Origin: Myxococcales bacterium
GTDB taxonomy: Bacteria; Myxococcota; UBA727; VGSZ01
Assembly (NCBI GenBank): GCA_023248635.1
Contig: JAHFED010000027.1
Location: 3,319 to 67,318 of the forward strand
Length of the DNA: 64,000 nt
Reading direction: 5' to 3'
The position numbers and the translations under genes were made by a program. Numbering within the stretch: the stretch's first letter is position 1; each line of letters starts with the position of its first letter. The notes below the pieces were generated by a model. It was given only the letters and a program-made list of their open reading frames with translations. It ran no database searches and was not told the DNA's origin. Of this stretch, positions 1 through 64,000 are shown piece by piece.

Positions 1-1543
1 CAGCTTCTGGGTCTGGCTGCTCGACGGCTGGTGCTGCGGCAGGGAAACCCGGCGAAGGAGGCAACCCAAACGCCGACGGCGGTGCCGCCTTCTTCAGGAA
101 CGTCGACAGCCCGTCACTCGCCGCATCGCGCTCGTTGTCGTAGTGCCCCATCAGCACGGCGTAGCGGGCCAGCGAGATGGCGCCGAGTTTCAGATCGAGC
201 TCAAGGCGGCGCTGCTTGGAGTCCATCTCCTCGTAGTCGGGGGGCACGCCGAAGATCACGCGCGGAACCACGTCGCCGAACTTAGGAGCGTAGGACGGCG
301 GGGCGAACTGGTCCAAGACCTCGAGCAGGATTGGCAGTAGGCGCTGCTCCTCGAAGCGTCGGAAGATGGGGCGGAGCTCACGCACCCGCTTGTCGTGCGG
401 CAGGTTGGCGATAGCCCGCGAGACACCGCTGACGGCGACGGTCGGCGTCGTCGCGTAGGCATCCGGGTTGGCGGCGCGCGACACGGCAATCTCACGCGTC
501 GACTGCGACCGCGAGGCGCGCATGTCCTCGAGCATGGGATTGAACCCGACGGACGTGATCGTCTCGCCGGGCGCAACCTTGATCCAGCGGTCGGGCCCCA
601 TCGGCAGATGGTCCGCCTCGTTCATGGTGCCGCTGTAGACGCCCTGCCCGTGGCCCTGCAGATTGACGACGTGGTGCTCGTTGCTGCGGCTGACGTTGAG
701 CTCGTCGACCTGTGCGATGACGTCGCGCTCAGGCGCTGGCCAGAAACCGCCGTCGGCTTGCTCGACGCGCAGGAAGCAGATCGGCAGGAGTTCGCCCGGA
801 TACTCGACAGGAAGCGAGGGGTGTTTGCCGTCTGTCGAGATGCGAACATGGCGCCACTTGCCCCACGCCTTGACGCTGCCGTCAGGGTTGGCGTCGTGCG
901 GCCGCGACCAGATCCACCAGGTCTCGACGCCCTGTGCGGCGCCGGCGGGAGTCTGCCGCAGACCACAGACCATGATCGCGCGGTCATCGTTGGGTGCGCT
1001 TGGGTGGCAGAGCACGATGACGTCGCTGGGCCAGTACATGTGCGCGACGGGCTTGCCTTCGTCAGTGTCGTCGACCTTGCGCCAACACACCTCGACAGCG
1101 GCGGCCTTCACGCCGGTCAGCGCGCGTCGCTCGAGCTCCGGCATGAGAGCCGCAAGCCCGATGTCCTCGATGGCGCGCGCGAAAGCCATGGCGCGGGTGT
1201 CCTCATCTGGGATGTCTGATTTGTCGCGCATCTCGAGGAAGCGCTCCGCGTCGACGACGTAGACGCCAGCATCGGTGCGCGCGAAAAACGCGAGCCAGTT
1301 GATGGGGCTGATGGGCATGGGCCCGGCGTTCGGAAACCGCTGGGCCAGCGCCGCAGCCACGATGGCCCGCTGATCGCCGCGGTAGCGCTGGGCCATCCCG
1401 GCGACGTCGACGTCGTAGTCGACTGGCTTGGCGCGTTTGCCTGCGTCGAGGACGGTGCGCAGTTCGAGCGCGGTGCTGGCCTGCGCCCCAAGCGCGATGA
1501 TGGCCGCGTGCAATCGCTGCTGTGATTGGTCGGGGAAGAGCAT
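1..1543 (-). CDS. Phage portal protein (partial, runs off left edge)
   Basis: The frame is open from an ATG at 1543 to the window edge, about 514 codons, with no stop seen in the parts read. The protein begins MLFPDQSQQRLHAAI and includes segments such as LPVEYPGELLPICFL and ARYAVLMGHYDNERDAASDG, followed by a Pro/Ala-rich tail near the edge. The portal forms the dodecameric ring at the capsid vertex through which DNA is packaged. The assignment rests on position directly after the large terminase, on size and on general sequence character; no diagnostic motif was checked. There is no Shine-Dalgarno before the ATG; a 21-bp element shared with the terminase start lies 8 nt upstream. It could instead be another head-assembly protein. 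Confidence 0.65.
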   Translation of the reverse strand, partial: MLFPDQSQQRLHAAIIALGAQASTALELRTVLDAGKRAKPVDYDVDVAGMAQRYRGDQRAIVAAALAQRFPNAGPMPISPINWLAFFARTDAGVYVVDAERFLEMRDKSDIPDEDTRAMAFARAIEDIGLAALMPELERRALTGVKAAAVEVCWRKVDDTDEGKPVAHMYWPSDVIVLCHPSAPNDDRAIMVCGLRQTPAGAAQGVETWWIWSRPHDANPDGSVKAWGKWRHVRISTDGKHPSLPVEYPGELLPICFLRVEQADGGFWPAPERDVIAQVDELNVSRSNEHHVVNLQGHGQGVYSGTMNEADHLPMGPDRWIKVAPGETITSVGFNPMLEDMRASRSQSTREIAVSRAANPDAYATTPTVAVSGVSRAIANLPHDKRVRELRPIFRRFEEQRLLPILLEVLDQFAPPSYAPKFGDVVPRVIFGVPPDYEEMDSKQRRLELDLKLGAISLARYAVLMGHYDNERDAASDGLSTFLKKAAPPSAFGLPPSPGFPAAAPAVEQPDPEA

Positions 1544-1551
1544 GCCAAAGC

Positions 1552-1572
1552 GTCAGCCCGCGATGGCGTGAC
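1552..1572 (-). promoter_or_regulatory. Conserved 21-bp dyad 8 nt upstream of the portal start
   Basis: Read leftward this is GTCACGCCAT, then CGCG, then GGCTGAC-like sequence, with GTCA/TGAC at its ends. A near-identical copy at 2880-2900 lies exactly 8 nt upstream of the large-terminase start. Neither gene has a recognisable Shine-Dalgarno. The shared element may be an operator or a translation-control site; its function is unknown. Confidence 0.4.
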
Positions 1573-1581
1573 AACGTGCGG

Positions 1582-2871
1582 TCAGAGCGCTCGAGCGAAC
1601 GGGATGATCTGCGCCTGCTGCTGGCGCCATACCGGGAACTGCCAGAAGCAGCCGTAGCCCACGGCGTCCGCGGCGGCATCGAGGCCCCCGGCCTTATCGG
1701 GCTGGCCGTTCACGTAGGCCTGCCGCTCGAACATCATGCAGGTCTGCGGAGCCCCCTGGGGGTCGATGGTCAGGCGTCGGTCCCGCAGCATGATCTGCAC
1801 GGTGTTCACCCGATCGTCGATGAGCGGATTCGCCAGGCCGTGGCGGGGCTCAAAGCCGGCTTGCTGCAGCAGTGCGACGTGCGTCAACGGCGTCACCGAC
1901 GTGCGCTGTGTGCCGCTGGCGTCGCAGAAGACCTTGATTCGCATCGCGCGGACGTCGTCAGCGGTGATGTGACGGCGACGAGTGCGCGTCAGATAGGCCG
2001 CGAGATAGCGCTTGATCTCCTCGGCCTGGCGCGCGGTGTCAGTGTTGGTGCCGACGAATTCGCCGACGATGTGGGCGCTCTGCCGGGCGGGCTCCACCTC
2101 GGCCACGACCCAATGCATTTTGCCGACGTTGAAGTCTGCCCACACCTGGAGTTCGGCGACGCCGACGCAAGGGTTGCGACCGTGCACGTCGCGAGAGAAA
2201 CGGCTGTAGACGCGGCCCCCTTTGGCGCGGCGCTGGCCCTCGAGCTTCTCTCCGGCCTCGTCGGCGTCGAGTCGGCCCTCCATGTCCGCGACATAGTCGG
2301 CGCGAAGCATGGTGTTTGCCCGTGTGCGCACAACCCATACGCGCGTGGACGGCTTCGGCGCCGCGAGCACCAGGTCATAGCAAGGGCCGTAGCCCTCGGG
2401 CGTCCCCGTCAGGACGATCTGCTGGCAGGGCCCGACGGAGACGCGCGCCATGGCGACCTGCAAGGCCTCACGCTCGCAGAGCTCCCACTCGTCGACGAGG
2501 AGGCCGCCAACGGTGAGGCCCTCGAGCGAGCGCGGGTTGTCGGCGGAGCGACAGAGGACGTCGAAGGTTCTGCCGCGCCCGATCGTGAGGACGCGATCAC
2601 TCTTGTGGTACCGCCAGGGCAGCCCCCACACATCAAGCATGCGCATCGCTGAGGCCACGAAGACGTCGACGACCATGCGGTAGGTCGGCTCGATGGCGAG
2701 GATCGGGGCGCCCTCACTGCGAAAGCCCATGTCAATGACAGCGGCGACACCTGTGACGGTTTTGCCCGAGCGGTAGCCGCCCTGCATGACGCGAATCTTG
2801 GAGGTACGATCCGCGACGAGCTCAAGCTGATGGGGAAGGAGCTCCGCGTTGCCGCGGCGGACGTCGACCAT
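1582..2871 (-). CDS. Phage terminase large subunit (packaging ATPase/nuclease)
   Basis: This 429-residue protein is the DNA-packaging motor that cuts concatemeric phage DNA and translocates it into the prohead through the portal. A Walker A motif GGYRSGKT lies at residues 31-38 and a Walker B segment GGLLVDEWE at about 122-130. LTGTPEG at about 155 fits the coupling region. The C-terminal half has Asp-rich segments (ADFNVGKMHW and FCDASG) that fit the RNase H-like nuclease domain. The start at ATG 2871 follows the conserved 21-bp element rather than a clear Shine-Dalgarno. The gene lies 38 bp before the portal and 189 bp after the small subunit, the usual phage order. Confidence 0.9.
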   Translation of the reverse strand: MVDVRRGNAELLPHQLELVADRTSKIRVMQGGYRSGKTVTGVAAVIDMGFRSEGAPILAIEPTYRMVVDVFVASAMRMLDVWGLPWRYHKSDRVLTIGRGRTFDVLCRSADNPRSLEGLTVGGLLVDEWELCEREALQVAMARVSVGPCQQIVLTGTPEGYGPCYDLVLAAPKPSTRVWVVRTRANTMLRADYVADMEGRLDADEAGEKLEGQRRAKGGRVYSRFSRDVHGRNPCVGVAELQVWADFNVGKMHWVVAEVEPARQSAHIVGEFVGTNTDTARQAEEIKRYLAAYLTRTRRRHITADDVRAMRIKVFCDASGTQRTSVTPLTHVALLQQAGFEPRHGLANPLIDDRVNTVQIMLRDRRLTIDPQGAPQTCMMFERQAYVNGQPDKAGGLDAAADAVGYGCFWQFPVWRQQQAQIIPFARAL

Positions 2872-2879
2872 GCAACACG

Positions 2880-2900
2880 GTCAGCCGCGCATGGCGTGAC
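2880..2900 (-). promoter_or_regulatory. Conserved 21-bp dyad 8 nt upstream of the large-terminase start
   Basis: Second copy of the element at 1552-1572. The outer 17 positions match; the central four bases are GCGC here and CGCG there. It lies in the 189-bp gap between the terminase subunit genes, which also holds a run of seven T, one C and seven A, possibly part of an internal promoter for the packaging genes. Confidence 0.4.
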
Positions 2901-3060
2901 GACGGTAAAGCCGCCTGAACTCGCTGAATCAGTGTATTTTTTTGAAAAAAATGCCGCCGTCAATGTGACGAAGAAGTTTTCGGGTTGAAAACTGAGCCCG
3001 GCGCGCGAGGTTGGGGGGGCCCGGGGGTTAAAACGTCACACGAAGACCCCCTATCCACAG

Positions 3061-3507
3061 TCACGACACAACAATAGGCACAAAAAAGGCCAACGTGTCG
3101 ACGCTCCCGTCGTCGGGCGCCGCGGGCTTGTCACCCCACCGCGCAGGGTCCAGCACGGCCAGCACCTTGGCGCACGCGGTCACCGTGGCGAGGTCGCCCT
3201 CTTGAGCGGCCTGCACCGCACACTGCTCGAGGTCGACGACCCTCTCGGCATCGCTCTTCACTGGGGCCTCGACGCGGGCCTTGCCGGGTGCCCCATACAC
3301 GAGGTCGCACATCCGCTCGGCCGCTCGCAGCTGCAGCGTGTCGCCGTCCTGTTCCCCGCTCGACACGTCGGCGATGTACTGGGCCGCATCCGGAGCCCCA
3401 TCGACGATGCAGGCAGGCAGAGGGGGTCTCCCTCGGCCTCCCGTGTTGGCCTTGTTCCCCTTGCCGAAGCGACCGTTGTTACCGCGACCATTTGCTGCTG
3501 GCTTCAT
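3061..3507 (-). CDS. Putative phage terminase small subunit
   Basis: The protein has about 148 residues and starts MKPAANGRGNNGRFGKGNKA, a Gly/Asn/Lys-rich N-terminus common in phage and mobile-element proteins (NGRFGKGN... GRGRPP), followed by a mostly helical body. The assignment as the DNA-recognition subunit of terminase rests on its position just upstream of the large subunit and on size. The start may be ATG 3507 or the adjacent GTG 3510, which overlaps the preceding stop as GTGA; AAGGAAGG lies 5-8 nt upstream and suits either. Confidence 0.5.
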   Translation of the reverse strand: MKPAANGRGNNGRFGKGNKANTGGRGRPPLPACIVDGAPDAAQYIADVSSGEQDGDTLQLRAAERMCDLVYGAPGKARVEAPVKSDAERVVDLEQCAVQAAQEGDLATVTACAKVLAVLDPARWGDKPAAPDDGSVDTLAFFVPIVVS

Positions 3508-4136
3508 CACGCCACCTTCCTTCGACGCCTACGTTGGCGCCCTCTCGACGTGAGCACACTTGCCGCTCGAGACACCTCAGCCCCCACGATCTCGTGGTAG
3601 CCCTCGCGCCACTCCTTGGGCACGAGGCGGGGCACCTCGCTGAGCAGGTGGGCGACGACGCCGACAAGGGGGCCGTCACCTGGGGCTGGGTACAGAGGCT
3701 GACTGCAGGCAGCAGCGATTGCCGGTGGGCTCCTGCCGGCAACCAGCATCGCGATGGCGAGCATGCGCCACTCGCGGTCCTTCCGAAATGCAGGCTGACA
3801 CTGGGTGCACCACCTCCCCGAGGCCGGTCGCCCACAGTTTTCGCACGCCCCTGGAGCGGGCAGAAAGCCCCCTGGTGCGGACATATTTGCCCGCACCTCG
3901 ACGACAAAAAGGCGCCTCCCAACGTGCCGCTCGGGCCCTTCGCGACGAAACAGGCCCCAACGCTCTCCGTCCGCGATCACCCTGCGCGTCGAGCGATCGT
4001 CGTCATGCCCCAGCGCAGCTTGCAACGCGCGCATGCCGCCGATGACTTCGCCACTCTCGTCAGCCAGCTCGAAAGCAACGCGCACAGCCATCTGCACGGC
4101 ATGCGGGACATCGCGGGCAAATCGGCGCGCGCTCAT
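3507..4136 (-). CDS. Phage Zn-finger protein, possibly replication or DNA-binding
   Basis: This is a protein of about 209 residues of unrecognised family. The ATG at 4136 was chosen because it overlaps the preceding stop as ATGA; sequence further upstream in this frame is Arg/Ser-rich and looks like the wrong frame. Residues 1-80 contain a helical segment (RRFARDVPHAVQMAVRVAFE) and GLFRREGPERHVGRRLFVVE, resembling a winged-helix replication-initiator type domain. A four-cysteine Zn-binding motif, CENCGRPASGRWCTQC, follows at about residue 105. The C-terminus is strongly basic (RGRQRRRRRKVA). It lies between the resolvase-side genes and the terminase small subunit. Confidence 0.6.
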   Translation of the reverse strand: MSARRFARDVPHAVQMAVRVAFELADESGEVIGGMRALQAALGHDDDRSTRRVIADGERWGLFRREGPERHVGRRLFVVEVRANMSAPGGFLPAPGACENCGRPASGRWCTQCQPAFRKDREWRMLAIAMLVAGRSPPAIAAACSQPLYPAPGDGPLVGVVAHLLSEVPRLVPKEWREGYHEIVGAEVSRAASVLTSRGRQRRRRRKVA

Positions 4137-4390
4137 CCTTGGGCTCGTCCTTGTCCGCTGGTTCTCGTGGATGACGGGCTTCGCCACGACCGACCTCGCA
4201 GGGATCGACCTGTTTGACGACGAAGAGGCTTGGCGTGACGCGGCCAACGCGACCCAAGGTTCCAGCCATTCCCGAGGTCGCCCTCGATATAGCCCTGACG
4301 CAGCCCTGTGCCGAAGCCAGGCACGATCCCAACAAGCCAAAGCCCCTCAAGGGAGCGCCGACGATCTGCACACCAAACCTCTTCACTCAC
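4133..4390 (-). CDS. Small phage hypothetical protein (85 aa)
   Basis: A GTG at 4390 overlaps the resolvase stop as GTGA, and the stop at 4133 overlaps the next ATG as ATGA, matching the coupling of the rest of the operon. That makes this frame the best candidate among three overlapping ones. The first half (WLVGIVPGFGTGLRQGYIEG) looks like folded protein; the last 35 residues are Arg/Ser-rich and atypical. An alternative, a GTG at 4386 in another frame giving a 108-residue product, is not excluded. Function unknown. Confidence 0.4.
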   Translation of the reverse strand: MSEEVWCADRRRSLEGLWLVGIVPGFGTGLRQGYIEGDLGNGWNLGSRWPRHAKPLRRQTGRSLRGRSWRSPSSTRTSGQGRAQG

Positions 4391-4818
4391 ACTGCACCTC
4401 CCACGACATCGACAATGATCCTCGTTGATGGCACCGAGCCGTAGCGCTTGGTCGCCATCACCTGCACCAGCTGCGCGTCGTCGACCCACACCACGCCATT
4501 GAGGGCGTCGCTTGTGAGCTTGACGAGGTTGTCGACGTCAGGCTTCTTCGTCGGGTGGCACGTCCCCGTGAGCGCCGCTGCGCGGTCCTTCTTCGACCAC
4601 GACGCGGCGACAGGCAGGGTGAAGGTCACGTCCATGCGGAGCGGCCCAGTGAGCGGCAGCAGGTCGCGCACGCTGGCCAGCTCGACCAAGGCGCGGCCGG
4701 CGAGGGTGCTCTCTGCGTCGCGGGTCTTCGACGGTGTGAACATGCGCCCGGTGCGGGTCGCTCGAGCACGGCCCTTGGCGGTTGGGGCTCCGGGGATGGT
4801 GATGTCGACGAGGGTCAT
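4387..4818 (-). CDS. RusA-like Holliday-junction resolvase
   Basis: About 143 residues. RusA-family enzymes are homodimeric endonucleases that cut Holliday junctions formed during phage recombination and replication. The family hallmark is visible as KPDVDNLVKLTSDALNG followed by VVWVDDAQLVQ, which supplies the conserved Asp residues of the metal site. The N-terminal strand ITIPGAPTAKGRARAT is also typical. ATG 4818 overlaps the stop of the upstream small gene as ATGA; an upstream in-frame start is less likely. The gene lies downstream of SSB and an HNH protein. Confidence 0.85.
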   Translation of the reverse strand: MTLVDITIPGAPTAKGRARATRTGRMFTPSKTRDAESTLAGRALVELASVRDLLPLTGPLRMDVTFTLPVAASWSKKDRAAALTGTCHPTKKPDVDNLVKLTSDALNGVVWVDDAQLVQVMATKRYGSVPSTRIIVDVVGGAV

Positions 4819-4943
4819 CGCGCCCACCGGACGAGGCACATGACCTCGCGGATCGACAAGCCAAACGCCCTGGCTAAAGCAGCGACCTTCTTGCCTGTGC
4901 CCATGTGTGGGTGCTGCATGAAGGCGGAGTGCACGAGGTTCAC
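4815..4943 (-). CDS. Small phage protein with helix-turn-helix-like C-terminus (42 aa)
   Basis: A GTG at 4943 overlaps the preceding stop as GTGA, and the TGA overlaps the resolvase ATG. The product is 42 residues. Its C-terminal half, KKVAALARAFGLSIREVMCL, has the spacing of a helix-turn-helix. A start at ATG 4919 would also keep this segment. It may be a small DNA-binding regulator; this is an inference from a short sequence. Confidence 0.4.
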   Translation of the reverse strand: MNLVHSAFMQHPHMGTGKKVAALARAFGLSIREVMCLVRWAR

Positions 4944-5134
4944 TGCATCACCCCCGGATTCCCCTGCGTGAGGTGGACGTGGATGACCCTGGTCGGCGTG
5001 ATGACCACGTCGACGTGCACCCGCCCCTCGTTGAGGTCGTCGAGCAACACGCCGTCGATCACGATCAACGCGGGCTCGTCGTAGGAGATGCCCCACCGCT
5101 TCAGCTGCGCCTGCACTCGGGCGAGCAGCTTCAT
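4940..5134 (-). CDS. Small phage hypothetical protein (64 aa)
   Basis: The protein starts MKLLARVQAQLKRWGISYDE and contains an alternating hydrophobic segment (ALIVIDGVLLDD, VDVVITPTRVIHVHL) suggesting an alpha/beta fold. It is coupled to both neighbours by 4-bp overlaps (ATGA upstream, GTGA downstream). Family and function are not recognised. Confidence 0.55.
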   Translation of the reverse strand: MKLLARVQAQLKRWGISYDEPALIVIDGVLLDDLNEGRVHVDVVITPTRVIHVHLTQGNPGVMQ

Positions 5135-5562
5135 GGCGTCACCGCTAACTCCGCGTGTTCACGGCGATGACAGCGGCAGCACAGCCACTCGACCTCCAGC
5201 GGCTTCGCATAGTCACGGTGATGACCTTCGATCCGGACGTCATCACGAAGACATCGTCCGCACGCGTCAGGCTTAGAGACTCGGCGGTCGCGCACCGCGT
5301 TGCCAAGAGCGACGTGCGCTGCCCGCTTGTCGGGGTGAGCCAGCGCCCGTCGCTTCGCTCCCTCGGCGATCTGTTGCTTCCTGGCGCCGACATACCGAGC
5401 CCTTTCATAGGCGGCGTGCACGTCTGGCTGCGCGCGCCGTCGCTCCTTCGCGGCAAGGCAGCAGCACGACTTACAGGCGCTGTCATGCCCGCCCGCGCAG
5501 TGGGGATTCTTGTAGAAGTCGTCGAGAGGGGCCATCACCCCGCAAGTCCTGCAAGTCTTCAT
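5131..5562 (-). CDS. HNH-type endonuclease/Zn-finger protein
   Basis: About 143 residues. The N-terminus has paired CxxC motifs (MKTCRTCGVMAPLDDFYKNP and CKSCCC) like those of phage recombination-endonuclease-VII or HNH proteins. The C-terminus holds a treble-clef HNH segment: CGRCLRDD, then EGHHRDYAKPLEVEWLC and CRCHRREH. ATG 5562 is chosen because GAGGAGG lies about 5 nt upstream; an in-frame ATG 30 nt earlier lacks such a site. The stop overlaps the next start as ATGA. In a packaging operon HNH proteins may assist terminase cleavage; here the gene lies next to SSB and the resolvase, so replication or recombination is equally likely. Confidence 0.75.
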   Translation of the reverse strand: MKTCRTCGVMAPLDDFYKNPHCAGGHDSACKSCCCLAAKERRRAQPDVHAAYERARYVGARKQQIAEGAKRRALAHPDKRAAHVALGNAVRDRRVSKPDACGRCLRDDVRIEGHHRDYAKPLEVEWLCCRCHRREHAELAVTP

Positions 5563-5572
5563 GGGCGCCTCC

Positions 5573-5986
5573 TCAGAATGGCAATTCGTCATCGATGAAC
5601 CCGCTCGCCCCAGCAGCAGGCGCCGGGGTCGCAGCAGGTGCGCCTTCGCCCTTGCCGCCGCCGAGGAACACGACGTCGTTGGCTATGAGCCCCACTGAAG
5701 TGCGCTCCTTGCCCTCTTTGTCCTTCCACACGTCGACCTCGAGCTTGCCCGTCACCAGCACCGGGCGGCCCTTGTCGAGGTACTGGCCGCACGCTTCGGC
5801 CGTTTTCCCGAAGCACGTCACGCGGATCCAAGTCGCGACATCGGCGTAGGTGCCGTCTTTGTCCTTCTTGCGGTCGTTGACGGCGACGGAGAACTTGCAC
5901 ACCGCGCTTCCGCTCGGGGTGTAGGTGACCTCGGGCGCCTTCCCAAGGTTGCCGCTGAACGTTGCCACGTTGACGCTCTTGCCCAT
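5573..5986 (-). CDS. ssb: Single-stranded DNA-binding protein
   Basis: The 137-residue protein coats single-stranded DNA during phage replication. It starts SVNVATFSGNLGKAPEVTYT and has the OB-fold core (KFSVAVNDRK, TWIRVTCFGKTAEACGQYLD, GRPVLVTGKLEVDVW). A short Gly/Ala/Pro linker leads to the acidic tip FIDDELPF, the bacterial SSB C-terminal protein-interaction motif. It is shorter than E. coli SSB (178 residues) because of the shorter linker. It lies three bases from the upstream Zn-ribbon gene. Confidence 0.95.
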   Translation of the reverse strand: MGKSVNVATFSGNLGKAPEVTYTPSGSAVCKFSVAVNDRKKDKDGTYADVATWIRVTCFGKTAEACGQYLDKGRPVLVTGKLEVDVWKDKEGKERTSVGLIANDVVFLGGGKGEGAPAATPAPAAGASGFIDDELPF

Positions 5987-5989
5987 GTG

Positions 5990-6337
5990 TCAGCCCTCTT
6001 TCGCCGCAGCCGCGGCCTGTCGTTTGGTGTTGTCCTCGAGAATCTTCTGCACGCGCCGCACTGCCGCCTCGTGCTTGTCGCCGACGATCGACAGGACGAT
6101 CCGCGCCCGGTGAGACCCAAGAGGGAGCCGTCCCCCGCTGGGAGTCGTGCAGGCTTCGTCGACCTTCGCCCCGCAGAACGGACATGCGACGGGCGAGCTG
6201 TTGACGACCTTCAACCCTTGCGCAGCGCGCGCCGCGTCGTCGTCGGCCTGGCAAATCACGCAGCGGTGGTGCCCCCGCTGAGAACCACAACGCGGGCACG
6301 TGTTCCACTTCGCCTTGGCGTCCGCGGGCGCGTTCAT
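5990..6337 (-). CDS. Phage double Zn-ribbon protein (115 aa)
   Basis: Two Cys clusters are visible. The first is CPRCGSQRGHHRCVIC near residues 14-29. The second is ACPFCGAKVDEACTTPSGGR followed by a His/Arg tail, a pattern common in small phage Zn-finger proteins. The C-terminus is a basic helix (RRVQKILEDNTKRQAAAAAK). The start overlaps the upstream stop (ATGA). It is probably nucleic-acid binding; the exact role is unknown. Confidence 0.65.
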   Translation of the reverse strand: MNAPADAKAKWNTCPRCGSQRGHHRCVICQADDDAARAAQGLKVVNSSPVACPFCGAKVDEACTTPSGGRLPLGSHRARIVLSIVGDKHEAAVRRVQKILEDNTKRQAAAAAKEG

Positions 6338-6657
6338 TTGCCACCGGTGGTCGGACGATCGTCCTCGCCGAAGCCGCTCAGCTCCGACTCAAGCAGGAAC
6401 AGCAGCGAGCACGCGGCGTGAGCCAGATGCGGGAGGCCGCTCTCGGGGTCGAGCGTCTCGCCGCGGTGCCATGCGAACAGGTGTCGCAACGTCGCGCCGT
6501 AGTAGCGGGTGCGCTTGTCGACCTTGCGCCATCCGTTCGGCGCGTACTTGCGGGCCCCGAACGCCAGCACCTGGGCGATGGCCTCGAGCGCAACGGTCGG
6601 CAGCAGGTGAGCGGCCGGCTTGTCCTGATCGTTCTTCACGAACTCGCGGGCGGTCAT
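6334..6657 (-). CDS. Putative dATP/dGTP diphosphohydrolase (DUF5664-like)
   Basis: The 107-residue protein starts MTAREFVKNDQDKPAAHLLP and carries the segment LAFGARKYAPNGWRKV, then TLRHLFAWHRGETLDPESG and HLAHAACSLLFLLESE. This matches the small all-alpha phage family annotated as dATP/dGTP diphosphohydrolase, N-terminal (DUF5664). The conserved Glu/Asp residues (E67, D70, E72) and His residues would form the metal site. Such enzymes may alter the purine deoxynucleotide pool, and some relatives occur in phages with modified adenine. No PurZ-like partner is visible. Coupled by ATGA on both sides. Confidence 0.65.
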   Translation of the reverse strand: MTAREFVKNDQDKPAAHLLPTVALEAIAQVLAFGARKYAPNGWRKVDKRTRYYGATLRHLFAWHRGETLDPESGLPHLAHAACSLLFLLESELSGFGEDDRPTTGGK

Positions 6658-6845
6658 CGGCCACCCCAGCGCTTGCCTGGCTGCTTCTGCCGTCGCGTGT
6701 TCTTCGGCAGCCTCGACCGCTCCAGTGCCTCGAGGGTCGCCACACGCAGCTTGTCCGCTGTCGTGACCGTCTCCATCACCGCTTCGACAGCTGGCGTGTT
6801 CTCAGGAAGGAGGAGACCTCCTTCTTTCTTCTCTTCTTCCCTCAT
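6654..6845 (-). CDS. Small phage hypothetical protein (63 aa)
   Basis: An acidic/basic helical protein (MREEEKKEGGLLLPENTPAV, then ATLEALERSRLPKNTRRQKQ) with no recognised family. It is linked by 4-bp overlaps to the D5-family helicase upstream and the nucleotide-hydrolase-like gene downstream, which supports it being translated. Function unknown. Confidence 0.5.
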   Translation of the reverse strand: MREEEKKEGGLLLPENTPAVEAVMETVTTADKLRVATLEALERSRLPKNTRRQKQPGKRWGGR

Positions 6846-8443
6846 CGATCCCCCGAGAAATCATCAGGATCAGGAGTGCCCAGCTCGAAGCGGGCAAAAG
6901 AGGGAGGCAGGGATACAGAGGGAGACCCCGTAAAGTTGCTTCCACAATTTCCCTCTAAGAGAGGAAACTTTGCAGGGACTCCCTGAGCCTCCCTGCCTCC
7001 CTGTCTCTCTGTTTCATGCAGCAGCCCGAGACCCCGAAACAGCATGCGGCCGTCGCTCTTCTTGGAGGACCAGCCCTTTTGCTCGAGCGACTCAGCCCAC
7101 CCGTTGATCGATTGTGGTCGTCCGCCGCGGGCCTCGGTCCAGATGCGGTAGGCGTCGTAGAGGACCTTCGACTGGACCCGTGCGCTCTCGGCGACGACGC
7201 AGCACTCCTCGAGGAACGCGGCGATGTTGTCGCTCTTGCTGCGGTACTCCGCTGTTGCCTCTTCGATCTTGCCGGCGGTCCCAAGGCCTTCGCGCTGCCA
7301 GGCCAAACACCCGTCAACGAGCCACCGCAGGATGCCAGGGAGCTCGAGCTTGAGCTTCTCTCGGAGGGTGACGTCCTCGCGGCCCAGGAAGGACACCTCG
7401 AAGGGCACCAGGCGCAAGCGGGCCCACACTGCGGGGTCGCCGCCGCGGATGACCGGCTTGTAGTTGGTCTGCAGCGCGAGTTTGTGGGTGGGCTCGAAGC
7501 TGAAGAAGTCCTTGTGCATGAAGCGGGCGCGGATCGAGTCCTGGCCTGTCAGGTTCTTGATCACGTCCTCGTCGAGCCGCTTCTGCTGCTTGGACTCGCT
7601 GGCGACAGCGAAGCGGAGCTGGTGCAGCTGCGCCTTCTCGGTCGGGTGTGCCTCGCCGTTCTTCTCCATGAGGAGGTCGGCCGGGATGGGGCAGGCATAG
7701 GGACCAAGGATGGCCAGCAGCGTTTCGACGAGGGTGCCTTTGCCGTTGCGCGACGTGGCGCCCCAGAAGATCGGGAGGACGTGCTCGCGGATGACACCGG
7801 TGAGGCAGTAGCCGAAGAAGCGCTGCAGGAAGGTGCGGACCTCAACGTCCGGCATGATCTCCGCAAGGAACTTCTCGAAGCGCGGGGCCACGGCGTCGTC
7901 GATGAATGGGACCGGTGCGATCTTGGTCAGCAGGTCGCTGCGGCGGTGTGACTGGAGCAGGCCTGTGCGCAGGTCGAGGGTGCCGTTGGAGCAGCAGAAC
8001 AGCCACGGATCCTTGTCGAGGTCGGCGGCGACGACGGTGATCGTGGGCTCGGCTGCCGCGAGCTTCAGCATTGCCGCCCGAGAGCTCGCGCTCTCACTTT
8101 TGTCCGCATGGCGCGCCAGCAGGTCCCGCTCGTGCTTGGATGCGGCGCCGACGGCGTCGACGAGGTAGCTGCGAGCGACGTCCTTGGTGGACAGCAAAGC
8201 TTGACCGTCGTCGTCGGCCCAGCGCCGGTCATCCCAGCGCAACCAGGCGCTGCGCTCCTTGTGGAAACGGAAGCCGCTGCCGCCGTGGTGGTTGACCCAA
8301 CGCTCTGCATTGCCGCTGTCGGTGAGGCGGGGGCCATCACCGAAAACGTCACGGCCGCCGCGGCGCATGCTGTCGATGTTGTCGAAGGCTGCGCCCAAGG
8401 GGATCAGTGTTTCCTCTGGCTCCATGTCGACGACGTCACTCAT
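6842..8443 (-). CDS. P4/D5-family phage replicative helicase
   Basis: 533 residues. The N-terminal third matches the D5 N-terminal domain, with SNGTLDLRTG at about residues 152-161. A superfamily-3 helicase core follows: Walker A GATSRNGKGT at 228-237, then a Lys/Glu-rich region and ALQTNYKPVI (the sensor region) at about 315. The last 150 residues include a winged-helix-like segment and an Asp/Pro-rich tail. The TOPRIM or AEP primase domain that many relatives carry is not seen, so primase activity is doubtful or supplied elsewhere. The protein should unwind phage DNA at initiation. ATG 8443 overlaps the upstream stop as ATGA. Confidence 0.88.
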   Translation of the reverse strand: MSDVVDMEPEETLIPLGAAFDNIDSMRRGGRDVFGDGPRLTDSGNAERWVNHHGGSGFRFHKERSAWLRWDDRRWADDDGQALLSTKDVARSYLVDAVGAASKHERDLLARHADKSESASSRAAMLKLAAAEPTITVVAADLDKDPWLFCCSNGTLDLRTGLLQSHRRSDLLTKIAPVPFIDDAVAPRFEKFLAEIMPDVEVRTFLQRFFGYCLTGVIREHVLPIFWGATSRNGKGTLVETLLAILGPYACPIPADLLMEKNGEAHPTEKAQLHQLRFAVASESKQQKRLDEDVIKNLTGQDSIRARFMHKDFFSFEPTHKLALQTNYKPVIRGGDPAVWARLRLVPFEVSFLGREDVTLREKLKLELPGILRWLVDGCLAWQREGLGTAGKIEEATAEYRSKSDNIAAFLEECCVVAESARVQSKVLYDAYRIWTEARGGRPQSINGWAESLEQKGWSSKKSDGRMLFRGLGLLHETERQGGREAQGVPAKFPLLEGNCGSNFTGSPSVSLPPSFARFELGTPDPDDFSGDR

Positions 8444-8736
8444 CGACGACCCCCACCGCGCATAAGGACCAGCAGGTCGTCACGCCGCTTTTGCCAGCAG
8501 TCGCAAGCGCTCTCCTCGTCGAGGCGGGAGGCGCACGTCTTCTCATGAGAGCGCGGAGCAGCGGCGAGGAGGTCGAACGCATCGTGTGCGAGCGAGACCG
8601 CGGGCGCGTCATCAGCGACCATGAGGCAGCCCATGACGGGAAGGCCTTGGCGATCGACGACGAAGGCGTTGCCGACGGGGCTCGTCGTGATGCGCCACGG
8701 GAGCGCGCGGTTGCGCTGGTTGACGACGTTGCTCAC
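8440..8736 (-). CDS. Phage hypothetical protein (98 aa)
   Basis: Starts MSNVVNQRNRALPWRITTSP and has a short beta-rich N-terminal half (NAFVVDRQGLPVMGCLMVAD) followed by helices containing SLAHDAFDLLAAAPRSHEKT. A Cys-containing stretch, ESACDCWQKR, lies near the end. The pattern resembles small phage proteins found next to methyltransferases, but no function is known. Coupled by ATGA to both neighbours. Confidence 0.55.
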   Translation of the reverse strand: MSNVVNQRNRALPWRITTSPVGNAFVVDRQGLPVMGCLMVADDAPAVSLAHDAFDLLAAAPRSHEKTCASRLDEESACDCWQKRRDDLLVLMRGGGRR

Positions 8737-9281
8737 TTTGGCCCCCGAACAACGACGACGACGGAAGGGAACGGGGCGTCCGCGGTGGCATCACCAAAGC
8801 GGAGGCGCCCGAGGGCGAAGTGAATCTCGGTGGTCACACCTGCTTCGAATGCGGCACGGACGATGTCGTCGCCACGAAGGGTGGCGAACGCCTTGTCGTT
8901 GAGCGCCAAGCAGCGGTGGAACCAGGTCCGGCAGGTGCGCGCCGGTAGAAGCATCACGGTCGTGAGCCCCTTGGCGGCCTCGGCGATCGCCTTGTCGACG
9001 AACGGCCCGACGTCCGAATAGGGCGGATTCATCCAGGCGCAGCCGCCGTCGGCATCCTCCGCCCAGGGCTGCACCAGGGCGTCTTGCTCGATCGTGTAGC
9101 AGCGGGGTGCCTTCTTGCTCGCATGCGTCGCCGCCACGTCGAGGGCGAAGCGGAAGCCGCGCGCAGTCCAAGCGTCGACGACGGCCTGTTCAGTCGGCCA
9201 TTCGTCGCTGCTCGAGGAGAAGAGCGCCGACCATTTCGTGGTCGGCGCTTCCTCGGCCCTGGCAAGGCTCTTCAGCTTCAC
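8733..9281 (-). CDS. Phage N6-adenine DNA methyltransferase (Dam-type)
   Basis: About 182 residues from a GTG at 9281 that overlaps the upstream stop as GTGA; sequence further upstream in this frame is Arg-rich and not convincing. The catalytic motif is CAWMNPPYSDVGPFVD (NPPY). LDVAATHASKKAP resembles the AdoMet-binding region of the phage N-6-adenine-methyltransferase family (PF05869-like), and VMLLPARTCRTWFHR follows. It probably methylates adenine in phage DNA, protecting it from host restriction or marking replication. The target sequence cannot be predicted. Confidence 0.85.
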   Translation of the reverse strand: MKLKSLARAEEAPTTKWSALFSSSSDEWPTEQAVVDAWTARGFRFALDVAATHASKKAPRCYTIEQDALVQPWAEDADGGCAWMNPPYSDVGPFVDKAIAEAAKGLTTVMLLPARTCRTWFHRCLALNDKAFATLRGDDIVRAAFEAGVTTEIHFALGRLRFGDATADAPFPSVVVVVRGPK

Positions 9282-9697
9282 GCCTCGGCGCCCGTCGCGG
9301 TCTTCGACTTCTCGGTGGCGAGCTTGTCGATGAGGTCCATCTGCCGGAACTCGTCGATCTCGTCCTTGGTCATCGCGACGTCGTCGACGCACTCGTTGGT
9401 GTCACAGCGGAACACGCGCCATGCGCGAGCGCCCAGGTCGGGTTCGCGGTAGCAGTCGACGACGCGCTCTTCGGTGCCCGTCTGGACCTCGCGCCGAAGC
9501 TTCGCCAGCGCCGGCATCTTCGCGTCCATCACGGCCTTGGCGTTCTTCGTGGCGTTCTTGATCGCCTCCTCTTCGTCCTCGAGCTCCTTCCACCCCTTCG
9601 CGAGGGTTTGGCCCTTGGTCGCGATCTCGTCGGGGGTCAGCTTGAACGGCACACGCCGCGTCAGCACCGGGGTCTTGTCTTTCGTCGTCGTCAACAT
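9278..9697 (-). CDS. Phage hypothetical protein, coiled-coil type (139 aa)
   Basis: The helical N-terminal half (KGWKELEDEEEAIKNATKNA, then AKMPALAKLRREV) is followed by a strand-rich segment, VVDCYREPDLGARAWRVFRC, and a conserved-looking tail MTKDEIDEFRQMDLIDKLAT. This layout occurs in phage early proteins of unknown function. ATG 9697 is chosen because AAGGAG sits 6 nt upstream. Two in-frame ATGs further upstream, at 9703 and 9727, are possible; the latter overlaps the preceding stop as ATGA. Confidence 0.6.
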   Translation of the reverse strand: MLTTTKDKTPVLTRRVPFKLTPDEIATKGQTLAKGWKELEDEEEAIKNATKNAKAVMDAKMPALAKLRREVQTGTEERVVDCYREPDLGARAWRVFRCDTNECVDDVAMTKDEIDEFRQMDLIDKLATEKSKTATGAEA

Positions 9698-9723
9698 CGT
9701 CATCTCCTTGTTGTTGCGTGGGG

Positions 9724-9996
9724 TCATCGATCGCTCCCGTGAACCGCAGCCCACACGGCAGCGGCGGCTTCACCGGCGTCCTTCGACGAGGGCGAAATGC
9801 GCACTTTCCCGTCGATCATCGCGGTGACGACGACGGCACCAGTCGCCGACACATGGACGCCCGTGACGTGGATGCGTTGGCCGGGCGCCTTCTCGCGACG
9901 GGCGAGCTCCAGCCACACGTCAACGAAGCGCGCGGCAGCTTTGGCGTTGGCGTTCGCGACGGGGTCGCCGAAAAGCGAGGCTTGGTGGGTGGTCAT
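9724..9996 (-). CDS. Phage hypothetical protein (90 aa)
   Basis: Starts MTTHQASLFGDPVANANAKA and contains RFVDVWLELARREKAPGQ followed by a strand pair (IHVTGVHVSATGAVVVTAMI). Family not recognised. ATG 9996 overlaps the upstream stop as ATGA. Confidence 0.5.
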   Translation of the reverse strand: MTTHQASLFGDPVANANAKAAARFVDVWLELARREKAPGQRIHVTGVHVSATGAVVVTAMIDGKVRISPSSKDAGEAAAAVWAAVHGSDR

Positions 9997-10949
9997 GGCG
10001 TCACCGCGTCGGCAGCGCGAAGCGCGGCGAGGTCGTCGGCCTCCTTCGTCATCAGGTTGCCGGCCTGCTCCAGGCCCTCGAGGAACTGTCGGCGGGAGAA
10101 CACGGGGAGATCGGCGGCCAGGGCGGGGGCCTGCTTCATCGCCGCCTTGAGCGCGTCAGCAGCCAACAGAGCAGGTACGTCGTCGAGCGCCACCAGCTTG
10201 CTGCCGCGGGGCTTCAACTTGGACAGCGTCTCAACGTCGAGACGGGCACTGTCGAAGGCAGAGACGTGGTCGGTGATCCACGAGGCGCCGTCCCAGAACC
10301 GACGTCCATTGGCGTCGTTCCGCATGGCCACATGGTTGCGGGTGTCGGTCGGCGGCTTCACCTTCGCGCGCGCCGTGGCAGCAGGGCGGGGCTCGGCAGC
10401 CCGACGCGCCGCGTCCTCCTGCATCTCGGCCACGAGGACGGTGAGGTCACGGACCTTGCCGCACAGCTCGACGATGCTGTCGGGGACGTTGAGGTCGAGG
10501 GAGATCTCGTCGTTGAAGTCGAGGCACGCCCGGACGGCACCGCTGTCTTCGTTCGCCTCAGCGAGCAGTAGAGCGCTCAGGTCGTCGAGGGCGACACCGG
10601 GCGGCAGTGGAGGGTTCGCCTCGAGCTCGGCCACCCGCGCCTGCAGGCGAACGATGGCCCGCGCGGCCTTCCGTGGCCATGCCGGGTGCGGGAGGTCGAG
10701 GTCGTACTCTGGCGACATCTCAGGCCCAAGCAGCGCCGCCGCAAGGACGTCGACCGCCACTCGGTATGCGTGGGTGGTCTCCGCATGTTCGGCGATCTCA
10801 CGTCGCAGATCTTCCCGCAGCCCGTCCACCGCAAAACGCTGCTCGTCGCGCACCCGAAGCGCCTCGATCACGAGGTCCTCGAGGGCGGCCATGGTCGTGG
10901 CACGGAAGGCCTCGAGGCGGAGGCGGTCGGTGTCGAGAGGTGCCATCAT
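9993..10949 (-). CDS. Phage hypothetical protein with long helices (318 aa)
   Basis: This is the first clear gene of the leftward operon next to the att site. It is mostly helical, with coiled-coil-like stretches (IVRLQARVAELEANPPLPPG and CGKVRDLTVLVAEMQEDAAR). A short central segment, RNDANGRRFWDGASWITDH, resembles the RFWDG.W motif of DUF2510 proteins; that match is only suggestive. Two tandem ATGs (10949, 10946) could start it. No integrase or repressor signature is visible. Function unknown. Confidence 0.55.
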   Translation of the reverse strand: MMAPLDTDRLRLEAFRATTMAALEDLVIEALRVRDEQRFAVDGLREDLRREIAEHAETTHAYRVAVDVLAAALLGPEMSPEYDLDLPHPAWPRKAARAIVRLQARVAELEANPPLPPGVALDDLSALLLAEANEDSGAVRACLDFNDEISLDLNVPDSIVELCGKVRDLTVLVAEMQEDAARRAAEPRPAATARAKVKPPTDTRNHVAMRNDANGRRFWDGASWITDHVSAFDSARLDVETLSKLKPRGSKLVALDDVPALLAADALKAAMKQAPALAADLPVFSRRQFLEGLEQAGNLMTKEADDLAALRAADAVTP

Positions 10950-11137
10950 CGGACACCGCCCCGAGCTCGGGCGACGGCTGCGACGATCAGGGTGCTCGAA
11001 AAACAGGCGCGCTGTTTGGGTCTCCAGTGGGTCCGCGCAGGCGCCGCAACCACCGCTGGGGCCGCTGTTTCGACTGACCCGATGCCGCTATTTCCGCATC
11101 CGGCCGCCGTCGTCGAAAGTCGCCGATTGCCTCGGGA
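10950..11137. other. Prophage edge without a confident gene
   Basis: A leftward frame ends at 10946 and overlaps the next start as ATGA, but its upstream half is antisense to the tRNA fragment. It may be the 3' end of a phage gene interrupted by integration, or no gene at all. The sequence must also hold, or be crossed by, the promoter of the leftward prophage operon; no clear promoter was seen. Confidence 0.3.
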
Positions 11138-11195
11138 GGACTCAAAATCCGGTATCCGCGAGGGTGTGAGGGTTCGATTCCCTCCTTCGGCACCA
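11138..11195 (+). other. tRNA-Leu(CAA) 3' fragment: prophage attachment site
   Basis: The sequence from GGACTCAAAATCC through CCTTCGGCACCA matches the 3' part of a tRNA-Leu. It includes the anticodon loop CTCAAAA (anticodon CAA), a short variable arm (TCC GCGA GGG), the T-arm GAGGG TTCGATT CCCTC and an encoded CCA. To its left the pairing fails: the anticodon stem keeps only three pairs and the would-be acceptor 5' strand mismatches at two positions. The fragment is therefore a partial copy, as expected where a phage integrated into a tRNA 3' end. Confidence 0.75.
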
Positions 11196-11201
11196 CGACG
11201 A

Positions 11202-11228
11202 CAAAGGGCTCCGCAAGGGGCCCTTGTC
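11202..11228 (+). terminator. Hairpin downstream of the tRNA-Leu fragment
   Basis: ACAAAGGGCTCC and GGGGCCCTTGT pair over 11 positions with one bulged A and a CGCAA loop. There is only a short T run after it. It is probably the original terminator of the tRNA gene. Confidence 0.45.
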
Positions 11229-11258
11229 ATTTGGCCGCCGGGCCTGAGAGCGAGACCG

Positions 11259-12767
11259 TCAAAAGCCGCGGAGCACCAGCAGCCCCAACAGGGTCCCCAC
11301 GCACAAGGCGACGGCGCCGCCGATGAAGCGCCCGTGGATGACCGGCAACAGGGTGACCCACGCGGGCTGCGCGAGGCTGCCGATCATGCTTGCCGCGGCG
11401 GGCGACGTCGGCACCAGGCTCACGAGGGAGGGCCCGCTGGGGGCGCCGGGCTCGGACGATTCGCGTTGCAGGACCTCGGGGCGCGCGGCGCGGCCGGGCA
11501 GGGTGTCGGAGCCGCCCAGGACGTGGTCTCCGCCGAAGCGGGCATCGACGGGCACGATGTCTGGTTCGATGGCAGCGATGGCGGCGTCGAAGTCGCGGGC
11601 GTTCTGAAAGCGTTCTTCGGCGTTGCGGGCGAGAGCCTTGATGATCAGGCGGTCGATCGAGGCTGGAACCGCAAGGCCCTTCTCCGTCGGCAGATTGAAG
11701 CGCCCCAGGGGCAGGTCGCCGGTGAGCAACTCGTAGAGGATCACGCCAGCGGCGTAGAGATCGGCCCGCTGATCGACGCGCTTGGCGTCGGTGCGTTGTT
11801 CGGGGGCCATATAGTTGACCGTGCCCATGGTCATGCGGCTTTTCGTCAAATTGGGATGGGGATCGTTCTCCTCTTCCATGATCCCTGCGAGGCCAAAGTC
11901 GACCAGCACCGGCCGTTCGTCGCCGGCTGGGCCGTTCATCAGGATGTTCTCGGGCTTGAGATCGCGGTGGATAACGCCAGGCTTGTGGGCGGCGTACAGG
12001 GCCTGCAGGATCAGCCGCGTGAAGCGCAGAGCCAGCGCCGGTTCCAACGGACCCCGCTCAAGGAACTTGCGCAGGGGGTGTCCCTCGATGAACTCCATCG
12101 CAATGTAATAAATATCGGTGCCGGCTCGACCTTGATCCCACACTGAGACCACGCCCGGGTGCGAAATGGCCCGCATGGCCGCACCCTCGCGTTCGAAGCG
12201 GGCGACGAAGTCGGGGCGCACCGCGAGCTCGGGGGCGAGGGTCTTGATGGCGGCGCAGCGACCTGTTGAGAGCTGGCGCGCCCGATACACGCGGCCCATG
12301 GCGCCCTTGCCGATCATCTCGATGACGTCGAAGCCGGGGATCACGGGCAACGGCTCGGTCGCAGGCTTGTTCGCCGTCGCCGCTGTCGTCGGCGTTGCTT
12401 TGGGGCTCGGAGCGGGCGCCGCACCTTCGAGTGAGCGCCGAGCAGGACGTCCGGGAGCGGTGCCGGGCTCCTCGGTCGAGGGCAAGGACTGCATGCCGCC
12501 GTCGAGGACGCGGGTATCGATCTGCGGCCTGGCCGCCCGCAGGGCTGAGGGCAGTGGTGCTTGGGGCAGGGCGTGGGTGTAGCGCTTCGCCAAAGCCGGG
12601 TGGATGCCGAGGCCGCCTTCGTCCGTCGCCACCGCTCGTTCCGCCGCCGCCGCTGCGCGCTTGGGCTTGGGGAAGCGCGTGGCGCAGCGATCGCAACGCA
12701 AGGACCCGCCAGGGGCGACGCCGGCGTCGGCGACGTCGGCGTTGCAGGCAGGACAGCGCTCGGACAT
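11259..12767 (-). CDS. Hanks-type Ser/Thr protein kinase with N-terminal Zn-ribbon and C-terminal membrane anchor
   Basis: 502 residues. Residues 5-28 form a CxxC...CxxC Zn-ribbon (CPACNADV and CDRCATRF). A long Ala/Pro-rich linker leads to the kinase domain at about 145-410: Gly loop GKGAMGRVY at 153-161, Lys 175 in AAIK, HRDLKPEN with Asp 269, DFG with Asp 290, and GTVNYMAPEQ. A single membrane segment (GGAVALCVGTLLGLLVL) ends the protein, so kinase and Zn-ribbon should face the cytoplasm with almost nothing outside. All catalytic residues are present. GGAGG lies just before ATG 12767. It stands alone between the prophage and the repeat array; its substrates are unknown. Confidence 0.92.
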   Translation of the reverse strand: MSERCPACNADVADAGVAPGGSLRCDRCATRFPKPKRAAAAAERAVATDEGGLGIHPALAKRYTHALPQAPLPSALRAARPQIDTRVLDGGMQSLPSTEEPGTAPGRPARRSLEGAAPAPSPKATPTTAATANKPATEPLPVIPGFDVIEMIGKGAMGRVYRARQLSTGRCAAIKTLAPELAVRPDFVARFEREGAAMRAISHPGVVSVWDQGRAGTDIYYIAMEFIEGHPLRKFLERGPLEPALALRFTRLILQALYAAHKPGVIHRDLKPENILMNGPAGDERPVLVDFGLAGIMEEENDPHPNLTKSRMTMGTVNYMAPEQRTDAKRVDQRADLYAAGVILYELLTGDLPLGRFNLPTEKGLAVPASIDRLIIKALARNAEERFQNARDFDAAIAAIEPDIVPVDARFGGDHVLGGSDTLPGRAARPEVLQRESSEPGAPSGPSLVSLVPTSPAAASMIGSLAQPAWVTLLPVIHGRFIGGAVALCVGTLLGLLVLRGF

Positions 12768-12933
12768 GGGATCCTCCTGCGGCAGCCTGGATCCAGTGGG
12801 AGCCAGGAGGAGACAACGAGAGGCCCATGGCTACCACCCCGAAGATCACGCCTCCAACTTTCTGACTCGAGGTGATCGCGGGAGATCACCGTTCCCGCTT
12901 TGGGCACTCAGGGCTCTTGAGCGATTGGCACTG

Positions 12934-13139
12934 TTTGCGCCGTTGGAACGGCGCAAAGCAGGAAGCACTTTGCGCCGTGCCAACGGCGCAAACCATCGGC
13001 ACTTGAGCCGTGACAACGGCGCAAAGCAGGAAGCACTTTGCGCCGTGCCAACGGCGCAAAGCAGGAAGCACTCTGCGCCGTGCCAACGGCGCAAACCATC
13101 GGCACTTGAGCCGTGACAACGGCGCGAAGCCGGAAGCCG
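12934..13139. repeat. 103-bp tandem duplication of palindromic elements
   Basis: Two consecutive units of 103 bp start at 12934 and 13037. Each contains two copies of a 24-bp palindrome of the form TTTGCGCCGTGCCAACGGCGCAAA, at 12934, 12969, 13037 and 13072, separated by GCAGGAAGCAC. A third, degenerate half-palindrome (GAGCCGTGACAACGGCGCAA) ends each unit. The array fills most of the 434-bp gap between the leftward kinase gene and the rightward xth gene; no gene is seen in that gap. A related single copy lies at 29418-29441. Confidence 0.9.
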
Positions 13140-13201
13140 CTGACGGCATCGGCCGAAAGGTGGATTGACCTTGGAAACAGTGCCAGAGAGCAGGCAGATC
13201 C

Positions 13202-14029
13202 ATGCGCATCGTGTCTTGGAACGTGAATGGCCTCCGCGCCGTGATGGCCAAGCAGCCCTCGGAGGCGCGCCAGCGTCTTGGTCATCAACCCTTCACCCAT
13301 TGGCTCGACAGCTGCGGCGCCGACGTGATTGGCCTGCAGGAAGTGCGCGCGTCGCCCGAGCAGCTCGAGGCGGAGCTCGCCTCGCTCAAGAAGCGGGGTT
13401 GGCATGTGCACATCAGCGGCGCCGAAAAGAAGGGCTACTCAGGCGTGGGCCTGCTCTCACGGCAGGTGCCCGACGAGATCGAGACCACGGTGGGCGTCGC
13501 CGAATTCGACGTCGAAGGCCGGGTGCAGCGCGCGCGTTTTGGCTCCCTCGTCGTCGTCAACGGCTACTTTCCCAATGGCAACGGCAAAGAGCGCGATAAC
13601 TCCCGCATCCCTTTCAAGCTGGCGTTTTACCGGCGCGTTTTCGAGCTGCTCGAGGGCGAACGACGTCGGGGGGCCAAGCTGCTGGTGATGGGCGATTTCA
13701 ATACGGCGCACAAAGAGATCGACCTCGCGCGGCCCAAGACGAACCAGAAGACGTCGGGCTTTACGCCCATCGAACGCGCGGAGCTCGACCGCTGGCTGCA
13801 GGCTGGTTGGATCGACACCTTCCGCGAGATGGAGCCAGGAGAAGGGCATTACTCCTGGTGGTCCCAGCGCGGAAATCTGCGGGAGCGCAACGTCGGCTGG
13901 CGCATTGACCTTGTGCTGGCGAGCCACGGGGCGCGCCCCTACTTGCGTCGGGCGTTCATCGAAAAGCACGTGTTCGGCAGCGATCACTGCCCGGTCGGCG
14001 TCGACCTCGACGACGACGTTCACGCCTGA
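13202..14029 (+). CDS. xth: Exodeoxyribonuclease III
   Basis: The 275-residue protein is the AP endonuclease/3'-5' exonuclease of base-excision repair. It shows the full exonuclease-III motif set: MRIVSWNVNGLRAV (Asn 7), GLQEVRA (Glu 47), NGYFPNGNG, LLVMGDFNTAHKEIDL (Asp and Asn of the active site), WRIDLVLAS and FGSDHCPVGVDL (catalytic Asp-His near the end). Length is normal. The gene starts soon after the palindrome array. It is probably monocistronic, with the SppA-like gene 118 bp downstream. Confidence 0.95.
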   Translation: MRIVSWNVNGLRAVMAKQPSEARQRLGHQPFTHWLDSCGADVIGLQEVRASPEQLEAELASLKKRGWHVHISGAEKKGYSGVGLLSRQVPDEIETTVGVAEFDVEGRVQRARFGSLVVVNGYFPNGNGKERDNSRIPFKLAFYRRVFELLEGERRRGAKLLVMGDFNTAHKEIDLARPKTNQKTSGFTPIERAELDRWLQAGWIDTFREMEPGEGHYSWWSQRGNLRERNVGWRIDLVLASHGARPYLRRAFIEKHVFGSDHCPVGVDLDDDVHA

Positions 14030-14147
14030 GCGCGCAGACGCTCGATTTGTCCTCGCTGTGCGCCGCCCCAACGGCGTGTGGTCCCCCAGGGCGCCCGGCT
14101 GCTGGGAAACCTTGACGCGGGCCGGTCCTGCCTCGACAACCCGACGG

Positions 14148-16679
14148 ATGCGCCTTCGTTCAGCCATTCTCGCTCTCGCGTTCCTCGCGCTTTCCACGAC
14201 GGCCCGCTCCCAGGGCCTGCCGGATCCGCGCGGGGCGCTGGTGAGCAACGCCCAGGCCGCCGCCGTCGACGACGCCACCGCCCTCACGGTCAACCCCGCG
14301 GGTCTGGTGCACATCGAAGGCGTCGAGCTCCAATCGGGATGGATGACCCGCGTGGCTCCGGGTTCGACCTTCGATCACCACGGGGACGTGGTCGCCGTCG
14401 TCGCCGGCCCCCTTGGGGTGTTGGCCGGTGGCCTCGGTCTCGAGTTGCCGTCGTCGTCGACGCCTCGCCTGCGCGCCTCGGTGGGCACTGCGACCGCGCT
14501 CGACCCCGCCTTCTCGCTGGGTGCGGTGATGCACGGGGTGCAGCGTTTGGGAACGGGCACCAGCGACGTCTTCGTCGACGTCGGGGCGCAGTTGCGGCCC
14601 GCTCGTTTCTTCGGCTTGGGCATCGTCGCCGAAAACCTCGGCAGCAAGGATGGGGGCTCGCTGCGGGCCGGTGTGTCAGTGCGACCCATCGACGAAATCC
14701 TCACCGTCGGCGTCGACGCCCGCTTCATTCCATCGACGGGAGACTTGGCCGCAGCGGTCGGCAACGGCAGCGTGATTCCCGCGTTGTCTGCGCGGCTTCA
14801 GCTGGGCGGCGTCATCGTCGGCGCCGGCGCACAGGTGCAGAATCTGGGCGCCCAAGCTCCCCGGCCCATCGCCGTCGAGGCCACGGCCTCACTGGAGCTC
14901 GATCTCGAGAACATGGGGGCGACGGTGTTGGGCGGCGTCGACGGTCTCGGCGGCAGCGCGCAGCGCGGTGTTTTTGGGGCCCGCTCGCGGGCGTCGACGT
15001 CGGCTTGGCCTTCGCTCCTGTCTCCGAGCGGCCGCTGGTTGGCCCTGTCGCTCACCGGCGACGGCGTGCCCGTGCGCAAGAAAGGCAACATCCTCGAGGA
15101 GATCTTCAACGAGTCGCCATCGCCGACCTGGATCCTCGCTGCCCTCGACAATGCGGCCGACGACCCCTCGATCGAGGGCGTGGTGCTGCGCTTCGAGGGC
15201 CTGAAATTGGGCTGGGGTCGGGCCACGGAGCTGCGCGCGGCCATCCACCGTCTGCGCGCTGCCGGAAAAAAAGTCGCCGTGCACCTCGACGGCGGCGACG
15301 ACGTCGACGTCTTCATGGCTTCGGCTGCCGATCAGGTCTGGCTCACGCCCTCGGGGGCTCTGGCGCTCGATGGGCTGCGGGCTCAGATGGTCTACGTCGG
15401 CTCGACTTTGAAGAAGTTCGGCGTGTCCGCCGAAGCCGTCGCCGCCGGCCGCTACAAGAGCGCTCCACGCATGTTCACCCACGATGCGCCCTCGCCCGAG
15501 GAGCTCGAGGTCGAAAACGCGTTGCTCGACGGTGCGTTCACGACGCTGACGACGGCAGTGGCCGAAGGCCGTGGGCTCACGCCGGCCGCGGTGCGCGACA
15601 TCATCGATCTCGGTGGGCTCAGCGCGCAGGAAGCGGTGGACAAGAAGATCGTCGATGCGTTGGCCTACAGCGACGAGGTTCCGCAATTGGTGGCGACCCT
15701 CGCGGGGCGGCCGGGGGAGCATGTCTTCCTCGAGGGCGCCTGGCTCTCGGCGGTGGAGAAGAACGTTCGCTGGGGTGCTCCGGCGCGGGTCGCGCTCATT
15801 CCGATCGTCGGCACCATCCAGATGGGCAGCAGCGCGGGTGGCCTGTTCAGCAGCGCGGGCGCAGGGGCCGTCGACGTCGTCGCAGCCGTCAACCAGGCCG
15901 CCGAAGACGCCTCGATCAAGGCCATCGTGTTGCGCATCGATTCCCCTGGCGGCGACGCCCTCGCCTCCGATCTGATGTGGCGCGCGGTGATGCTCGCGCG
16001 GGAGAAGAAGCCGGTCATCGCGACCATGGGCGACGTCGCAGCCTCGGGTGGCTACTACGTGGCCTCCGCCGCTCACGACATCTTCGCCGAAGACGACACC
16101 ATCACCGGCTCCATCGGCGTCTTCGCCTTGTTGTTCTCCGCCGGGCGGCTCGCCGACGACCTCGGCATCAAGAGCTACGAGAGCTCGCGCGGATCGCGGC
16201 CAGGGCCAGATCTCTTCCGCGGTCCCACCGACGACGAGCGAGCGCGCATGCAGGTCAACGTCGACAAGACCTACGAGCAATTCCTCGACGCCGTCATTCG
16301 CGGCCGCGGCGAGGGTCGCATCACCAAAGACGAGCTGCGCGCCATCGCCGAAGGACGCGTCTGGACAGGTGCGGACGCCCAACAACGCAAGTTGGTGGAC
16401 CACAAGGGCTCCGTCGTCGACGCTCTCCGATTGGCCCGGGAGCGTGCGGGTATCGGCGCCGACGAGCCCATCGACCTCTGCGTGATGACGGGTCGCGAGG
16501 GCGAGCTCCCCTCGCTCGGCGCGTTGGGCGGCATGATGTCTCAGCTGCTGGGCGTGTCCTCGAACGAGGGCCTGTCGGCGGCGGCGCGGCTGCTGCTGGG
16601 CGACCCGGAAATGGCAGCCTTCGTCGTCGACAAACAGGGTGAGCCCCTGGTGCTCGCTCCCAACATTCAGTTGCGCTGA
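14148..16679 (+). CDS. sppA: SppA-type signal peptide peptidase with an extra N-terminal beta-rich domain
   Basis: 843 residues. Signal sequence MRLRSAILALAFLALSTTAR is followed by about 270 residues of repeated beta-strand pattern with VNPAGL near 48-53, like outer-membrane beta-barrel proteins. From about 295 the protein is a full long-form SppA. The N-terminal S49 domain carries the general-base Lys in GRYKSAPRMF (K437). The C-terminal domain carries the Ser nucleophile in GDVAASGGYY (S633). The Lys-Ser spacing of 196 is close to the 200 of E. coli SppA. The enzyme should degrade signal peptides or other membrane-released peptides. ATG 14148 is chosen because the signal peptide starts there. 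A terminator lies 25 bp after the stop. Confidence 0.88.
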   Translation: MRLRSAILALAFLALSTTARSQGLPDPRGALVSNAQAAAVDDATALTVNPAGLVHIEGVELQSGWMTRVAPGSTFDHHGDVVAVVAGPLGVLAGGLGLELPSSSTPRLRASVGTATALDPAFSLGAVMHGVQRLGTGTSDVFVDVGAQLRPARFFGLGIVAENLGSKDGGSLRAGVSVRPIDEILTVGVDARFIPSTGDLAAAVGNGSVIPALSARLQLGGVIVGAGAQVQNLGAQAPRPIAVEATASLELDLENMGATVLGGVDGLGGSAQRGVFGARSRASTSAWPSLLSPSGRWLALSLTGDGVPVRKKGNILEEIFNESPSPTWILAALDNAADDPSIEGVVLRFEGLKLGWGRATELRAAIHRLRAAGKKVAVHLDGGDDVDVFMASAADQVWLTPSGALALDGLRAQMVYVGSTLKKFGVSAEAVAAGRYKSAPRMFTHDAPSPEELEVENALLDGAFTTLTTAVAEGRGLTPAAVRDIIDLGGLSAQEAVDKKIVDALAYSDEVPQLVATLAGRPGEHVFLEGAWLSAVEKNVRWGAPARVALIPIVGTIQMGSSAGGLFSSAGAGAVDVVAAVNQAAEDASIKAIVLRIDSPGGDALASDLMWRAVMLAREKKPVIATMGDVAASGGYYVASAAHDIFAEDDTITGSIGVFALLFSAGRLADDLGIKSYESSRGSRPGPDLFRGPTDDERARMQVNVDKTYEQFLDAVIRGRGEGRITKDELRAIAEGRVWTGADAQQRKLVDHKGSVVDALRLARERAGIGADEPIDLCVMTGREGELPSLGALGGMMSQLLGVSSNEGLSAAARLLLGDPEMAAFVVDKQGEPLVLAPNIQLR

Positions 16680-16704
16680 CCTCACCGCCCGCCGGGACGT
16701 TCTC

Positions 16705-16731
16705 AGCGCCCCTTGAGGGCGCTGTTTTTTT
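16705..16731 (+). terminator. Rho-independent terminator after sppA
   Basis: The stem AGCGCCC/GGGCGCT with a CTTGA loop is followed by G and a run of seven T. Confidence 0.85.
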
Positions 16732-16910
16732 CACGGTGCGAAAATTTGGATGAGGCGCCACCTGCCTCCATAGTGCTCCACGGAGCAACCAACGGCTGAC
16801 GTCGACGACGAAGGCCTCATTCACGGCGACGAAGGTGCGACGGGCACCGCACGAGCTTCGTGCGGCTCGCCGCTGCTTTGTCGCGCGGATCACGCGGAAG
16901 GACAGAAAGA

Positions 16911-17822
16911 ATGGTGGCCATGGTCGCAACCAAGCACAAGGATTGGCAACCCGGCGAAGTCGATCCACTCGACCTTGATTTGCCATATGAACCCGTCTCC
17001 CAGCCCCTGCGACAGCCCCGATTGATGAAGACGCCAGGCGTCGACAAGGTCGCTCCGCTACCAAACCAACTTTACGAAGGTGATACCGTTGAACTTCTTA
17101 ATCAATGGGAAGATAAATATTTCCATTCGACCATCACGGATCCTCCTTATAATATTGCTCGAGATCGCAAGGGCTTGACCTGGGCATTTTCGTCCCACGT
17201 GACCATCGAGAACGAGTGGGATCGCTACTCGTCCGATGACTACGAGGCGTTCACGACGTCGTGGCTGAAAGAGGTTTGCCGGGTCACCAAGGAAAATGGC
17301 AACATCTTCATCTTTGGTAGCTACCACAATATCTATACGATCGGTGCCATTGCTGCGCGATTGGATTTACGCATCATTAATAGTATTATCTGGGCCAAGC
17401 CAAATGCTCAGCCGAACATCACCTGTCGCATGCTAACCGAGAGTACGGAACAAATCCTATGGCTGTGCAACAATACGAACAAGAAGGCGAAAAACTGGAC
17501 CTACAATTACGCCGACATGAAAGGTCTCAATGGTGGGAAACAGATGCGCAATTTCTGGGAAATCCCGGTGACACCCCAGCGGGAACGGGTGCACGGCAAA
17601 CACCCGTCGCAGAAGCCCCTCAAGTTGATGGAGCGCCTCGTGCTGGCGGGGACGAACCGGGGCGACCGCGTGCTGGACTGCTTCGGCGGATCCGGATCGA
17701 CCCTGCTCGCGTGCGACCGCCTCGACCGGAAATGGGTCGGGATTGAACGCGACGGCGAGTACTGCGCCATCGCTCACAAGCGCATCGACGACGAGCGCCG
17801 CCAGCGTCGTCTCGCACTCTGA
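16911..17822 (+). CDS. Solitary DNA methyltransferase, beta class (N6-adenine or N4-cytosine)
   Basis: 303 residues. The catalytic motif DPPY at 77-80 precedes the AdoMet-binding motif VLDCFGGSGSTLLAC near residue 255, the order of beta-class enzymes; HPSQKPLKLMERL lies just before it. DPPY can occur in either N6-adenine or N4-cytosine enzymes. Codon use and composition between about 17070 and 17470 are visibly more A/T-rich than the neighbours, suggesting horizontal acquisition. No restriction endonuclease gene adjoins it, so it is probably an orphan methylase. ATG 16911 has AAGGA about 8 nt upstream. Confidence 0.88.
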   Translation: MVAMVATKHKDWQPGEVDPLDLDLPYEPVSQPLRQPRLMKTPGVDKVAPLPNQLYEGDTVELLNQWEDKYFHSTITDPPYNIARDRKGLTWAFSSHVTIENEWDRYSSDDYEAFTTSWLKEVCRVTKENGNIFIFGSYHNIYTIGAIAARLDLRIINSIIWAKPNAQPNITCRMLTESTEQILWLCNNTNKKAKNWTYNYADMKGLNGGKQMRNFWEIPVTPQRERVHGKHPSQKPLKLMERLVLAGTNRGDRVLDCFGGSGSTLLACDRLDRKWVGIERDGEYCAIAHKRIDDERRQRRLAL

Positions 17823-17825
17823 GGG

Positions 17826-18042
17826 GGCCCTTCGTTACCTGTTGTCGGCGTCGGCTGAGGTCCCCGCACGAGCCTCCCCGGTCTGGCACCGGTGAGGCGA
17901 TCGGCCTCGACGGTGATGGCGCCACGGCACAGAGGCAGCCGTAGCCGACGTCGTCGCCGACGATGCCAACGTCGACGCTGCGGTCACGGTGCTGGTTGAC
18001 GTCGATGACGTCGCCGCCTCGCACCACCAAGTCGACCTCCAC
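17826..18042 (-). pseudogene. Remnant of an amidohydrolase (N-acyl-D-amino-acid deacylase-like) gene
   Basis: Reading leftward from a GTG at 18042, the first 30 residues include VDLVVRGGDVIDVNQHRDRS and VDVGIVGDD. These resemble the N-terminus of D-aminoacylase-type amidohydrolases (DLVIRGG.VIDG...ADVGI.GDRI). In another frame 60-100 bases further on, ITVEADRLTGARPGRLVRGP resembles the C-terminus of the same family (..G..TGARPGRVLRGP). The roughly 450 residues between are missing. This suggests a large internal deletion leaving both ends. The call rests on short similarities judged by eye. Confidence 0.35.
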
Positions 18043-18044
18043 AT

Positions 18045-18137
18045 TTCATCGCCGCAGGCGATGAACCTGAGGGCAATTCATCGCCGCAGGCGATGAACCT
18101 GTAGACAATTCACCGACACGCGAAGCGCCGTCGGTGC
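18045..18137. repeat. Two perfect hairpins in tandem and a third inverted repeat upstream of the TetR gene
   Basis: TTCATCGCC GCA GGCGATGAA occurs at 18045-18065 and again at 18077-18097, a 32-bp period. A different inverted repeat with CACCGAC/GTCGGTG arms follows at about 18111-18137. They lie in the 370-bp gap between the methyltransferase and the TetR gene, just upstream of the amidohydrolase remnant. They may be operators or terminators; the sequence does not decide. Confidence 0.6.
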
Positions 18138-18192
18138 ATTCTGCTTCAGGGGATCCAGGAGGTAGACCGGCCGCCGGAGCAACCACCGTCAC

Positions 18193-18930
18193 ATGAAGAA
18201 GAAGCCGAGAACACCGTCGACGCGGATCCCGGGCACGCGCCGGGCCGAGCACCGCGCCATGCGCCACGAGGAGATCCTGGCCATTGCCCTGGAGCTGGTG
18301 GCGGAGCGTGGCTTGGCCGGTCTGACCACGACGGAGCTCGCGCGACGCAACGGTGCAGCGCTCGGCGCCCTCTACCGTTTCTTCCCCAGCAAACAGGCCG
18401 TCGTCGCGGCGCTGCAGGCCCAGGCTCTGTCCGAGCTGCTGGCCACCCTCGTCGACGCTGTCGCTCGGGCACGCGCCCTGCCGCTGCCACCGCGTGCTTT
18501 GCTCTGGGCACCCTTTTGGGCTTTGGCCGATGCTTGGCTCGCCGAGCGGGAGCGGCACCCCGCCCGCTTTCGCTTGATCGACGAGGTGCTCTCGTCCCCC
18601 GACCCGGTGTACGCCGACGCCGACGCGCGGGCCTTGGAGCAAGGAGTGCAAGACCTGCTCGCCGTCGTAGGCGCTTGCGTCGACGATGTCGTGGCGGTGT
18701 TGGAGCCCGCCGCCGACCCAGCCACGATCCGCCTCTTCCCTTTCGCGCTCTGGGCCGCCCTGCACGGCGTCTCGCACTTTCAAAAGCGCGATCGCATCCT
18801 CGATCCAGCCCTGCACAGTGCCCGGGTGGCGTCGTCGACGATGCTGCTGCTGCTGCGCGGGCTCGGTGCCAAAGACGCCGACCTCGATGCGGCCTGGACC
18901 GCCCTCGCGCCGACGACGCTGGCGCGCTGA
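18193..18930 (+). CDS. TetR-family transcriptional regulator
   Basis: 245 residues. A basic N-terminal extension (MKKKPRTPSTRIPGTRRAEH) leads to the TetR DNA-binding domain: ILAIALELVAERGLAGLTTT, then ELARRNGAALGALYRFFPSK, which is the helix-turn-helix with its conserved Gly and Tyr-Arg-Phe-Phe. The C-terminal helical domain would bind an unknown ligand or form the dimer interface. It is the first rightward gene after the hairpin repeats, which could be its operators. Its targets may be itself or the deleted amidohydrolase; this is speculation. Confidence 0.88.
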   Translation: MKKKPRTPSTRIPGTRRAEHRAMRHEEILAIALELVAERGLAGLTTTELARRNGAALGALYRFFPSKQAVVAALQAQALSELLATLVDAVARARALPLPPRALLWAPFWALADAWLAERERHPARFRLIDEVLSSPDPVYADADARALEQGVQDLLAVVGACVDDVVAVLEPAADPATIRLFPFALWAALHGVSHFQKRDRILDPALHSARVASSTMLLLLRGLGAKDADLDAAWTALAPTTLAR

Positions 18931-19128
18931 GCACAGCTGGAGAGCCGAACCGCCTAAGCCACCGACGGCAGCTGCCGGACGGCCTCGACGACGGAGGAGT
19001 CCTCGTCTGCTCCTGCCCTTCGGGAAGTACGGCTCGTCGCTCCGCCTGGGTGCGGTGTCGTATGCGGATCGGCTCTCTCGGTCGTCGTCATCCCTTGACG
19101 CTTTGTGACCCCCGGGTGACTTGGAGTG

Positions 19129-20769
19129 ATGCTCGACGTCATCCCCATCCGCCGCGCCTTGATCAGCGTCTCCGACAAGACCGGGCTCCCAGAGCTTGGC
19201 AAGGCTTTGGCGCGTGCGAAGGTGGAGGTGTTGTCGACGGGCGGCACGGCGAAGGCACTGCGCGATGCCGGCGTCGAGGTGAAAGACGTGTCGACGCACA
19301 CGGGCTTCCCCGAGATGCTCGATGGGCGCGTGAAGACGCTGCACCCCAAGATTCACGGTGGCCTGCTCGGTCGGCGCGACTTCCCCAAGCACATGGAGCA
19401 GATGCAGGCCCACGGCATCACGCCCATCGACCTCGTCGTCGTCAACCTCTACCCCTTCGAGAAGATCGCGGGGCAGACCGATGCCAGTTGGGAAGAGCTC
19501 ATCGAGAACATCGACATCGGCGGCCCGGCCATGTTGCGCTCGGCGGCCAAGAACCACGATTCCGTCGTCGTCGTCTGTGATCCGGCCGACTATGAGGATC
19601 TCATCGTCGCTCTCGACGTCGGCGGCAGCACGGCCCACCAATTGCGACGTCGGCTCGCGCTGAAGGTCTTCGCGCGCACCGCGGCCTACGACGCTGCCAT
19701 CGCTGCGCGGCTGGCGCTCAAGCACGAGATCGAGCTCCCCGAAGAGCACCGCGAGGCTTGTGCCGCCGCCGGTCTCGGCGAGGTGCTGCCCCTGGTGGGA
19801 CAGCGAACGTCGACGCTGCGTTACGGCGAAAACCCGCACCAGTTGGCCGCCGTCTACTCGGTGCCCACGCCCCGCAAAGAGCTCGACCTGGCCACCGCCC
19901 TGCCGCTGCAAGGCAAAGAGCTCAGCTACAACAACCTCCTCGACGCCGACGCCGCCATCTTTGCTTTGCGCTGTTTGGTCGACGCCCAACCCGCCCAAGC
20001 CAGAAAGACCGGCGCCGTCGTCATCAAGCACAACACGCCGTGCGGTGCTGCTCTGTCGTCATCGTGCAAAGCCGCGTGGCAGCAGGCGCTCAAGGGCGAT
20101 CCGCTGAGCACCTTCGGCGGCATCGTCGCCGTCGGCGGCGTCGTCGACGATCACACCGCCCACGCCATGAGCGATGTGTTTCTCGAGGTCATCGTCGCCG
20201 CCGGCTTCACCGAGGCCGCCCTCGAGATCTTTGCGAAGAAGACGCAGCTGCGACTGCTGGCTGTGCCGGAGCTGCTCACCGCTCCCCTGCCTCGGCTGTC
20301 CGCGCGCGGCATTCCCGGTGGACTCCTGGTGCAACAACACGACGTCGTGCCGCGCACGGTGCGGGAGGGCAGAGTCGCGACCAAGCGCGCCCCCACCGAC
20401 GACGAATGGCGCGCGCTCGATCTCGCCTGGCGGCTGTGCGCCCCGGTGAAATCCAACGCAATCACGCTGGCCCAGACCGATCACGACGACGTCATCCTCA
20501 TCGCCTCGGGCGGCGGACAGACCAGCCGCGTCGACAGCGCGCGCATCGCGGTGTCCAAAGCCCGCGAGCACAAACACGATCCGCAGGGATCGGCCTGCGG
20601 CTCCGATGCCTTCTTTCCTTTCGCTGACGGTTTGCTCGTCTTGGCCGACGCCGGCGTCAGCGCCGTGGCCCAGCCGGGCGGCAGCAAGCGTGACGATGAG
20701 GTGATCGCCGCAGCCGACGCCCGCAACATGGCGATGGTCCTCACGGGTGAGCGCCACTTCCGGCACTGA
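19129..20769 (+). CDS. purH: Bifunctional AICAR transformylase/IMP cyclohydrolase
   Basis: The last two steps of de novo purine synthesis: formylation of AICAR and closure to IMP. Residues 1-150 are the IMP cyclohydrolase domain ([20 protein letters not shown], then [21 protein letters not shown]). The rest is the transformylase, with the catalytic KHNTPCG at residues 300-306 and SNAITLAQ near 440. About 546 residues, slightly longer than usual. ATG 19129 follows GGAG; a GTG three bases upstream is the alternative. The stop lies 2 bp before the acyltransferase gene, suggesting one operon. The 198-bp gap upstream holds no gene. Confidence 0.95.
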
Positions 20770-20771
20770 TC

Positions 20772-22427
20772 ATGCGGAAGCAAGATCGGGAGCGCATCCT
20801 CACCGACGTCATCGGCCGCGTCGTGGAAGAGAAAGTGACGACGTCGGGGCTGCGTCTGGACGAGGTCGTCGCCGACAGCGTTTACCATGAGCTGCGCCGC
20901 TTGAAGGGCGAGCGCGGTGACGAAGCCACCTTCTGGCACGAGCTCAGCGAAGGTGTGGGCAGCGCCTCCGAACGCGAGCTCTCGTCGCTGGTGCGCCGCA
21001 TCGTCCGCCGCTACGCCGAGGAGATCTGCGGCCGCTTCGACGAGCGCGTCTACGACGCCGTCACCCGTGCTGGGGAGCCCGTCATTGGCCTGTTGCTCAA
21101 CGCCGTCTCTCCCAAGCGCCTGATCGAGGGCTTGCCGTCGATCCTTGGCGACGGGCCCCAGGCCTGGCTGGGCGTCGACAAGAGCATCGTTGTGCAAGGC
21201 CAGGTCGCCCAGCTGCATGAGCTGCGCAAGCGCGGGACCTTGCTGCTCGTGCCCACGCACGTGAGCCACATGGACTCCATCGCCGTCGGCTGGGCGCTGT
21301 GGAAGATGGGCATGCCGCCATTCCTGTACGGCGCCGGGCTCAACTTGTTTTCGAACCCGATGCTCGGTTTTTTTCTGCGCAATCTCGGCGCATATACCGT
21401 TGATCGCCGCAAGCAGGATCCACTCTACAAAGATGTTCTCAAGGAATATGCCCAGCTCACCCTCGAAAACGACTACGACAACATCTTCTTTCCCGGCGGT
21501 ACCCGCAGTCGAACCGGAGCGTTGGAGAAAAAGCTCAAGCTCGGGCTGCTCGGCACCGGCGTCAGCGCCTACGTGCAGAACCTGAAGAACCAGAAAAAAA
21601 AGGACCGCTTCTACGTCGTGCCGGCCACGCTCTCGTTCCAGCTGGTGCTCGAAGCCGAGACGTTGATCGACGATTTTTTGCAAGAAGTCGGAAAATCACG
21701 ATATATTATTACCGACGACGAAGCCACCAAGCCCAGGCGCATCCTCGACTTCTTGACGCAGCTCTTCTCGCTCGATTCCAAGATCTACTTCACCGTCGGA
21801 CGGGCCATCGATCCCTTCGGCAACGACGTCGACGACGAGGGCAACAGTCTCGATCCACGGGGGCGCGTCATCGATCCCCGCGACTACGTGTTGCGCGATG
21901 GCGAGGTCACAGTCGATCCTCAGCGCGATGCGGAGTTCACGCGCGAAGTGGGCGAGCGCATCGTCGACGCCTACGCCAAAGACACTGTCATCCAGGCCAC
22001 GCACCTCTGCGCTCACGCAACCTTGCTCTTGTTGCGCAAAAAGAACCCCGGCACCGACCTGGTGCGACTGCTGCGTGCAGGGGGAAGGGTCGAGGACCTG
22101 GCGCTGCGCGAGGTCTACGTCGAGGTGGATCGCGAGCTGGGCGAGATGCGTACTCTGTGTGCCCGCGGCGGTGTGCGGCTGGTGCCGACCGTGGAGAAGG
22201 GCAGCGCCGACGACGTCGTCGCCGAAGCCTTGCGCCATTTCTCGACCTATCACACCCGCGCCGCCCTCACCCGCCGCGGTGATCGAGTCGTTGCCACCGA
22301 TCGGGCCTTGCTCTTTTATTATTCGAACCGCCTCGAGGGCTTCGGGCTCGAGCGCGGCCTGGGCCTCAAGCCCGCCCTGGCCGCCGATCACCGCAGCCTG
22401 GCGTCGTCGTCGTCGAGGTCGTCATGA
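20772..22427 (+). CDS. Glycerol-3-phosphate (or lysophosphatidate) O-acyltransferase, PlsB-like
   Basis: 551 residues. The acyltransferase block contains the catalytic HX4D motif HVSHMD (H163, D168), then GGTRSRTG near 242 for phosphate binding, and [11 protein letters not shown]. In plain AGPATs the second motif is FPEGTRS; here it is [10 protein letters not shown], nearer PlsB. The N-terminal 120 residues and C-terminal 180 are helical extensions as in PlsB-type proteins, though the total is shorter than E. coli PlsB (807). It should form the first acylated intermediate of phospholipids. The following gene makes glycerol-3-phosphate, its substrate, and overlaps it by 4 bp. Confidence 0.8.
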
Positions 22428-23353
22428 TGGTGGCCTTGATCGGCGGCGGAAAGCTCGCCCGCGCGGCCTTGTTCTTGTTGACGCGCGCCGGCGTCGACGT
22501 TGTCGTCGCGGCACGCGATCCAAAGCAGCGGGCAGAGCTTGAGAGCCTCGGGGCGCGCTTCGCCTCCCCGGTCGAAGCCGTCGCCCAAGCTGCGCTGATC
22601 TTTTTGGCGATCCCGGCCCCTGCCATCGTCGACGTCGTCGATGGGGTCGCGGCGGTGGCCCGCGGATCGCAGATCGTCTTGCACGCCGCGCGCGGTGCTG
22701 GCGTCGGTTTTGCGCTGCCGCACCAGATGATCCGCGCGCGTTCGTGCTGGAAGAAGATCGCCGTGCTCGGCGGTCCCCTCTACGTCGACGACGCTGCTGC
22801 GGGTCGGCCCCTCTCGGCAGCGGTCGCTTCGCGCTACGACGAAGCCGTGCAGGCCGTGCGGGCGCTCACCGAGGGCACCACCGTGCGCATCTCGGCCACA
22901 CACGACGTCGTCGGCGTCGAAGTCGCCGGCGCGCTCTCGAACGTCGGCCACCTCGCTGCGGGCCTCGCGCGGGGCAGCGGTTTTGGCGAGACCGATGAGG
23001 GGCTCTTGTCGGTGCGGGCGCTGATCGAGGCCCAACGGCTCGGCGTGTTTCTGGGCGCCGACCGCGCCACCTTCACCGGCCTGGCCGGCGTCGGCGATCT
23101 GATTCCGCGCAATTTGACGTCGACGCGCCTGCACCGTGCCTTCGGCGAGCAGTGGGCCGCGGGCGAGGTCGACGGCGCCGTCGTCGAGCTTGAGGGCGTC
23201 GTCACCGCGCGGCAGGGGGCGCGGCTGGCGCGCCAACACGGACTGCAGCTGCCGCTCTTGTGCGGCGTCGACGACGTGCTCGCCTCCCGGGCCAGCGCCA
23301 AGACCGTGCTCGATCAGGTGCTCGCCCTCGATCTGGGACTGCAGGCGGCGTGA
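22424..23353 (+). CDS. gpsA: NAD(P)-dependent glycerol-3-phosphate dehydrogenase-like protein
   Basis: 309 residues. The N-terminal Rossmann fold shows VALIGGGKLARAALFLLTRA and the loop VVVAARD. The C-terminal helical domain contains GAVVELEGV-like and TFTGLAGVGDLIPRNLTSTR, matching the GpsA signature (TF.GLAG.GDL..T..S..SRN). It should reduce dihydroxyacetone phosphate to sn-glycerol-3-phosphate for the acyltransferase encoded just upstream. GGGKLA differs slightly from the usual G.G.wG. The start overlaps the upstream stop (ATGA); the end overlaps the next gene as GTGA. Confidence 0.82.
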   Translation: MMVALIGGGKLARAALFLLTRAGVDVVVAARDPKQRAELESLGARFASPVEAVAQAALIFLAIPAPAIVDVVDGVAAVARGSQIVLHAARGAGVGFALPHQMIRARSCWKKIAVLGGPLYVDDAAAGRPLSAAVASRYDEAVQAVRALTEGTTVRISATHDVVGVEVAGALSNVGHLAAGLARGSGFGETDEGLLSVRALIEAQRLGVFLGADRATFTGLAGVGDLIPRNLTSTRLHRAFGEQWAAGEVDGAVVELEGVVTARQGARLARQHGLQLPLLCGVDDVLASRASAKTVLDQVLALDLGLQAA

Positions 23354-24225
23354 CGTCGCGCTTCATCAAGGCCAGCAACGATCGCAAGGTCGAGCAGGGC
23401 GACGGCGTCGTCGACGTCTTCGTCTGGGACATCGACAAGACCTATCTCGACACCCGCTTCTCGTCGCTGCGCGGCTTGTTGGCCATCCCCTTCGAGCTCG
23501 CTGTCGACAAGCACGCCGTCGCGGGCACCGTGCCCCTGTTGCGGGCGCTGCGCACCGGACCCGAGCCGAGCGCGCCGCGCTTTTCGCCGCTCTATTTCGT
23601 GTCGGGTTCGCCGGCCCACCTGCGCGGCGTCGTCGAAAAAAAGATGACCCTCGACGGCGTGCAATTCGACGGCATCACTTTCAAGGATCAGCTCGGGCTG
23701 CTGCTGGCGGGCAGGCCGCAGGCCATCGCCGAACAGGTCGGTTACAAGCTCGGCGCCCTGCTGCTGCTGCGTTCCCAGCTGCCGGCGCGGGTGCGCTTCT
23801 GCTTGTTCGGTGACGACGTCGAAAAAGACATGCAGGCCTTCTTGCTCTTTGGGGCCGTGTGCGCCGGGCTCAGGGGTGCTGCCTTGCGCCAGGAGTTGCG
23901 GCGTGCGGGAGCCCACTGGCCCGAAGTGGACGCCGTCGTCGAAGCCGCCGCCGCTCTGGTGCCGGAATCAGATCCGGTCGAGCGTGTGTTCATCCACAGC
24001 GTGAAGGGCCGGCTCCTCGGGCGGGCGGACCTCGATGAGCGCGTCTGCGTCTGCCGCTCGTTCCTGCAGAGCGCTCTGGTGCTGCGCCAGCTGGGCAAGA
24101 TCGACGTCGGCGCACCCTCAAGGGTGAAGGATGATCTGCTGCGCCGGCGCTTCGCCCGAGAGGAGATCGCGGGGCTGATTGACGACGCCCGTGTGCGATT
24201 GGGTGTCGTCGACACCACCCTCTGA
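23350..24225 (+). CDS. HAD-like phosphatidate phosphatase, APP1/DUF2183 type
   Basis: About 291 residues from a GTG at 23350 overlapping the gpsA stop. HAD-like motifs are visible: VFVWDIDKTYLDTRF (the nucleophile DxDxT), FVSGSPAHLR (second motif) and FCLFGDDVEKDMQAF (GDD.E.D, as in the APP1 phosphatase catalytic domain). It would remove phosphate from phosphatidate or a similar lipid. With plsB-like and gpsA-like genes it completes a glycerol-3-phosphate to acylglycerol route. The C-terminal 90 residues (VFIHSVKGRLLGRADLDERV) are not recognised. Confidence 0.7.
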   Translation: MTSRFIKASNDRKVEQGDGVVDVFVWDIDKTYLDTRFSSLRGLLAIPFELAVDKHAVAGTVPLLRALRTGPEPSAPRFSPLYFVSGSPAHLRGVVEKKMTLDGVQFDGITFKDQLGLLLAGRPQAIAEQVGYKLGALLLLRSQLPARVRFCLFGDDVEKDMQAFLLFGAVCAGLRGAALRQELRRAGAHWPEVDAVVEAAAALVPESDPVERVFIHSVKGRLLGRADLDERVCVCRSFLQSALVLRQLGKIDVGAPSRVKDDLLRRRFAREEIAGLIDDARVRLGVVDTTL

Positions 24226-24356
24226 CTCCACCTGCCTACACGCCGCGTCGGCACACAGAAAAAAAAGTCCCTCGACGCGCGACCAACGGTGGGAATGGTT
24301 AGTGTTGATGCGGACGTCCCGAGCTCGGGAGCGTTGGTCGTGTGTGGAGGCTTCCG

Positions 24357-26186
<1,830 letters not shown>

Positions 26187-26213
26187 CCCTGGTTTCACCC
26201 TACAAAAGAGAAG

Positions 26214-26239
26214 CGGCGCCTGAGGGCGCCGTTTCCTTT
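26214..26239. terminator. Bidirectional terminator between the subtilase gene and tRNA-Ser
   Basis: CGGCGCC/GGCGCCG with a TGAG loop is followed by TTTCCTTT rightward; leftward the same stem is followed by CTTCTCTTTT. It can end both the rightward protease gene and the leftward tRNA. Confidence 0.7.
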
Positions 26240-26250
26240 CACTCTACTTT

Positions 26251-26340
26251 TGGCGGACCGAGAGGGATTCGAACCCTCGATAGAGTTTCCCCTATACAGG
26301 TTTAGCAAACCTGCGCCTTCAGCCACTCGGCCATCGATCC
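26251..26340 (-). tRNA. tRNA-Ser (anticodon GCU)
   Basis: Reading leftward the gene starts GGATCGATGGCCGAGTGG and ends CTCTCGGTCCGCCA. The acceptor stem pairs over seven positions with one G-T. The anticodon stem-loop CAGGT TTGCTAA ACCTG gives anticodon GCT; there is a long variable arm (type II) and the T-arm GAGGG TTCGAAT CCCTC. CCA is encoded. It is 90 nt, complete and isolated. Confidence 0.95.
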
Positions 26341-26394
26341 ACGACCTGAGTAGAGCTGTCGATTCGGTACCGCGGTCGTGGTGGAGCGTCAACA

Positions 26395-27225
26395 TTGAAG
26401 AAGCTCGTCCAGCTCCCCGTGTGGAGCGACAACTACGTCTACGTGCTCGAAAACGACGACGTCACGGGGGGCGCGGTCGTTGTCGTCGATCCCTGCGAAG
26501 CTGCCCCCGTGCTCGCGTGGCTCGAACACGCAGGCCGCGCCCTCGACGCCGTCTTGTGCACGCACCACCACCCCGATCACGTCGGCGGCAACCTCGAGCT
26601 GCACGAGCGCACGGGCTGCACGGTGGTGGGTCCCGAGCGCGACCGCGATCGCATCCCCGGCCTGACCCGCGGCGTCGACGTCGGCGCCGTCTTCGACGTC
26701 GGCGGCTTGGGCTTTCGCGTGCTTGATGTGGCAGCCCACACCCGCGGTCACATCGCCTTCGCCTTCGACGAGCGCATCGACGTCGTCGTGCGCCATGGAC
26801 ACGCCGGGCTTGCCAGCGTCGTTGCGCACCTGGCCCAGCGCCCGGCCCTCTTCGTGGGCGACAGCCTTTTTGGTGCCGGGTGTGGGCGGTTGTTCGAAGG
26901 GAGCGCCGAGGACCTGCACCGATCTCTCTCGACGCTGGCTGCCGAAGACGACGACGCCTTGGTCTGCTGTGCTCACGAGTACACCGCGGCCAACCTCGCC
27001 TTTGCCGTCAGCGTGGCACCCCACATTGCTGCGGTGGTCGCGCGGCGTGATGGCCTGCAGCAAGAGATGGGAAAGGCACGATCGTCGGTCCCTTCGATCC
27101 TCGGCGTCGAGAAGCAGACGAACCCCTTTTTGCTCGCCCTGCACCAACAGATCGGCCCGCAAACAGGCGACGTCGTGGCCCGTATTTTCGACCTGCGGCG
27201 CCAGAAGGATAGCTTTAGAGCATGA
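26395..27225 (+). CDS. gloB: Hydroxyacylglutathione hydrolase (glyoxalase II) family protein
   Basis: The 276-residue metallo-beta-lactamase-fold enzyme would hydrolyse S-D-lactoylglutathione or a related thioester in methylglyoxal detoxification. THHHPDH at about residue 58 is the glyoxalase II metal motif. Further ligands are in HTRGHIAF, FVGDSLFGAGCGRLFEG (the GDTLF..GCGR..EG signature) and CCAHEYTAANLAFA. The start is a TTG at 26395 (reading MKKLVQLPVWSDNYVYVLEN) with GGAG 9 nt upstream; no ATG fits. The stop overlaps the next gene as ATGA. Confidence 0.9.
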   Translation: MKKLVQLPVWSDNYVYVLENDDVTGGAVVVVDPCEAAPVLAWLEHAGRALDAVLCTHHHPDHVGGNLELHERTGCTVVGPERDRDRIPGLTRGVDVGAVFDVGGLGFRVLDVAAHTRGHIAFAFDERIDVVVRHGHAGLASVVAHLAQRPALFVGDSLFGAGCGRLFEGSAEDLHRSLSTLAAEDDDALVCCAHEYTAANLAFAVSVAPHIAAVVARRDGLQQEMGKARSSVPSILGVEKQTNPFLLALHQQIGPQTGDVVARIFDLRRQKDSFRA

Positions 27226-27590
27226 GCAAGAAGCGCATCCCCACCTTCGCCGCCTTCTGGCCTTTTTACCTCTCGCAGCACGCCGTGCCTCTCTGCCGCC
27301 ACCTCCACTTTGCGGGCACCGTCGCCATTCTCGCAAACGCCGTGTACGCCTTCGCAACGCTGCAGCCGCTGCTGCTTTTGCTCACCCCCGTCTTGGGCTA
27401 TGGCCCGGCCTGGATCGCGCATTTCATCGTTGAGAAGAACCGCCCAGCAACATTTACCTATCCTGTATGGTCACTGCTGGGGGACTTTAAGATGTTTGGG
27501 GGGATGTTGACCGGCAAGTATTGGAGGGGGACGCCGGTGCCGCCGATGACGGAGCAGGCTGCCGCCGACGCGCCGGTGTCAGCAGCGTAG
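27222..27590 (+). CDS. Mpo1-like (DUF962) membrane protein
   Basis: 122 residues. The start FAAFWPFYLSQHAVPLCRHL followed by HFAGT matches the DUF962/Mpo1 family (FW.FYL..H..P..R.LH..GT), with conserved His residues that would bind iron. Two hydrophobic segments cross the membrane (AILANAVYAFATLQPLLLLL and the following stretch), and HFIVEKNRPATF and PVWSLLGDFKM are also family motifs. Yeast Mpo1 is a dioxygenase in fatty-acid alpha-oxidation; the bacterial role is unknown. It is co-transcribed with the glyoxalase II gene. Confidence 0.85.
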   Translation: MSKKRIPTFAAFWPFYLSQHAVPLCRHLHFAGTVAILANAVYAFATLQPLLLLLTPVLGYGPAWIAHFIVEKNRPATFTYPVWSLLGDFKMFGGMLTGKYWRGTPVPPMTEQAAADAPVSAA

Positions 27591-27630
27591 GTGCGAGGAG
27601 GCCGATCCTGCCCCCGAAAATCGAAAGAGA

Positions 27631-27655
27631 AAAGCCGGCTTGCAGCCGGCTTTTT
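27631..27655. terminator. Bidirectional terminator
   Basis: AAAGCCGGCT TGC AGCCGGCTTT followed by T residues. It lies between the convergent Mpo1-like gene and the lipoprotein gene. Confidence 0.85.
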
Positions 27656-27676
27656 CCATCAGCTGAAAGGCGATGC

Positions 27677-29404
27677 TCAGGGACAGTTGGCCGCCGGCGA
27701 GCCCTCTTCGACCAGGCCCGGGGTGACCTCGAAGTCGGCGCTGCCTCGTGGGTTCACGCGCGTCACGTTGAAGGAGACGCTGACGATGCCGACGAGCTTG
27801 GTGAAGGTCTGACCGAGGGCGCGGCTGTCCTGACACTTGTTCGCCAGGTTGGTGCACACCTTGTCGGCGTTGTTGGGCACATGATCGGCAAACCAGAAGC
27901 CGCTGAATTCTTGATCGAGGTTGAAGCTGTCGCTGATCTCGACGTCGCCGGTGACCAGGAAGTTGCCGAAGTCCGCCGCCGTCCCCGTCGAGCCGTTCAC
28001 CTGGCTGTAGCAGGCGGTGGTGGTGACGACGTCGCGGAGCTCGACGAGCACGCCGTGCCAGTCCTCGATGGTGGCCGAAGGCGCGATGCCCTCGAGACCG
28101 GGGAAGTCACCATTGGCGATCTCGGGACGCCCACCCTTGAGCTCGGAGGGATCGAGCCCACCCGTTCCGAACAGAGCGGGCAGCGGCGGCGTCGTCGTGC
28201 TGATCTTCTTGAGACGCGAGGTGAAGCGCAGGGCCCGTTCACCAAAGCGTCCGGCGTTGTCTCCCGTGACCTCGACCACGTCACCGACCTCTGGCGCCGC
28301 CCCCGCCAAGAAGGCGTGGTTGTCGTCTTGGTCAAAGGTGTAGCCATCGAGGGAGACGACGCTGATGGGATCTTCGGGGCTGATGGTGACCAGGATGCCG
28401 GAGTTGCGGTTGAGGCGGCCCGCGCCGTCGACGTTGGCGGGATCGGCGATGTAGAAACCAAAGAGCGCCCCGCGTTCGTCGTCGTCGAAGAGGAAATCGG
28501 GAGCCGCGGTGACGACGCCGCTGACGGCGACGACGCACTGGTTGAAGTCGGCGTTGTCGGCGCAGCGGGTCACGGTGCCGTCGTTGAGCTGGGTGACCGT
28601 CGAGGTCGGGCTGCCTTCGCTGACGACGTCGCTGGCCTGGCGCGGCTGCACTTCGAAGCCCTCGCCGTCGAAGATGTCGAAGCGCACCACGCCCGTGATC
28701 GAGGTGAAGGTCTCGCCGGCGATCGCCGGGTAATCGAAGATCGCCGTAGCGACGTTGATGCCGCCGGTGAGCGTAAAGGCGAACTGGCCCGTGCTCGCGG
28801 CCTCGACGTCGTTGAGGGTGACGAGCACGCCTTCATAATCCTCGGCGCTGCTGCTCGAGAGATCAGCCTCCGTGACGACGAGGGGCAGCAGGGGCGTGTT
28901 GCCGCCGTCTTTGGTCAGGGTCTGGGCGTCGATGCGCGTCTCGGTGCCGCCGCTGTCGGCGAGGCTGAACTCCGAGACCTGGCCGGTCACGGTGACGACG
29001 TCGCCGATGGCGATGTCGGTGGGCAGGCCAGCGTCGGCGAACCAGGTGACGAGCACGCCCCCGCGCTTGTCGTTGGGGTTGTCGGCGACGTAGAGGTTGA
29101 AGCGGCTCGGCACGCCGGCTTCGAAGGACGAACCAAAGGCCGGGCTGGTGGCGATGACGCCGGGGAGAGTCACCAGGGCGCCTTCGGCGACGGCGTTGGC
29201 GCTGGCGCTGTCTTGCACGTCGCACACCGAGTTGGCGCCAGCGACGACGGGGCAGTCGCCGTCGCCCGGGGGCTCGACTTCGCCCTCGCCTTCGCCCTCA
29301 CCTTCGCCGAGCAGTCCTCCGTCTTCGGGGACAGGGCAGGCGGCCACGAAGCACAGTCCCAACCAGGCGAGAGAACCGAGCGCCAGCGTCGACGAACGCA
29401 ACAT
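27677..29404 (-). CDS. Secreted lipoprotein with repeated OB-fold-like segments and a Gly-Glu tract
   Basis: 575 residues. The signal peptide MLRSSTLALGSLAWLGLCFV ends with Ala-Ala-Cys, a lipobox, followed by PVPEDGGLL and a GEGEGEGEGE spacer. The mature part repeats a pattern of GDVVTVTGQV and GDVVEVTGDN strands with VLVTLNDVEA and VLVELRDVVT. These resemble the OB-fold-like domains found N-terminal to secreted nucleases (ExeM/NucH type), but no nuclease domain is present. ATG 29404 has AGGAGC upstream, and that leader is a copy of the palindromic repeat at 12934. Function unknown; it probably binds a surface or polymer. Confidence 0.75.
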   Translation of the reverse strand: MLRSSTLALGSLAWLGLCFVAACPVPEDGGLLGEGEGEGEGEVEPPGDGDCPVVAGANSVCDVQDSASANAVAEGALVTLPGVIATSPAFGSSFEAGVPSRFNLYVADNPNDKRGGVLVTWFADAGLPTDIAIGDVVTVTGQVSEFSLADSGGTETRIDAQTLTKDGGNTPLLPLVVTEADLSSSSAEDYEGVLVTLNDVEAASTGQFAFTLTGGINVATAIFDYPAIAGETFTSITGVVRFDIFDGEGFEVQPRQASDVVSEGSPTSTVTQLNDGTVTRCADNADFNQCVVAVSGVVTAAPDFLFDDDERGALFGFYIADPANVDGAGRLNRNSGILVTISPEDPISVVSLDGYTFDQDDNHAFLAGAAPEVGDVVEVTGDNAGRFGERALRFTSRLKKISTTTPPLPALFGTGGLDPSELKGGRPEIANGDFPGLEGIAPSATIEDWHGVLVELRDVVTTTACYSQVNGSTGTAADFGNFLVTGDVEISDSFNLDQEFSGFWFADHVPNNADKVCTNLANKCQDSRALGQTFTKLVGIVSVSFNVTRVNPRGSADFEVTPGLVEEGSPAANCP

Positions 29405-29417
29405 GAAGTGCTCCTGC

Positions 29418-29441
29418 TTTGAGCCGTTGGCACGGCGCAAA
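29418..29441. repeat. Single copy of the 24-bp palindromic element in a lipoprotein leader
   Basis: Read leftward it is TTTGCGCCGTGCCAACGGCTCAAA followed by GCAGGAGCAC, against TTTGCGCC..GGCGCAAA plus GCAGGAAGCAC in the array at 12934-13139. The trailing AGGAG serves as the Shine-Dalgarno of the lipoprotein gene starting at 29404. Confidence 0.75.
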
Positions 29442-29516
29442 GGCCTCGAGATTTGCTTCGGTGTCGCACACCGATGAGCGATTGCAAGGCACCCGCTCGC
29501 GGATCACACCTCGCCC

Positions 29517-30185
29517 GTGACCTGGCCCGCGGACCTCGTCGATGCCCTCTTGCCCGCGCGCTGCCTGGCGTGCGGTGAATCATCGTCGACGTCGACGAAC
29601 CCGCGTCGCTCCTTTTGCGCGACCTGCGACGAACAACTGGAGCCGTCGTCGACGTCGCCGTCTGCCTTTCTCTATGTCGGACCTCTCGCCACGGTCATCC
29701 GCCGCGCGAAGTACGGGCGCGACGTCGCCGTGGCCCGCGGCTTGGCGCGCTGGTGGCATCAGCGGATCGTCGTCGACGCGACGGCCTCTCCTGCTGCGGT
29801 CGTCGCTGACGCTGTGACCTTCGTGCCCGCGCATTGGACCCGCCGCTTGCGACGTGGCTTCGATCTGCCGGCCCTGCTGGCGTCGTCGTTGGCCTTGCCG
29901 TCTGTGCCGCTGGTCGATCTCCTGGTCGCCCGCCGCCGCGATCCTCGTTTGGCCGAAGCCGCGAGCAAAGAAGAGCGTGCGTCGATCGTCGCTGGACGCT
30001 TCGAGCTGCGCGCGCCCGAGACCATCGCGGCCTTGGCGGAGAAGCGCGTCTTCGTCGTCGACGACGTCCGTACCACCGGCGCGACGCTCAACGAGGCCTG
30101 TCGCGTGCTCGAACGAGGCGGCGTGATCCCCGTTCCCATGCCCCTGGCGATCACGCCCCTCGTCAACGCGCCCCTCAAGGAATGA
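29517..30185 (+). CDS. ComF-family phosphoribosyltransferase
   Basis: 222 residues. The N-terminal Zn-ribbon (LLPARCLACG and FCATCDEQL) and the C-terminal phosphoribosyltransferase signature VFVVDDVRTTGATLNEACRV define ComF, with RRLRRGFDLPALLASSLA in between. In naturally competent bacteria ComF acts in DNA uptake; elsewhere the role is unclear. The start is a GTG at 29517. The 3' end overlaps the convergent vWA gene by 11 bp. Confidence 0.88.
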   Translation: MTWPADLVDALLPARCLACGESSSTSTNPRRSFCATCDEQLEPSSTSPSAFLYVGPLATVIRRAKYGRDVAVARGLARWWHQRIVVDATASPAAVVADAVTFVPAHWTRRLRRGFDLPALLASSLALPSVPLVDLLVARRRDPRLAEAASKEERASIVAGRFELRAPETIAALAEKRVFVVDDVRTTGATLNEACRVLERGGVIPVPMPLAITPLVNAPLKE

Positions 30186-30969
30186 AGAAGCCCGCGTTGG
30201 GTCCGGGTTGGATGCGACCCTGGCTGGCGCGGATGGCCGACTTGCTGACCATGGCAAAGGCAGCCCGCAACGCCGTCGTCGTCGTGTCCTTTTGCACCAA
30301 GATGGAGCCGTCGTTGAAGCCCATGGCCTTGGCTACCTTGGTGAAGTCCACGTCTTTGCCGACGCCGACGAAGCCCAGGTGGAACTGCTCGCTCTTGAGC
30401 AGATCTTCCGAGAGCTTCTTGCAGACCCGCGCCGGACGCTTGCTGCCGCAGTCTTCGCCATCGGTGATGACGACGATGATCGAGCGCACCGGTGTGCCGG
30501 CGTCGCGCAAGGTCTGGGCGTAGGCGACGTTGGCGCCGGCGGCGTCGCAGTAGGTGTCGTAGAGGTGGGTGCTGCCAGCGGGTCGGTAGTTTTTGTCGTC
30601 GAGCCGCAGCGCATCGTCGACGGGGATGTAGCTGTGCAGCACCGTGGCGTCGCCGGCGAAGGTCCACAGTGCCGAGAGCACGGCGTCTTTCTCTTTGCTG
30701 CCAGCGAAGGCATCGAGCAGCAGGTTCTGGCCGAGGATCACCGATTTCGTGAGCCGGGCCTCGGAGATCGAGCTGCTGCGATCGATGAGCACGGTGACCA
30801 GGGTGACCTCGCTGGCCTGGATGTCGTCGACGTGGCGGCCATTGGCCCCGGCAATCAGCATGGGTCCCAGATCGCCGGCGAGCAGGGTCTGCGACTGGGC
30901 GCTGAGGGTGCCGCTAAGGGCCGCGCGCGCGAAGAGATTCTGCACGGTGGGAGCGGTGAGCGTGGGCAT
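30175..30969 (-). CDS. vWA-domain protein (TerY-like)
   Basis: 264 residues, with no signal peptide, so cytoplasmic. The vWA domain starts near residue 55 with the MIDAS motif LIDRSSSISE (D63, S65, S67), and continues with ALWTFAGDA, GSTHLYDTYC (Thr of MIDAS) and IIVVITDGEDCGSK. TerY-type vWA proteins act with a PP2C phosphatase and a kinase in TerY-P modules. Here those partners lie in the same operon upstream, with the cysteine hydrolase 42 bp before it. AAAGGA precedes ATG 30969. Confidence 0.85.
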   Translation of the reverse strand: MPTLTAPTVQNLFARAALSGTLSAQSQTLLAGDLGPMLIAGANGRHVDDIQASEVTLVTVLIDRSSSISEARLTKSVILGQNLLLDAFAGSKEKDAVLSALWTFAGDATVLHSYIPVDDALRLDDKNYRPAGSTHLYDTYCDAAGANVAYAQTLRDAGTPVRSIIVVITDGEDCGSKRPARVCKKLSEDLLKSEQFHLGFVGVGKDVDFTKVAKAMGFNDGSILVQKDTTTTALRAAFAMVSKSAIRASQGRIQPGPNAGFFIP

Positions 30970-31011
30970 GGGCGTGTCCTTTGTTCGTGGTGGCGATGGT
31001 TCGAGGCGAGC

Positions 31012-31977
31012 TCAGATGGCGTCGTTGGTGGTGACGACGTGCATGCCGATCTTCTTGAAGTGGGCGATGCCCTCGTCGGCGAGGCGGGGAAAGTCGAGGG
31101 TCGGCGGCAGCGGTGAGATGGGCGGCGCCGGCACCGGGCTCATGCAGTCCTCGAGGATGTAGATCTTGTCGACCAACGAGGGGTCGGTCTTCATGATGTG
31201 CTCTTCGATGTCCTTCAACGTTGACAGCACGCAGTGCGACTTCGCCTGACCAAAGACGTAGACGCGATCGTAGGAGGCCAGCATGTGGAAGAACGCAGCG
31301 TTGAAGGTGCCGACGGCAGCGCCTCCGAGCTCCTTCACCTCGGGTGAGAGCACCGAGTAGTTCTCGGTCATGGCGTGGGTGCCCTTGGTCTCGAAGTGGG
31401 TCTGGCTCTTGCGCACCAAGGCGTGAAAGAGCGCGCATTCCATCAACGCCGGCACCAGCGCGTGGCTCAGGCCGCCCAGCAAGGTGTGGTAGGGCCAGAT
31501 CGTCAACACATATTTGCCAGACGATTCGAGTTTTCTGGTGTATTCGAGACATTCGCGAGGATGGGCGATGGGAGTCCACTTTCCGCTGCGAACGTCTTCG
31601 TAAAAGACCGGCGTCAACGGAGCGGGGTGATTGCCTTTCTCATCGACCCAGAACGCGGGGTGAAAGATCTGGAACGTGCGGTGTGTATCCAATGAAAAGC
31701 ACATGCCCGTGATGCGGTCCATGTGGCGGTAGAGCCAGTCGATGGTGCGGCGGGTGTCGTCGATGGCGCCGGGAACGAAGAGCGAAGCCCCCGGCGTGCA
31801 AAAGCCGACCTGGCAATCGATGCCGAAGGCCGCGATGCGCAGGGTGTCCTTCGACGACGGCGCGATGCCGAACTTCTCCCGATAGGCGCGCGCCTCATCG
31901 GCGACGACGGCGGCACGTTCGATCCACAGTTGGTCGATGGTGGTCGGGTCGTAAAACGCGGGGCGGGGCAGAGTCAT
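31012..31977 (-). CDS. Nicotinamidase/isochorismatase-like cysteine hydrolase
   Basis: 321 residues, longer than simple nicotinamidases (about 210). The fold is shown by RIAAFGIDCQVGFCTPGASL (catalytic Asp 54), GMCFSLDTHRTFQIFHPAFW (D97, H99 and H106 like the metal site of nicotinamidases) and VYVFGQAKSHCVLSTLKDIE (nucleophile Cys 249). The substrate may be nicotinamide or another amide; the metal-site pattern favours nicotinamide. ATG 31977 overlaps the kinase stop as ATGA and has AGGAG upstream, so it is translationally coupled to the signalling module. Confidence 0.8.
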   Translation of the reverse strand: MTLPRPAFYDPTTIDQLWIERAAVVADEARAYREKFGIAPSSKDTLRIAAFGIDCQVGFCTPGASLFVPGAIDDTRRTIDWLYRHMDRITGMCFSLDTHRTFQIFHPAFWVDEKGNHPAPLTPVFYEDVRSGKWTPIAHPRECLEYTRKLESSGKYVLTIWPYHTLLGGLSHALVPALMECALFHALVRKSQTHFETKGTHAMTENYSVLSPEVKELGGAAVGTFNAAFFHMLASYDRVYVFGQAKSHCVLSTLKDIEEHIMKTDPSLVDKIYILEDCMSPVPAPPISPLPPTLDFPRLADEGIAHFKKIGMHVVTTNDAI

Positions 31978-33830
31978 GGCGTGCTCCTGTTCGGTGTGGT
32001 GGGCGCGCTCGTCGCGGCTCGACGACGGAGCAGGTGGATGGCCGCGTCGGAGACGACGAAGATGTCGCCGCCGGAGCCGCGGAGAAGATCGACGCTGTCG
32101 TCGACGCCGTGGGGAATGACGCTGGCTGCCGTGTCTGGAAAACGCGCGCGCTCGCTGAAGTCTTTGGCGTCGACCAGGAGCAGCCCCGTCGCCGACGTCG
32201 ACAACAGGTGCGCGCCGCTCAAGATCTTGCCGCGGATGTTGCCGAGGACGGGCTGGTCGTCGGGCCGGCCCTCGAGATGGGCGAGCACTCCCTTGGCGCG
32301 TGAGAGCAGCGTCAGCCGATGCAGACGCACGCCTTGGTGATCGAGGGCGATGCCGACCAGCACGCGGTCGCCGTCGTTGACGACGTGGAGATCGACGATG
32401 CGACCGGGCATCGCCGGCAGGGCGTGATCGACGGGCGCGTGCCCTGGACGACACCACAGCAGGCGCGCGACGTTGCCCGCGCGCCACAAGGCCACACAGC
32501 CGTCGTCGACGGGAAAGAGCCAGGTGCGACCCGTCAGCGCCTTGCCGACGACGACGCCACTTTCGTGGTGGAGGATGGTGTCGCCGTGCAAGCGGAAGAG
32601 GCCAGCAGCAGACGCGGCCCAAGCAACCGCGCCCAACACGGTCCCGGTCGAGGTGCGTTCGACGACGCTGCCGTTGGCGTCGAGGCAGACCAGCTCGCAG
32701 TGGTTGTCGTTGGGCGGGGCGGCGATCCAGGTCAACCGGCCGGCAAAACCGAAGGACAACCCAAAGTGGTGGCCCTGCAGGACGACGTCGCCGTTTTCCC
32801 TCACCACTTTTGCAGCGTCACCGGCCCCGATCTCGACGAGGAAACGCAAGACGCCGCCTTCGCTCACTGCGGCGTTTACGGTGCCAGCGCGGGTCATTTG
32901 CTCGAAGGAAACGCTGCCGTGCACACAGACTGCGGGCACGGCGATCTTCACCCGGCAGGCCGGACAGGATCGTTGGGCGTGCTCGATTCCGCAGGCGCAG
33001 CGCACGAATTTGACGTCAAGGAGCTGGGGATCGAGCGCTCCGCGCGTGCCGTCGTCGAAGCAGCTGGCGAGATCAGCGCGCAGCGCGTCGGGCAGTGCGT
33101 CGGTGCGCAGGGCCATGCGAGGCAGAACGACGTCGGCGCGCAGGGCGCTGTGTCGCGCTTCGGCGCGCCTCAAGAGCGTAGGCAATTTCGAATGGGTGCC
33201 GCCGTAGGGGTGCACGCAGCACAGCGACTGAAAGAGCAACACCCGCAGCGCGTAGTGGTCGCTGCCCACCGAGAAGCAAGGGGCGTTGGTGAGGTTCACG
33301 CCGTACAAGAGGGGATCGAGGAAACGCTCGTGAGCGACGGGGCAGGGCAAGGCACCGATCTGCATCGAGTCGGCGTCGATGAAGAAGGGCAGGCCAGCAC
33401 CGCCGTCGGCGAGGATGATGTTGCCGTCGTTGAGATCGCCCACGACGACCGAGCGCGCGTGCAAGGCAGCCAGGGACTCGAGCAACTGCCGGAAGATCGC
33501 GAGCACGCGATTGGCGTTCACCGCCTGGGCGCGCAGCTGGGGACGCTGAAGGCGCGCGATGTCGATGGCGCCAACAATGCGGCGCATGCGGTAGCCGACG
33601 ACGTTGCCCTTGTCGTCAAGCGCGAGAGCTTGCGGGGTGATGAAGGCCGCCGGCAACCCCGTTGGAAACGCGCAGAGCTTTCGTCGGCGCAGGGCCACCA
33701 GCGGGGCAGGAGCACCGTCGTGAAAGACTTTGACGACGTCGTTTTGGCCGCAGGCGTAGACCCGCGCTTCGCCGCCTTCGCCGACGAGATCCCTGTCGTG
33801 GAGCACAAAGGCTTGGCCGTCGAGATTCAC
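31974..33830 (-). CDS. Atypical protein kinase with Zn-ribbon and C-terminal beta-propeller-like region
   Basis: About 618 residues from a GTG at 33830 overlapping the phosphatase stop (GTGA); the frame remains open upstream but reads as Arg-rich shadow. The kinase domain has a Gly loop GEGGEARVY at 17-25, Lys 34 in VVKVFHDG, a catalytic loop VGDLNDGN at 130-137 (Asp 132, Asn 137) and DADS at 152-155 in place of DFG. These are features of the kinases found in TerY-P modules. A Zn-ribbon follows (C278, C280, C289, C292). The C-terminal 300 residues repeat short strand blocks like a propeller. All catalytic residues appear present. Confidence 0.75.
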   Translation of the reverse strand: MNLDGQAFVLHDRDLVGEGGEARVYACGQNDVVKVFHDGAPAPLVALRRRKLCAFPTGLPAAFITPQALALDDKGNVVGYRMRRIVGAIDIARLQRPQLRAQAVNANRVLAIFRQLLESLAALHARSVVVGDLNDGNIILADGGAGLPFFIDADSMQIGALPCPVAHERFLDPLLYGVNLTNAPCFSVGSDHYALRVLLFQSLCCVHPYGGTHSKLPTLLRRAEARHSALRADVVLPRMALRTDALPDALRADLASCFDDGTRGALDPQLLDVKFVRCACGIEHAQRSCPACRVKIAVPAVCVHGSVSFEQMTRAGTVNAAVSEGGVLRFLVEIGAGDAAKVVRENGDVVLQGHHFGLSFGFAGRLTWIAAPPNDNHCELVCLDANGSVVERTSTGTVLGAVAWAASAAGLFRLHGDTILHHESGVVVGKALTGRTWLFPVDDGCVALWRAGNVARLLWCRPGHAPVDHALPAMPGRIVDLHVVNDGDRVLVGIALDHQGVRLHRLTLLSRAKGVLAHLEGRPDDQPVLGNIRGKILSGAHLLSTSATGLLLVDAKDFSERARFPDTAASVIPHGVDDSVDLLRGSGGDIFVVSDAAIHLLRRRAATSAPTTPNRSTP

Positions 33831-34657
33831 GTGCACGACATCCCTCCGCCATCGAGCTCGCCCAGCACGGTCCCACTGTGCTGATCGGGTTGGGCTGGAC
33901 CGCGCCGACGCAAGACGACGACGGTGCAGTCGTCTTCGGGGGCCTGGGGCCCGAGTGCTGCGATGTGTTTGGTCGCGAGGCTCGGGTTCAGCACGAAGCG
34001 CTCGTCTTGCTCGAAGAGCGCCAGGGCGCCGCAGTGATCCTCCGGCAGCGTCGTCAAAGCTGCGAGCTCCAGGGCGCCGTCGGTGGCGATGGTGATGGAG
34101 CGCAGCGACGATGCCGCTCCGCTCGCGTGCACGCGCAAGCTGGCGTGGTGATCGAGCCCATTGACCAGGCGATAGGCCGGACAATCCGGCGCGCCGTCGG
34201 TGGGTGCAGGCACGGGGATGAAGCGCCCGTTCACCCGCACCAGACCGTCGCCGACGCCGAAGACGCAGTAGCGCTCGGGCGCGATCACAGCGACCTGCAC
34301 CGTGAAGAGCAAACACGAGGCGATGACAGCCGTGACGTCGTCGTCGTTGACGCTGCAGCGCTGGGCGGTCTCTTTGAGCATGTCGACCAGGGCAGCGATC
34401 GAGGCGGCACCGATGTCTTCGACGGCGGAGCCATTTCTCAAGCGGCGAGCGAGGTCGGCGGCGAGGAAGCGAGCGCCCAGGCCCGCGCCCACCTCCGAGG
34501 ACTCGCCACCAGAGCAGCCGTCACAGACGACGGCCACCGCGTAGCCCCCACCCAGCCGCAGCGCGCAGGCGTCTTGGCTCCCCCGGCGCGCGCGGTGGTG
34601 GGAGCGGCCGACCGTCGAAGCGATCACGGAGTCCCAAGATGAAGCGATAAGAGTCAT
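33827..34657 (-). CDS. PP2C-type protein phosphatase
   Basis: 276 residues. The N-terminus STVGRSHHRARRGSQDACAL matches the G.SH...G..CQDA signature of cytoplasmic PP2C proteins linked to TerY-like modules. The metal-binding VVCDGCSGG has Asp 46, ATDGAL lies in the middle, and EDDCTVVVLRR ends the domain. It should remove phosphate from targets of the adjacent kinase. It is the first gene of the operon. ATG 34657 lies only 6 nt after a good -10 box (34664-34669), so the transcript may be leaderless. Confidence 0.85.
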   Translation of the reverse strand: MTLIASSWDSVIASTVGRSHHRARRGSQDACALRLGGGYAVAVVCDGCSGGESSEVGAGLGARFLAADLARRLRNGSAVEDIGAASIAALVDMLKETAQRCSVNDDDVTAVIASCLLFTVQVAVIAPERYCVFGVGDGLVRVNGRFIPVPAPTDGAPDCPAYRLVNGLDHHASLRVHASGAASSLRSITIATDGALELAALTTLPEDHCGALALFEQDERFVLNPSLATKHIAALGPQAPEDDCTVVVLRRRGPAQPDQHSGTVLGELDGGGMSCT

Positions 34658-34663
34658 ATAGAG

Positions 34664-34692
34664 AAGATACGCATCGAATCGGGAGTAGTCAA
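34664..34692 (-). promoter_or_regulatory. Sigma-70-like promoter of the PP2C operon
   Basis: Reading leftward, TTGACT at 34692-34687, a 17-bp spacer and TATCTT at 34669-34664. The start codon lies 6 nt further on, so the transcript may begin at or near the ATG. The surrounding sequence is A/T-richer than the coding regions. Confidence 0.5.
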
Positions 34693-34856
34693 GATCGATG
34701 CTGGATCAGTTGTGATCTCAAACTGTTGTGGTGGATCCGTCGGGATCAATCGATGCCGCCCGCCCTGAGCGCCAGGGCCCCCGCGCGTGGGGTGCTTGCC
34801 GCGCACCGCTGGGAGAGTTCGGCGATGGTCGGTGCGCTTTTCAGGGGGAGCGAGAC

Positions 34857-35945
34857 ATGGCGGCAACGACGGGCTTTCGACCGCCAACCTGGTTGCTCCT
34901 GCAGGCGCTTTGGGCCGTGGCCTGCCCCTCGGTCGTCGACGACGCCGACGACGACGATTCGAGCGCCTCCTTTCGCCGCCTGTGGGTCCCGCACTTCGAC
35001 AAGGGCGAGCTGCAAGGCTGGGCTGCCGACCGCCTGAGCGCCGATCCGACGGGCGGACCCGACATCGTGCTGCGCCTCCCCGACGGCACCCACGCCAACG
35101 CCGCCGCCTTCGACGCCGACGGCGACCTTTGGGTCACAGACAACGCCGGCCATCGCTTGCTCGAGCTTGCTGCGCGCGATCTCTCGACCTCGGGCTCGCC
35201 CACCCCAGCGACGATCATCGAGACCGACGGCGCGAGCCTCCGCTCCCCCATCGGCTTGGTGAGCGACGGAGAAGGCGGACTGTGGGTCGCCGTCGAGGGA
35301 CGGGTCGAGCTCTTCGTTGCCTCCGACCTCGATGGACCTGGACCGACGACGCCGACGCGCACCCTCACCCATGTGGGCTTCGACCAGCCCGCCGGTCTGA
35401 CCTTCGACGACGAGGGCGACCTGTGGCTCAGCGACGCAGCCCCCGATGACGGCGGCGCCAACGACAACGCCGTCATGGCCTTCGCGCCCGCGCAGCTGGC
35501 CGCGGGTGGGGAGCAGACGCCTTTGTTGACGCTGACGTACACGAGCTTCGCGTTGGTCGAAGGTCTGCAGTTCGACGACGACGGCGACCTCTGGGTGGCC
35601 AGCAACGACGGTTTGGCGGTGAGCCGCTTCGACGCAGACGACGTCGCCCTGCCCGGGGCCTCCGAAGTGCGTGCGGTGGAGCCCGTGGGTTCCCTGGAAT
35701 CCGACGACGACGACAGCGCGACCGGCCGCAGCGTGCGCAAGCCGGGCGGGATCCTCTTTGACCCCGACGGCAACCTCTGGGTGAACTCCGAGCGCGGCGA
35801 CCCCGGCGACGACCTCTCGGCCGTGCTGCGTTTTGACCGCGCCCAGCTCGACGACGTCATCGGATCCCAGGGGCTGAGCGCCGCTGTGCTGCTCGAGCGG
35901 GCAACCTCCAATCCCGGCTTCGGCGGTTTGGCGTTGGAGCGCTGA
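34857..35945 (+). CDS. NHL/SMP-30-like repeat lipoprotein
   Basis: About 362 residues. The N-terminus TGFRPPTWLLLQALWAVACP ends in a lipobox-like cysteine. The mature region has beta-propeller repeats with the pattern FDADGDLWVTDNAGHRLLEL, FDDEGDLWLSDA, FDDDGDLWVASNDGLAVSRF and FDPDGNLWVNSERG. It is probably a surface or periplasmic ligand-binding propeller; no enzymatic motif is seen. GGGGAG lies 7 nt before ATG 34857. It is divergent from the PP2C operon across about 200 bp. Confidence 0.8.
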   Translation: MAATTGFRPPTWLLLQALWAVACPSVVDDADDDDSSASFRRLWVPHFDKGELQGWAADRLSADPTGGPDIVLRLPDGTHANAAAFDADGDLWVTDNAGHRLLELAARDLSTSGSPTPATIIETDGASLRSPIGLVSDGEGGLWVAVEGRVELFVASDLDGPGPTTPTRTLTHVGFDQPAGLTFDDEGDLWLSDAAPDDGGANDNAVMAFAPAQLAAGGEQTPLLTLTYTSFALVEGLQFDDDGDLWVASNDGLAVSRFDADDVALPGASEVRAVEPVGSLESDDDDSATGRSVRKPGGILFDPDGNLWVNSERGDPGDDLSAVLRFDRAQLDDVIGSQGLSAAVLLERATSNPGFGGLALER

Positions 35946-35964
35946 GAAGCGCCGACGTTTGAGC

Positions 35965-38900
35965 TCAGCGGTCGAGCAGCAGCTGCGACACGGAGTCGCT
36001 GGCGGCCGAGCGCAACACCAGGGCGGGCCCGCTCGCGCTGACGGAGGACGAGCCGGGTTGGTTGGCGTCGACGATGCGCACCATGTCGCTGGCGAGATCG
36101 CACATCGCGGTCTTTTGCAGCCCGCCCTGTTGGATCGTGAAGACAGCGCTGCCCTCGAAGAAGGCCAAGCCGTCGCCTGAAATGGGCACGCTCCAGCCGG
36201 TGGGGAGGCGACAGCTGCGGCGACGATGGATGAAGTTCCGGAACTCCGAGGGGGTGTCGAAGAGCAGCAAGCCCAGGGGTGTGCCGGCGAAGGCGTCGGT
36301 GGCGAAGGCGACGACGCGTTTTCCCTCGCTCATGGGCATGGTGACGTTGGGGAAGGTTGCGTTGGTCAAAGGGGTGATGCTGCCGCCGCCGCAGGGCAGG
36401 TTGGCGACGGTTGGCTCGAAGATCATGGCCTGTCCCGCGGAGCTGGCCACAGTGCGGTCGAGCCAGGTGACCCTCGTGCCGTCGACGGAGACGAAGCCGC
36501 GGCTGAGGTTCCCGCCGCTGATGTTGACCTGGCAATCGTCTTCGCCGCCGGTGCCGTCGTCGCGCTGGAAGGTCTGGTCGGCGCCCGCGAACTGGATGCG
36601 CACGTCGGCGTTGGGAAAGCCGAAGCCGGGATCCTCCGTGCCGCTCAGCCAAGCGATCACCGACGTCGACATCCCGAAGTTGCGCTGGCTGCCCTGGAGG
36701 TCATCAATCACCGCGCCGCCAACGGCATCGCTCGAGATCAGCACGGTGACGTCGTCGTTGCTGAGCAGGTCGCCGTCGATGCCGGGTGCGACGATGTTGA
36801 TGGCGTCGACGTCGTCGTCGTTCGAGGCGATGAGCGGGCCGCTGCTGATGAACGAGCGCTTGAAGATCGAGGCATCGTTCTTTGATCGCAGCAACAGGTC
36901 GTCGAAGTCGATGAGCTTGATGTCGCCGGTGCCGCTGGCAAAGAGAGCAAAGTCAGCGCCCATGATGTCGTCGTCGACGGGGGTCTGCTGCACCGCCAGC
37001 AGCGGGCGCCGCGTCAAGAGATCGTGAAACAGCAGCTGGTTCAAGAAGATCCCGGGCGTCGAGAACTCGAACCAGCCCCCGTTGGCGACGGCGACGCCGG
37101 CGGCTGCGAGGGTGCCGAGCTCGGTGCGCTCGTCGTCGGATCCGACTGCCCCTTCGGCTTCGTAGCAGCGGTTGGGCCCCGGGGAGATCACCACGGGGCC
37201 GTTTGCGGAGCCAGTCTGGTAGCTGATGACGCCCGGCCCGATGTGCAGGGCACCGATGGGCCCAGCAGCGCTCGACTCGATGACGGTGCGAACGTCGTCG
37301 CCGCCGCTTTCGGCGAAGAGGCCGTCGGCGCCAGGGTTGTGGTGGAGGATGGTCAGCGCCGCCGTGGCGTAGACGAGCCCGCGCTGACAAGCGGGGACGC
37401 TGGGGTCCTCGGGGAAGTACAAGCCCGGCTGCGTGACCTGGGCGGCGGGGATGTCGGTGGCGACGTTGCTGGTGTCGTCGTCGAGGGCGCCAGCTGCTCC
37501 CAAGAGCCCATCCGCACCTGGCCTGCGCACCTGCAGCGTGAAGGACTCAGCCGAGACCTCAAGCATCCACGCCGCCGTCTCGTCGGACAGGACCGGCAGA
37601 TGCTCCCGCAACACCGGGTCCCCCGCGATGGCAGTAAAGGTGTCGTCGCGGCCGGGGTCGCCGCTGAACTCGAAGACGCCGTTTGGTCCCGGCGACAACA
37701 AGAACACGTCGTGGTTGGTGTCGCTGGCGAAGCAGGTCACCAGGATTCGGCCCTGGGACATGCTCGGATTGCGAAAGCCCTTCTGTTCGCCGCAGCCGAC
37801 GGGTGCTCCGAAGGAGGGAAAGGGTGTCAGGGGGAAGGGAAAGTCGCCGACGAAGACGGAGTCGTTGCCGAACGGGAGCAAATCCAGGGTTCCCGCGTGG
37901 GTGGCGTCGATGAAGAAGCCCTCGATGAAGGCGATGCCGGCCGAGCCGCCACTCAGGGCTGCCACCTGCCGGGCGTCGTCGTCGAAGGTGGCGGCGGTGT
38001 TGGGGGTGGCCAGCACGAAGCTCGAAAACACCAGGTTCTCGTCGTCAGCGGTGCCAAAGCGGAGGTCGAGCCCGGGACCGATGACCCGAGCGCTGTCGGT
38101 GACGTCGCCCGAGACGCCGTCGTCGATCAGGAAGGCCACGCGGTCGCCGAAGCCCACCATGGTGTCGCGGTTGGGTCTCTCGCTCGTCGCTTGGGCGATG
38201 GTCAAAGATCCCTCGAACACTTCGACGACGGTGGTCGCACTGGCGTTGCCGGCGCGGTCCACCGCCTGCACTTCGAAGGTGTTGGTGGTTTCGGGCTCGA
38301 GGTCGACCAGCAGTGAGACGGGCGCCGCAGGTGTTCCTGGCGCGGGCACGTCGAGGAAGAAGCGCGAACGAGTGGCGCTGTTGCACAGGGGAGCGACGGC
38401 AGAGGGGCAGAGCTTGATCGTGTCGGTGTGGCCGCCGCCCCTCACCTCGAAATGCGAGAAGTTCGGATCGGTGTGGGAGGTCGAGGCTGACGAGAACAAG
38501 AGCAAGGTGCTCGAGCCTGTGACCTCGTCCAGGGGAAGGGCAAAGACAGGTGCGCTGGGTGCGACGTCGTCATGAACCACGATCTGCGTGTCGGTCAGGC
38601 TGACATTGTTGGCGGCGTCGCGGGCTCGCACGCACACGCGGCTGGTCGCATTCGGTGCGACGACGACGCTGAAGGACGCTCCCGGCACGTCGGCGGGCGT
38701 GCAGTTGCAGCTCGCGCCCGTGGTCGAGCACGCCTGGTAGGAGCCAAAGTGAAGATCGGTGGAAGCAAGGTCGAGATCGAGGCTCACGCTGGTCGACGAG
38801 GTGAACAGCGTTGCCGGGGTCGCGCAGTTGCTCTCGAAACAGGGCTTGGTGGGGCTGACGCTGTCCACAGTCAGGGTGAGCACGTCCGGCGCGCTCGCGT

Positions 38901-41900
38901 TGCCGGCGACGTCGACGGCATCGACGAAGAAGTGCTTGTCGCCGTCGACGCCCAAGGCGGCGACGGCGACGGTGAACGCGAGGCCGGACCATTGGCACCT
39001 GCTGCCGACCAGTGCGGTCTCGTCGGCGCCGCCGTCGAGTGAAGTGCAGCTGAGCCCATTGGGGAGCACGAGATCGTAGCTGCGCGGGCTGCGAAGGCCC
39101 GACCCGCCAGCGTCTGCAGACAGGGCCTGCAGCGCCATCGAAACCGGCGCGGACAGCGGGCCGACGATGAGAGATGGGGTCGCAAACGCCGGCGAGGTCG
39201 GCGCGGTCGCGTCGAGGGTGATGGTGTTGGACGTCCCGTTGGCGCCGTTGGTGCGGCCGGCGGCGTCTTGCACGCAGACACTGACGGTCTTTGCTCCGTC
39301 GCTGACGTCGCCGAGATCGAAGGGCAGCGACGTCGGCAGCGCGGGCAGGGGCAGGGGCAGCAGGGCGAACGACGCCGTCGCGCAAGGCAGGACGCCCTCG
39401 GCGATGGCAACGGCCCGCGCGTCGGCGGCCAGGGCGCTGATGCGAATGCCGATCGCACGGTCACGGGCGAAGCCTGCTCCGGGCGGCTCAGGGCCGCTCC
39501 CCTCGAGCGTGAATGCGACGTCGGGATCGGTCTGATCCAAGACGATGCTGTCGGCCAAGGCCGTGGTGTTGCCGGCTGGGTCCTTGAGGCAGGCGAGGAC
39601 GGTTTTGGTGCCATCGCCGGGGTCCAGGGTGACAGCGGAGCTGCTGCTGAAGGCGAGGTAGCCGGCGGGGTCTCCGCAATCGAGCGCCGACGTCGACGTC
39701 TTGAATTTCAAAGGAGCGTTGGTCTCGACCACGCGGCTGAAGTCAGCGGCAGCGGAGGTTGAGGTGGCGAAGGCAGCGCCGGCGGAGACGCTGAAGTCGG
39801 CGGCGGGTGCGGTTTGATCGAGGACGAAGCTGCGGGAGAACTGGCTGGTGCTGCCGTCGAGGAGATCGCGGTGCACCGTCAGGATGACGTTGCCTTCGGC
39901 GGCGCCCAGCAAGTCGACGACCGTGAGGTTGTCGTCGTCGAGAGCGATCGCTCGTGTGCCGCCGCCGTTGATCGCAACCCGCAGGCGCACGACGCCGGTG
40001 AGATCGACCAGTTGCACGCGGACGGCGTCGGTGTTGATGAAGGGGCTCTGCACGCACTCGGCGCCGGTGAGCGCGCAGATCTCGAAGTCGCCGATGTTCA
40101 GGGGCAGCAAGGTGGCGGGAGCGACGCTGAGGCTGGCATCGCTGACGACGAGGCCGACGACGGATCCGGTGCCGTAGCCATCGTGCTTCGCCACCAATTC
40201 GTAGCTCTCGCCAACGCGGGTGGCAGGGAGGTCGGCAAAGACCACGTCGCCGGCGTCGTTGGTGGCCAGCAGCTGCGCAAACACACGATCCGGGCTCTGC
40301 AGGGTCAGGGTGACGTCGATGTCGGCGTGGGCGTCGTCGACGTCAGCCTGATCGTCGAGCCGGAAGCGTGCGCTCAGGTCGCCCCTGGCGAGCGCGAGGT
40401 CCAAGTCCTCGAGGTCGACGACTGCTGCGCTCCCGTCCGCTGCGGGAGTGGGCATCACCAGCGCCGGTCGCCGGGCGGTGCGGTAGCCATCGAGCGACAC
40501 CTCGAGCGCATAGCCCGCTCCCTCGGGAACGCCGGGCAAGGCAAAGAGTGAGTCGGCGTCGACGTCGTCAAGGGCCACCACCACATCGTCGCGGCTCAAG
40601 GTGACCGTGGCACCGGTCGCGCTGGCGCCGACGCCGGCCGTCGTGACTCGTCCGACAAAAGTGCCCTGCAGCGCGAGCGTGACATCGCCGCTGACCACCG
40701 CCTCGTTGCCCACGCGATCAACGAGCAGGGCCTCGAAGACGACGACGTCGCCGTCTCCCAGGCTGCTGTCGATGAAGACGGTGGTGGGACCAAAGGGCAG
40801 GTCGTCGGAGAAGGCCTGTCCCAACGCGCGCACCTGCATGACGACAGGCGGATCGACCAAGGCACCGCTCACATCGAAGTCGATGACGGCGCTGCGCGTG
40901 CGCAGGACCCCCCCGACCGCGTTGTCGACGACGAGAGACACATCGGGCGCGCTGGCATCGACGAGGGCGCGCAGCTGCACGTCGGGGGCGCGGTTGCCAG
41001 CACGGTCCTCGATGCCGACGAAGACGACGACGGCGCCATCGGCAGCCGCGCTGACGGTCCTTTCGAGCCGCACCTGTCCTGGCGGACCCGAGGTGGCGGC
41101 GAGCACGGGGGGGGCAGCGCCGACCGAGGCATCGAAGCCGGCCACCGCGGAGTCGTCGTCGGTGGCGTCGACACGCACGGTCAGGGTGGGCGTGCGCGAC
41201 AAGAAGGTGCCGCCCACATCTCGTTGCAGCCCGAGCAGGGTGGCCTCGACGATGCGGGGAGGAACGCTGTCTCTGACCAAAGAGACACTGAAGACCTGGG
41301 ACACGAAGCGGAAGCGCTGGCTGCGGGCCTCGAGCTGCAGAAAGACCTGCACGACGCCGTCGACGTCGGGAAGCGACAGGGTTGCGCTTGCAGCCACGGG
41401 GAGAAACGCCGCCGACCCGCCATCCTCGTCGAGGAAACCGGGATCGATCGACAAGCGCATGCCAGTGACACCGGCGGCGGCCGCAGCGTCCAGGGGGAGC
41501 ACGTCGACGTCGACGCTGTCGCCACGGGTATAGATGATCCCGCCTTGGAGCCGCGTGGTGTCCCCCGTGGCGACGGCGAGGGCCGTGCGCGCGGGAGACA
41601 GCAGCAGGGCATCGACGCCGTCGAACTGGTGCGCAGGCGTGGCGGTGCTCACATCGAGGCCCAAGCGATGGACCGGCACGAAGCCCGGGCTCTCGGCCAC
41701 CAGGGCGTAGCTGCCGATCGACAGACCGGAAAACGAGAAGGCCGCCGACTCGGTGGCCCCCGCCGCGCTGGTCGCCTCGCGCACCAGCACGACGTCGTCG
41801 CCGCGGCGCTGGTAGAGGCGCACGGTGACTTGCCCCAAGGCTTGTTCATCGGCGCGCAGCTCGCCCGCGATGAGGCCGGGCCCCTGGTTGGCGTCGCCGT

Positions 41901-42330
41901 CGAAGGTGAAGGTGAGCGCGCCGACATCCACGCTCGCGCCAGCGACGACGTCGACGCCGGGGGGCTGCGGCCCTCGGTAGAAGGCCGACACGCCTTCGAC
42001 GACGAGGGTGTAGCCGCCGGGCTCCAGGTCCTTGATGGCGAAGAGGCCCGAGGCGCTCCCGACCCCGGCGCCGCCGTCGAGGTCGGTGAGGGCGCGGCTG
42101 AGGGGAACGCCGTCGGCTTCGACCCGCTGTCCGTCCTTGTCGACGAGGCCGACCCGCACGGCGGCCAATTGCCGGAGCCGCGCCTCGGAATCGAAGTCAT
42201 CGAACATCTCCACGCTGCCCGAAACGACACCCGTTTCTTCATCGTCGGGGTCGTCGGTGTTCGAGGGCACGGCGACGTCGCACGCCACGAACCAGCACAA
42301 GACAGCGGGCGCAACAGCGAGCAAGCGCAC
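35965..42330 (-). CDS. Giant secreted lipoprotein with CnaB-like, Ig-like and propeller-like repeats (2121 aa)
   Basis: From a GTG at 42330 (TGGAGG 6 nt upstream) it begins MRLLAVAPAVLCWFVAC, a lipoprotein signal. Residues 35-300 hold two or three carboxypeptidase-regulatory/CnaB-like domains (LEPGGYTLVVEGV, GLSIGSYALVAESP). Residues about 350-1350 are strand-rich repeats with DRAGN and PAGN motifs (VDRAGNASA, LKDPAGNTTALADS) typical of bacterial Ig-like domains. Residues about 1400-2100 repeat a PGxDGxFxxxDDxxT pattern (GPGLDLRFGTADD, SPGPNGVFEFSGDPGRDD, NPGADGLFAESGGDD, APGIDGDLLSNDD). It is probably a cell-surface or adhesion protein; function unknown. Confidence 0.8.
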   Translation of the reverse strand: MRLLAVAPAVLCWFVACDVAVPSNTDDPDDEETGVVSGSVEMFDDFDSEARLRQLAAVRVGLVDKDGQRVEADGVPLSRALTDLDGGAGVGSASGLFAIKDLEPGGYTLVVEGVSAFYRGPQPPGVDVVAGASVDVGALTFTFDGDANQGPGLIAGELRADEQALGQVTVRLYQRRGDDVVLVREATSAAGATESAAFSFSGLSIGSYALVAESPGFVPVHRLGLDVSTATPAHQFDGVDALLLSPARTALAVATGDTTRLQGGIIYTRGDSVDVDVLPLDAAAAAGVTGMRLSIDPGFLDEDGGSAAFLPVAASATLSLPDVDGVVQVFLQLEARSQRFRFVSQVFSVSLVRDSVPPRIVEATLLGLQRDVGGTFLSRTPTLTVRVDATDDDSAVAGFDASVGAAPPVLAATSGPPGQVRLERTVSAAADGAVVVFVGIEDRAGNRAPDVQLRALVDASAPDVSLVVDNAVGGVLRTRSAVIDFDVSGALVDPPVVMQVRALGQAFSDDLPFGPTTVFIDSSLGDGDVVVFEALLVDRVGNEAVVSGDVTLALQGTFVGRVTTAGVGASATGATVTLSRDDVVVALDDVDADSLFALPGVPEGAGYALEVSLDGYRTARRPALVMPTPAADGSAAVVDLEDLDLALARGDLSARFRLDDQADVDDAHADIDVTLTLQSPDRVFAQLLATNDAGDVVFADLPATRVGESYELVAKHDGYGTGSVVGLVVSDASLSVAPATLLPLNIGDFEICALTGAECVQSPFINTDAVRVQLVDLTGVVRLRVAINGGGTRAIALDDDNLTVVDLLGAAEGNVILTVHRDLLDGSTSQFSRSFVLDQTAPAADFSVSAGAAFATSTSAAADFSRVVETNAPLKFKTSTSALDCGDPAGYLAFSSSSAVTLDPGDGTKTVLACLKDPAGNTTALADSIVLDQTDPDVAFTLEGSGPEPPGAGFARDRAIGIRISALAADARAVAIAEGVLPCATASFALLPLPLPALPTSLPFDLGDVSDGAKTVSVCVQDAAGRTNGANGTSNTITLDATAPTSPAFATPSLIVGPLSAPVSMALQALSADAGGSGLRSPRSYDLVLPNGLSCTSLDGGADETALVGSRCQWSGLAFTVAVAALGVDGDKHFFVDAVDVAGNASAPDVLTLTVDSVSPTKPCFESNCATPATLFTSSTSVSLDLDLASTDLHFGSYQACSTTGASCNCTPADVPGASFSVVVAPNATSRVCVRARDAANNVSLTDTQIVVHDDVAPSAPVFALPLDEVTGSSTLLLFSSASTSHTDPNFSHFEVRGGGHTDTIKLCPSAVAPLCNSATRSRFFLDVPAPGTPAAPVSLLVDLEPETTNTFEVQAVDRAGNASATTVVEVFEGSLTIAQATSERPNRDTMVGFGDRVAFLIDDGVSGDVTDSARVIGPGLDLRFGTADDENLVFSSFVLATPNTAATFDDDARQVAALSGGSAGIAFIEGFFIDATHAGTLDLLPFGNDSVFVGDFPFPLTPFPSFGAPVGCGEQKGFRNPSMSQGRILVTCFASDTNHDVFLLSPGPNGVFEFSGDPGRDDTFTAIAGDPVLREHLPVLSDETAAWMLEVSAESFTLQVRRPGADGLLGAAGALDDDTSNVATDIPAAQVTQPGLYFPEDPSVPACQRGLVYATAALTILHHNPGADGLFAESGGDDVRTVIESSAAGPIGALHIGPGVISYQTGSANGPVVISPGPNRCYEAEGAVGSDDERTELGTLAAAGVAVANGGWFEFSTPGIFLNQLLFHDLLTRRPLLAVQQTPVDDDIMGADFALFASGTGDIKLIDFDDLLLRSKNDASIFKRSFISSGPLIASNDDDVDAINIVAPGIDGDLLSNDDVTVLISSDAVGGAVIDDLQGSQRNFGMSTSVIAWLSGTEDPGFGFPNADVRIQFAGADQTFQRDDGTGGEDDCQVNISGGNLSRGFVSVDGTRVTWLDRTVASSAGQAMIFEPTVANLPCGGGSITPLTNATFPNVTMPMSEGKRVVAFATDAFAGTPLGLLLFDTPSEFRNFIHRRRSCRLPTGWSVPISGDGLAFFEGSAVFTIQQGGLQKTAMCDLASDMVRIVDANQPGSSSVSASGPALVLRSAASDSVSQLLLDR

Positions 42331-42411
42331 GATGGCCTCCAGGCACGAAGGCAAGCTACCCCGACGTCGACGGCTGCACCGCCTTGGGGGTTCGCTCTGC
42401 CCCGTTCTGGC

Positions 42412-44349
42412 TCAGCGTCCTGCTTCGAAGGTGAACAACACATCGAGCGCGCGCATCAGCTGCGGCACGGCGTCAGGGCCGATGGAATTGGTCTCTTCGT
42501 AGTGGTCGCCCTCGGCTTGTTCGACGTAGGCGTCGGAGCCGTCGGCCAGCTTGAAGTCGTAAGGCTCAACGAGGTAGCCCATCTCGTCTTGGCACAAGCC
42601 TAACGGCAGCGCGTACACCGAACCGAGCCGCTCGCGCAGATAGGGAGCCTGGGGCACCGAGGTGAGATCGGGCGGGTTGGGATTGCCTTCGCCGATCATC
42701 GGCCGGCCGAAGGATTGGTCGGCAGCGTAGCCGACGAAGGTCTCGGGGAAGAGCTCACCGGGTGCAGTCACGAGGCCAATGTCGCCGAGCTTGACGACGG
42801 CGACCCCAGTTTGCAGGTGGGGAACATTGCCAGGTCCAAGCTGGGCCGCGGCGTCGTAATCAAAGACCGCGCGATCGAACCAGCCTTGATCGAGGCCCAC
42901 ATGAAAGACGGCGTTTTCGACGGGAGCCCGGTAGGTCAGCGCCGAGAAACGCAGCTGTGGCGCGGCCAGAACGCGGGCATTTTCCAGTGCCTGGTAGCCC
43001 AGCTCGGCGACGTTTTGTCCGAAGGCGTCGGTGCGGGCCCAGCTCTTGGTGTCGCTCTCGTAGACGGTGCCATCACGGCCCGTGATCGGAAAACCATTGG
43101 GCCCCAAAATGCCGCCGACGGCCCCCTGCAGATAGAGGGTCACGCCGCTGCGCGCCGCCCGAGCCGGCTTCGTCGACGTCGCTGGCAAACCGGTTTCGAA
43201 GCTCTTGCGCAGGGCGTGCACGTAGTCCGACGAAATGAAGTTGTTGTCGGAGTCGAGGCTCTCGGGATGGTTCCCCCAATTCAGCAAGGTGGCTTTGACC
43301 TCGCCGCTGACGGTGTCTTCGAGGGAAATCACCGTGACGGTGTCGTTGACGATAACGGGATCGCGGCCATCGCGCACCAGCCCTTCGACGCCAGGATTCA
43401 CGGCGCCGACCCGCACCTCCACGACCGAGAGCGCACCCAGCGCTTCGACAACGGCGTCCTTGCAGCCGTTGCGGATGAGCTCCATGTGCGTCTCATCGCG
43501 ACCGGGCCCGGTGGGAATGCCGCCGAAGGGATCGGAGAAGCCCCACTGCCCCATGGTGTCGGGTGCTTCGTGGGTGTGGGTGGCCTGCAACAAAAAAAGA
43601 TCCACCTCGTTTGGTATGGCGGCTTCGATGCGGTCGCGGATGCGCTCCTGCTCGTCGAAGAAGAGGCCGACGGCGTCGACGGTGCACAACGCGATGGTGG
43701 TGTCTCCTTGTCGCAACACCACCGCCCGCGCGCTGAGCGGATCCTTCACGCCCATGGCAGGACGGTTGTTGTCGTAGCCAGCGAGCCACAGCGCCTGGAA
43801 CACGCCGTCGCCTTCGCCTTCGTCTGGACCGGGGTAGGGGCCATCATCGATGGCGCCGTCGCCGTCGTCGTCAAGGCCGTTGAGCTCGAGGCCGCCGGTC
43901 TCAGGGACGTTGTCGGGGCAGAGCCTGTCGACGCCGCAGTCCAGCCAATAGTCGAACAGATCGCCATCGGATTGGCTGTCGTCGGCGTCGGGAGCGCCCG
44001 GATAGTCGGCATCGGTGAAGCAGGCGCCGTCGGTGCCACAGTCGCCGAGCATGTTGTCTTTCAAGGTGCCGCAGCGGTGCTGACCCGCATACAGCGGCGC
44101 CTCGGCAGCGCAGCCGCTGTCGTCGGTGCGGTTCAGATAGGAAAAGCGCGCGATCTCGAAGCGGGTCGGCGTCACATCGCGCTGGGCAGCGCCGGCCTGC
44201 AGCGGCTGATCGTCGAGCAAGGAGCTGCACGTGGGACCGCCCGGGCACGCGATCTCCGGTGCGGCCACGACGTCATCGGCCACGGGGCCCACCGGCTCGC
44301 GACCCTGACAAGACACCAGCAAGAGGAGGAAAACGACGACGACGCGCAT
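42412..44349 (-). CDS. Neutral/alkaline ceramidase-like lipoprotein
   Basis: 645 residues. The signal MRVVVVFLLLLVSC is a lipobox. The mature protein keeps neutral-ceramidase landmarks: QAGAAQRDVTPT near the start, FLLQATHTHEAPDT (Zn His), LLNWGNHPESL (second His) and the central LYLQGAVGGILGPNGF. In ceramidases the last segment is ...GN.SPN, containing the catalytic Ser; here Gly replaces it, so ceramidase activity is doubtful. An Asp/Gly-rich insert (LDDDGDGAIDDG) resembles Ca-binding repeats. AGGAGG precedes ATG 44349. It follows the next-upstream lipoprotein by 38 bp, probably one operon. Confidence 0.7.
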   Translation of the reverse strand: MRVVVVFLLLLVSCQGREPVGPVADDVVAAPEIACPGGPTCSSLLDDQPLQAGAAQRDVTPTRFEIARFSYLNRTDDSGCAAEAPLYAGQHRCGTLKDNMLGDCGTDGACFTDADYPGAPDADDSQSDGDLFDYWLDCGVDRLCPDNVPETGGLELNGLDDDGDGAIDDGPYPGPDEGEGDGVFQALWLAGYDNNRPAMGVKDPLSARAVVLRQGDTTIALCTVDAVGLFFDEQERIRDRIEAAIPNEVDLFLLQATHTHEAPDTMGQWGFSDPFGGIPTGPGRDETHMELIRNGCKDAVVEALGALSVVEVRVGAVNPGVEGLVRDGRDPVIVNDTVTVISLEDTVSGEVKATLLNWGNHPESLDSDNNFISSDYVHALRKSFETGLPATSTKPARAARSGVTLYLQGAVGGILGPNGFPITGRDGTVYESDTKSWARTDAFGQNVAELGYQALENARVLAAPQLRFSALTYRAPVENAVFHVGLDQGWFDRAVFDYDAAAQLGPGNVPHLQTGVAVVKLGDIGLVTAPGELFPETFVGYAADQSFGRPMIGEGNPNPPDLTSVPQAPYLRERLGSVYALPLGLCQDEMGYLVEPYDFKLADGSDAYVEQAEGDHYEETNSIGPDAVPQLMRALDVLFTFEAGR

Positions 44350-44387
44350 GGGAGCGCCTCCTGACAACACAAGGCCGCGCGGCACGA

Positions 44388-45437
44388 CTACTGGATGACG
44401 GGGAAGTCGCCCCGCAGGGTCACGATGGACACCGAGTCGGGGAAGGTCTGCACGGTGCGCTCTCCCAACGAGGTGCAGGTGCAAGCGTCGCCGTCGCAGG
44501 CGCTGCGAAAGCCACCGACGATGCGGTGGGTGCTGACGGCGGCGTCGGTGGGGACGTTGAGGATCGCATACAGACCGTCGCTGGCGCTGGTCTGGCGCGT
44601 AAGGTCGGGCTTGGGATCCGCTTTGCCGTCGAAGTAGGCCAGGGTCATGGTGGCGGCGTCGAAGTCCTCCATCGCAACCACACCGCCGCCGACGATGACG
44701 TCGCTGCAGTCGTGGATCTCACCCGCGATCACCGCGCGCCCCTCGCCGTCGCCGATGGTCTGACCGCCGGTGATCTGGCGACCCGAGAGCGTGGGGATGG
44801 AGGCGTAGGTCGACGCGAAGATCAGCGCAGCCGCGTAGTTGATGGTGCCGGCCTCCGCTTCGTCGTCGAAGAAGACCAGGTCCCACAGGTAGGTGTCGAT
44901 GACGTTGGTGCTGTTCTCCGCCGCGATCTTCATGATCAGCGGCGTGTGGGTCGGAATGGTCCCGTCGAGGCGGTAATAGCCCTCGGAGTCGCAGTCGGCC
45001 GCGAGGCAGGCGGGCGCAGTGGGATTGGCGTCGCAGCCGCCTTCCAGGGTCTCGGCGTCGTCGCTGATGAAGACCGAGCCCGTCGCCAGCGGAGTCCCCG
45101 TCTTGGGGTTGTCGGCGGCGTCGAAGACCGAGACGGTGATGCCGCGCTGGGCCTGGTTGCCGACGCCGAAGATGTCGAGGCAGCCCTCGAGGTTCACTGC
45201 AGTGCTGGCCGTGACGATGCGGGGCGTGCCGATGCAGGACACATCGGGCAGACCTGCCGCAGTGACCGCCGCCGACGCAGCGGTGTCGATGCCGACGTCG
45301 AAGCCGCCGAGCTCGCAGCTCGCGCCCGCCAGGGTTTCGCCTTCCCCCTCGCCTCCGCCGGCACCCGCGCCGCGACCCGGCGAACACGCGCCCAACACGC
45401 CAAGCACGAGCAACGACGACACCACCAGCGCACGCAT
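44388..45437 (-). CDS. Lipoprotein with Gly-Glu tract, unknown function (about 349 aa)
   Basis: MRALVVSSLLVLGVLGACSP is a lipoprotein signal, followed by GRGAGAGGGEGEGE. The mature domain has eight or more Cys residues (CELGGFDVG, CIGTPRIV, GCLDIFGVG, ADCDSEGYYRLDG, CDGDACTCTS) suggesting disulfides. SVFDAADNPKTGTPLATG and TGGQTIGDGEGRAVIAGEIH suggest beta-sandwich (CnaB-like) modules. ATG 45437 is preferred to a GTG nine bases upstream. No family recognised. Confidence 0.65.
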   Translation of the reverse strand: MRALVVSSLLVLGVLGACSPGRGAGAGGGEGEGETLAGASCELGGFDVGIDTAASAAVTAAGLPDVSCIGTPRIVTASTAVNLEGCLDIFGVGNQAQRGITVSVFDAADNPKTGTPLATGSVFISDDAETLEGGCDANPTAPACLAADCDSEGYYRLDGTIPTHTPLIMKIAAENSTNVIDTYLWDLVFFDDEAEAGTINYAAALIFASTYASIPTLSGRQITGGQTIGDGEGRAVIAGEIHDCSDVIVGGGVVAMEDFDAATMTLAYFDGKADPKPDLTRQTSASDGLYAILNVPTDAAVSTHRIVGGFRSACDGDACTCTSLGERTVQTFPDSVSIVTLRGDFPVIQ

Positions 45438-45643
45438 CGCAAACACCCCCGACGCCGTGGGTAGGGGTGGGGTTTGGAGGGGTCAATGCACTCCCGGGCG
45501 AAGTTCCCTCCCCCCAAAAACACCGGTAGCGCGTCGCGTCGTCGATCTCGCGTTGAGGTGTCCCGGCACTGCGGGTACAAAGCCCCCCGACTGCGCTCCG
45601 GCGCCTGCGACTTTTCTTGCTCATGCTCTCACCAGGAGACTCC

Positions 45644-47965
45644 ATGTTTTTCTCTCGCCTGAAAGGCGCCCTCCCCCTCGGGGCGGCCCTCGTGTTGTCG
45701 CTCTTGAGCGCCTGCCCGGCTCCTCCCGTCGTCGCCGAAGGCGAAGGCGAGCCCGAAGGCTGCGCCACCGATCGCGACTGCGCAGGCGGATCCATCTGCG
45801 ACAAGACCGACGACGGCGACGACATCGCCGCGGTCGACGATGCCGCTGGCGTCTGCGTCAAGGTCATCTGCACCGCCGACACCGACTGCTCGAACCCCAC
45901 CGACGAGAAATGCGATCTGCGCCGCGGCATCTGCGTCCCACGCAACCTCTGCGATCCAGGCGATCCCGCGGCCTGCCCCAACGCCGGCGACAAGTGCATC
46001 TACGAAGGCGGGCTCCCCGTCTGCAAGGCTCCCCCTGACGCTGACGCATGCAGCCTCTTCCCGAACCCCGCCTACGTCAGCGCCGGAGAGACCATCCAGA
46101 TCGAGGGCATCGGCCAGAGCGCCGCTTCCAATCTCATCCCCCAGACGACCTTCGCGTGGACCACGAGCGCCGGTACCATTGACGCTGTCACGGGCGTGCT
46201 CACCGCGCCGGCCAGCGGCGAAGTGACGGTCACTGGCACCACGGCCAACGGCGGAGCGACCTGCACCAGCACCGTCAACGTCTATCCGGCTCTCGGCGCC
46301 CTCGACCTGCGTGTCGTCGTCATCGACCAGGTGAGCCGCCAGCCCCTCGGCGACGTGAAGGTCGCCGCCCGCATCGCCGGCGTGACCCAGAACCAGACCA
46401 CGGATGACGACGGATCTGCCGTCTTCGTCGGAGGCGCCGCCGCCACCGCCGTCTCGGTGTTCCCCGACAACAACCAGTGGCACACGGTGCTCGAGCCGCC
46501 CGACGACGTCATCATCTACACGGCGCCCACGCTCACCGGTGCGGCCGACGTCGACGGCATCAAGGGCACGTTCGACTTCTCCAAGGTGCACACCAAGGGC
46601 GACATTCGGCTCGGCCTCGCTGGCACCGCGATCAACCCCAACATCACCGACCTCAACTTCGCCACCATCATTGGTCAGTCGGTTCCGACCATCATCAACA
46701 TCGAAGGCTTGGCGGAGAACCAAGAGGTCCCACTTCCCGAGGGTCTGGTCATCGGTCTGGGCGACGCCAACTTCAAGGGCACTTATTCCTCGATCAACGA
46801 CAGGCCCGGCGCCAGCGTCGGCTGGGCGCTCGCAGGTCAAGTGCAGCTCTCGCAGATCGGCGGCATCATCGGCCAAGTCGCCGGCGACACCGAGAACATC
46901 AACGCCGGCGCCATTCTCGCGGCCGTGCTGCCCTTCTTTGCCAAGTTCGATCACGCGCTCGCCACCGGACTGGACTTCGACCCCGCCCCGCGCGCGGAAT
47001 GCGCTACGCCCGGCGATCTCAGCTGCGACGCGAACTTCGACACCGTCACGCTGGAGCCCGACACCCTGCTCGCTCTCTCCGCCGAATTCGATGCTCCCCC
47101 ACTGCCCTGCGCGCCGGGCGGCTTCTCAGACCGTGGCACCTGCGACATCGCGCTCAAGCAGATCACGACGGGCGACGACAAGGTGGTCTCGGCCGGTGCC
47201 TGCGCTGGTGAAGCTGACTGCAAGGACATCAGCTCCTTCACCTCTGGCGCCGTCGTCATCTCTGGCGTCGTCGTTCCCGGCATCGGCCTCGTGCCCCTGG
47301 GCCTCTCCGCTGGCCTCGATGATTCGAGCGAAGCGGGCGACACCTTCGACGGCATCGTCGAGCAGGCCGGCGAAGGCGCTCCCGACCCGGGCAAGCTGTT
47401 GCTCGACTACGCCCCGCCCCACGATGGCATCGAGGGCAACATCTACATGACCGTGGGCATCGCGTTGGACATCAATTCCATCACCGACACCACCGACATC
47501 GGCGTCAGCATCATCGCCCAGGCTGCGCGGCAGCTCGATGCGTCCGGCAACAACTTCGCCGGCAACGTATTTCTCGAGAGCCAGGGCGGCACGTTCACCG
47601 CCGGTGAGACGGGTGGCTTCACGCTGACCAAGAAGGGCTCCGCCGTCGCCGCCAACGATCCGGACTTCTACCGCGTCAACCTTGACGACGACGGCGACGC
47701 GGAGTGGAACGTGTGGTTCCCCTCCGACGTGACCAGCTTCGAGATCGAGGACCTGCCCGTCGCCAATGGCGTCGACATCGAGCCCCGCACCGCGCACGCC
47801 GACATCCAGGCCTTCGGTTTGGGCAACGGCTACGACGGCGTGGTGCCCGATGACTTCGACGGCCTCTTCGGCTTCGACGGCAAGGACATCGACAACCTGC
47901 AGTATTATCTCGGCGCGATGTCGAGCCAGTCGTGCCGCGCAGGCAGCGTCTGCGACGCGAACTGA
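45644..47965 (+). CDS. Large Cys-rich/beta-rich lipoprotein, unknown function (773 aa)
   Basis: Signal MFFSRLKGALPLGAALVLSL ends LLSAC, then an acidic spacer EGEGEPEG. The next 100 residues have paired-Cys motifs (CATDRDCAGGSICD, CTADTDCSNPTDEKCDLRRG, CDPGDPAACPNAGDKC) as in myxobacterial Dickkopf-like/EB-module proteins. An Ig-like segment (NPAYVSAGETIQIEG) and a CnaB-like domain (RQPLGDVKVAARIAG) follow. The C-terminal half is a long beta-rich region of unknown fold. AGGAG lies 6 nt before ATG 45644. The gene is divergent from the neighbouring lipoproteins across about 200 bp. Confidence 0.7.
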   Translation: MFFSRLKGALPLGAALVLSLLSACPAPPVVAEGEGEPEGCATDRDCAGGSICDKTDDGDDIAAVDDAAGVCVKVICTADTDCSNPTDEKCDLRRGICVPRNLCDPGDPAACPNAGDKCIYEGGLPVCKAPPDADACSLFPNPAYVSAGETIQIEGIGQSAASNLIPQTTFAWTTSAGTIDAVTGVLTAPASGEVTVTGTTANGGATCTSTVNVYPALGALDLRVVVIDQVSRQPLGDVKVAARIAGVTQNQTTDDDGSAVFVGGAAATAVSVFPDNNQWHTVLEPPDDVIIYTAPTLTGAADVDGIKGTFDFSKVHTKGDIRLGLAGTAINPNITDLNFATIIGQSVPTIINIEGLAENQEVPLPEGLVIGLGDANFKGTYSSINDRPGASVGWALAGQVQLSQIGGIIGQVAGDTENINAGAILAAVLPFFAKFDHALATGLDFDPAPRAECATPGDLSCDANFDTVTLEPDTLLALSAEFDAPPLPCAPGGFSDRGTCDIALKQITTGDDKVVSAGACAGEADCKDISSFTSGAVVISGVVVPGIGLVPLGLSAGLDDSSEAGDTFDGIVEQAGEGAPDPGKLLLDYAPPHDGIEGNIYMTVGIALDINSITDTTDIGVSIIAQAARQLDASGNNFAGNVFLESQGGTFTAGETGGFTLTKKGSAVAANDPDFYRVNLDDDGDAEWNVWFPSDVTSFEIEDLPVANGVDIEPRTAHADIQAFGLGNGYDGVVPDDFDGLFGFDGKDIDNLQYYLGAMSSQSCRAGSVCDAN

Positions 47966-48004
47966 GCGTCCCGGCCGGAGAGAATCTCTTCGCCAATTTG
48001 GGAA

Positions 48005-48033
48005 GAAAGAGAGCGCTTCAAGCGCTCTCTTTC
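48005..48033 (+). terminator. Rho-independent terminator
   Basis: GAAAGAGAGCGC TTCA AGCGCTCTCTTTC followed by TTTTC. It lies 40 bp after the lipoprotein stop and before the Bat operon. Confidence 0.8.
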
Positions 48034-48102
48034 TTTTCGGGTCTGCGCGAGGCAAGGCGGTGGTGTCGAGGTCAACGCGCCCGGCCGAGGGCAGAGGATT
48101 TC

Positions 48103-49143
48103 GTGTTGCGCTTCGCGTCTCCCTGGTTGCTCACGCTCTTGGTCTTCGTGCCCGTGTTGAGCGCGCTGGCGGTGTTCGATGCCAGACGTCGCGCCCTGCG
48201 CCTTGCGAAGTTGGTGGACCTCGGCCTGCTACCGACCGTCGTCGTCGGCGCTTCTTCGGCGCGACGCACGCTGCGGTCTGCCATCGCGGTGCTCGCGGTG
48301 CTGCTGCTGGGACTCGCCGTGGCCACCCCGCTGACCGAAGGAGAGCCGCGCCTGCTGCCGCGACAGGGGCTCGATGTGCTCTTCGTCGTCGACGTCTCAC
48401 GCTCCATGCGCGCCCGCGACGTGCGACCCGATCGCCTCGAGCGCGCCAAGGCCGAGATCGGCGACGCCCTGAACCGCCTCGTGGACCACCGGGTCGGCAT
48501 CGTCGCCTTCGCCGGCACCGCGTTCCTGCAGTGCCCCCTCACCACCGACGTCGAAGCGGTGCGGCTCTTTCTGCGCGCGCTCACGCCCGAGGCCCTTCCC
48601 CAGGGCGGCAGCGATCTCGGCGCGGGACTCGAGGTCGCTCGCAACGCATTGCAGGTCGAAGACGAGCAGTCCGGCGGCCACCAGAAAGTCGGCCGCGTCG
48701 TCGTCGTAGTCAGCGACGGCGAAGACCATGAGATGTTGGAGGGCGCCAACCTCGAGGAGCTCGGCGGGCAACTGCAAAAGCTCGGCGCCACCGTCGTCGT
48801 CATCGGCGTCGGCTCCACCTTGGGGGAGCCCATCCCCGTCGTCGACGCGCAGGGCGACATCACTGGCTATCTCAAAGATCGCGGTGGCCAGACCGTGGTC
48901 ACGCGCATGAGCCCCGAGATCCTGCAGGCGGTGGCCCAGGCCGTCGGTGGCGTCTTCGTCGACGGCACTCCCCTCCCCGATTTCGGGCTGGCTGAGGTCT
49001 TTGCCAAGATCAACGGTCTCGAAAAGCGCGAGCTCGAAGCAAGGACGCAGAAGGACGACGTCGATCGCTCCTGGCCCTTCGCTGCGGCAGCGCTCGCGCT
49101 CATGCTGCTCTGGTTGGCCGTACCCGAAAGGAGAGGGTCATGA
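48103..49143 (+). CDS. vWA-domain membrane protein of the Bat operon (BatA/BatB-like)
   Basis: 346 residues. Two N-terminal membrane segments (SPWLLTLLVFVPVLSALAVF and AIAVLAVLLLGLAVATPLTE) flank the short Arg-rich loop. The vWA domain carries the MIDAS motif VVDVSRSMRARDV, then GIVAFAGTAFLQCPLTTD and VVVVSDGEDHEM. A final membrane segment lies near 325-340. The gene begins a cluster with TPR, BatD and BatE genes. MoxR ATPase and DUF58 genes, usual upstream partners, are not in the window. The start is a GTG at 48103 with AGAGGA upstream. Confidence 0.85.
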   Translation: MLRFASPWLLTLLVFVPVLSALAVFDARRRALRLAKLVDLGLLPTVVVGASSARRTLRSAIAVLAVLLLGLAVATPLTEGEPRLLPRQGLDVLFVVDVSRSMRARDVRPDRLERAKAEIGDALNRLVDHRVGIVAFAGTAFLQCPLTTDVEAVRLFLRALTPEALPQGGSDLGAGLEVARNALQVEDEQSGGHQKVGRVVVVVSDGEDHEMLEGANLEELGGQLQKLGATVVVIGVGSTLGEPIPVVDAQGDITGYLKDRGGQTVVTRMSPEILQAVAQAVGGVFVDGTPLPDFGLAEVFAKINGLEKRELEARTQKDDVDRSWPFAAAALALMLLWLAVPERRGS

Positions 49144-50072
49144 TCGGGCTTCTTTGGGTGGCGCTGGTCGCCGCCGCCGTCGACGAGGGTGGCGACCTGC
49201 CCCTCTTCACGCGTGACGAACCGCACCTGCAAGACGCTGTTGACGCTGTCAAAGGTGGAGACACCGACCTTGCCCTTGCCCACGCGCGTGCCGCTGTCGC
49301 CGAGGACGACGACCAAAGGGCCATCGTCGAGTACGACGTCGGCCAAGTGCTCGTGGCGCGTGCTCGAGCCGAAGCCGCGGCTGCAACCACCACGACGCCG
49401 AACCCTTCGTCGCCGCCCGACGCCAGGGGCGCTGCTGCCCCACCCCAGCTCGATGACGCTCGCACGGGATTCGAACGCGCCGCCGGTCTGGCTCACAAGC
49501 CGCGCCTCATCGCCGAAGCGCAGCTGGCCGCCGGCAACGCCGCCCTCGAGATGGGCAAACTCGACGACGCCATCAGCAGTTTTCGCCGAGCGCTCATCGC
49601 CGATCGCACCAACGGGCGCGCCCGTCGCAACCTCCAGCGGGCGCTCGAGCTGAAACGGCAACAGCCCCCGCCCAAGGACGACGAAAAAGACGGCGACCAG
49701 AAAGACAGCGACAAGAAAGACGGCGAGAAAAAAGACGGCGAGAAAAAAGACGGCGACAAGAAAGACGGCGACAAGAAAGACGGCGCCCAGAAAGATGGCG
49801 CCCAGAAAGACGACGACAAGAAAGACCACGACAAGAAAGACGGCGACAAGAAAGACGGCGACCAGCAGAAGCAGCCGGAGGGCGACCAGAAGACGTCGTC
49901 CGATCAGGGGGACCAGGACAAGGGTGGGCCCGCGCCAGCGAAGAAGAAGCCGACGTCGAAGGAGGAGGCGAAGCGCGTGCTGCAGGGGATCCGATCGCGC
50001 GAGCGGCCGTTGACCCCGCTCGAGATGCGCGGTGTCGAGCGCCAGCGGGCCAAAGAGGGCAAGGATTGGTGA
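49140..50072 (+). CDS. TPR protein with Lys-Asp-Gly repeats (BatC-like)
   Basis: 310 residues. The N-terminus looks like a signal or anchor (MIGLLWVALVAAAV). TPR-like helices cover about 25-180 (DLALAHARAAVAEDDDQRAI, AQLAAGNAALEMGKLDDAIS). A highly charged stretch of KKDGD/KKDGE repeats, encoded by 15-bp DNA repeats at 49684-49866, is followed by a conserved end, RVLQGIRSRERPLTPLEMRG, like that of BatC proteins. It is coupled by ATGA to the vWA gene. Confidence 0.75.
   Translation: MIGLLWVALVAAAVDEGGDLPLFTRDEPHLQDAVDAVKGGDTDLALAHARAAVAEDDDQRAIVEYDVGQVLVARARAEAAAATTTTPNPSSPPDARGAAAPPQLDDARTGFERAAGLAHKPRLIAEAQLAAGNAALEMGKLDDAISSFRRALIADRTNGRARRNLQRALELKRQQPPPKDDEKDGDQKDSDKKDGEKKDGEKKDGDKKDGDKKDGAQKDGAQKDDDKKDHDKKDGDKKDGDQQKQPEGDQKTSSDQGDQDKGGPAPAKKKPTSKEEAKRVLQGIRSRERPLTPLEMRGVERQRAKEGKDW
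49684..49866 (+). repeat. About twelve 15-bp repeats encoding Lys-Lys-Asp-Gly-Asp
   Basis: The units are variants of GACGGCGACAAGAAA, with G/A/C changes giving KKDGE, AQKDG and KKDHD. They are in frame in the TPR gene and likely to vary in number between strains. Confidence 0.85.
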
Positions 50073-51922
50073 TGGCCTGCGGCATCCGGTCTCCGTTTTC
50101 TGTTGCGCACCCATTCGGCGCAGCGCGCATGGTCGTCGTCGTCGGCCTGCTCTCCTTGGCGGCCATGGCCGGTCCGGCGCGGGGCGAGGGTGCGGGCCTC
50201 GGCTTGCGCATGCAGCTCAGCGGTGACGTGCAGAAAAACGGCGTCAGGCAGGGTGAGACTTTTCAGCTCGATGTGATCCTGACGGTGCGCGGCCAGGATT
50301 CCGTCGACGAGCTCGACATGCCCGACGTCACCGACTTCAGCCTGGTGAGCGAGCAGGAGTCCAGCAACGCCAGCTTCTTCGTCAAGAACGGGCGCCGCTC
50401 CGTCGTCGTCGAGCACCGGCGCACTCTGCTCCTGCGTGCCGAGGAGGCTGGCGAGATGGAGATCGGCGAAGCAACGGCAGCGCTCGGTGACAACAACGCG
50501 CGGGCCGCTCCCATCCGCGTGCGGGTCACCGCCGATCCCCGCAAAGGCAAGAGCGACGGCGATGACGACGAAAGCGGCGATCCGGCCGGCGCCGAGACGG
50601 TTCCCGACCGCGGCAACGCCGATGCCCGGGTACCAGGAGCGCGCTTCGGCAACGCTTTGCCGGCGGTGTTCCTCGAGGTCGTGCCCGACAAGGAGAGCGC
50701 GGTGGTCGGCGAACAGGTCACTGTCGTCGTCGAAGTGTGGAGCCAGGGCCCCCTCGGGAGTTACCCCCGCGTCGCCGGGCTGAAGCCGCCTGGCTTTCTT
50801 TGCCTGACTCTCGACGACGGCGCGCGCTTGCAGGCCAGTCAACGACAGCTGCAGGGACGCTCTTGGTACGTCTATCCCGTGACGCGCGATGCGCTCTTTG
50901 CGCTCACCCCCGGCAAGAAGGCGCTGCCCGCGCTCGAGATCCAGGTATCGCCCGCGGGCTCATTCTTTTCGCGCGGTCAAGACGTGCGCGTGCGTTCGGC
51001 GTCCGTTTCCGTCGACGTCAAAGCCCTGCCCGAGGGGGCACCGGCGGGCTTCGTCGATGGTTCCGTCGGTCAATTTCAATTGAGCGTGAGCGCCCGACCG
51101 CGACAGGTGAAGGTTGGCGAGCCCTTCACCCTCGTCGTCGAGGCCACGGGCTTCGGCAACGTCGACCATCTGACCCTGCCCAGCTGGGGAGGCGATGAGC
51201 GCGTGCGCCTCTTTGCCCCAGCCCAGCGACGCGAACGCCACGATCGCGATGGGGTCGTCGCCGGCCGCGTGGTGCAAGAGACCCTGGTGCAGCCCCAGGA
51301 CGTCGGCGACGTCGTCATCCCCGCGCTCACGCTGGTGACCTTCTCCCCCGCCGATGGACGCTACCTGACGTCGTCGTCGCTGCCTGTGACGGTGCGGGTG
51401 CAGGCAGGTTCGGGCGCTGCCGCAGCCAAGACCAAGACGCGCGCGCTCTTGAGCGCCGGACCGCGCTCGCTCGTGCTCGACGCCCCCCTGAGCGACGATG
51501 TCGTCAATGACCGGCTCGTGTTCGGCGGCGCGGGCATCGGGGCGCTACTGTCTTTGTGCGGGGCCGTGCTCGGCCTGCGACGTCGTCGGGGACACACGGC
51601 CCTTGCCCGTCGGCGTCAAGCCCGTGCGTTGCGCGCCCGTGATCTCCAGGCGTCGCGCGATCTCGCCGCCAGCGCGCGCTTGTTGCTCGACGCTGCCAGC
51701 GATCGCGCCGGCGACGACGTCCGATCCCTTCCCCTGGCGAACCTGCCCGCGCGCCTTGAATCACGCGGCGTCCCCGCAGGCCTCGCCCAGCGCACCGCCG
51801 ACGCGCTCTTGGGTGCCGAGTCCGCCCGCTATGGACCCGGTGGGCAGCAGCAGCAAGCCCGTGACGACATCGTCGCCGCCGCCATGGCCCTCGATCTCCT
51901 CAACGCGCAGGAGGGTTTGTGA
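50072..51922 (+). CDS. BatD-like membrane protein
   Basis: 616 residues. An N-terminal signal/anchor (MVVVVGLLSLAAMAGPARGE) is followed by repeated beta-sandwich segments with the BatD pattern: GETFQLDVILTVRGQ, VGEQVTVVVEVWSQGPLGSY and VGEPFTLVVEATGFGNVDHL. A membrane segment near residue 480 (GAGIGALLSLCGAVLGLRRR) leads to a helical cytoplasmic tail. BatD acts with BatA/B and BatE in the periplasm in a stress-tolerance role that is not well defined. ATG 50072 overlaps the preceding stop as TGATG. Confidence 0.82.
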   Translation: MACGIRSPFSVAHPFGAARMVVVVGLLSLAAMAGPARGEGAGLGLRMQLSGDVQKNGVRQGETFQLDVILTVRGQDSVDELDMPDVTDFSLVSEQESSNASFFVKNGRRSVVVEHRRTLLLRAEEAGEMEIGEATAALGDNNARAAPIRVRVTADPRKGKSDGDDDESGDPAGAETVPDRGNADARVPGARFGNALPAVFLEVVPDKESAVVGEQVTVVVEVWSQGPLGSYPRVAGLKPPGFLCLTLDDGARLQASQRQLQGRSWYVYPVTRDALFALTPGKKALPALEIQVSPAGSFFSRGQDVRVRSASVSVDVKALPEGAPAGFVDGSVGQFQLSVSARPRQVKVGEPFTLVVEATGFGNVDHLTLPSWGGDERVRLFAPAQRRERHDRDGVVAGRVVQETLVQPQDVGDVVIPALTLVTFSPADGRYLTSSSLPVTVRVQAGSGAAAAKTKTRALLSAGPRSLVLDAPLSDDVVNDRLVFGGAGIGALLSLCGAVLGLRRRRGHTALARRRQARALRARDLQASRDLAASARLLLDAASDRAGDDVRSLPLANLPARLESRGVPAGLAQRTADALLGAESARYGPGGQQQQARDDIVAAAMALDLLNAQEGL

Positions 51923-52638
51923 TGCTGGCGCTCGTCTTGTGCCTTGGCGCTGCCGGCGTCGATCCTCGGGTGATCGAGGCCCAACAACTCGCTGCTCACG
52001 GCGAAGAGAGCGCGGCGTTGGCGCAGCTGCAGGTCGTGCTGCACGACGTCGAAGACAGCGGCGACAGCGGCAGCGCTGCGCTGCACCGAAACGTCGGCAC
52101 TCTCGCGCTGCGGGTGGGGGACCTCGGCACCGCGATGCGCCATCTGCTCGCAGCCCAGCGGCGCGCCCCCCTCGACGACGACGTCACTCACAACCTGCGG
52201 CTCGTGCGCGAGGCGCGGGCCGATCGCATCGATGGGGGATCGACGTCGTCGTTGGGGCAGCAGTTGCCCCCCACTCCCGTGCGCGTCGCCACGGGCCTGA
52301 CCCTGGTCCTGTTGGGCGCGGCTCTGCTGCTGCGCGGCCTGATGGGATCGCGTCTTCCCGCGGCGATGATCGCGCTGCTCTTTCTCATGGCAGCGACGGC
52401 GGCGTCGTTGTGGGTGGCGCGCCTGCGTTTCGAACGCCAAGTCGTCTGCGTGGTGGTGCGCGACACGCGCGCCAGCGAGTCCCCCGATGCGCGTTCGGTC
52501 GATGCCAAGGCCGGCTTCGATGTGCACCCAGGGCTTACGGGTGTGCTGCTCCAGCGCCAAGGCGAGTACGAGCAGCTGCGCCTCGAAAACGGCGTCGAGG
52601 CCTGGATCGGCGCCGCCGCCCTTGCCCCGGTCCTTTGA
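51922..52638 (+). CDS. BatE-like TPR/SH3 membrane protein
   Basis: About 238 residues. The N-terminus is a signal-like stretch (MLALVLCLGAAG). TPR helices follow (AAHGEESAALAQLQVVLHDV, RVGDLGTAMRHLLAAQRRAP), then two hydrophobic membrane segments near 120-165 (GLTLVLLGAALLLRG, AAMIALLFLMAATAASLWVA). The C-terminal domain is SH3-like (TRASESPDARS, GEYEQLRLENGVEAWIGAAA). This layout is BatE. The stop-start overlap is TGATG-like with BatD. Confidence 0.82.
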   Translation: MLALVLCLGAAGVDPRVIEAQQLAAHGEESAALAQLQVVLHDVEDSGDSGSAALHRNVGTLALRVGDLGTAMRHLLAAQRRAPLDDDVTHNLRLVREARADRIDGGSTSSLGQQLPPTPVRVATGLTLVLLGAALLLRGLMGSRLPAAMIALLFLMAATAASLWVARLRFERQVVCVVVRDTRASESPDARSVDAKAGFDVHPGLTGVLLQRQGEYEQLRLENGVEAWIGAAALAPVL

Positions 52639-52659
52639 GCCTTTGTCCTCGAGGTCGTC

Positions 52660-53304
<645 letters not shown>

Positions 53305-53340
53305 GAGCAACTCGGCCGAGGGTTCGAGTCATCTGAAGCC

Positions 53341-55017
53341 TTACCAGCAGACCCGCAGCGCGAAGTCGCCGAAGCCTTCGTCGTCGGAGCGCTCCCGGGC
53401 ATAGCGCGCGATCAGGCCGTCGAGCGCGAGCAAGACTGCGTCCTCGCTGAGGTTCTCGCGGTAGAGGCGGTTCAAGCGCTGACCTTTGACATCCCCTCCG
53501 AGGTGCAGGTTGTAGAGTCCGGGCCCTTTGCCGACGAGCGCCACCTCGGCAAGGTAGGGACGCGCGCAACCGTTGGGGCAGCCCGTGATGCGCAGATGCA
53601 GGCGGACGTCGTCGACGCCGTGGCGCCGCAGGACGGTTTCGAAGCGCTCGACGACAGCCGGCAGCGCCCGCTCGGCCTCGGCCATGGCCAACGCGCAGGT
53701 AGGCAGTGCGACGCAGGCAAGGGCGTTGCGTTTGAGTGAGGTCGTCGCCGTCGCGTCGGCATCGACGCCGTGCTCGCGCAGCAGAGTCTCGACGACGATG
53801 CGGTCCTGCTCCTCGATCCCCGCGACGATCAAGTTCTGGTTGGCCGTCAGGCGAAAGTCACCGCGGTGAACGGCAGCCAGTGCCCGCAGCGCGCCCATGA
53901 GCCGCAGTCCCGGACGGTCGACGACGCGACCGCTCTCGATGTGCAGGGTGAGGTGCCAGCGGCCGTCGGCGCTGCGTCCCCAGCCGAAGCGATCGCCGTT
54001 GTGCTCGAAGTTGAAAGCACGCGCCGGAGCGAGCGGGAACCCCGTTCGCCGTTCGAGCTCATCGACGAACCAAGCCAAGCCCCGATCTTCGATGGTGTAC
54101 TTGAGACGCGCGTGTTTGCGGTTGGTGCGATCGCCGTGGTCCCGTTGGATCTTGACGACGTTCTCGGCGACCGAAAGCAAGCGCTCGGCGCCGATGAATC
54201 CGATGATGTCGGCGAGGCGGGGAAAGGTCGCGTTGTCGCCGTGCGTGGCCCCCATGCCGCCGCCGACGGTGACGTTGAAGCCCCGCAGCACGCCTTGATC
54301 GAAGATGGCGATGAAGCCCAGATCGTGGGCGAAGACGTCGACGTCGTTGTGGGGGGGGACGGCGATGGCGGCCTTGAATTTTCGGGGCAGGTAGGTGTCG
54401 CCGTAGATGGGCTCCTCATCGGGTGCGTCGCCGCCGTCGTCGAACCAGATCGACGAATAGGCCTTGGTCTGGGGCAGCAAGTGCTCGGAGAGGCGCACAG
54501 CCCAGGACTGCACCTCGGCGTGCACGGCGCTCTCGACTGGATTGGGGTTGCACATGACGTTGCGGTTGACGTCGCCGCAGGCGGCCAGCGTGTCGAGTAA
54601 CGCACGGTTGAGCTGCTGCATCACCGTCTTCAAGTCCGGCTTGATCACGCCGTGAAGCTGAAAGGCCTGGCGTGTGGTCAAGCGCAGGCTGCCGTTGGCA
54701 AAGCGCTGGGCGAGCTCATCAAGCAGCAGCCATTGCTTCGGTGTGCACACACCACCGGGCAAGCGCGTGCGCAGCATGAAGCTGAAGGCGGGCTCCAATT
54801 TCGCGCGGCGCCGCTCCTCGCGCAGGTCGCGATCGTCTTGTTGGTAGCTGCCGTGGAACTTCAGCAGGTGCGTGTCGTCGGGGCGCAGGGCCCGAGTCAG
54901 TGGATCCTGCAGGCTCTCTCTCAGCGTGCCGCGCAGATGGCGGCTGCGACCCTTGATGTGCTCCACCTCGGTGAGCGGGGCGGTCGCCGCCGTTGTCGTT
55001 GTCGTTGTCGTCGTCAT
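53341..55017 (-). CDS. cysI: Sulfite reductase hemoprotein (beta subunit)
   Basis: The 558-residue enzyme reduces sulfite to sulfide with siroheme and a 4Fe-4S cluster. The four cluster ligands are C435 and C441 (CVALPTC) and C480 and C484 (GCPNGC), each one position from the E. coli CysI equivalents (434, 440, 479, 483). Siroheme-binding RRRAKLEPAFSFMLRTRLPG and TTRQAFQLHGVIK lie at the front. The run of Thr at the N-terminus (MTTTTTTTTAA) comes from a GTC/GTT-rich repeat. It is the last gene of the cys operon, 25 bp after cysJ, and converges on msrA. Confidence 0.95.
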   Translation of the reverse strand: MTTTTTTTTAATAPLTEVEHIKGRSRHLRGTLRESLQDPLTRALRPDDTHLLKFHGSYQQDDRDLREERRRAKLEPAFSFMLRTRLPGGVCTPKQWLLLDELAQRFANGSLRLTTRQAFQLHGVIKPDLKTVMQQLNRALLDTLAACGDVNRNVMCNPNPVESAVHAEVQSWAVRLSEHLLPQTKAYSSIWFDDGGDAPDEEPIYGDTYLPRKFKAAIAVPPHNDVDVFAHDLGFIAIFDQGVLRGFNVTVGGGMGATHGDNATFPRLADIIGFIGAERLLSVAENVVKIQRDHGDRTNRKHARLKYTIEDRGLAWFVDELERRTGFPLAPARAFNFEHNGDRFGWGRSADGRWHLTLHIESGRVVDRPGLRLMGALRALAAVHRGDFRLTANQNLIVAGIEEQDRIVVETLLREHGVDADATATTSLKRNALACVALPTCALAMAEAERALPAVVERFETVLRRHGVDDVRLHLRITGCPNGCARPYLAEVALVGKGPGLYNLHLGGDVKGQRLNRLYRENLSEDAVLLALDGLIARYARERSDDEGFGDFALRVCW

Positions 55018-55042
55018 GTCTGGCTCTGCCTTCGATCTGCGC

Positions 55043-56836
55043 TCAGTAGATGTCTCTGCGATAGCGGTGCTGCTGCCGTAGGGTCGACAACCAGTCCGCG
55101 ACGTCGTCTTCGTCGAGTCGGCCCTGCGTACGCGCGACCTCGAGCAACGCCGTTTCGACGTCGGGGGCCATGTGCTTGGCGTCGCCGCAGACGTAGACGG
55201 CAGCCCCCCCCTGCAACCAGGCCCACAGCTCCGCCGCGCGTTCGCGGATGCGCTGCTGCACGTAGATCTTCGAGGCCTGGTCGCGCGAGAACGCGAGGTC
55301 GATCTTGTGCAGGGTCCCGCGCTTCACGGCCTCCTGCCACTCCAGCTGATAGAGAAAGGTCGACGAGAAGCTCTGCTCGCCGAAGAAGAGCCAGTTGCGC
55401 CCCCGCGCGCCGCGCTCTTGCCGCTCCTGCAAGAAGGCGCGAAATGGGGCCACGCCGGTCCCCGGCCCGATCATCACGATATCGATGTCGTCGTCGGGCA
55501 AACGAAAGGCATCGTTTCGTTCGACGAACACGCGCAGCTCGGTGTCTTCTTTTCGCGTGCACAGGAAATGGGACGCGGCGCCGACGCGACGACGGCCGTC
55601 AACGACGATGTCGACGTGGGCGACGGTCAGGTGCACTTCGCCGGGGCAGCGGAGTTGGCTCGCCGCCACGGAGTACAGGCGCGGCATGAGCGGGCGCAGT
55701 TGGGCGATGAGGTCGGTCGCCGTCCAGAGCGAGGGTCGGCAGCGCACGACGTCGATGACCTGCCAGCTGGGGGTGTCATCGCCGCCGCGCGCGCGGTGGG
55801 CCTGCTGCAAAGCGGGGGTGACGCGCGTGATCTCCAGCTCGCGCGAAAACCAGCGCGAAAGAGGGAGCGACTTGCCGCCCCAAGAGACGAGATCCTCGCC
55901 AGATGCTCCCAGGGTTCCCAGCAATTCGTCGACGAGGCAGGGCGGGTTCTCTGGCCAGACCCCCAGGGCGTCGCCGGGGACGACGTGAAGGTCGTCGCCC
56001 TGCAATTCGATGTGGCGCGTGTCTTTGGCACCGCGCGCGGTGAGGCGCTGGTTCACCAAGACTCTTGCCGTGGACGGCGGGCGCCCACTCGGGATCGGCG
56101 CGACGACGTCGACGACGGAGGGCCGCGCCGCCGATGGCCCGCCCGGAGGGCAATGAGCTTGGCGCAGGCTGCGCACCTCGGCCAGAAGCGCGGGTGCGCC
56201 CTCCTCGAGCGCCCGGCCCACAGCAGAGCTCCAGCTGGCGGCGACGCCGGCGAAGTCGACGTCGCATTCTCCGCGCGCACACAAGCGCACAGCGCCCAAG
56301 GCGGCGAGGCGATCGTCGAGGACGCGAGCGCTGTGGTTGAACTTCGGATAGGTGGAGTCCCCCAGTCCCAGGATCGCGAAGCGCAACGTCGGCAACGATG
56401 GCGCTCTCTTGCCGCACACGAAGTCGTAGAAGGCGCGGGCGTCTTCGGGCGGGTCGCCGTCTCCTTGGGTCGAGACGACGACGAGGAGGCGCTGCTCGTC
56501 TTTGAGCTCTCGATTGCCGTAGTCGCTTGCGCGCACCAGTCGCGTCACCTGCCCTTGGGCGTGCAAGCGGACCTGCAGCTTTTCGGCGACCGCGCGCGCG
56601 TTGCCTCCCTGGGTACCGTAGAGAATGGTGACCCTCGGCGACGCAGCCGTCGTCGGCGCCGCGGCGTCTTGCAGCGGGACCTGCGTCAACGCGACCTGAG
56701 GCGACGTCGTTTGGTCCCCGAGGCCCGCCGCATAGCCGCTGAGCCAGCAGAGCTCCGACGGCGACAGACCGTCGACGAGCTGTCGCAGCAGCGCGGCTTT
56801 GTCCGCCGGCAGGGGCCACAGGCGCGCCGCAGTCAC
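55043..56836 (-). CDS. cysJ: Sulfite reductase flavoprotein (alpha subunit)
   Basis: 597 residues, against 599 in E. coli. The N-terminal flavodoxin domain has ILYGTQGGNARAVAEKL, VVVSTQGDGDPPEDA and FAILGLGDSTYPKF. The FAD/NADPH part shows RLYSVAAS, then MIGPGTGVAPFRAFLQERQE and AVYVCGDAKHMAPDVETALL, ending RYRRDIY as in CysJ. The start is a GTG at 56836, which has GGAGG about 5 nt upstream and overlaps the cysN stop; an ATG at 56848 is possible. It supplies electrons to CysI. Confidence 0.93.
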   Translation of the reverse strand: MTAARLWPLPADKAALLRQLVDGLSPSELCWLSGYAAGLGDQTTSPQVALTQVPLQDAAAPTTAASPRVTILYGTQGGNARAVAEKLQVRLHAQGQVTRLVRASDYGNRELKDEQRLLVVVSTQGDGDPPEDARAFYDFVCGKRAPSLPTLRFAILGLGDSTYPKFNHSARVLDDRLAALGAVRLCARGECDVDFAGVAASWSSAVGRALEEGAPALLAEVRSLRQAHCPPGGPSAARPSVVDVVAPIPSGRPPSTARVLVNQRLTARGAKDTRHIELQGDDLHVVPGDALGVWPENPPCLVDELLGTLGASGEDLVSWGGKSLPLSRWFSRELEITRVTPALQQAHRARGGDDTPSWQVIDVVRCRPSLWTATDLIAQLRPLMPRLYSVAASQLRCPGEVHLTVAHVDIVVDGRRRVGAASHFLCTRKEDTELRVFVERNDAFRLPDDDIDIVMIGPGTGVAPFRAFLQERQERGARGRNWLFFGEQSFSSTFLYQLEWQEAVKRGTLHKIDLAFSRDQASKIYVQQRIRERAAELWAWLQGGAAVYVCGDAKHMAPDVETALLEVARTQGRLDEDDVADWLSTLRQQHRYRRDIY

Positions 56837-58437
56837 CGGGGCCTCCATCCCGCGTCTTCGTCGACGACGCTGACGCCGCGCTGCTCGAGGGCCTCTCGAC
56901 CCGCACATCGCCGCTGGGCTCCGCGGGCCACCAAGACGGCAACGAGGCCCGCCCCAGCAAGGACGGCGGCGTCGTCGACGTCGTCGCAAAGCGCGGTGTG
57001 CGCGCCCTCGTCGAAGAGCCGTCGCTCCAGTGCCCGTCCGGCGCCCTCGTCGTCGACGAGGAAGACCAAGCCCCGGTGGCCGAGTCGCGCCGATCGCTCG
57101 TGAGCTTCGACGTCGGAGCGCCAGCTGCTGTCTCGCTCCTCGTCATCAAGTGCGGCGATCATGCCGGCCGCTACCGTGTCGTTGCTGTGCCGATCGATGA
57201 GGATGAAGGCCCCCGTCGACCGATCCACCGTATAGGGGTCCACGACGAGGGGTCGGCTGCAGACCAGCCGCACCCGGCCGATGTCGTTTTGGGCCAACGA
57301 CGACGCGGGCTCAGTTCCCAGAGTCTCGAGGTCGTAGCGGTGGCGGAGCACTTCGACATGAGCGCTCACGCGTCGGGTCGTGTGCTTCAGCAGATAACGG
57401 TGGCCGGTGAGCAGCGGCGCATCGCCGAACCACACGAGATCGGCATCGAAGCTGCTGCGTCGCTGCGGCGGCCGCTCGATGCTGGCGATCATGTCCCCGC
57501 GGGCGACGTCGACGTCATCGCGCAGGCGCAGTACGACCGCAGCCGGCGCCCGCACCGCGTCCTTGGGCCCATCGAAGGTGTCGATGGCGGCGACCTCGGT
57601 GCGCAGGCCGCTGGGCATGACGAGGACGTCGTCGCCGGGGCGCACCGTTCCCGCGCTCACGGTGCCGGCGTAGCCGCGGTAGTCGAGCGTGGGGCGCAGC
57701 ACGGCCTGCACGGCAAAGCGCAGGGGTGCGTCGTCGACGCCGGCGCGCAGGGGCAGGGCATTCAGCCACGAGAGGATGGTGGCGCCGTCGTGCCAGGGCG
57801 TCTGTGGGCTCGGATGAACGATGTTGTCGCCCCGCAGCGCGCTCACCGGGAAGGCCTGTGCGGATCGAAAACCCAAAGCCGAGGTGAAGGCCCTCACCTC
57901 GGCGCTCAAACGCGCAAAGACCGCATGAGCGTCGTCGACGAGGTCGATCTTGTTGATGGCGACGGCGACGTGGGGGATGCCGAGCAGGGCGGCGATGAAG
58001 GCGTGGCGCCTCGTTTGCGCCAGCACTCCGAGCCGCGCATCGACGAGGATGACGACCGCATCAGCCGTCGACGCACCTGTCGCCATGTTGCGCGTGTACT
58101 GCACGTGTCCGGGCGTGTCGGCGACGATCACCTTGCGCTCTCGGGTTGAGAAGTAGCGGTAGGCGACGTCGATGGTGATGCCCTGTTCGCGCTCGGCCAA
58201 GAGCCCGTCGGTGAAGAGAGAGAAGTCGAGGACGCCGTCGACGCTGCGCTTGCGGATGCAGGCGATCTGATCGTCGTAAAGCCCATCGCACTCGTAGAGC
58301 AGGCGCCCGATCAAGCTCGATTTGCCATCATCGACGGAGCCGACGACGACGACGCGCACCAGCTCCGTCGTCTTTGCGCTCAGGGGCTGGACGCAGAGGG
58401 CGTCGCTGTGGGCCCCGAGGGGGAAGGGAGCGTTCAT
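56833..58437 (-). CDS. cysN: Sulfate adenylyltransferase large subunit with vestigial APS-kinase-like tail
   Basis: 534 residues. The GTPase domain shows GSVDDGKSS (residues 33-41), DTPGH, NKID and VSAL, and regulates APS formation with CysD. From about 445 a C-terminal part of about 85 residues starts ERSARLGHRGLVFLV, as in CysN-CysC fusions. The expected P-loop GLSGAGKST is replaced by DDEGAGR (462-468), and only a short remnant of the kinase remains (LERRLFDEGAHTALCDDVDD). APS kinase activity is therefore most unlikely. It overlaps cysD at the stop by one base and cysJ by 4 bp. Confidence 0.92.
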   Translation of the reverse strand: MNAPFPLGAHSDALCVQPLSAKTTELVRVVVVGSVDDGKSSLIGRLLYECDGLYDDQIACIRKRSVDGVLDFSLFTDGLLAEREQGITIDVAYRYFSTRERKVIVADTPGHVQYTRNMATGASTADAVVILVDARLGVLAQTRRHAFIAALLGIPHVAVAINKIDLVDDAHAVFARLSAEVRAFTSALGFRSAQAFPVSALRGDNIVHPSPQTPWHDGATILSWLNALPLRAGVDDAPLRFAVQAVLRPTLDYRGYAGTVSAGTVRPGDDVLVMPSGLRTEVAAIDTFDGPKDAVRAPAAVVLRLRDDVDVARGDMIASIERPPQRRSSFDADLVWFGDAPLLTGHRYLLKHTTRRVSAHVEVLRHRYDLETLGTEPASSLAQNDIGRVRLVCSRPLVVDPYTVDRSTGAFILIDRHSNDTVAAGMIAALDDEERDSSWRSDVEAHERSARLGHRGLVFLVDDEGAGRALERRLFDEGAHTALCDDVDDAAVLAGAGLVAVLVARGAQRRCAGREALEQRGVSVVDEDAGWRPR

Positions 58438-59339
58438 CAGAAGTAGCCCTCACGCTTCTTGGACTCCATCGAGCCTTCTTCGTCGTGATCGATGAGGCGG
58501 CCCTGTCGCTCGGAGACGCGGCTCGCGCTCATCTCGGCGATGACGTCATCGACGGTGGCAGCGTCGGAGAGCAGGGCTCCCGAGAGCGGGTAACAGCCGA
58601 GTGTGCGAAAGCGGACCCGGCGCGCTTCGATCCTCTCCCCGAGGCGCAGCCGCAAGCGTTCGTCGTCGACCATGATCAGCGTGCCGTTGCGAGCGACCAC
58701 CGGACGCACCTTGGCGAAATACAGCGGCACCACAGGAATGCTCTCGCGCCGCACGTAGTGCCACACGTCGAGCTCGGTCCAGTTCGACAGGGGAAAGACC
58801 CTCATGCTCTCTCCCTCGTCGACGCGGCCATTCCAGAGGTTCCACAGCTCGGGACGTTGGCGTCGGGGCTCCCATTGACCCAATCGATCCCGAAAAGAGA
58901 ACACGCGCTCCTTGGCCCGGGATTTCTCTTCGTCTCGTCGCGCGCCACCGAAGGCGGCATCGAAGCCGTGCAGAGCGAGGGCCTGCAACAAGGCCTGCGT
59001 CTTCATCGCCGTCGTGTACTTCTGGCTCGAGCTATCGATGGGATTGATGCCCTCGCGCACCGCAGCTTCGTTGGTGTGCACTAGCAGTTGCAGTCCGTGC
59101 CGCGCCGCGAAGGCGTCGCGAAACGCGATCATCTCCCGGAATTTCCAAGTCGTGTCGACGTGCAAGAGCGGAAACGGTAGGGCAGCGGGGTGAAAGGCCT
59201 TGCGCGCGAGGTGCAGCAGCACCTGCGAATCCTTGCCGATGGAATACAGCAGCACTGGCTTGGCCATCTCTGCGGTGGTCTCTCGCAAGATGCCGATGGC
59301 CTCGGCCTCCAGCACATCGAGATGGTCTTTGGTCGACAC
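58437..59339 (-). CDS. cysD: Sulfate adenylyltransferase small subunit
   Basis: The 300-residue protein forms adenylylsulfate (APS) from sulfate and [23 protein letters not shown] is the PP-loop as in E. coli CysD (SIGKDS). [20 protein letters not shown] and [20 protein letters not shown] are diagnostic. The C-terminus ends ESKKREGYF, the family signature. It lies directly after cobA (adjacent) and before cysN. Confidence 0.97.
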
Positions 59340-60119
59340 TCAGCCTCCCTGCGCGCGCGTGCCGGTGACGTCGACGAAAGCTGCCCGGCGCGACCATGCG
59401 GGAGCCAGACGGGCCCGCAGGCTGACGACGTCTCCGACGATCAAGAGCGCGGGGGAGCCGAGGTCGACGGCGTCGGTGGCGATGGACGCCAGCGAGCTTT
59501 CCACCACCCGCTCGTGCTCCCAGGTCCCGCCTTCGATCACCGCCGCCGGCGTCGATCCACAACGACCCGCAGCCATCAACGACGACGTCGTCGACCCCAG
59601 GCGCTGACCGCTCATGAACACCACCAGGGTCTCGCAGCGCGCGAGGTGCACCCAGTCCGGCGGCCCGTCGTTTCTCATGGCGGTGGCGAAGGTGACCGAT
59701 CCGCTCAGGCCGCGGTGCGTGACCGGAATGCCCACCGAGGCTGGCACCGCGAAGCCCGCGCTGAGGCCCGAAACCACCTCGAAGGCAACGCCAGCGTCGT
59801 TCAGGGCCAAGGCTTCTTCGCCGCCGCGACCAAAGACGAAGGGGTCGCCGCCTTTCAGACGGACGACCTTTCGACCAAGGCGCGCCTGGGCCACCAACAA
59901 AGTGTGGATGTCCGCCTGCGACGTCGATGCCTGCTCGTTGTGCCCCTCTTTGCCCACGTAGAGGAGCCGCGCATGGGGTCGCGCATGGGCGAGCACATCG
60001 GGATGAACGAGGCGGTCGTAGACGACGACGTCGGCCTCGCGGATGATCCGCGCCGCGCGGAGCGTCAGCAGCTCCGGATCGCCGGGGCCAGCACCGACCA
60101 GGAAGACGCGTCCCGTCAT
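59340..60119 (-). CDS. cobA: Uroporphyrinogen-III C-methyltransferase
   Basis: The 259-residue enzyme makes precorrin-2, the precursor of siroheme needed by CysI. VFLVGAGPGDPELLTLRAAR, then VVYDRLVHPDVLAHAR, VVRLKGGDPFVFGRGGEE and FEVVSGLSAGFAVPASVGIP are the family signature. It overlaps the sirC gene as ATGA. In E. coli both activities are in one CysG protein; here they are separate genes. Confidence 0.95.
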   Translation of the reverse strand: MTGRVFLVGAGPGDPELLTLRAARIIREADVVVYDRLVHPDVLAHARPHARLLYVGKEGHNEQASTSQADIHTLLVAQARLGRKVVRLKGGDPFVFGRGGEEALALNDAGVAFEVVSGLSAGFAVPASVGIPVTHRGLSGSVTFATAMRNDGPPDWVHLARCETLVVFMSGQRLGSTTSSLMAAGRCGSTPAAVIEGGTWEHERVVESSLASIATDAVDLGSPALLIVGDVVSLRARLAPAWSRRAAFVDVTGTRAQGG

Positions 60120-60820
60120 GCTTGCTCCTGCGTCGAGGATCTGTTGCGCATGCGTGTTTCTCTGCGACTGCCCGCCTGCGTGTCAGCGAGGAGAGACTCG
60201 AAGCGACCCACCTTTCGGCGCAAGGCGGCGAACGCCTCGCGTCGACGTCCAGCCAACAACGCCGCCCCGATGTCGCCGTCGACCACTTCTCCCAACAGCT
60301 GCATGCGCCTGGGTCCGGCGGGCAGGCGCTGGCGCAAGAAGCCCACGACCCGCGCGAGCTCGGCATGGCGGGCGCCGATGCTCTCGATGAGCTGAAGGCG
60401 CAGCCGACGCGCCAACGCCGGAGCCGTGCCGCTCGTCGACACGGCCACGCTGATGGGTCCGCGGCGGCCCACCGATGGCAAGGTAAAATCGCACAGGTCT
60501 GGGACGTCGGCGGTGTTGACCCACACGCGCGCCCGGCGGGCTGCCGCGGCGATGCTCTCGCTCACCGAGCGATCGGCGGTGGCCACGAAGATGAGATCGA
60601 AGCCGCCAACGTCGTCGTCGATGGCGACCCGTTCGTGCAAGCGCAGCGCCCCCGCGCGGGCCAGGGTACGCAGGCCCGCTGATGCAGCGGGGGCGATGAC
60701 GGTGAGCTGGGCCCCGGCAGCGACGAGGTCGAGTGCGCGCGCCTCAGCGATCGAGCCGGCACCGACCAGGAGCACCGGGCGGCCTCTCAGGCGCATCGAC
60801 ACCGGATAGTCGACATTCAT
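60116..60820 (-). CDS. Precorrin-2 dehydrogenase/sirohydrochlorin ferrochelatase (CysG N-terminal type)
   Basis: 234 residues. The protein begins MNVDYPVSMRLRGRPVLLVG, then AGSIAEARALDLVAAGAQLT, and contains FVATADRSVSESIAAAARRA and NTADVPDLCDFTLPSVGRRG (catalytic Asp), followed by ISVAVSTSGTAPALARRLR. It matches the Met8/CysG N-terminal family that oxidises precorrin-2 and inserts iron. ATG 60820 overlaps the cysH stop as ATGA. Its C-terminus beyond 170 is less conserved and Arg-rich. Confidence 0.9.
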   Translation of the reverse strand: MNVDYPVSMRLRGRPVLLVGAGSIAEARALDLVAAGAQLTVIAPAASAGLRTLARAGALRLHERVAIDDDVGGFDLIFVATADRSVSESIAAAARRARVWVNTADVPDLCDFTLPSVGRRGPISVAVSTSGTAPALARRLRLQLIESIGARHAELARVVGFLRQRLPAGPRRMQLLGEVVDGDIGAALLAGRRREAFAALRRKVGRFESLLADTQAGSRRETRMRNRSSTQEQA

Positions 60821-61557
60821 GAGGAAGGACCCGCTGACGACGACGACGGCGGCGCGTGCAACCCGCACTCTTTGTGCTCCGGCTCCTCCCACCACCAACG
60901 GCCGGCGCGTTCGTCTTGCCCAGCAGCCACCGCGCGCGTGCAAGGCGCACAACCGATCGAGGAGAAGCCTTCGGCATGCAGCCGGTTCACCGGCAGCGCG
61001 TTTTTCCGCACGAAGTCCCAGGTCTGCGCCGTCGTCCACGACGCCAGCGGGTTGACCTTCCACAGACCGTAGGCCCCATCCCAAGCGACGACGTCGACCT
61101 GAGCTCGGGTCACGGATTGGCTGCGGCGCAGACCGGTCAACCACGCCTGTCGCCCGGCGAGAGCGCGGGCCAGCGGCTCCACCTTGCGGATGCGGCAGCA
61201 CTCCTGGCGGTCTTGCACGCTGCGCCGAAAAGACGCGAAGCCCTTGGCGCTCGTCAGCGCTTGGACTTGGGCAGCATCGGGAGAGAAGGATTCGACGACG
61301 ATGCCGAAGTGATCGCGCACCCTGTCGATGAGCTCGTAGGTGGCCTCGGGCAGTCGACCAGTGTCGATGGTGAAAAACCGCGCCGAAGGCGCATGGCGGC
61401 GGCAGAGCTCGATGAGGGCGATGTCTTCGACACCAAAGGAGCAGGCCAGCGCAACCTCGGCGCCAAAGCAGGATTCGACGGCCAGCAGGACGACGTCGGC
61501 GCTGGCGTGATCCAGATCGGCGAGCGCTGCGGGGCATTGGGACAGGGGTGGGGGCAC
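60817..61557 (-). CDS. cysH: Adenylylsulfate (APS) reductase, iron-sulfur type
   Basis: 246 residues. The PP-loop-fold enzyme shows LACSFGVEDIALIEL and FTIDTGRLPEATYELIDRVR. It has the paired cysteines C120-C121 (CCRIRKVEPL) and C203-C206 (GCAPCTR), the ligands of the 4Fe-4S cluster found in APS reductases and absent from PAPS reductases. The catalytic Cys 231 is in KECGLH. It therefore probably reduces APS directly to sulfite, consistent with the APS-kinase remnant in CysN. It starts with a GTG at 61557, 6 nt from a -10 box. First gene of the cys operon. Confidence 0.93.
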   Translation of the reverse strand: MPPPLSQCPAALADLDHASADVVLLAVESCFGAEVALACSFGVEDIALIELCRRHAPSARFFTIDTGRLPEATYELIDRVRDHFGIVVESFSPDAAQVQALTSAKGFASFRRSVQDRQECCRIRKVEPLARALAGRQAWLTGLRRSQSVTRAQVDVVAWDGAYGLWKVNPLASWTTAQTWDFVRKNALPVNRLHAEGFSSIGCAPCTRAVAAGQDERAGRWWWEEPEHKECGLHAPPSSSSAGPSS

Positions 61558-61563
61558 GAAGCC

Positions 61564-61592
61564 GTTTTAGCGGACGACAAGCGGATCTTCAA
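61564..61592 (-). promoter_or_regulatory. Candidate promoter of the cys operon
   Basis: Reading leftward, TTGAAG at 61592-61587, a 17-bp spacer and TAAAAC at 61569-61564, ending 6 nt before the GTG start of cysH. The same short distance occurs at the PP2C operon. No Shine-Dalgarno is seen before the GTG, so translation may be leaderless. Confidence 0.4.
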
Positions 61593-61703
61593 GATCTGCA
61601 TCTGCTATTACGGATACGCGTCATTTTTCGCAGGTTTTTCAGGGAACTAGCGATCGGGACAAGTTGCTCCTCATCCGTTCCGACGGATTTCCGGCCGAGG
61701 CGC

Positions 61704-63551
61704 CTATTCGACCGTCACGCTCTTGGCCAGGTTTCGCGGTTGGTCGACGTCGAGGCCGCGCAGATCGGCCACGTGGTAGCTGAAGAGCTGCAGGGGCAGC
61801 ACCGCGAGCACGGGCATCGTGCGCTGGTGCGACGTCGGCACGCGCAGCACCCCCTCGATCTGATCGTCCAGGCTGTGGTCGTCGTCTGACACCAGCGCGA
61901 GCACCCGGCCACCGCGAGCGCGCGTCTCTTCGAGATTCGAGATCACTTTCTCGTAGCCGGGACCCGGGAGGGCCAACACGAGCACCGGCATGGCGTCGTC
62001 GATGAGCGCGATGGGCCCGTGCTTCATCTCGCCAGCGGCGTAGCCCTCAGCGTGGATGTAGCTGATCTCCTTCAGCTTCAACGCGCCTTCGAGCGCGATG
62101 GGAAAGAGCAGCCCCCGCCCGAGAAAGAGCATGTCGCGCGCGTTGACATGGTGTTGCGCGAGAGCGCGGACGTCGTCTTCACGGGCCAGCACCTTCTCCA
62201 TGTGAATGGGCAGGTGGGCGAGGGCGGTCATGTCCTCGAGCAAGGCCTCCTTGGTCATGGTGTTTCGCAGCTGGGCGAGTTGCAGGGCGAGCAGGTGCAA
62301 GGCCACCAGTTGGGTCACGAAGGCCTTCGTCGACGCCACGCCGATCTCTGGACCCGCGCGCGTGTAGAGAGTGCCTGCACCCAACCCGTCGCCGATCGCG
62401 CACACGCGAGGAATGGCAGCGTCGACGACGTTGCAGACGCTCAGCACCCGGCAGCCCCGCCTCTTGGCCTCCTTGAGCGCAGCCAGGGTGTCGGCGGTCT
62501 CGCCGGACTGAGAGATGGCAATGACGAGGGTGTCGGCGTCGAGCACGGGATCGCGGTAGCGAAACTCAGACGCGAGCTCCACCGAGCAAGCGACGCGGGC
62601 GAGGGACTCGATGAGCGACGCTCCAACGAGGCCGCTGTGCCAGCTCGTGCCGCAAGCGATGATCACCACGCGTCGGGTCGAGAGCAGCGCCCCATTGTCG
62701 ACGCCGTCGAGGAGGATGGCCGCGTCGTCGAAGGAGAGCCGTCCGCGCAGCGTGTCAGTGATCGCCCGCGGCTGCTCGACGATCTCCTTGTGCATGAAGT
62801 GCTTGTGGCCGCCCTTCTCGGCCATGACCGCCGACCAGGTGATGGTCTTCACGGGGCGTTGAACGGCAACGCCGGCGGCGTCGACGACGACGTAACGCTC
62901 TGCCTCGATCATGCCGCAGTCGCCGTCCTCGAGAAAGACGAAGTTGCGTGTGTGGGCGAGCACGGCGGGGACGTCGGACGCGAGGAACATTTCACCCTCG
63001 CCCACGCCGACCACCAGGGGACTGGCCAAGCGAGCGAAGGCCAGCGCCCCCGGCGTCTTTTCGTCGACGACGGCGAGGGCGTAGGCGCCCTGCACGCGCC
63101 CGACCGCCCTGCGCACGGCCTCGAGCAAAGGCAGACCCTGCTGCCGGGCGAGGGCGATCAGGTGGGCGAAGATCTCGGTGTCGGTTTCTGAGGTGAACAC
63201 GCGCCCGCGCGCCTGCAGCTCGAGGCGCAACTCACGGTGGTTTTCGATGATGCCGTTGTGCACCACGGTGACGCCGTCGCTCTCGTGGGGGTGGGCGTTC
63301 TTCTCGCTCGGGCGACCGTGGGTCGCCCAGCGGGTGTGGCCGATGCCGGTGGTGCCGGGGCAGGGCTCCGACGACAAACGGGCCTTGAGGGCCGCCAGCT
63401 TGCCCAGCGCGCGTCGAGTGGTTCGCACGCCCCTGTCATCGAGCGTGCACACACCCGCGGAGTCGTACCCACGGTATTCAAGCTTTTGCAGGCCTTCGAT
63501 GAGGACGGGCTCCGCGGGACGCGTGCCGGTGTAACCAACGATGCCGCACAT
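61704..63551 (-). CDS. glmS: Glucosamine-fructose-6-phosphate aminotransferase (isomerising)
   Basis: The 615-residue enzyme makes glucosamine-6-phosphate for peptidoglycan and LPS. The glutaminase domain begins MCGIVGYTGTRPAEPVLIEG (nucleophile Cys after Met removal), with HTRWATHGRPSEKNAHPHES. Two SIS domains follow, with IIACGTSWHSGL, ISQSGETADTLAALKEAKRR and FLGRGLLFPIALEGALKLKE. It ends PRNLAKSVTVE, the family C-terminus. GAGGGAG lies upstream of ATG 63551. No glmS ribozyme was seen in the 180-bp gap upstream. Confidence 0.97.
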   Translation of the reverse strand: MCGIVGYTGTRPAEPVLIEGLQKLEYRGYDSAGVCTLDDRGVRTTRRALGKLAALKARLSSEPCPGTTGIGHTRWATHGRPSEKNAHPHESDGVTVVHNGIIENHRELRLELQARGRVFTSETDTEIFAHLIALARQQGLPLLEAVRRAVGRVQGAYALAVVDEKTPGALAFARLASPLVVGVGEGEMFLASDVPAVLAHTRNFVFLEDGDCGMIEAERYVVVDAAGVAVQRPVKTITWSAVMAEKGGHKHFMHKEIVEQPRAITDTLRGRLSFDDAAILLDGVDNGALLSTRRVVIIACGTSWHSGLVGASLIESLARVACSVELASEFRYRDPVLDADTLVIAISQSGETADTLAALKEAKRRGCRVLSVCNVVDAAIPRVCAIGDGLGAGTLYTRAGPEIGVASTKAFVTQLVALHLLALQLAQLRNTMTKEALLEDMTALAHLPIHMEKVLAREDDVRALAQHHVNARDMLFLGRGLLFPIALEGALKLKEISYIHAEGYAAGEMKHGPIALIDDAMPVLVLALPGPGYEKVISNLEETRARGGRVLALVSDDDHSLDDQIEGVLRVPTSHQRTMPVLAVLPLQLFSYHVADLRGLDVDQPRNLAKSVTVE

Positions 63552-63655
63552 GAATGGACTCCCTCTGCTGTGACCTGGTCCAGCAACACCTAACGTCGAC
63601 GGCGGATTTCGCTGCTGCGGAACGACCGGTGGGTCAAATGCCCGGCCCGGGCGGG

Positions 63656-63683
63656 TTGCACTGTCATCGTCGACTGCTAACAC
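63656..63683 (+). promoter_or_regulatory. Candidate promoter of the terminal lipoprotein gene
   Basis: TTGCAC, a 16-bp spacer and TAACAC. A short hairpin (GTCGCCG CT CGGCGAC, 63698-63713) follows before the GGGGAG ribosome-binding site. Confidence 0.3.
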
Positions 63684-63731
63684 GGCGGCATTTGTCGGTC
63701 GCCGCTCGGCGACAACTTTAGGGGAGCTTTC

Positions 63732-64000
63732 ATGTTGCGCGCATTGCCTCTTCTCTCGGCCTTTTCCTTCGCGGCTCTGACCCTGCTCAGCGCTTGCCCC
63801 ACACCCCCGATAGAAGGGGAGGGCGAGGGCGACGGCGGCGAAGGCGAGGGCGAAGAAGGAGAAGGCGAAGGCGAGGGTGACGGCGGCGAAGGCGAGGGCG
63901 AAGAAGGAGAAGGCGAAGGCGAGGGTGACGGCGGCGAAGGCGAAGGCGAAGGCGAGGGTGAGGGTGACGGCGGCGAAGGCGAAGGCGAAGGCGAGGGTGA
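63732..64000 (+). CDS. Lipoprotein with long Gly-Glu repeat (partial, runs off right edge)
   Basis: MLRALPLLSAFSFAALTLLS ends with Ala-Cys, a lipobox, followed by PTPPIEGEGEGDGGEGEGEE and further Glu/Gly/Asp to the edge. The frame stays open for at least 89 codons. GGGGAG lies 7 nt before ATG 63732. The folded part lies beyond the window. The spacer belongs to the same kind seen in three other lipoproteins here, much longer in this one. Confidence 0.85.
   Translation, partial: MLRALPLLSAFSFAALTLLSACPTPPIEGEGEGDGGEGEGEEGEGEGEGDGGEGEGEEGEGEGEGDGGEGEGEGEGEGDGGEGEGEGEG
63843..63938 (+). repeat. Two 48-bp direct repeats in the Gly-Glu spacer
   Basis: Two consecutive units start at 63843 and 63891, each beginning GGCGAGGGCGAAGAAGGAGA. 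Further partial units continue to the edge. Such low-complexity DNA is prone to length change. Confidence 0.85.

Follow-up and report, generated by a model that had tools for sequence, protein, structure and literature searches.

To our knowledge, TerY-P triads are widespread and their targets are mostly unknown, and the locus described here raises the question of whether an enzyme encoded inside such a triad could be one of these targets. As defined in the literature, the triad comprises a TerY-like vWA protein, a PP2C phosphatase and a Ser/Thr kinase with a C-terminal zinc ribbon; its function as a phosphorylation-dependent switch is a published hypothesis, and it pairs with many other systems, including restriction systems (PMC11090510). 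The locus lies in a stretch of 64,000 nucleotides (hereafter, the window) from a 6.5-Mb draft assembly of a Myxococcales bacterium. The answer that we favour, with a probability of about 60%, is that it encodes a TerY-P-type phosphorylation switch with a large-form nicotinamidase as its dedicated metabolic partner.

The four genes are tightly packed on the minus strand, spanning positions 34657 to 30175 of the window in the order PP2C, kinase, hydrolase, vWA. Specifically, the first gene of the operon (33827–34657, minus strand) encodes a PP2C-type Ser/Thr protein phosphatase of 276 aa and overlaps by 4 bp (GTGA) the second one (31974–33830, minus strand), which has a GTG start and encodes an atypical Ser/Thr kinase of 618 aa, made up of a kinase domain, a four-Cys ribbon and an all-beta C-terminal domain. 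The kinase gene overlaps by 4 bp (ATGA) the gene of the 321-aa protein P0003 (31012–31977, minus strand), identified as a large-type nicotinamidase-like cysteine hydrolase by its family profile, AF2 model, Foldseek matches and conserved residues. Following a gap of 42 bp, the last gene (30175–30969, minus strand) encodes a TerY-like vWA protein of 264 aa with a complete MIDAS. These coordinates, strands, overlaps and gap, first reported by a reading of the sequence alone (the sequence-only reading), were all exact on re-check, and a comparison of the junctions showed similar spacing in the cassettes of relatives.

The third-position GC content of 0.82–0.87 identifies all four genes as coding. 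The GC content of the cassette as a whole is 0.66, close to the 0.67 of the window, and therefore gives no compositional sign of recent transfer. A Rosetta-stone search for fusion ORFs among hydrolase, vWA, PP2C and kinase found none. On the opposite strand, a gene recognised by eye as encoding a ComF-like phosphoribosyltransferase (29517–30185, plus strand) is convergent with the vWA gene, and the 3' ends of the two overlap by 11 bp.

As a control locus for the TerY-P assignment we used the ter region of plasmid R478, which was searched with the family profiles. The kinase profile found its counterpart at 24.6 bits, the PP2C profile at 52 bits and the vWA profile two proteins at 40–49 bits, while nothing in the R478 ter region matched the hydrolase profile. 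Since the profiles match all three R478 ter partners, the triad in the window is of the TerY-P type, and the assignment proposed by the sequence-only reading is borne out. The features expected of TerY-P are present in the window, namely a MIDAS-containing vWA protein, a PP2C phosphatase and a kinase with a four-Cys ribbon, in a single same-strand operon. The likeness to the TerY-P modules of R478 and CoCoNuT extends from the three matching families to the complete set of MIDAS, kinase and PP2C residues and to the VSxSxxxxS tail of the vWA protein, and the vWA-PP2C-kinase order of R478 is also found in phage cassettes. The window operon differs from these modules in being devoid of Ter genes and in having a nicotinamidase gene inside.

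With regard to the single components, the PP2C protein matches Pfam PP2C_2 (5.2e-13), and its residues D46, G47, D137, D193, D242 and D243 are 100% conserved among ~100 relatives. The kinase gives weak matches as a single sequence (LanL kinase region, 3e-7; Pfam Pkinase, 0.016), and its residues K34, D132, N137 and D152 are 97–100% conserved among about 98 relatives. The AF2 model of the kinase reaches a pLDDT of 92.4, with values mostly above 90 in the C-terminal domain, and a Foldseek search with this model returned protein kinases, the top matches listed being to the kinase domain only. The C-terminal domain, which AF2 secondary structure places at residues ~300–605 (32016–32933, minus strand), represents a further difference from TerY-P, since it adds ~300 all-beta residues; judging by the strand pattern of the model, it may be propeller-like. 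The zinc-ribbon-like motif C278-C280-C289-C292, read directly in the sequence (32955–32999, minus strand), is shared by the window kinase and 27 of 61 aligned kinases and is therefore not a constant of the cassette; its absence from most phage kinases likewise sets these versions apart from TerY-P. A PADLOC search of the operon matched the kinase alone, weakly and over the catalytic loop, to PD-T4-6/MkoA; phage genomes also carry the cassette.

The vWA protein, taken as a single sequence, matches PF00092 at 6.8e-4, just under the cut-off, and the MIDAS residues D63-S65-S67/T134/D170 are 94–100% conserved in 112 vWA relatives. The family alignments, with their conserved catalytic and MIDAS residues, confirm what had been proposed from the sequence for both the kinase and the vWA protein. 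The C-terminal SxSx4S motif of the latter (S242, S244 and S249; 30223–30246, minus strand) is 99–100% conserved in 110 vWA relatives and provides candidate phosphorylation sites. The same tail is found in the R478 ter vWA proteins, so that the motif carries nothing specific to the hydrolase, and the phosphosite, if real, would be a general TerY feature. Second vWA matches on haloarchaeal and Variovorax plasmids were considered as further triads and rejected, as they are not triads.

P0003 alone has no match in Pfam, NCBIfam, PADLOC or the PDB in single-sequence searches. As it passes no curated family model by itself, we filed it as a divergent large form and not as PncA; 7 of 20 of its relatives match PF00857, with values up to 1.6e-6. 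When the family profile was compared with the PDB, the matches were mainly nicotinamidases, with yeast Pnc1 as the best (2.6e-14) and M. tuberculosis PncA at 4.6e-11. In addition, the AlphaFold model (pLDDT 96.8) has nicotinamidases as its first 13 Foldseek PDB matches, and in both the profile and the Foldseek comparisons the active site and fold are closer to those of nicotinamidases than to those of other amidases.

The catalytic triad (D54, 99%; K198, 100%; C249, 100%) and the metal ligands D97, H99 and H164 (WPxH motif; all 100%) are conserved in about 186 relatives. The active site proposed by the sequence-only reading was right as to D54, D97, H99 and C249; it also included H106, which is conserved in only 89% of the relatives, and it missed the catalytic K198 and the invariant H164. 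Like PncA and Pnc1, the hydrolase has an Asp-Lys-Cys triad, a D-x-H metal site, the WPxH motif and the common fold (TM up to 0.79 by target length); unlike these enzymes, it is ~100 residues longer, with an N-terminal extension and inserts, and as a single sequence it falls below Pfam and NCBIfam detection. Profile, fold, active site and neighbourhood strongly support nicotinamidase as its predicted activity, in line with the type of enzyme initially suggested.

The four-gene set was found in Myxococcota, cyanobacteria, Chloroflexi, CPR bacteria and IMG/VR contigs, with Nodosilinea nodulosa PCC 7104, Pseudanabaena sp. FACHB-1998, Labilithrix, Chloroflexi MAGs and CPR MAGs among its carriers. 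Two genomes of the same genus as the source (G001 and G002) yielded no hydrolase and no vWA, as would be expected if the association were due to chance or were an assembly artefact of one genome. Such an origin is nevertheless highly improbable: the order is repeated across many families and phyla, isolate genomes and huge-phage records included, and the recurrence of the gene set, order included, in many genomes excludes chance.

Linkage was assessed at loci found by the hydrolase alone, by looking for kinase, PP2C and vWA genes within 9 kb and on the same strand. All three triad genes were present at 19 of 80 genome loci and at 66 of 80 IMG/VR loci. The bacterial loci show the order PP2C-kinase-hydrolase-vWA, and the viral ones mostly hydrolase-vWA-PP2C-kinase (50 loci), with the bacterial order in 14. 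The sequence-only reading had named in advance, as the test of its proposal, the recurrence of the hydrolase between kinase and vWA genes in unrelated genomes; this arrangement was indeed recovered, and in huge phages the hydrolase gene adjoins the vWA gene. Across 97 related genomes, 35 of 35 strong vWA matches map within about 200 bp of the hydrolase gene. The hydrolase stands without the triad at 55 of 80 genome loci, and as many lineages have it in this form, the enzyme can do without the switch. In a FastTree tree of 186 hydrolases we counted at least about 9–13 changes, in either direction, between cassette and non-cassette states.

These linkage data bear on a second explanation, by which the hydrolase would be an NAD-salvage nicotinamidase and the triad, simply co-transcribed with it, would have a role elsewhere, such as that of a general stress sensor detecting or reporting NAD status. 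Such independence would agree with the many genomes in which NAPRT or other salvage genes, and no triad, accompany the hydrolase, and with the many other systems that the triad partners (PMC11090510). It accords poorly with the lack of any strong vWA-family match away from the hydrolase in the 97 related genomes and with the survival of the four-gene set through a change of gene order, and we consider it rather unlikely.

A tie to NAD metabolism, suspected from the sequence, receives strong contextual support from the NrtR, NAPRT, NadE, NadD, NADK and PRPP synthetase genes that neighbour the hydrolase in relatives. Specifically, a triad-free copy in Myxococcaceae, 60% identical, shares a two-gene operon with a nicotinate-phosphoribosyltransferase-like gene. 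Triad-free hydrolases elsewhere adjoin true NAPRT, or a NadD/NAD-kinase fusion together with NAPRT and NadE, or are accompanied by NrtR, NadE, PRPP synthetase and NAPRT. In an Anaerolineales MAG the hydrolase gene is followed by an AAA_28 gene (NadR-like by eye) and then by an NMN_transporter (PnuC) gene; a third gene there was taken by eye for NAPRT, but Pfam matches QRPTase_N only. As for the cassettes themselves, a NAD-salvage gene is found near 21 of 27 bacterial ones and a NrtR relative in 16 (in the fetched flanks, some records being duplicates). One locus (L041) reads NAPRT-PRPP synthetase-PncA-(other)-PP2C-kinase-hydrolase-vWA-NrtR, in another (L043) a NAPRT-like gene overlaps the PP2C gene, and in a third (L146) NadE directly precedes PP2C. 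The proximity of NrtR-family repressors to many cassettes recalls the NrtR-controlled NAD salvage regulons, from which the cassette differs in suggesting a second, post-translational layer of control.

Two of the neighbourhoods contain unusual genes. At L056, the gene at 6576–7949 (minus strand) encodes NadD and NAD kinase as fused domains, both recognised by NCBIfam, and adjoins NAPRT, NadE and the hydrolase. At L059, the reading frame at 7686–8324 (plus strand) joins, without a frame change, the C-terminal part of NAPRT to the C-terminal half of the hydrolase; with both neighbours intact in L052, this looks like a fusion by deletion (or by an assembly error).

The long hydrolase tends to take the place of ordinary PncA, and vice versa. 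Among the 97 related genomes, NAPRT is present in 42 of 42 with the hydrolase versus 23 of 55 without it. The 65 NAPRT-positive genomes comprise 37 with the hydrolase only, 17 with PncA only, 5 with both and 6 with neither. Exclusion between the two enzymes in this set has a Fisher p of 7e-7, of 1e-4 with strict calls and of 0.018 at genus level, kinship being ignored; the strict calls drop three PncA calls that are weak matches, counted otherwise as they adjoin a NAPRT gene. Over all genomes, the exclusion is not significant (Fisher p 0.079). Replacement of PncA is also seen within families, in genus g47 of family f18 and in genome G078 of family f13.

The source genome itself has an ordinary PncA-like gene on contig C35 and NAPRT on contig C9, both away from the window, and our searches found no NAD-salvage gene, NrtR included, in the window. 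The hydrolase may thus be a second nicotinamidase here, or one with a shifted substrate. Considering also the same-genus genomes devoid of hydrolase and vWA, it appears to be accessory in this organism and possibly a conditional second nicotinamidase.

The coexistence with ordinary PncA, observed in the source genome and four others, would equally suit a hydrolase that acts not on free nicotinamide but on a different amide or on an NAD-derived immune signal, making the module a defence or counter-defence effector. TerY-P modules do travel with restriction systems (PMC11090510), and counter-defence would benefit phage carriers, NAD pathways of phages being known (PMC12774641; PMC7824862). We regard this reading as distinctly unlikely in view of the nicotinamidase-type site and fold, the salvage-operon setting, the replacement of PncA and the lack of a PADLOC match for the hydrolase.

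Returning to the reading of a nicotinamidase under a dedicated switch, the viral carriers provide a further context. NadE is present in 28 of 40 viral records and within 10 kb of the hydrolase in 16 (combined p 1.6e-8, kinship ignored). As a crude control, tblastn detected NadE in 27 of 50,697 phage records, with a method and a size distribution that differ from those of the viral set. A Gp23-like capsid match was obtained in 11 of 40 viral records, one of them weak, and a terminase in 5 of the 16 records checked; LR756511 and LR756500 have both. Viral contigs without capsid or terminase genes could be misfiled bacterial DNA. The hydrolase-vWA-PP2C-kinase cassettes of the huge-phage and viral loci (L036–L039 and L140–L219) are often accompanied by NadE and sometimes by a NAPRT-like gene and NrtR, and from their gene content these sets are predicted to perform deamidating NAD salvage.

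Phage-encoded NAD supply is known from the NAMPT-adenylyltransferase of jumbo phages and from NARP1 (PMC7824862, section 3.4.8; PMC12774641). The cassettes resemble these synthesis and reconstitution systems in that NAD supply is encoded by the phage, and differ in that the deamidating route (nicotinamidase, NAPRT-like protein, NadE) comes together with a kinase/phosphatase/vWA triad. The jumbo-phage survey and the viral NAD survey make no mention of nicotinamidase or TerY (PMC7824862; PMC12774641), and for gut phages nicotinamidase and phosphatase appear in a list, not linked to each other (PMC10607447). Our literature search found nothing joining nicotinamidase to TerY-P; the 2012 founding TerY-P paper was outside its reach, and priority is uncertain. 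The recurrence in distant bacteria and giant phages suggests a shared, apparently unreported way to control NAD supply. More tentatively, and at clearly less than even odds, the dedicated nicotinamidase-vWA-PP2C-kinase switch might be ancient and have passed between bacteria and huge phages; in the latter, it would tune NAD supply during infection and maybe counter NAD-depleting immunity.

In the mechanism that we propose, the hydrolase would form nicotinate from nicotinamide and so open the deamidating NAD salvage route (followed by NAPRT, NadD and NadE), and the kinase and the PP2C phosphatase would determine whether a partner protein is phosphorylated, most likely the vWA protein at its invariant SxSx4S tail. 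The vWA protein may bind the nicotinamidase via its own metal site and thereby switch its activity, assembly or stability, a contact suggested by the near-constant adjacency of the two genes. The signal would perhaps be read by the C-terminal domain of the kinase. We infer that the triad exerts control, by phosphorylation, over an output that is the deamidation of nicotinamide.

A constant, named metabolic partner makes the question of TerY-P targets a simple enzyme assay, carried out with and without kinase, phosphatase and vWA protein. Two further results matter for NAD management by cells and phages in stress and in NAD-depleting immunity: a family of large predicted nicotinamidases that is widespread and poorly annotated, and, in huge phages, a gene set predicted to perform deamidating NAD salvage.

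Finally, some loci are worth recording in their own right. On contig C35 of the source genome (L002), the PncA-like gene (1492–2061, plus strand) is followed by a TROVE/Ro60 gene (2141–3535, plus strand) with a vWA domain (Pfam, 2.8e-42), making another nicotinamidase beside a vWA protein. A distant relative of the hydrolase, encoded on the large plasmid of Vibrio vulnificus FORC_036 (L035), adjoins an RNA ligase gene; it lacks the triad, and a TerD-family gene lies about 4 kb away. On the Variovorax sp. SRS16 megaplasmid (L034, 629655–650296), hydrolase and vWA genes lie in a 20-kb stretch that is phage-like in flavour, with genes for NAD kinase, nucleoside deoxyribosyltransferase, two NUDIX proteins, a macro-domain protein, AlkB and RecX as neighbours, and several other Variovorax plasmids also give hydrolase matches.
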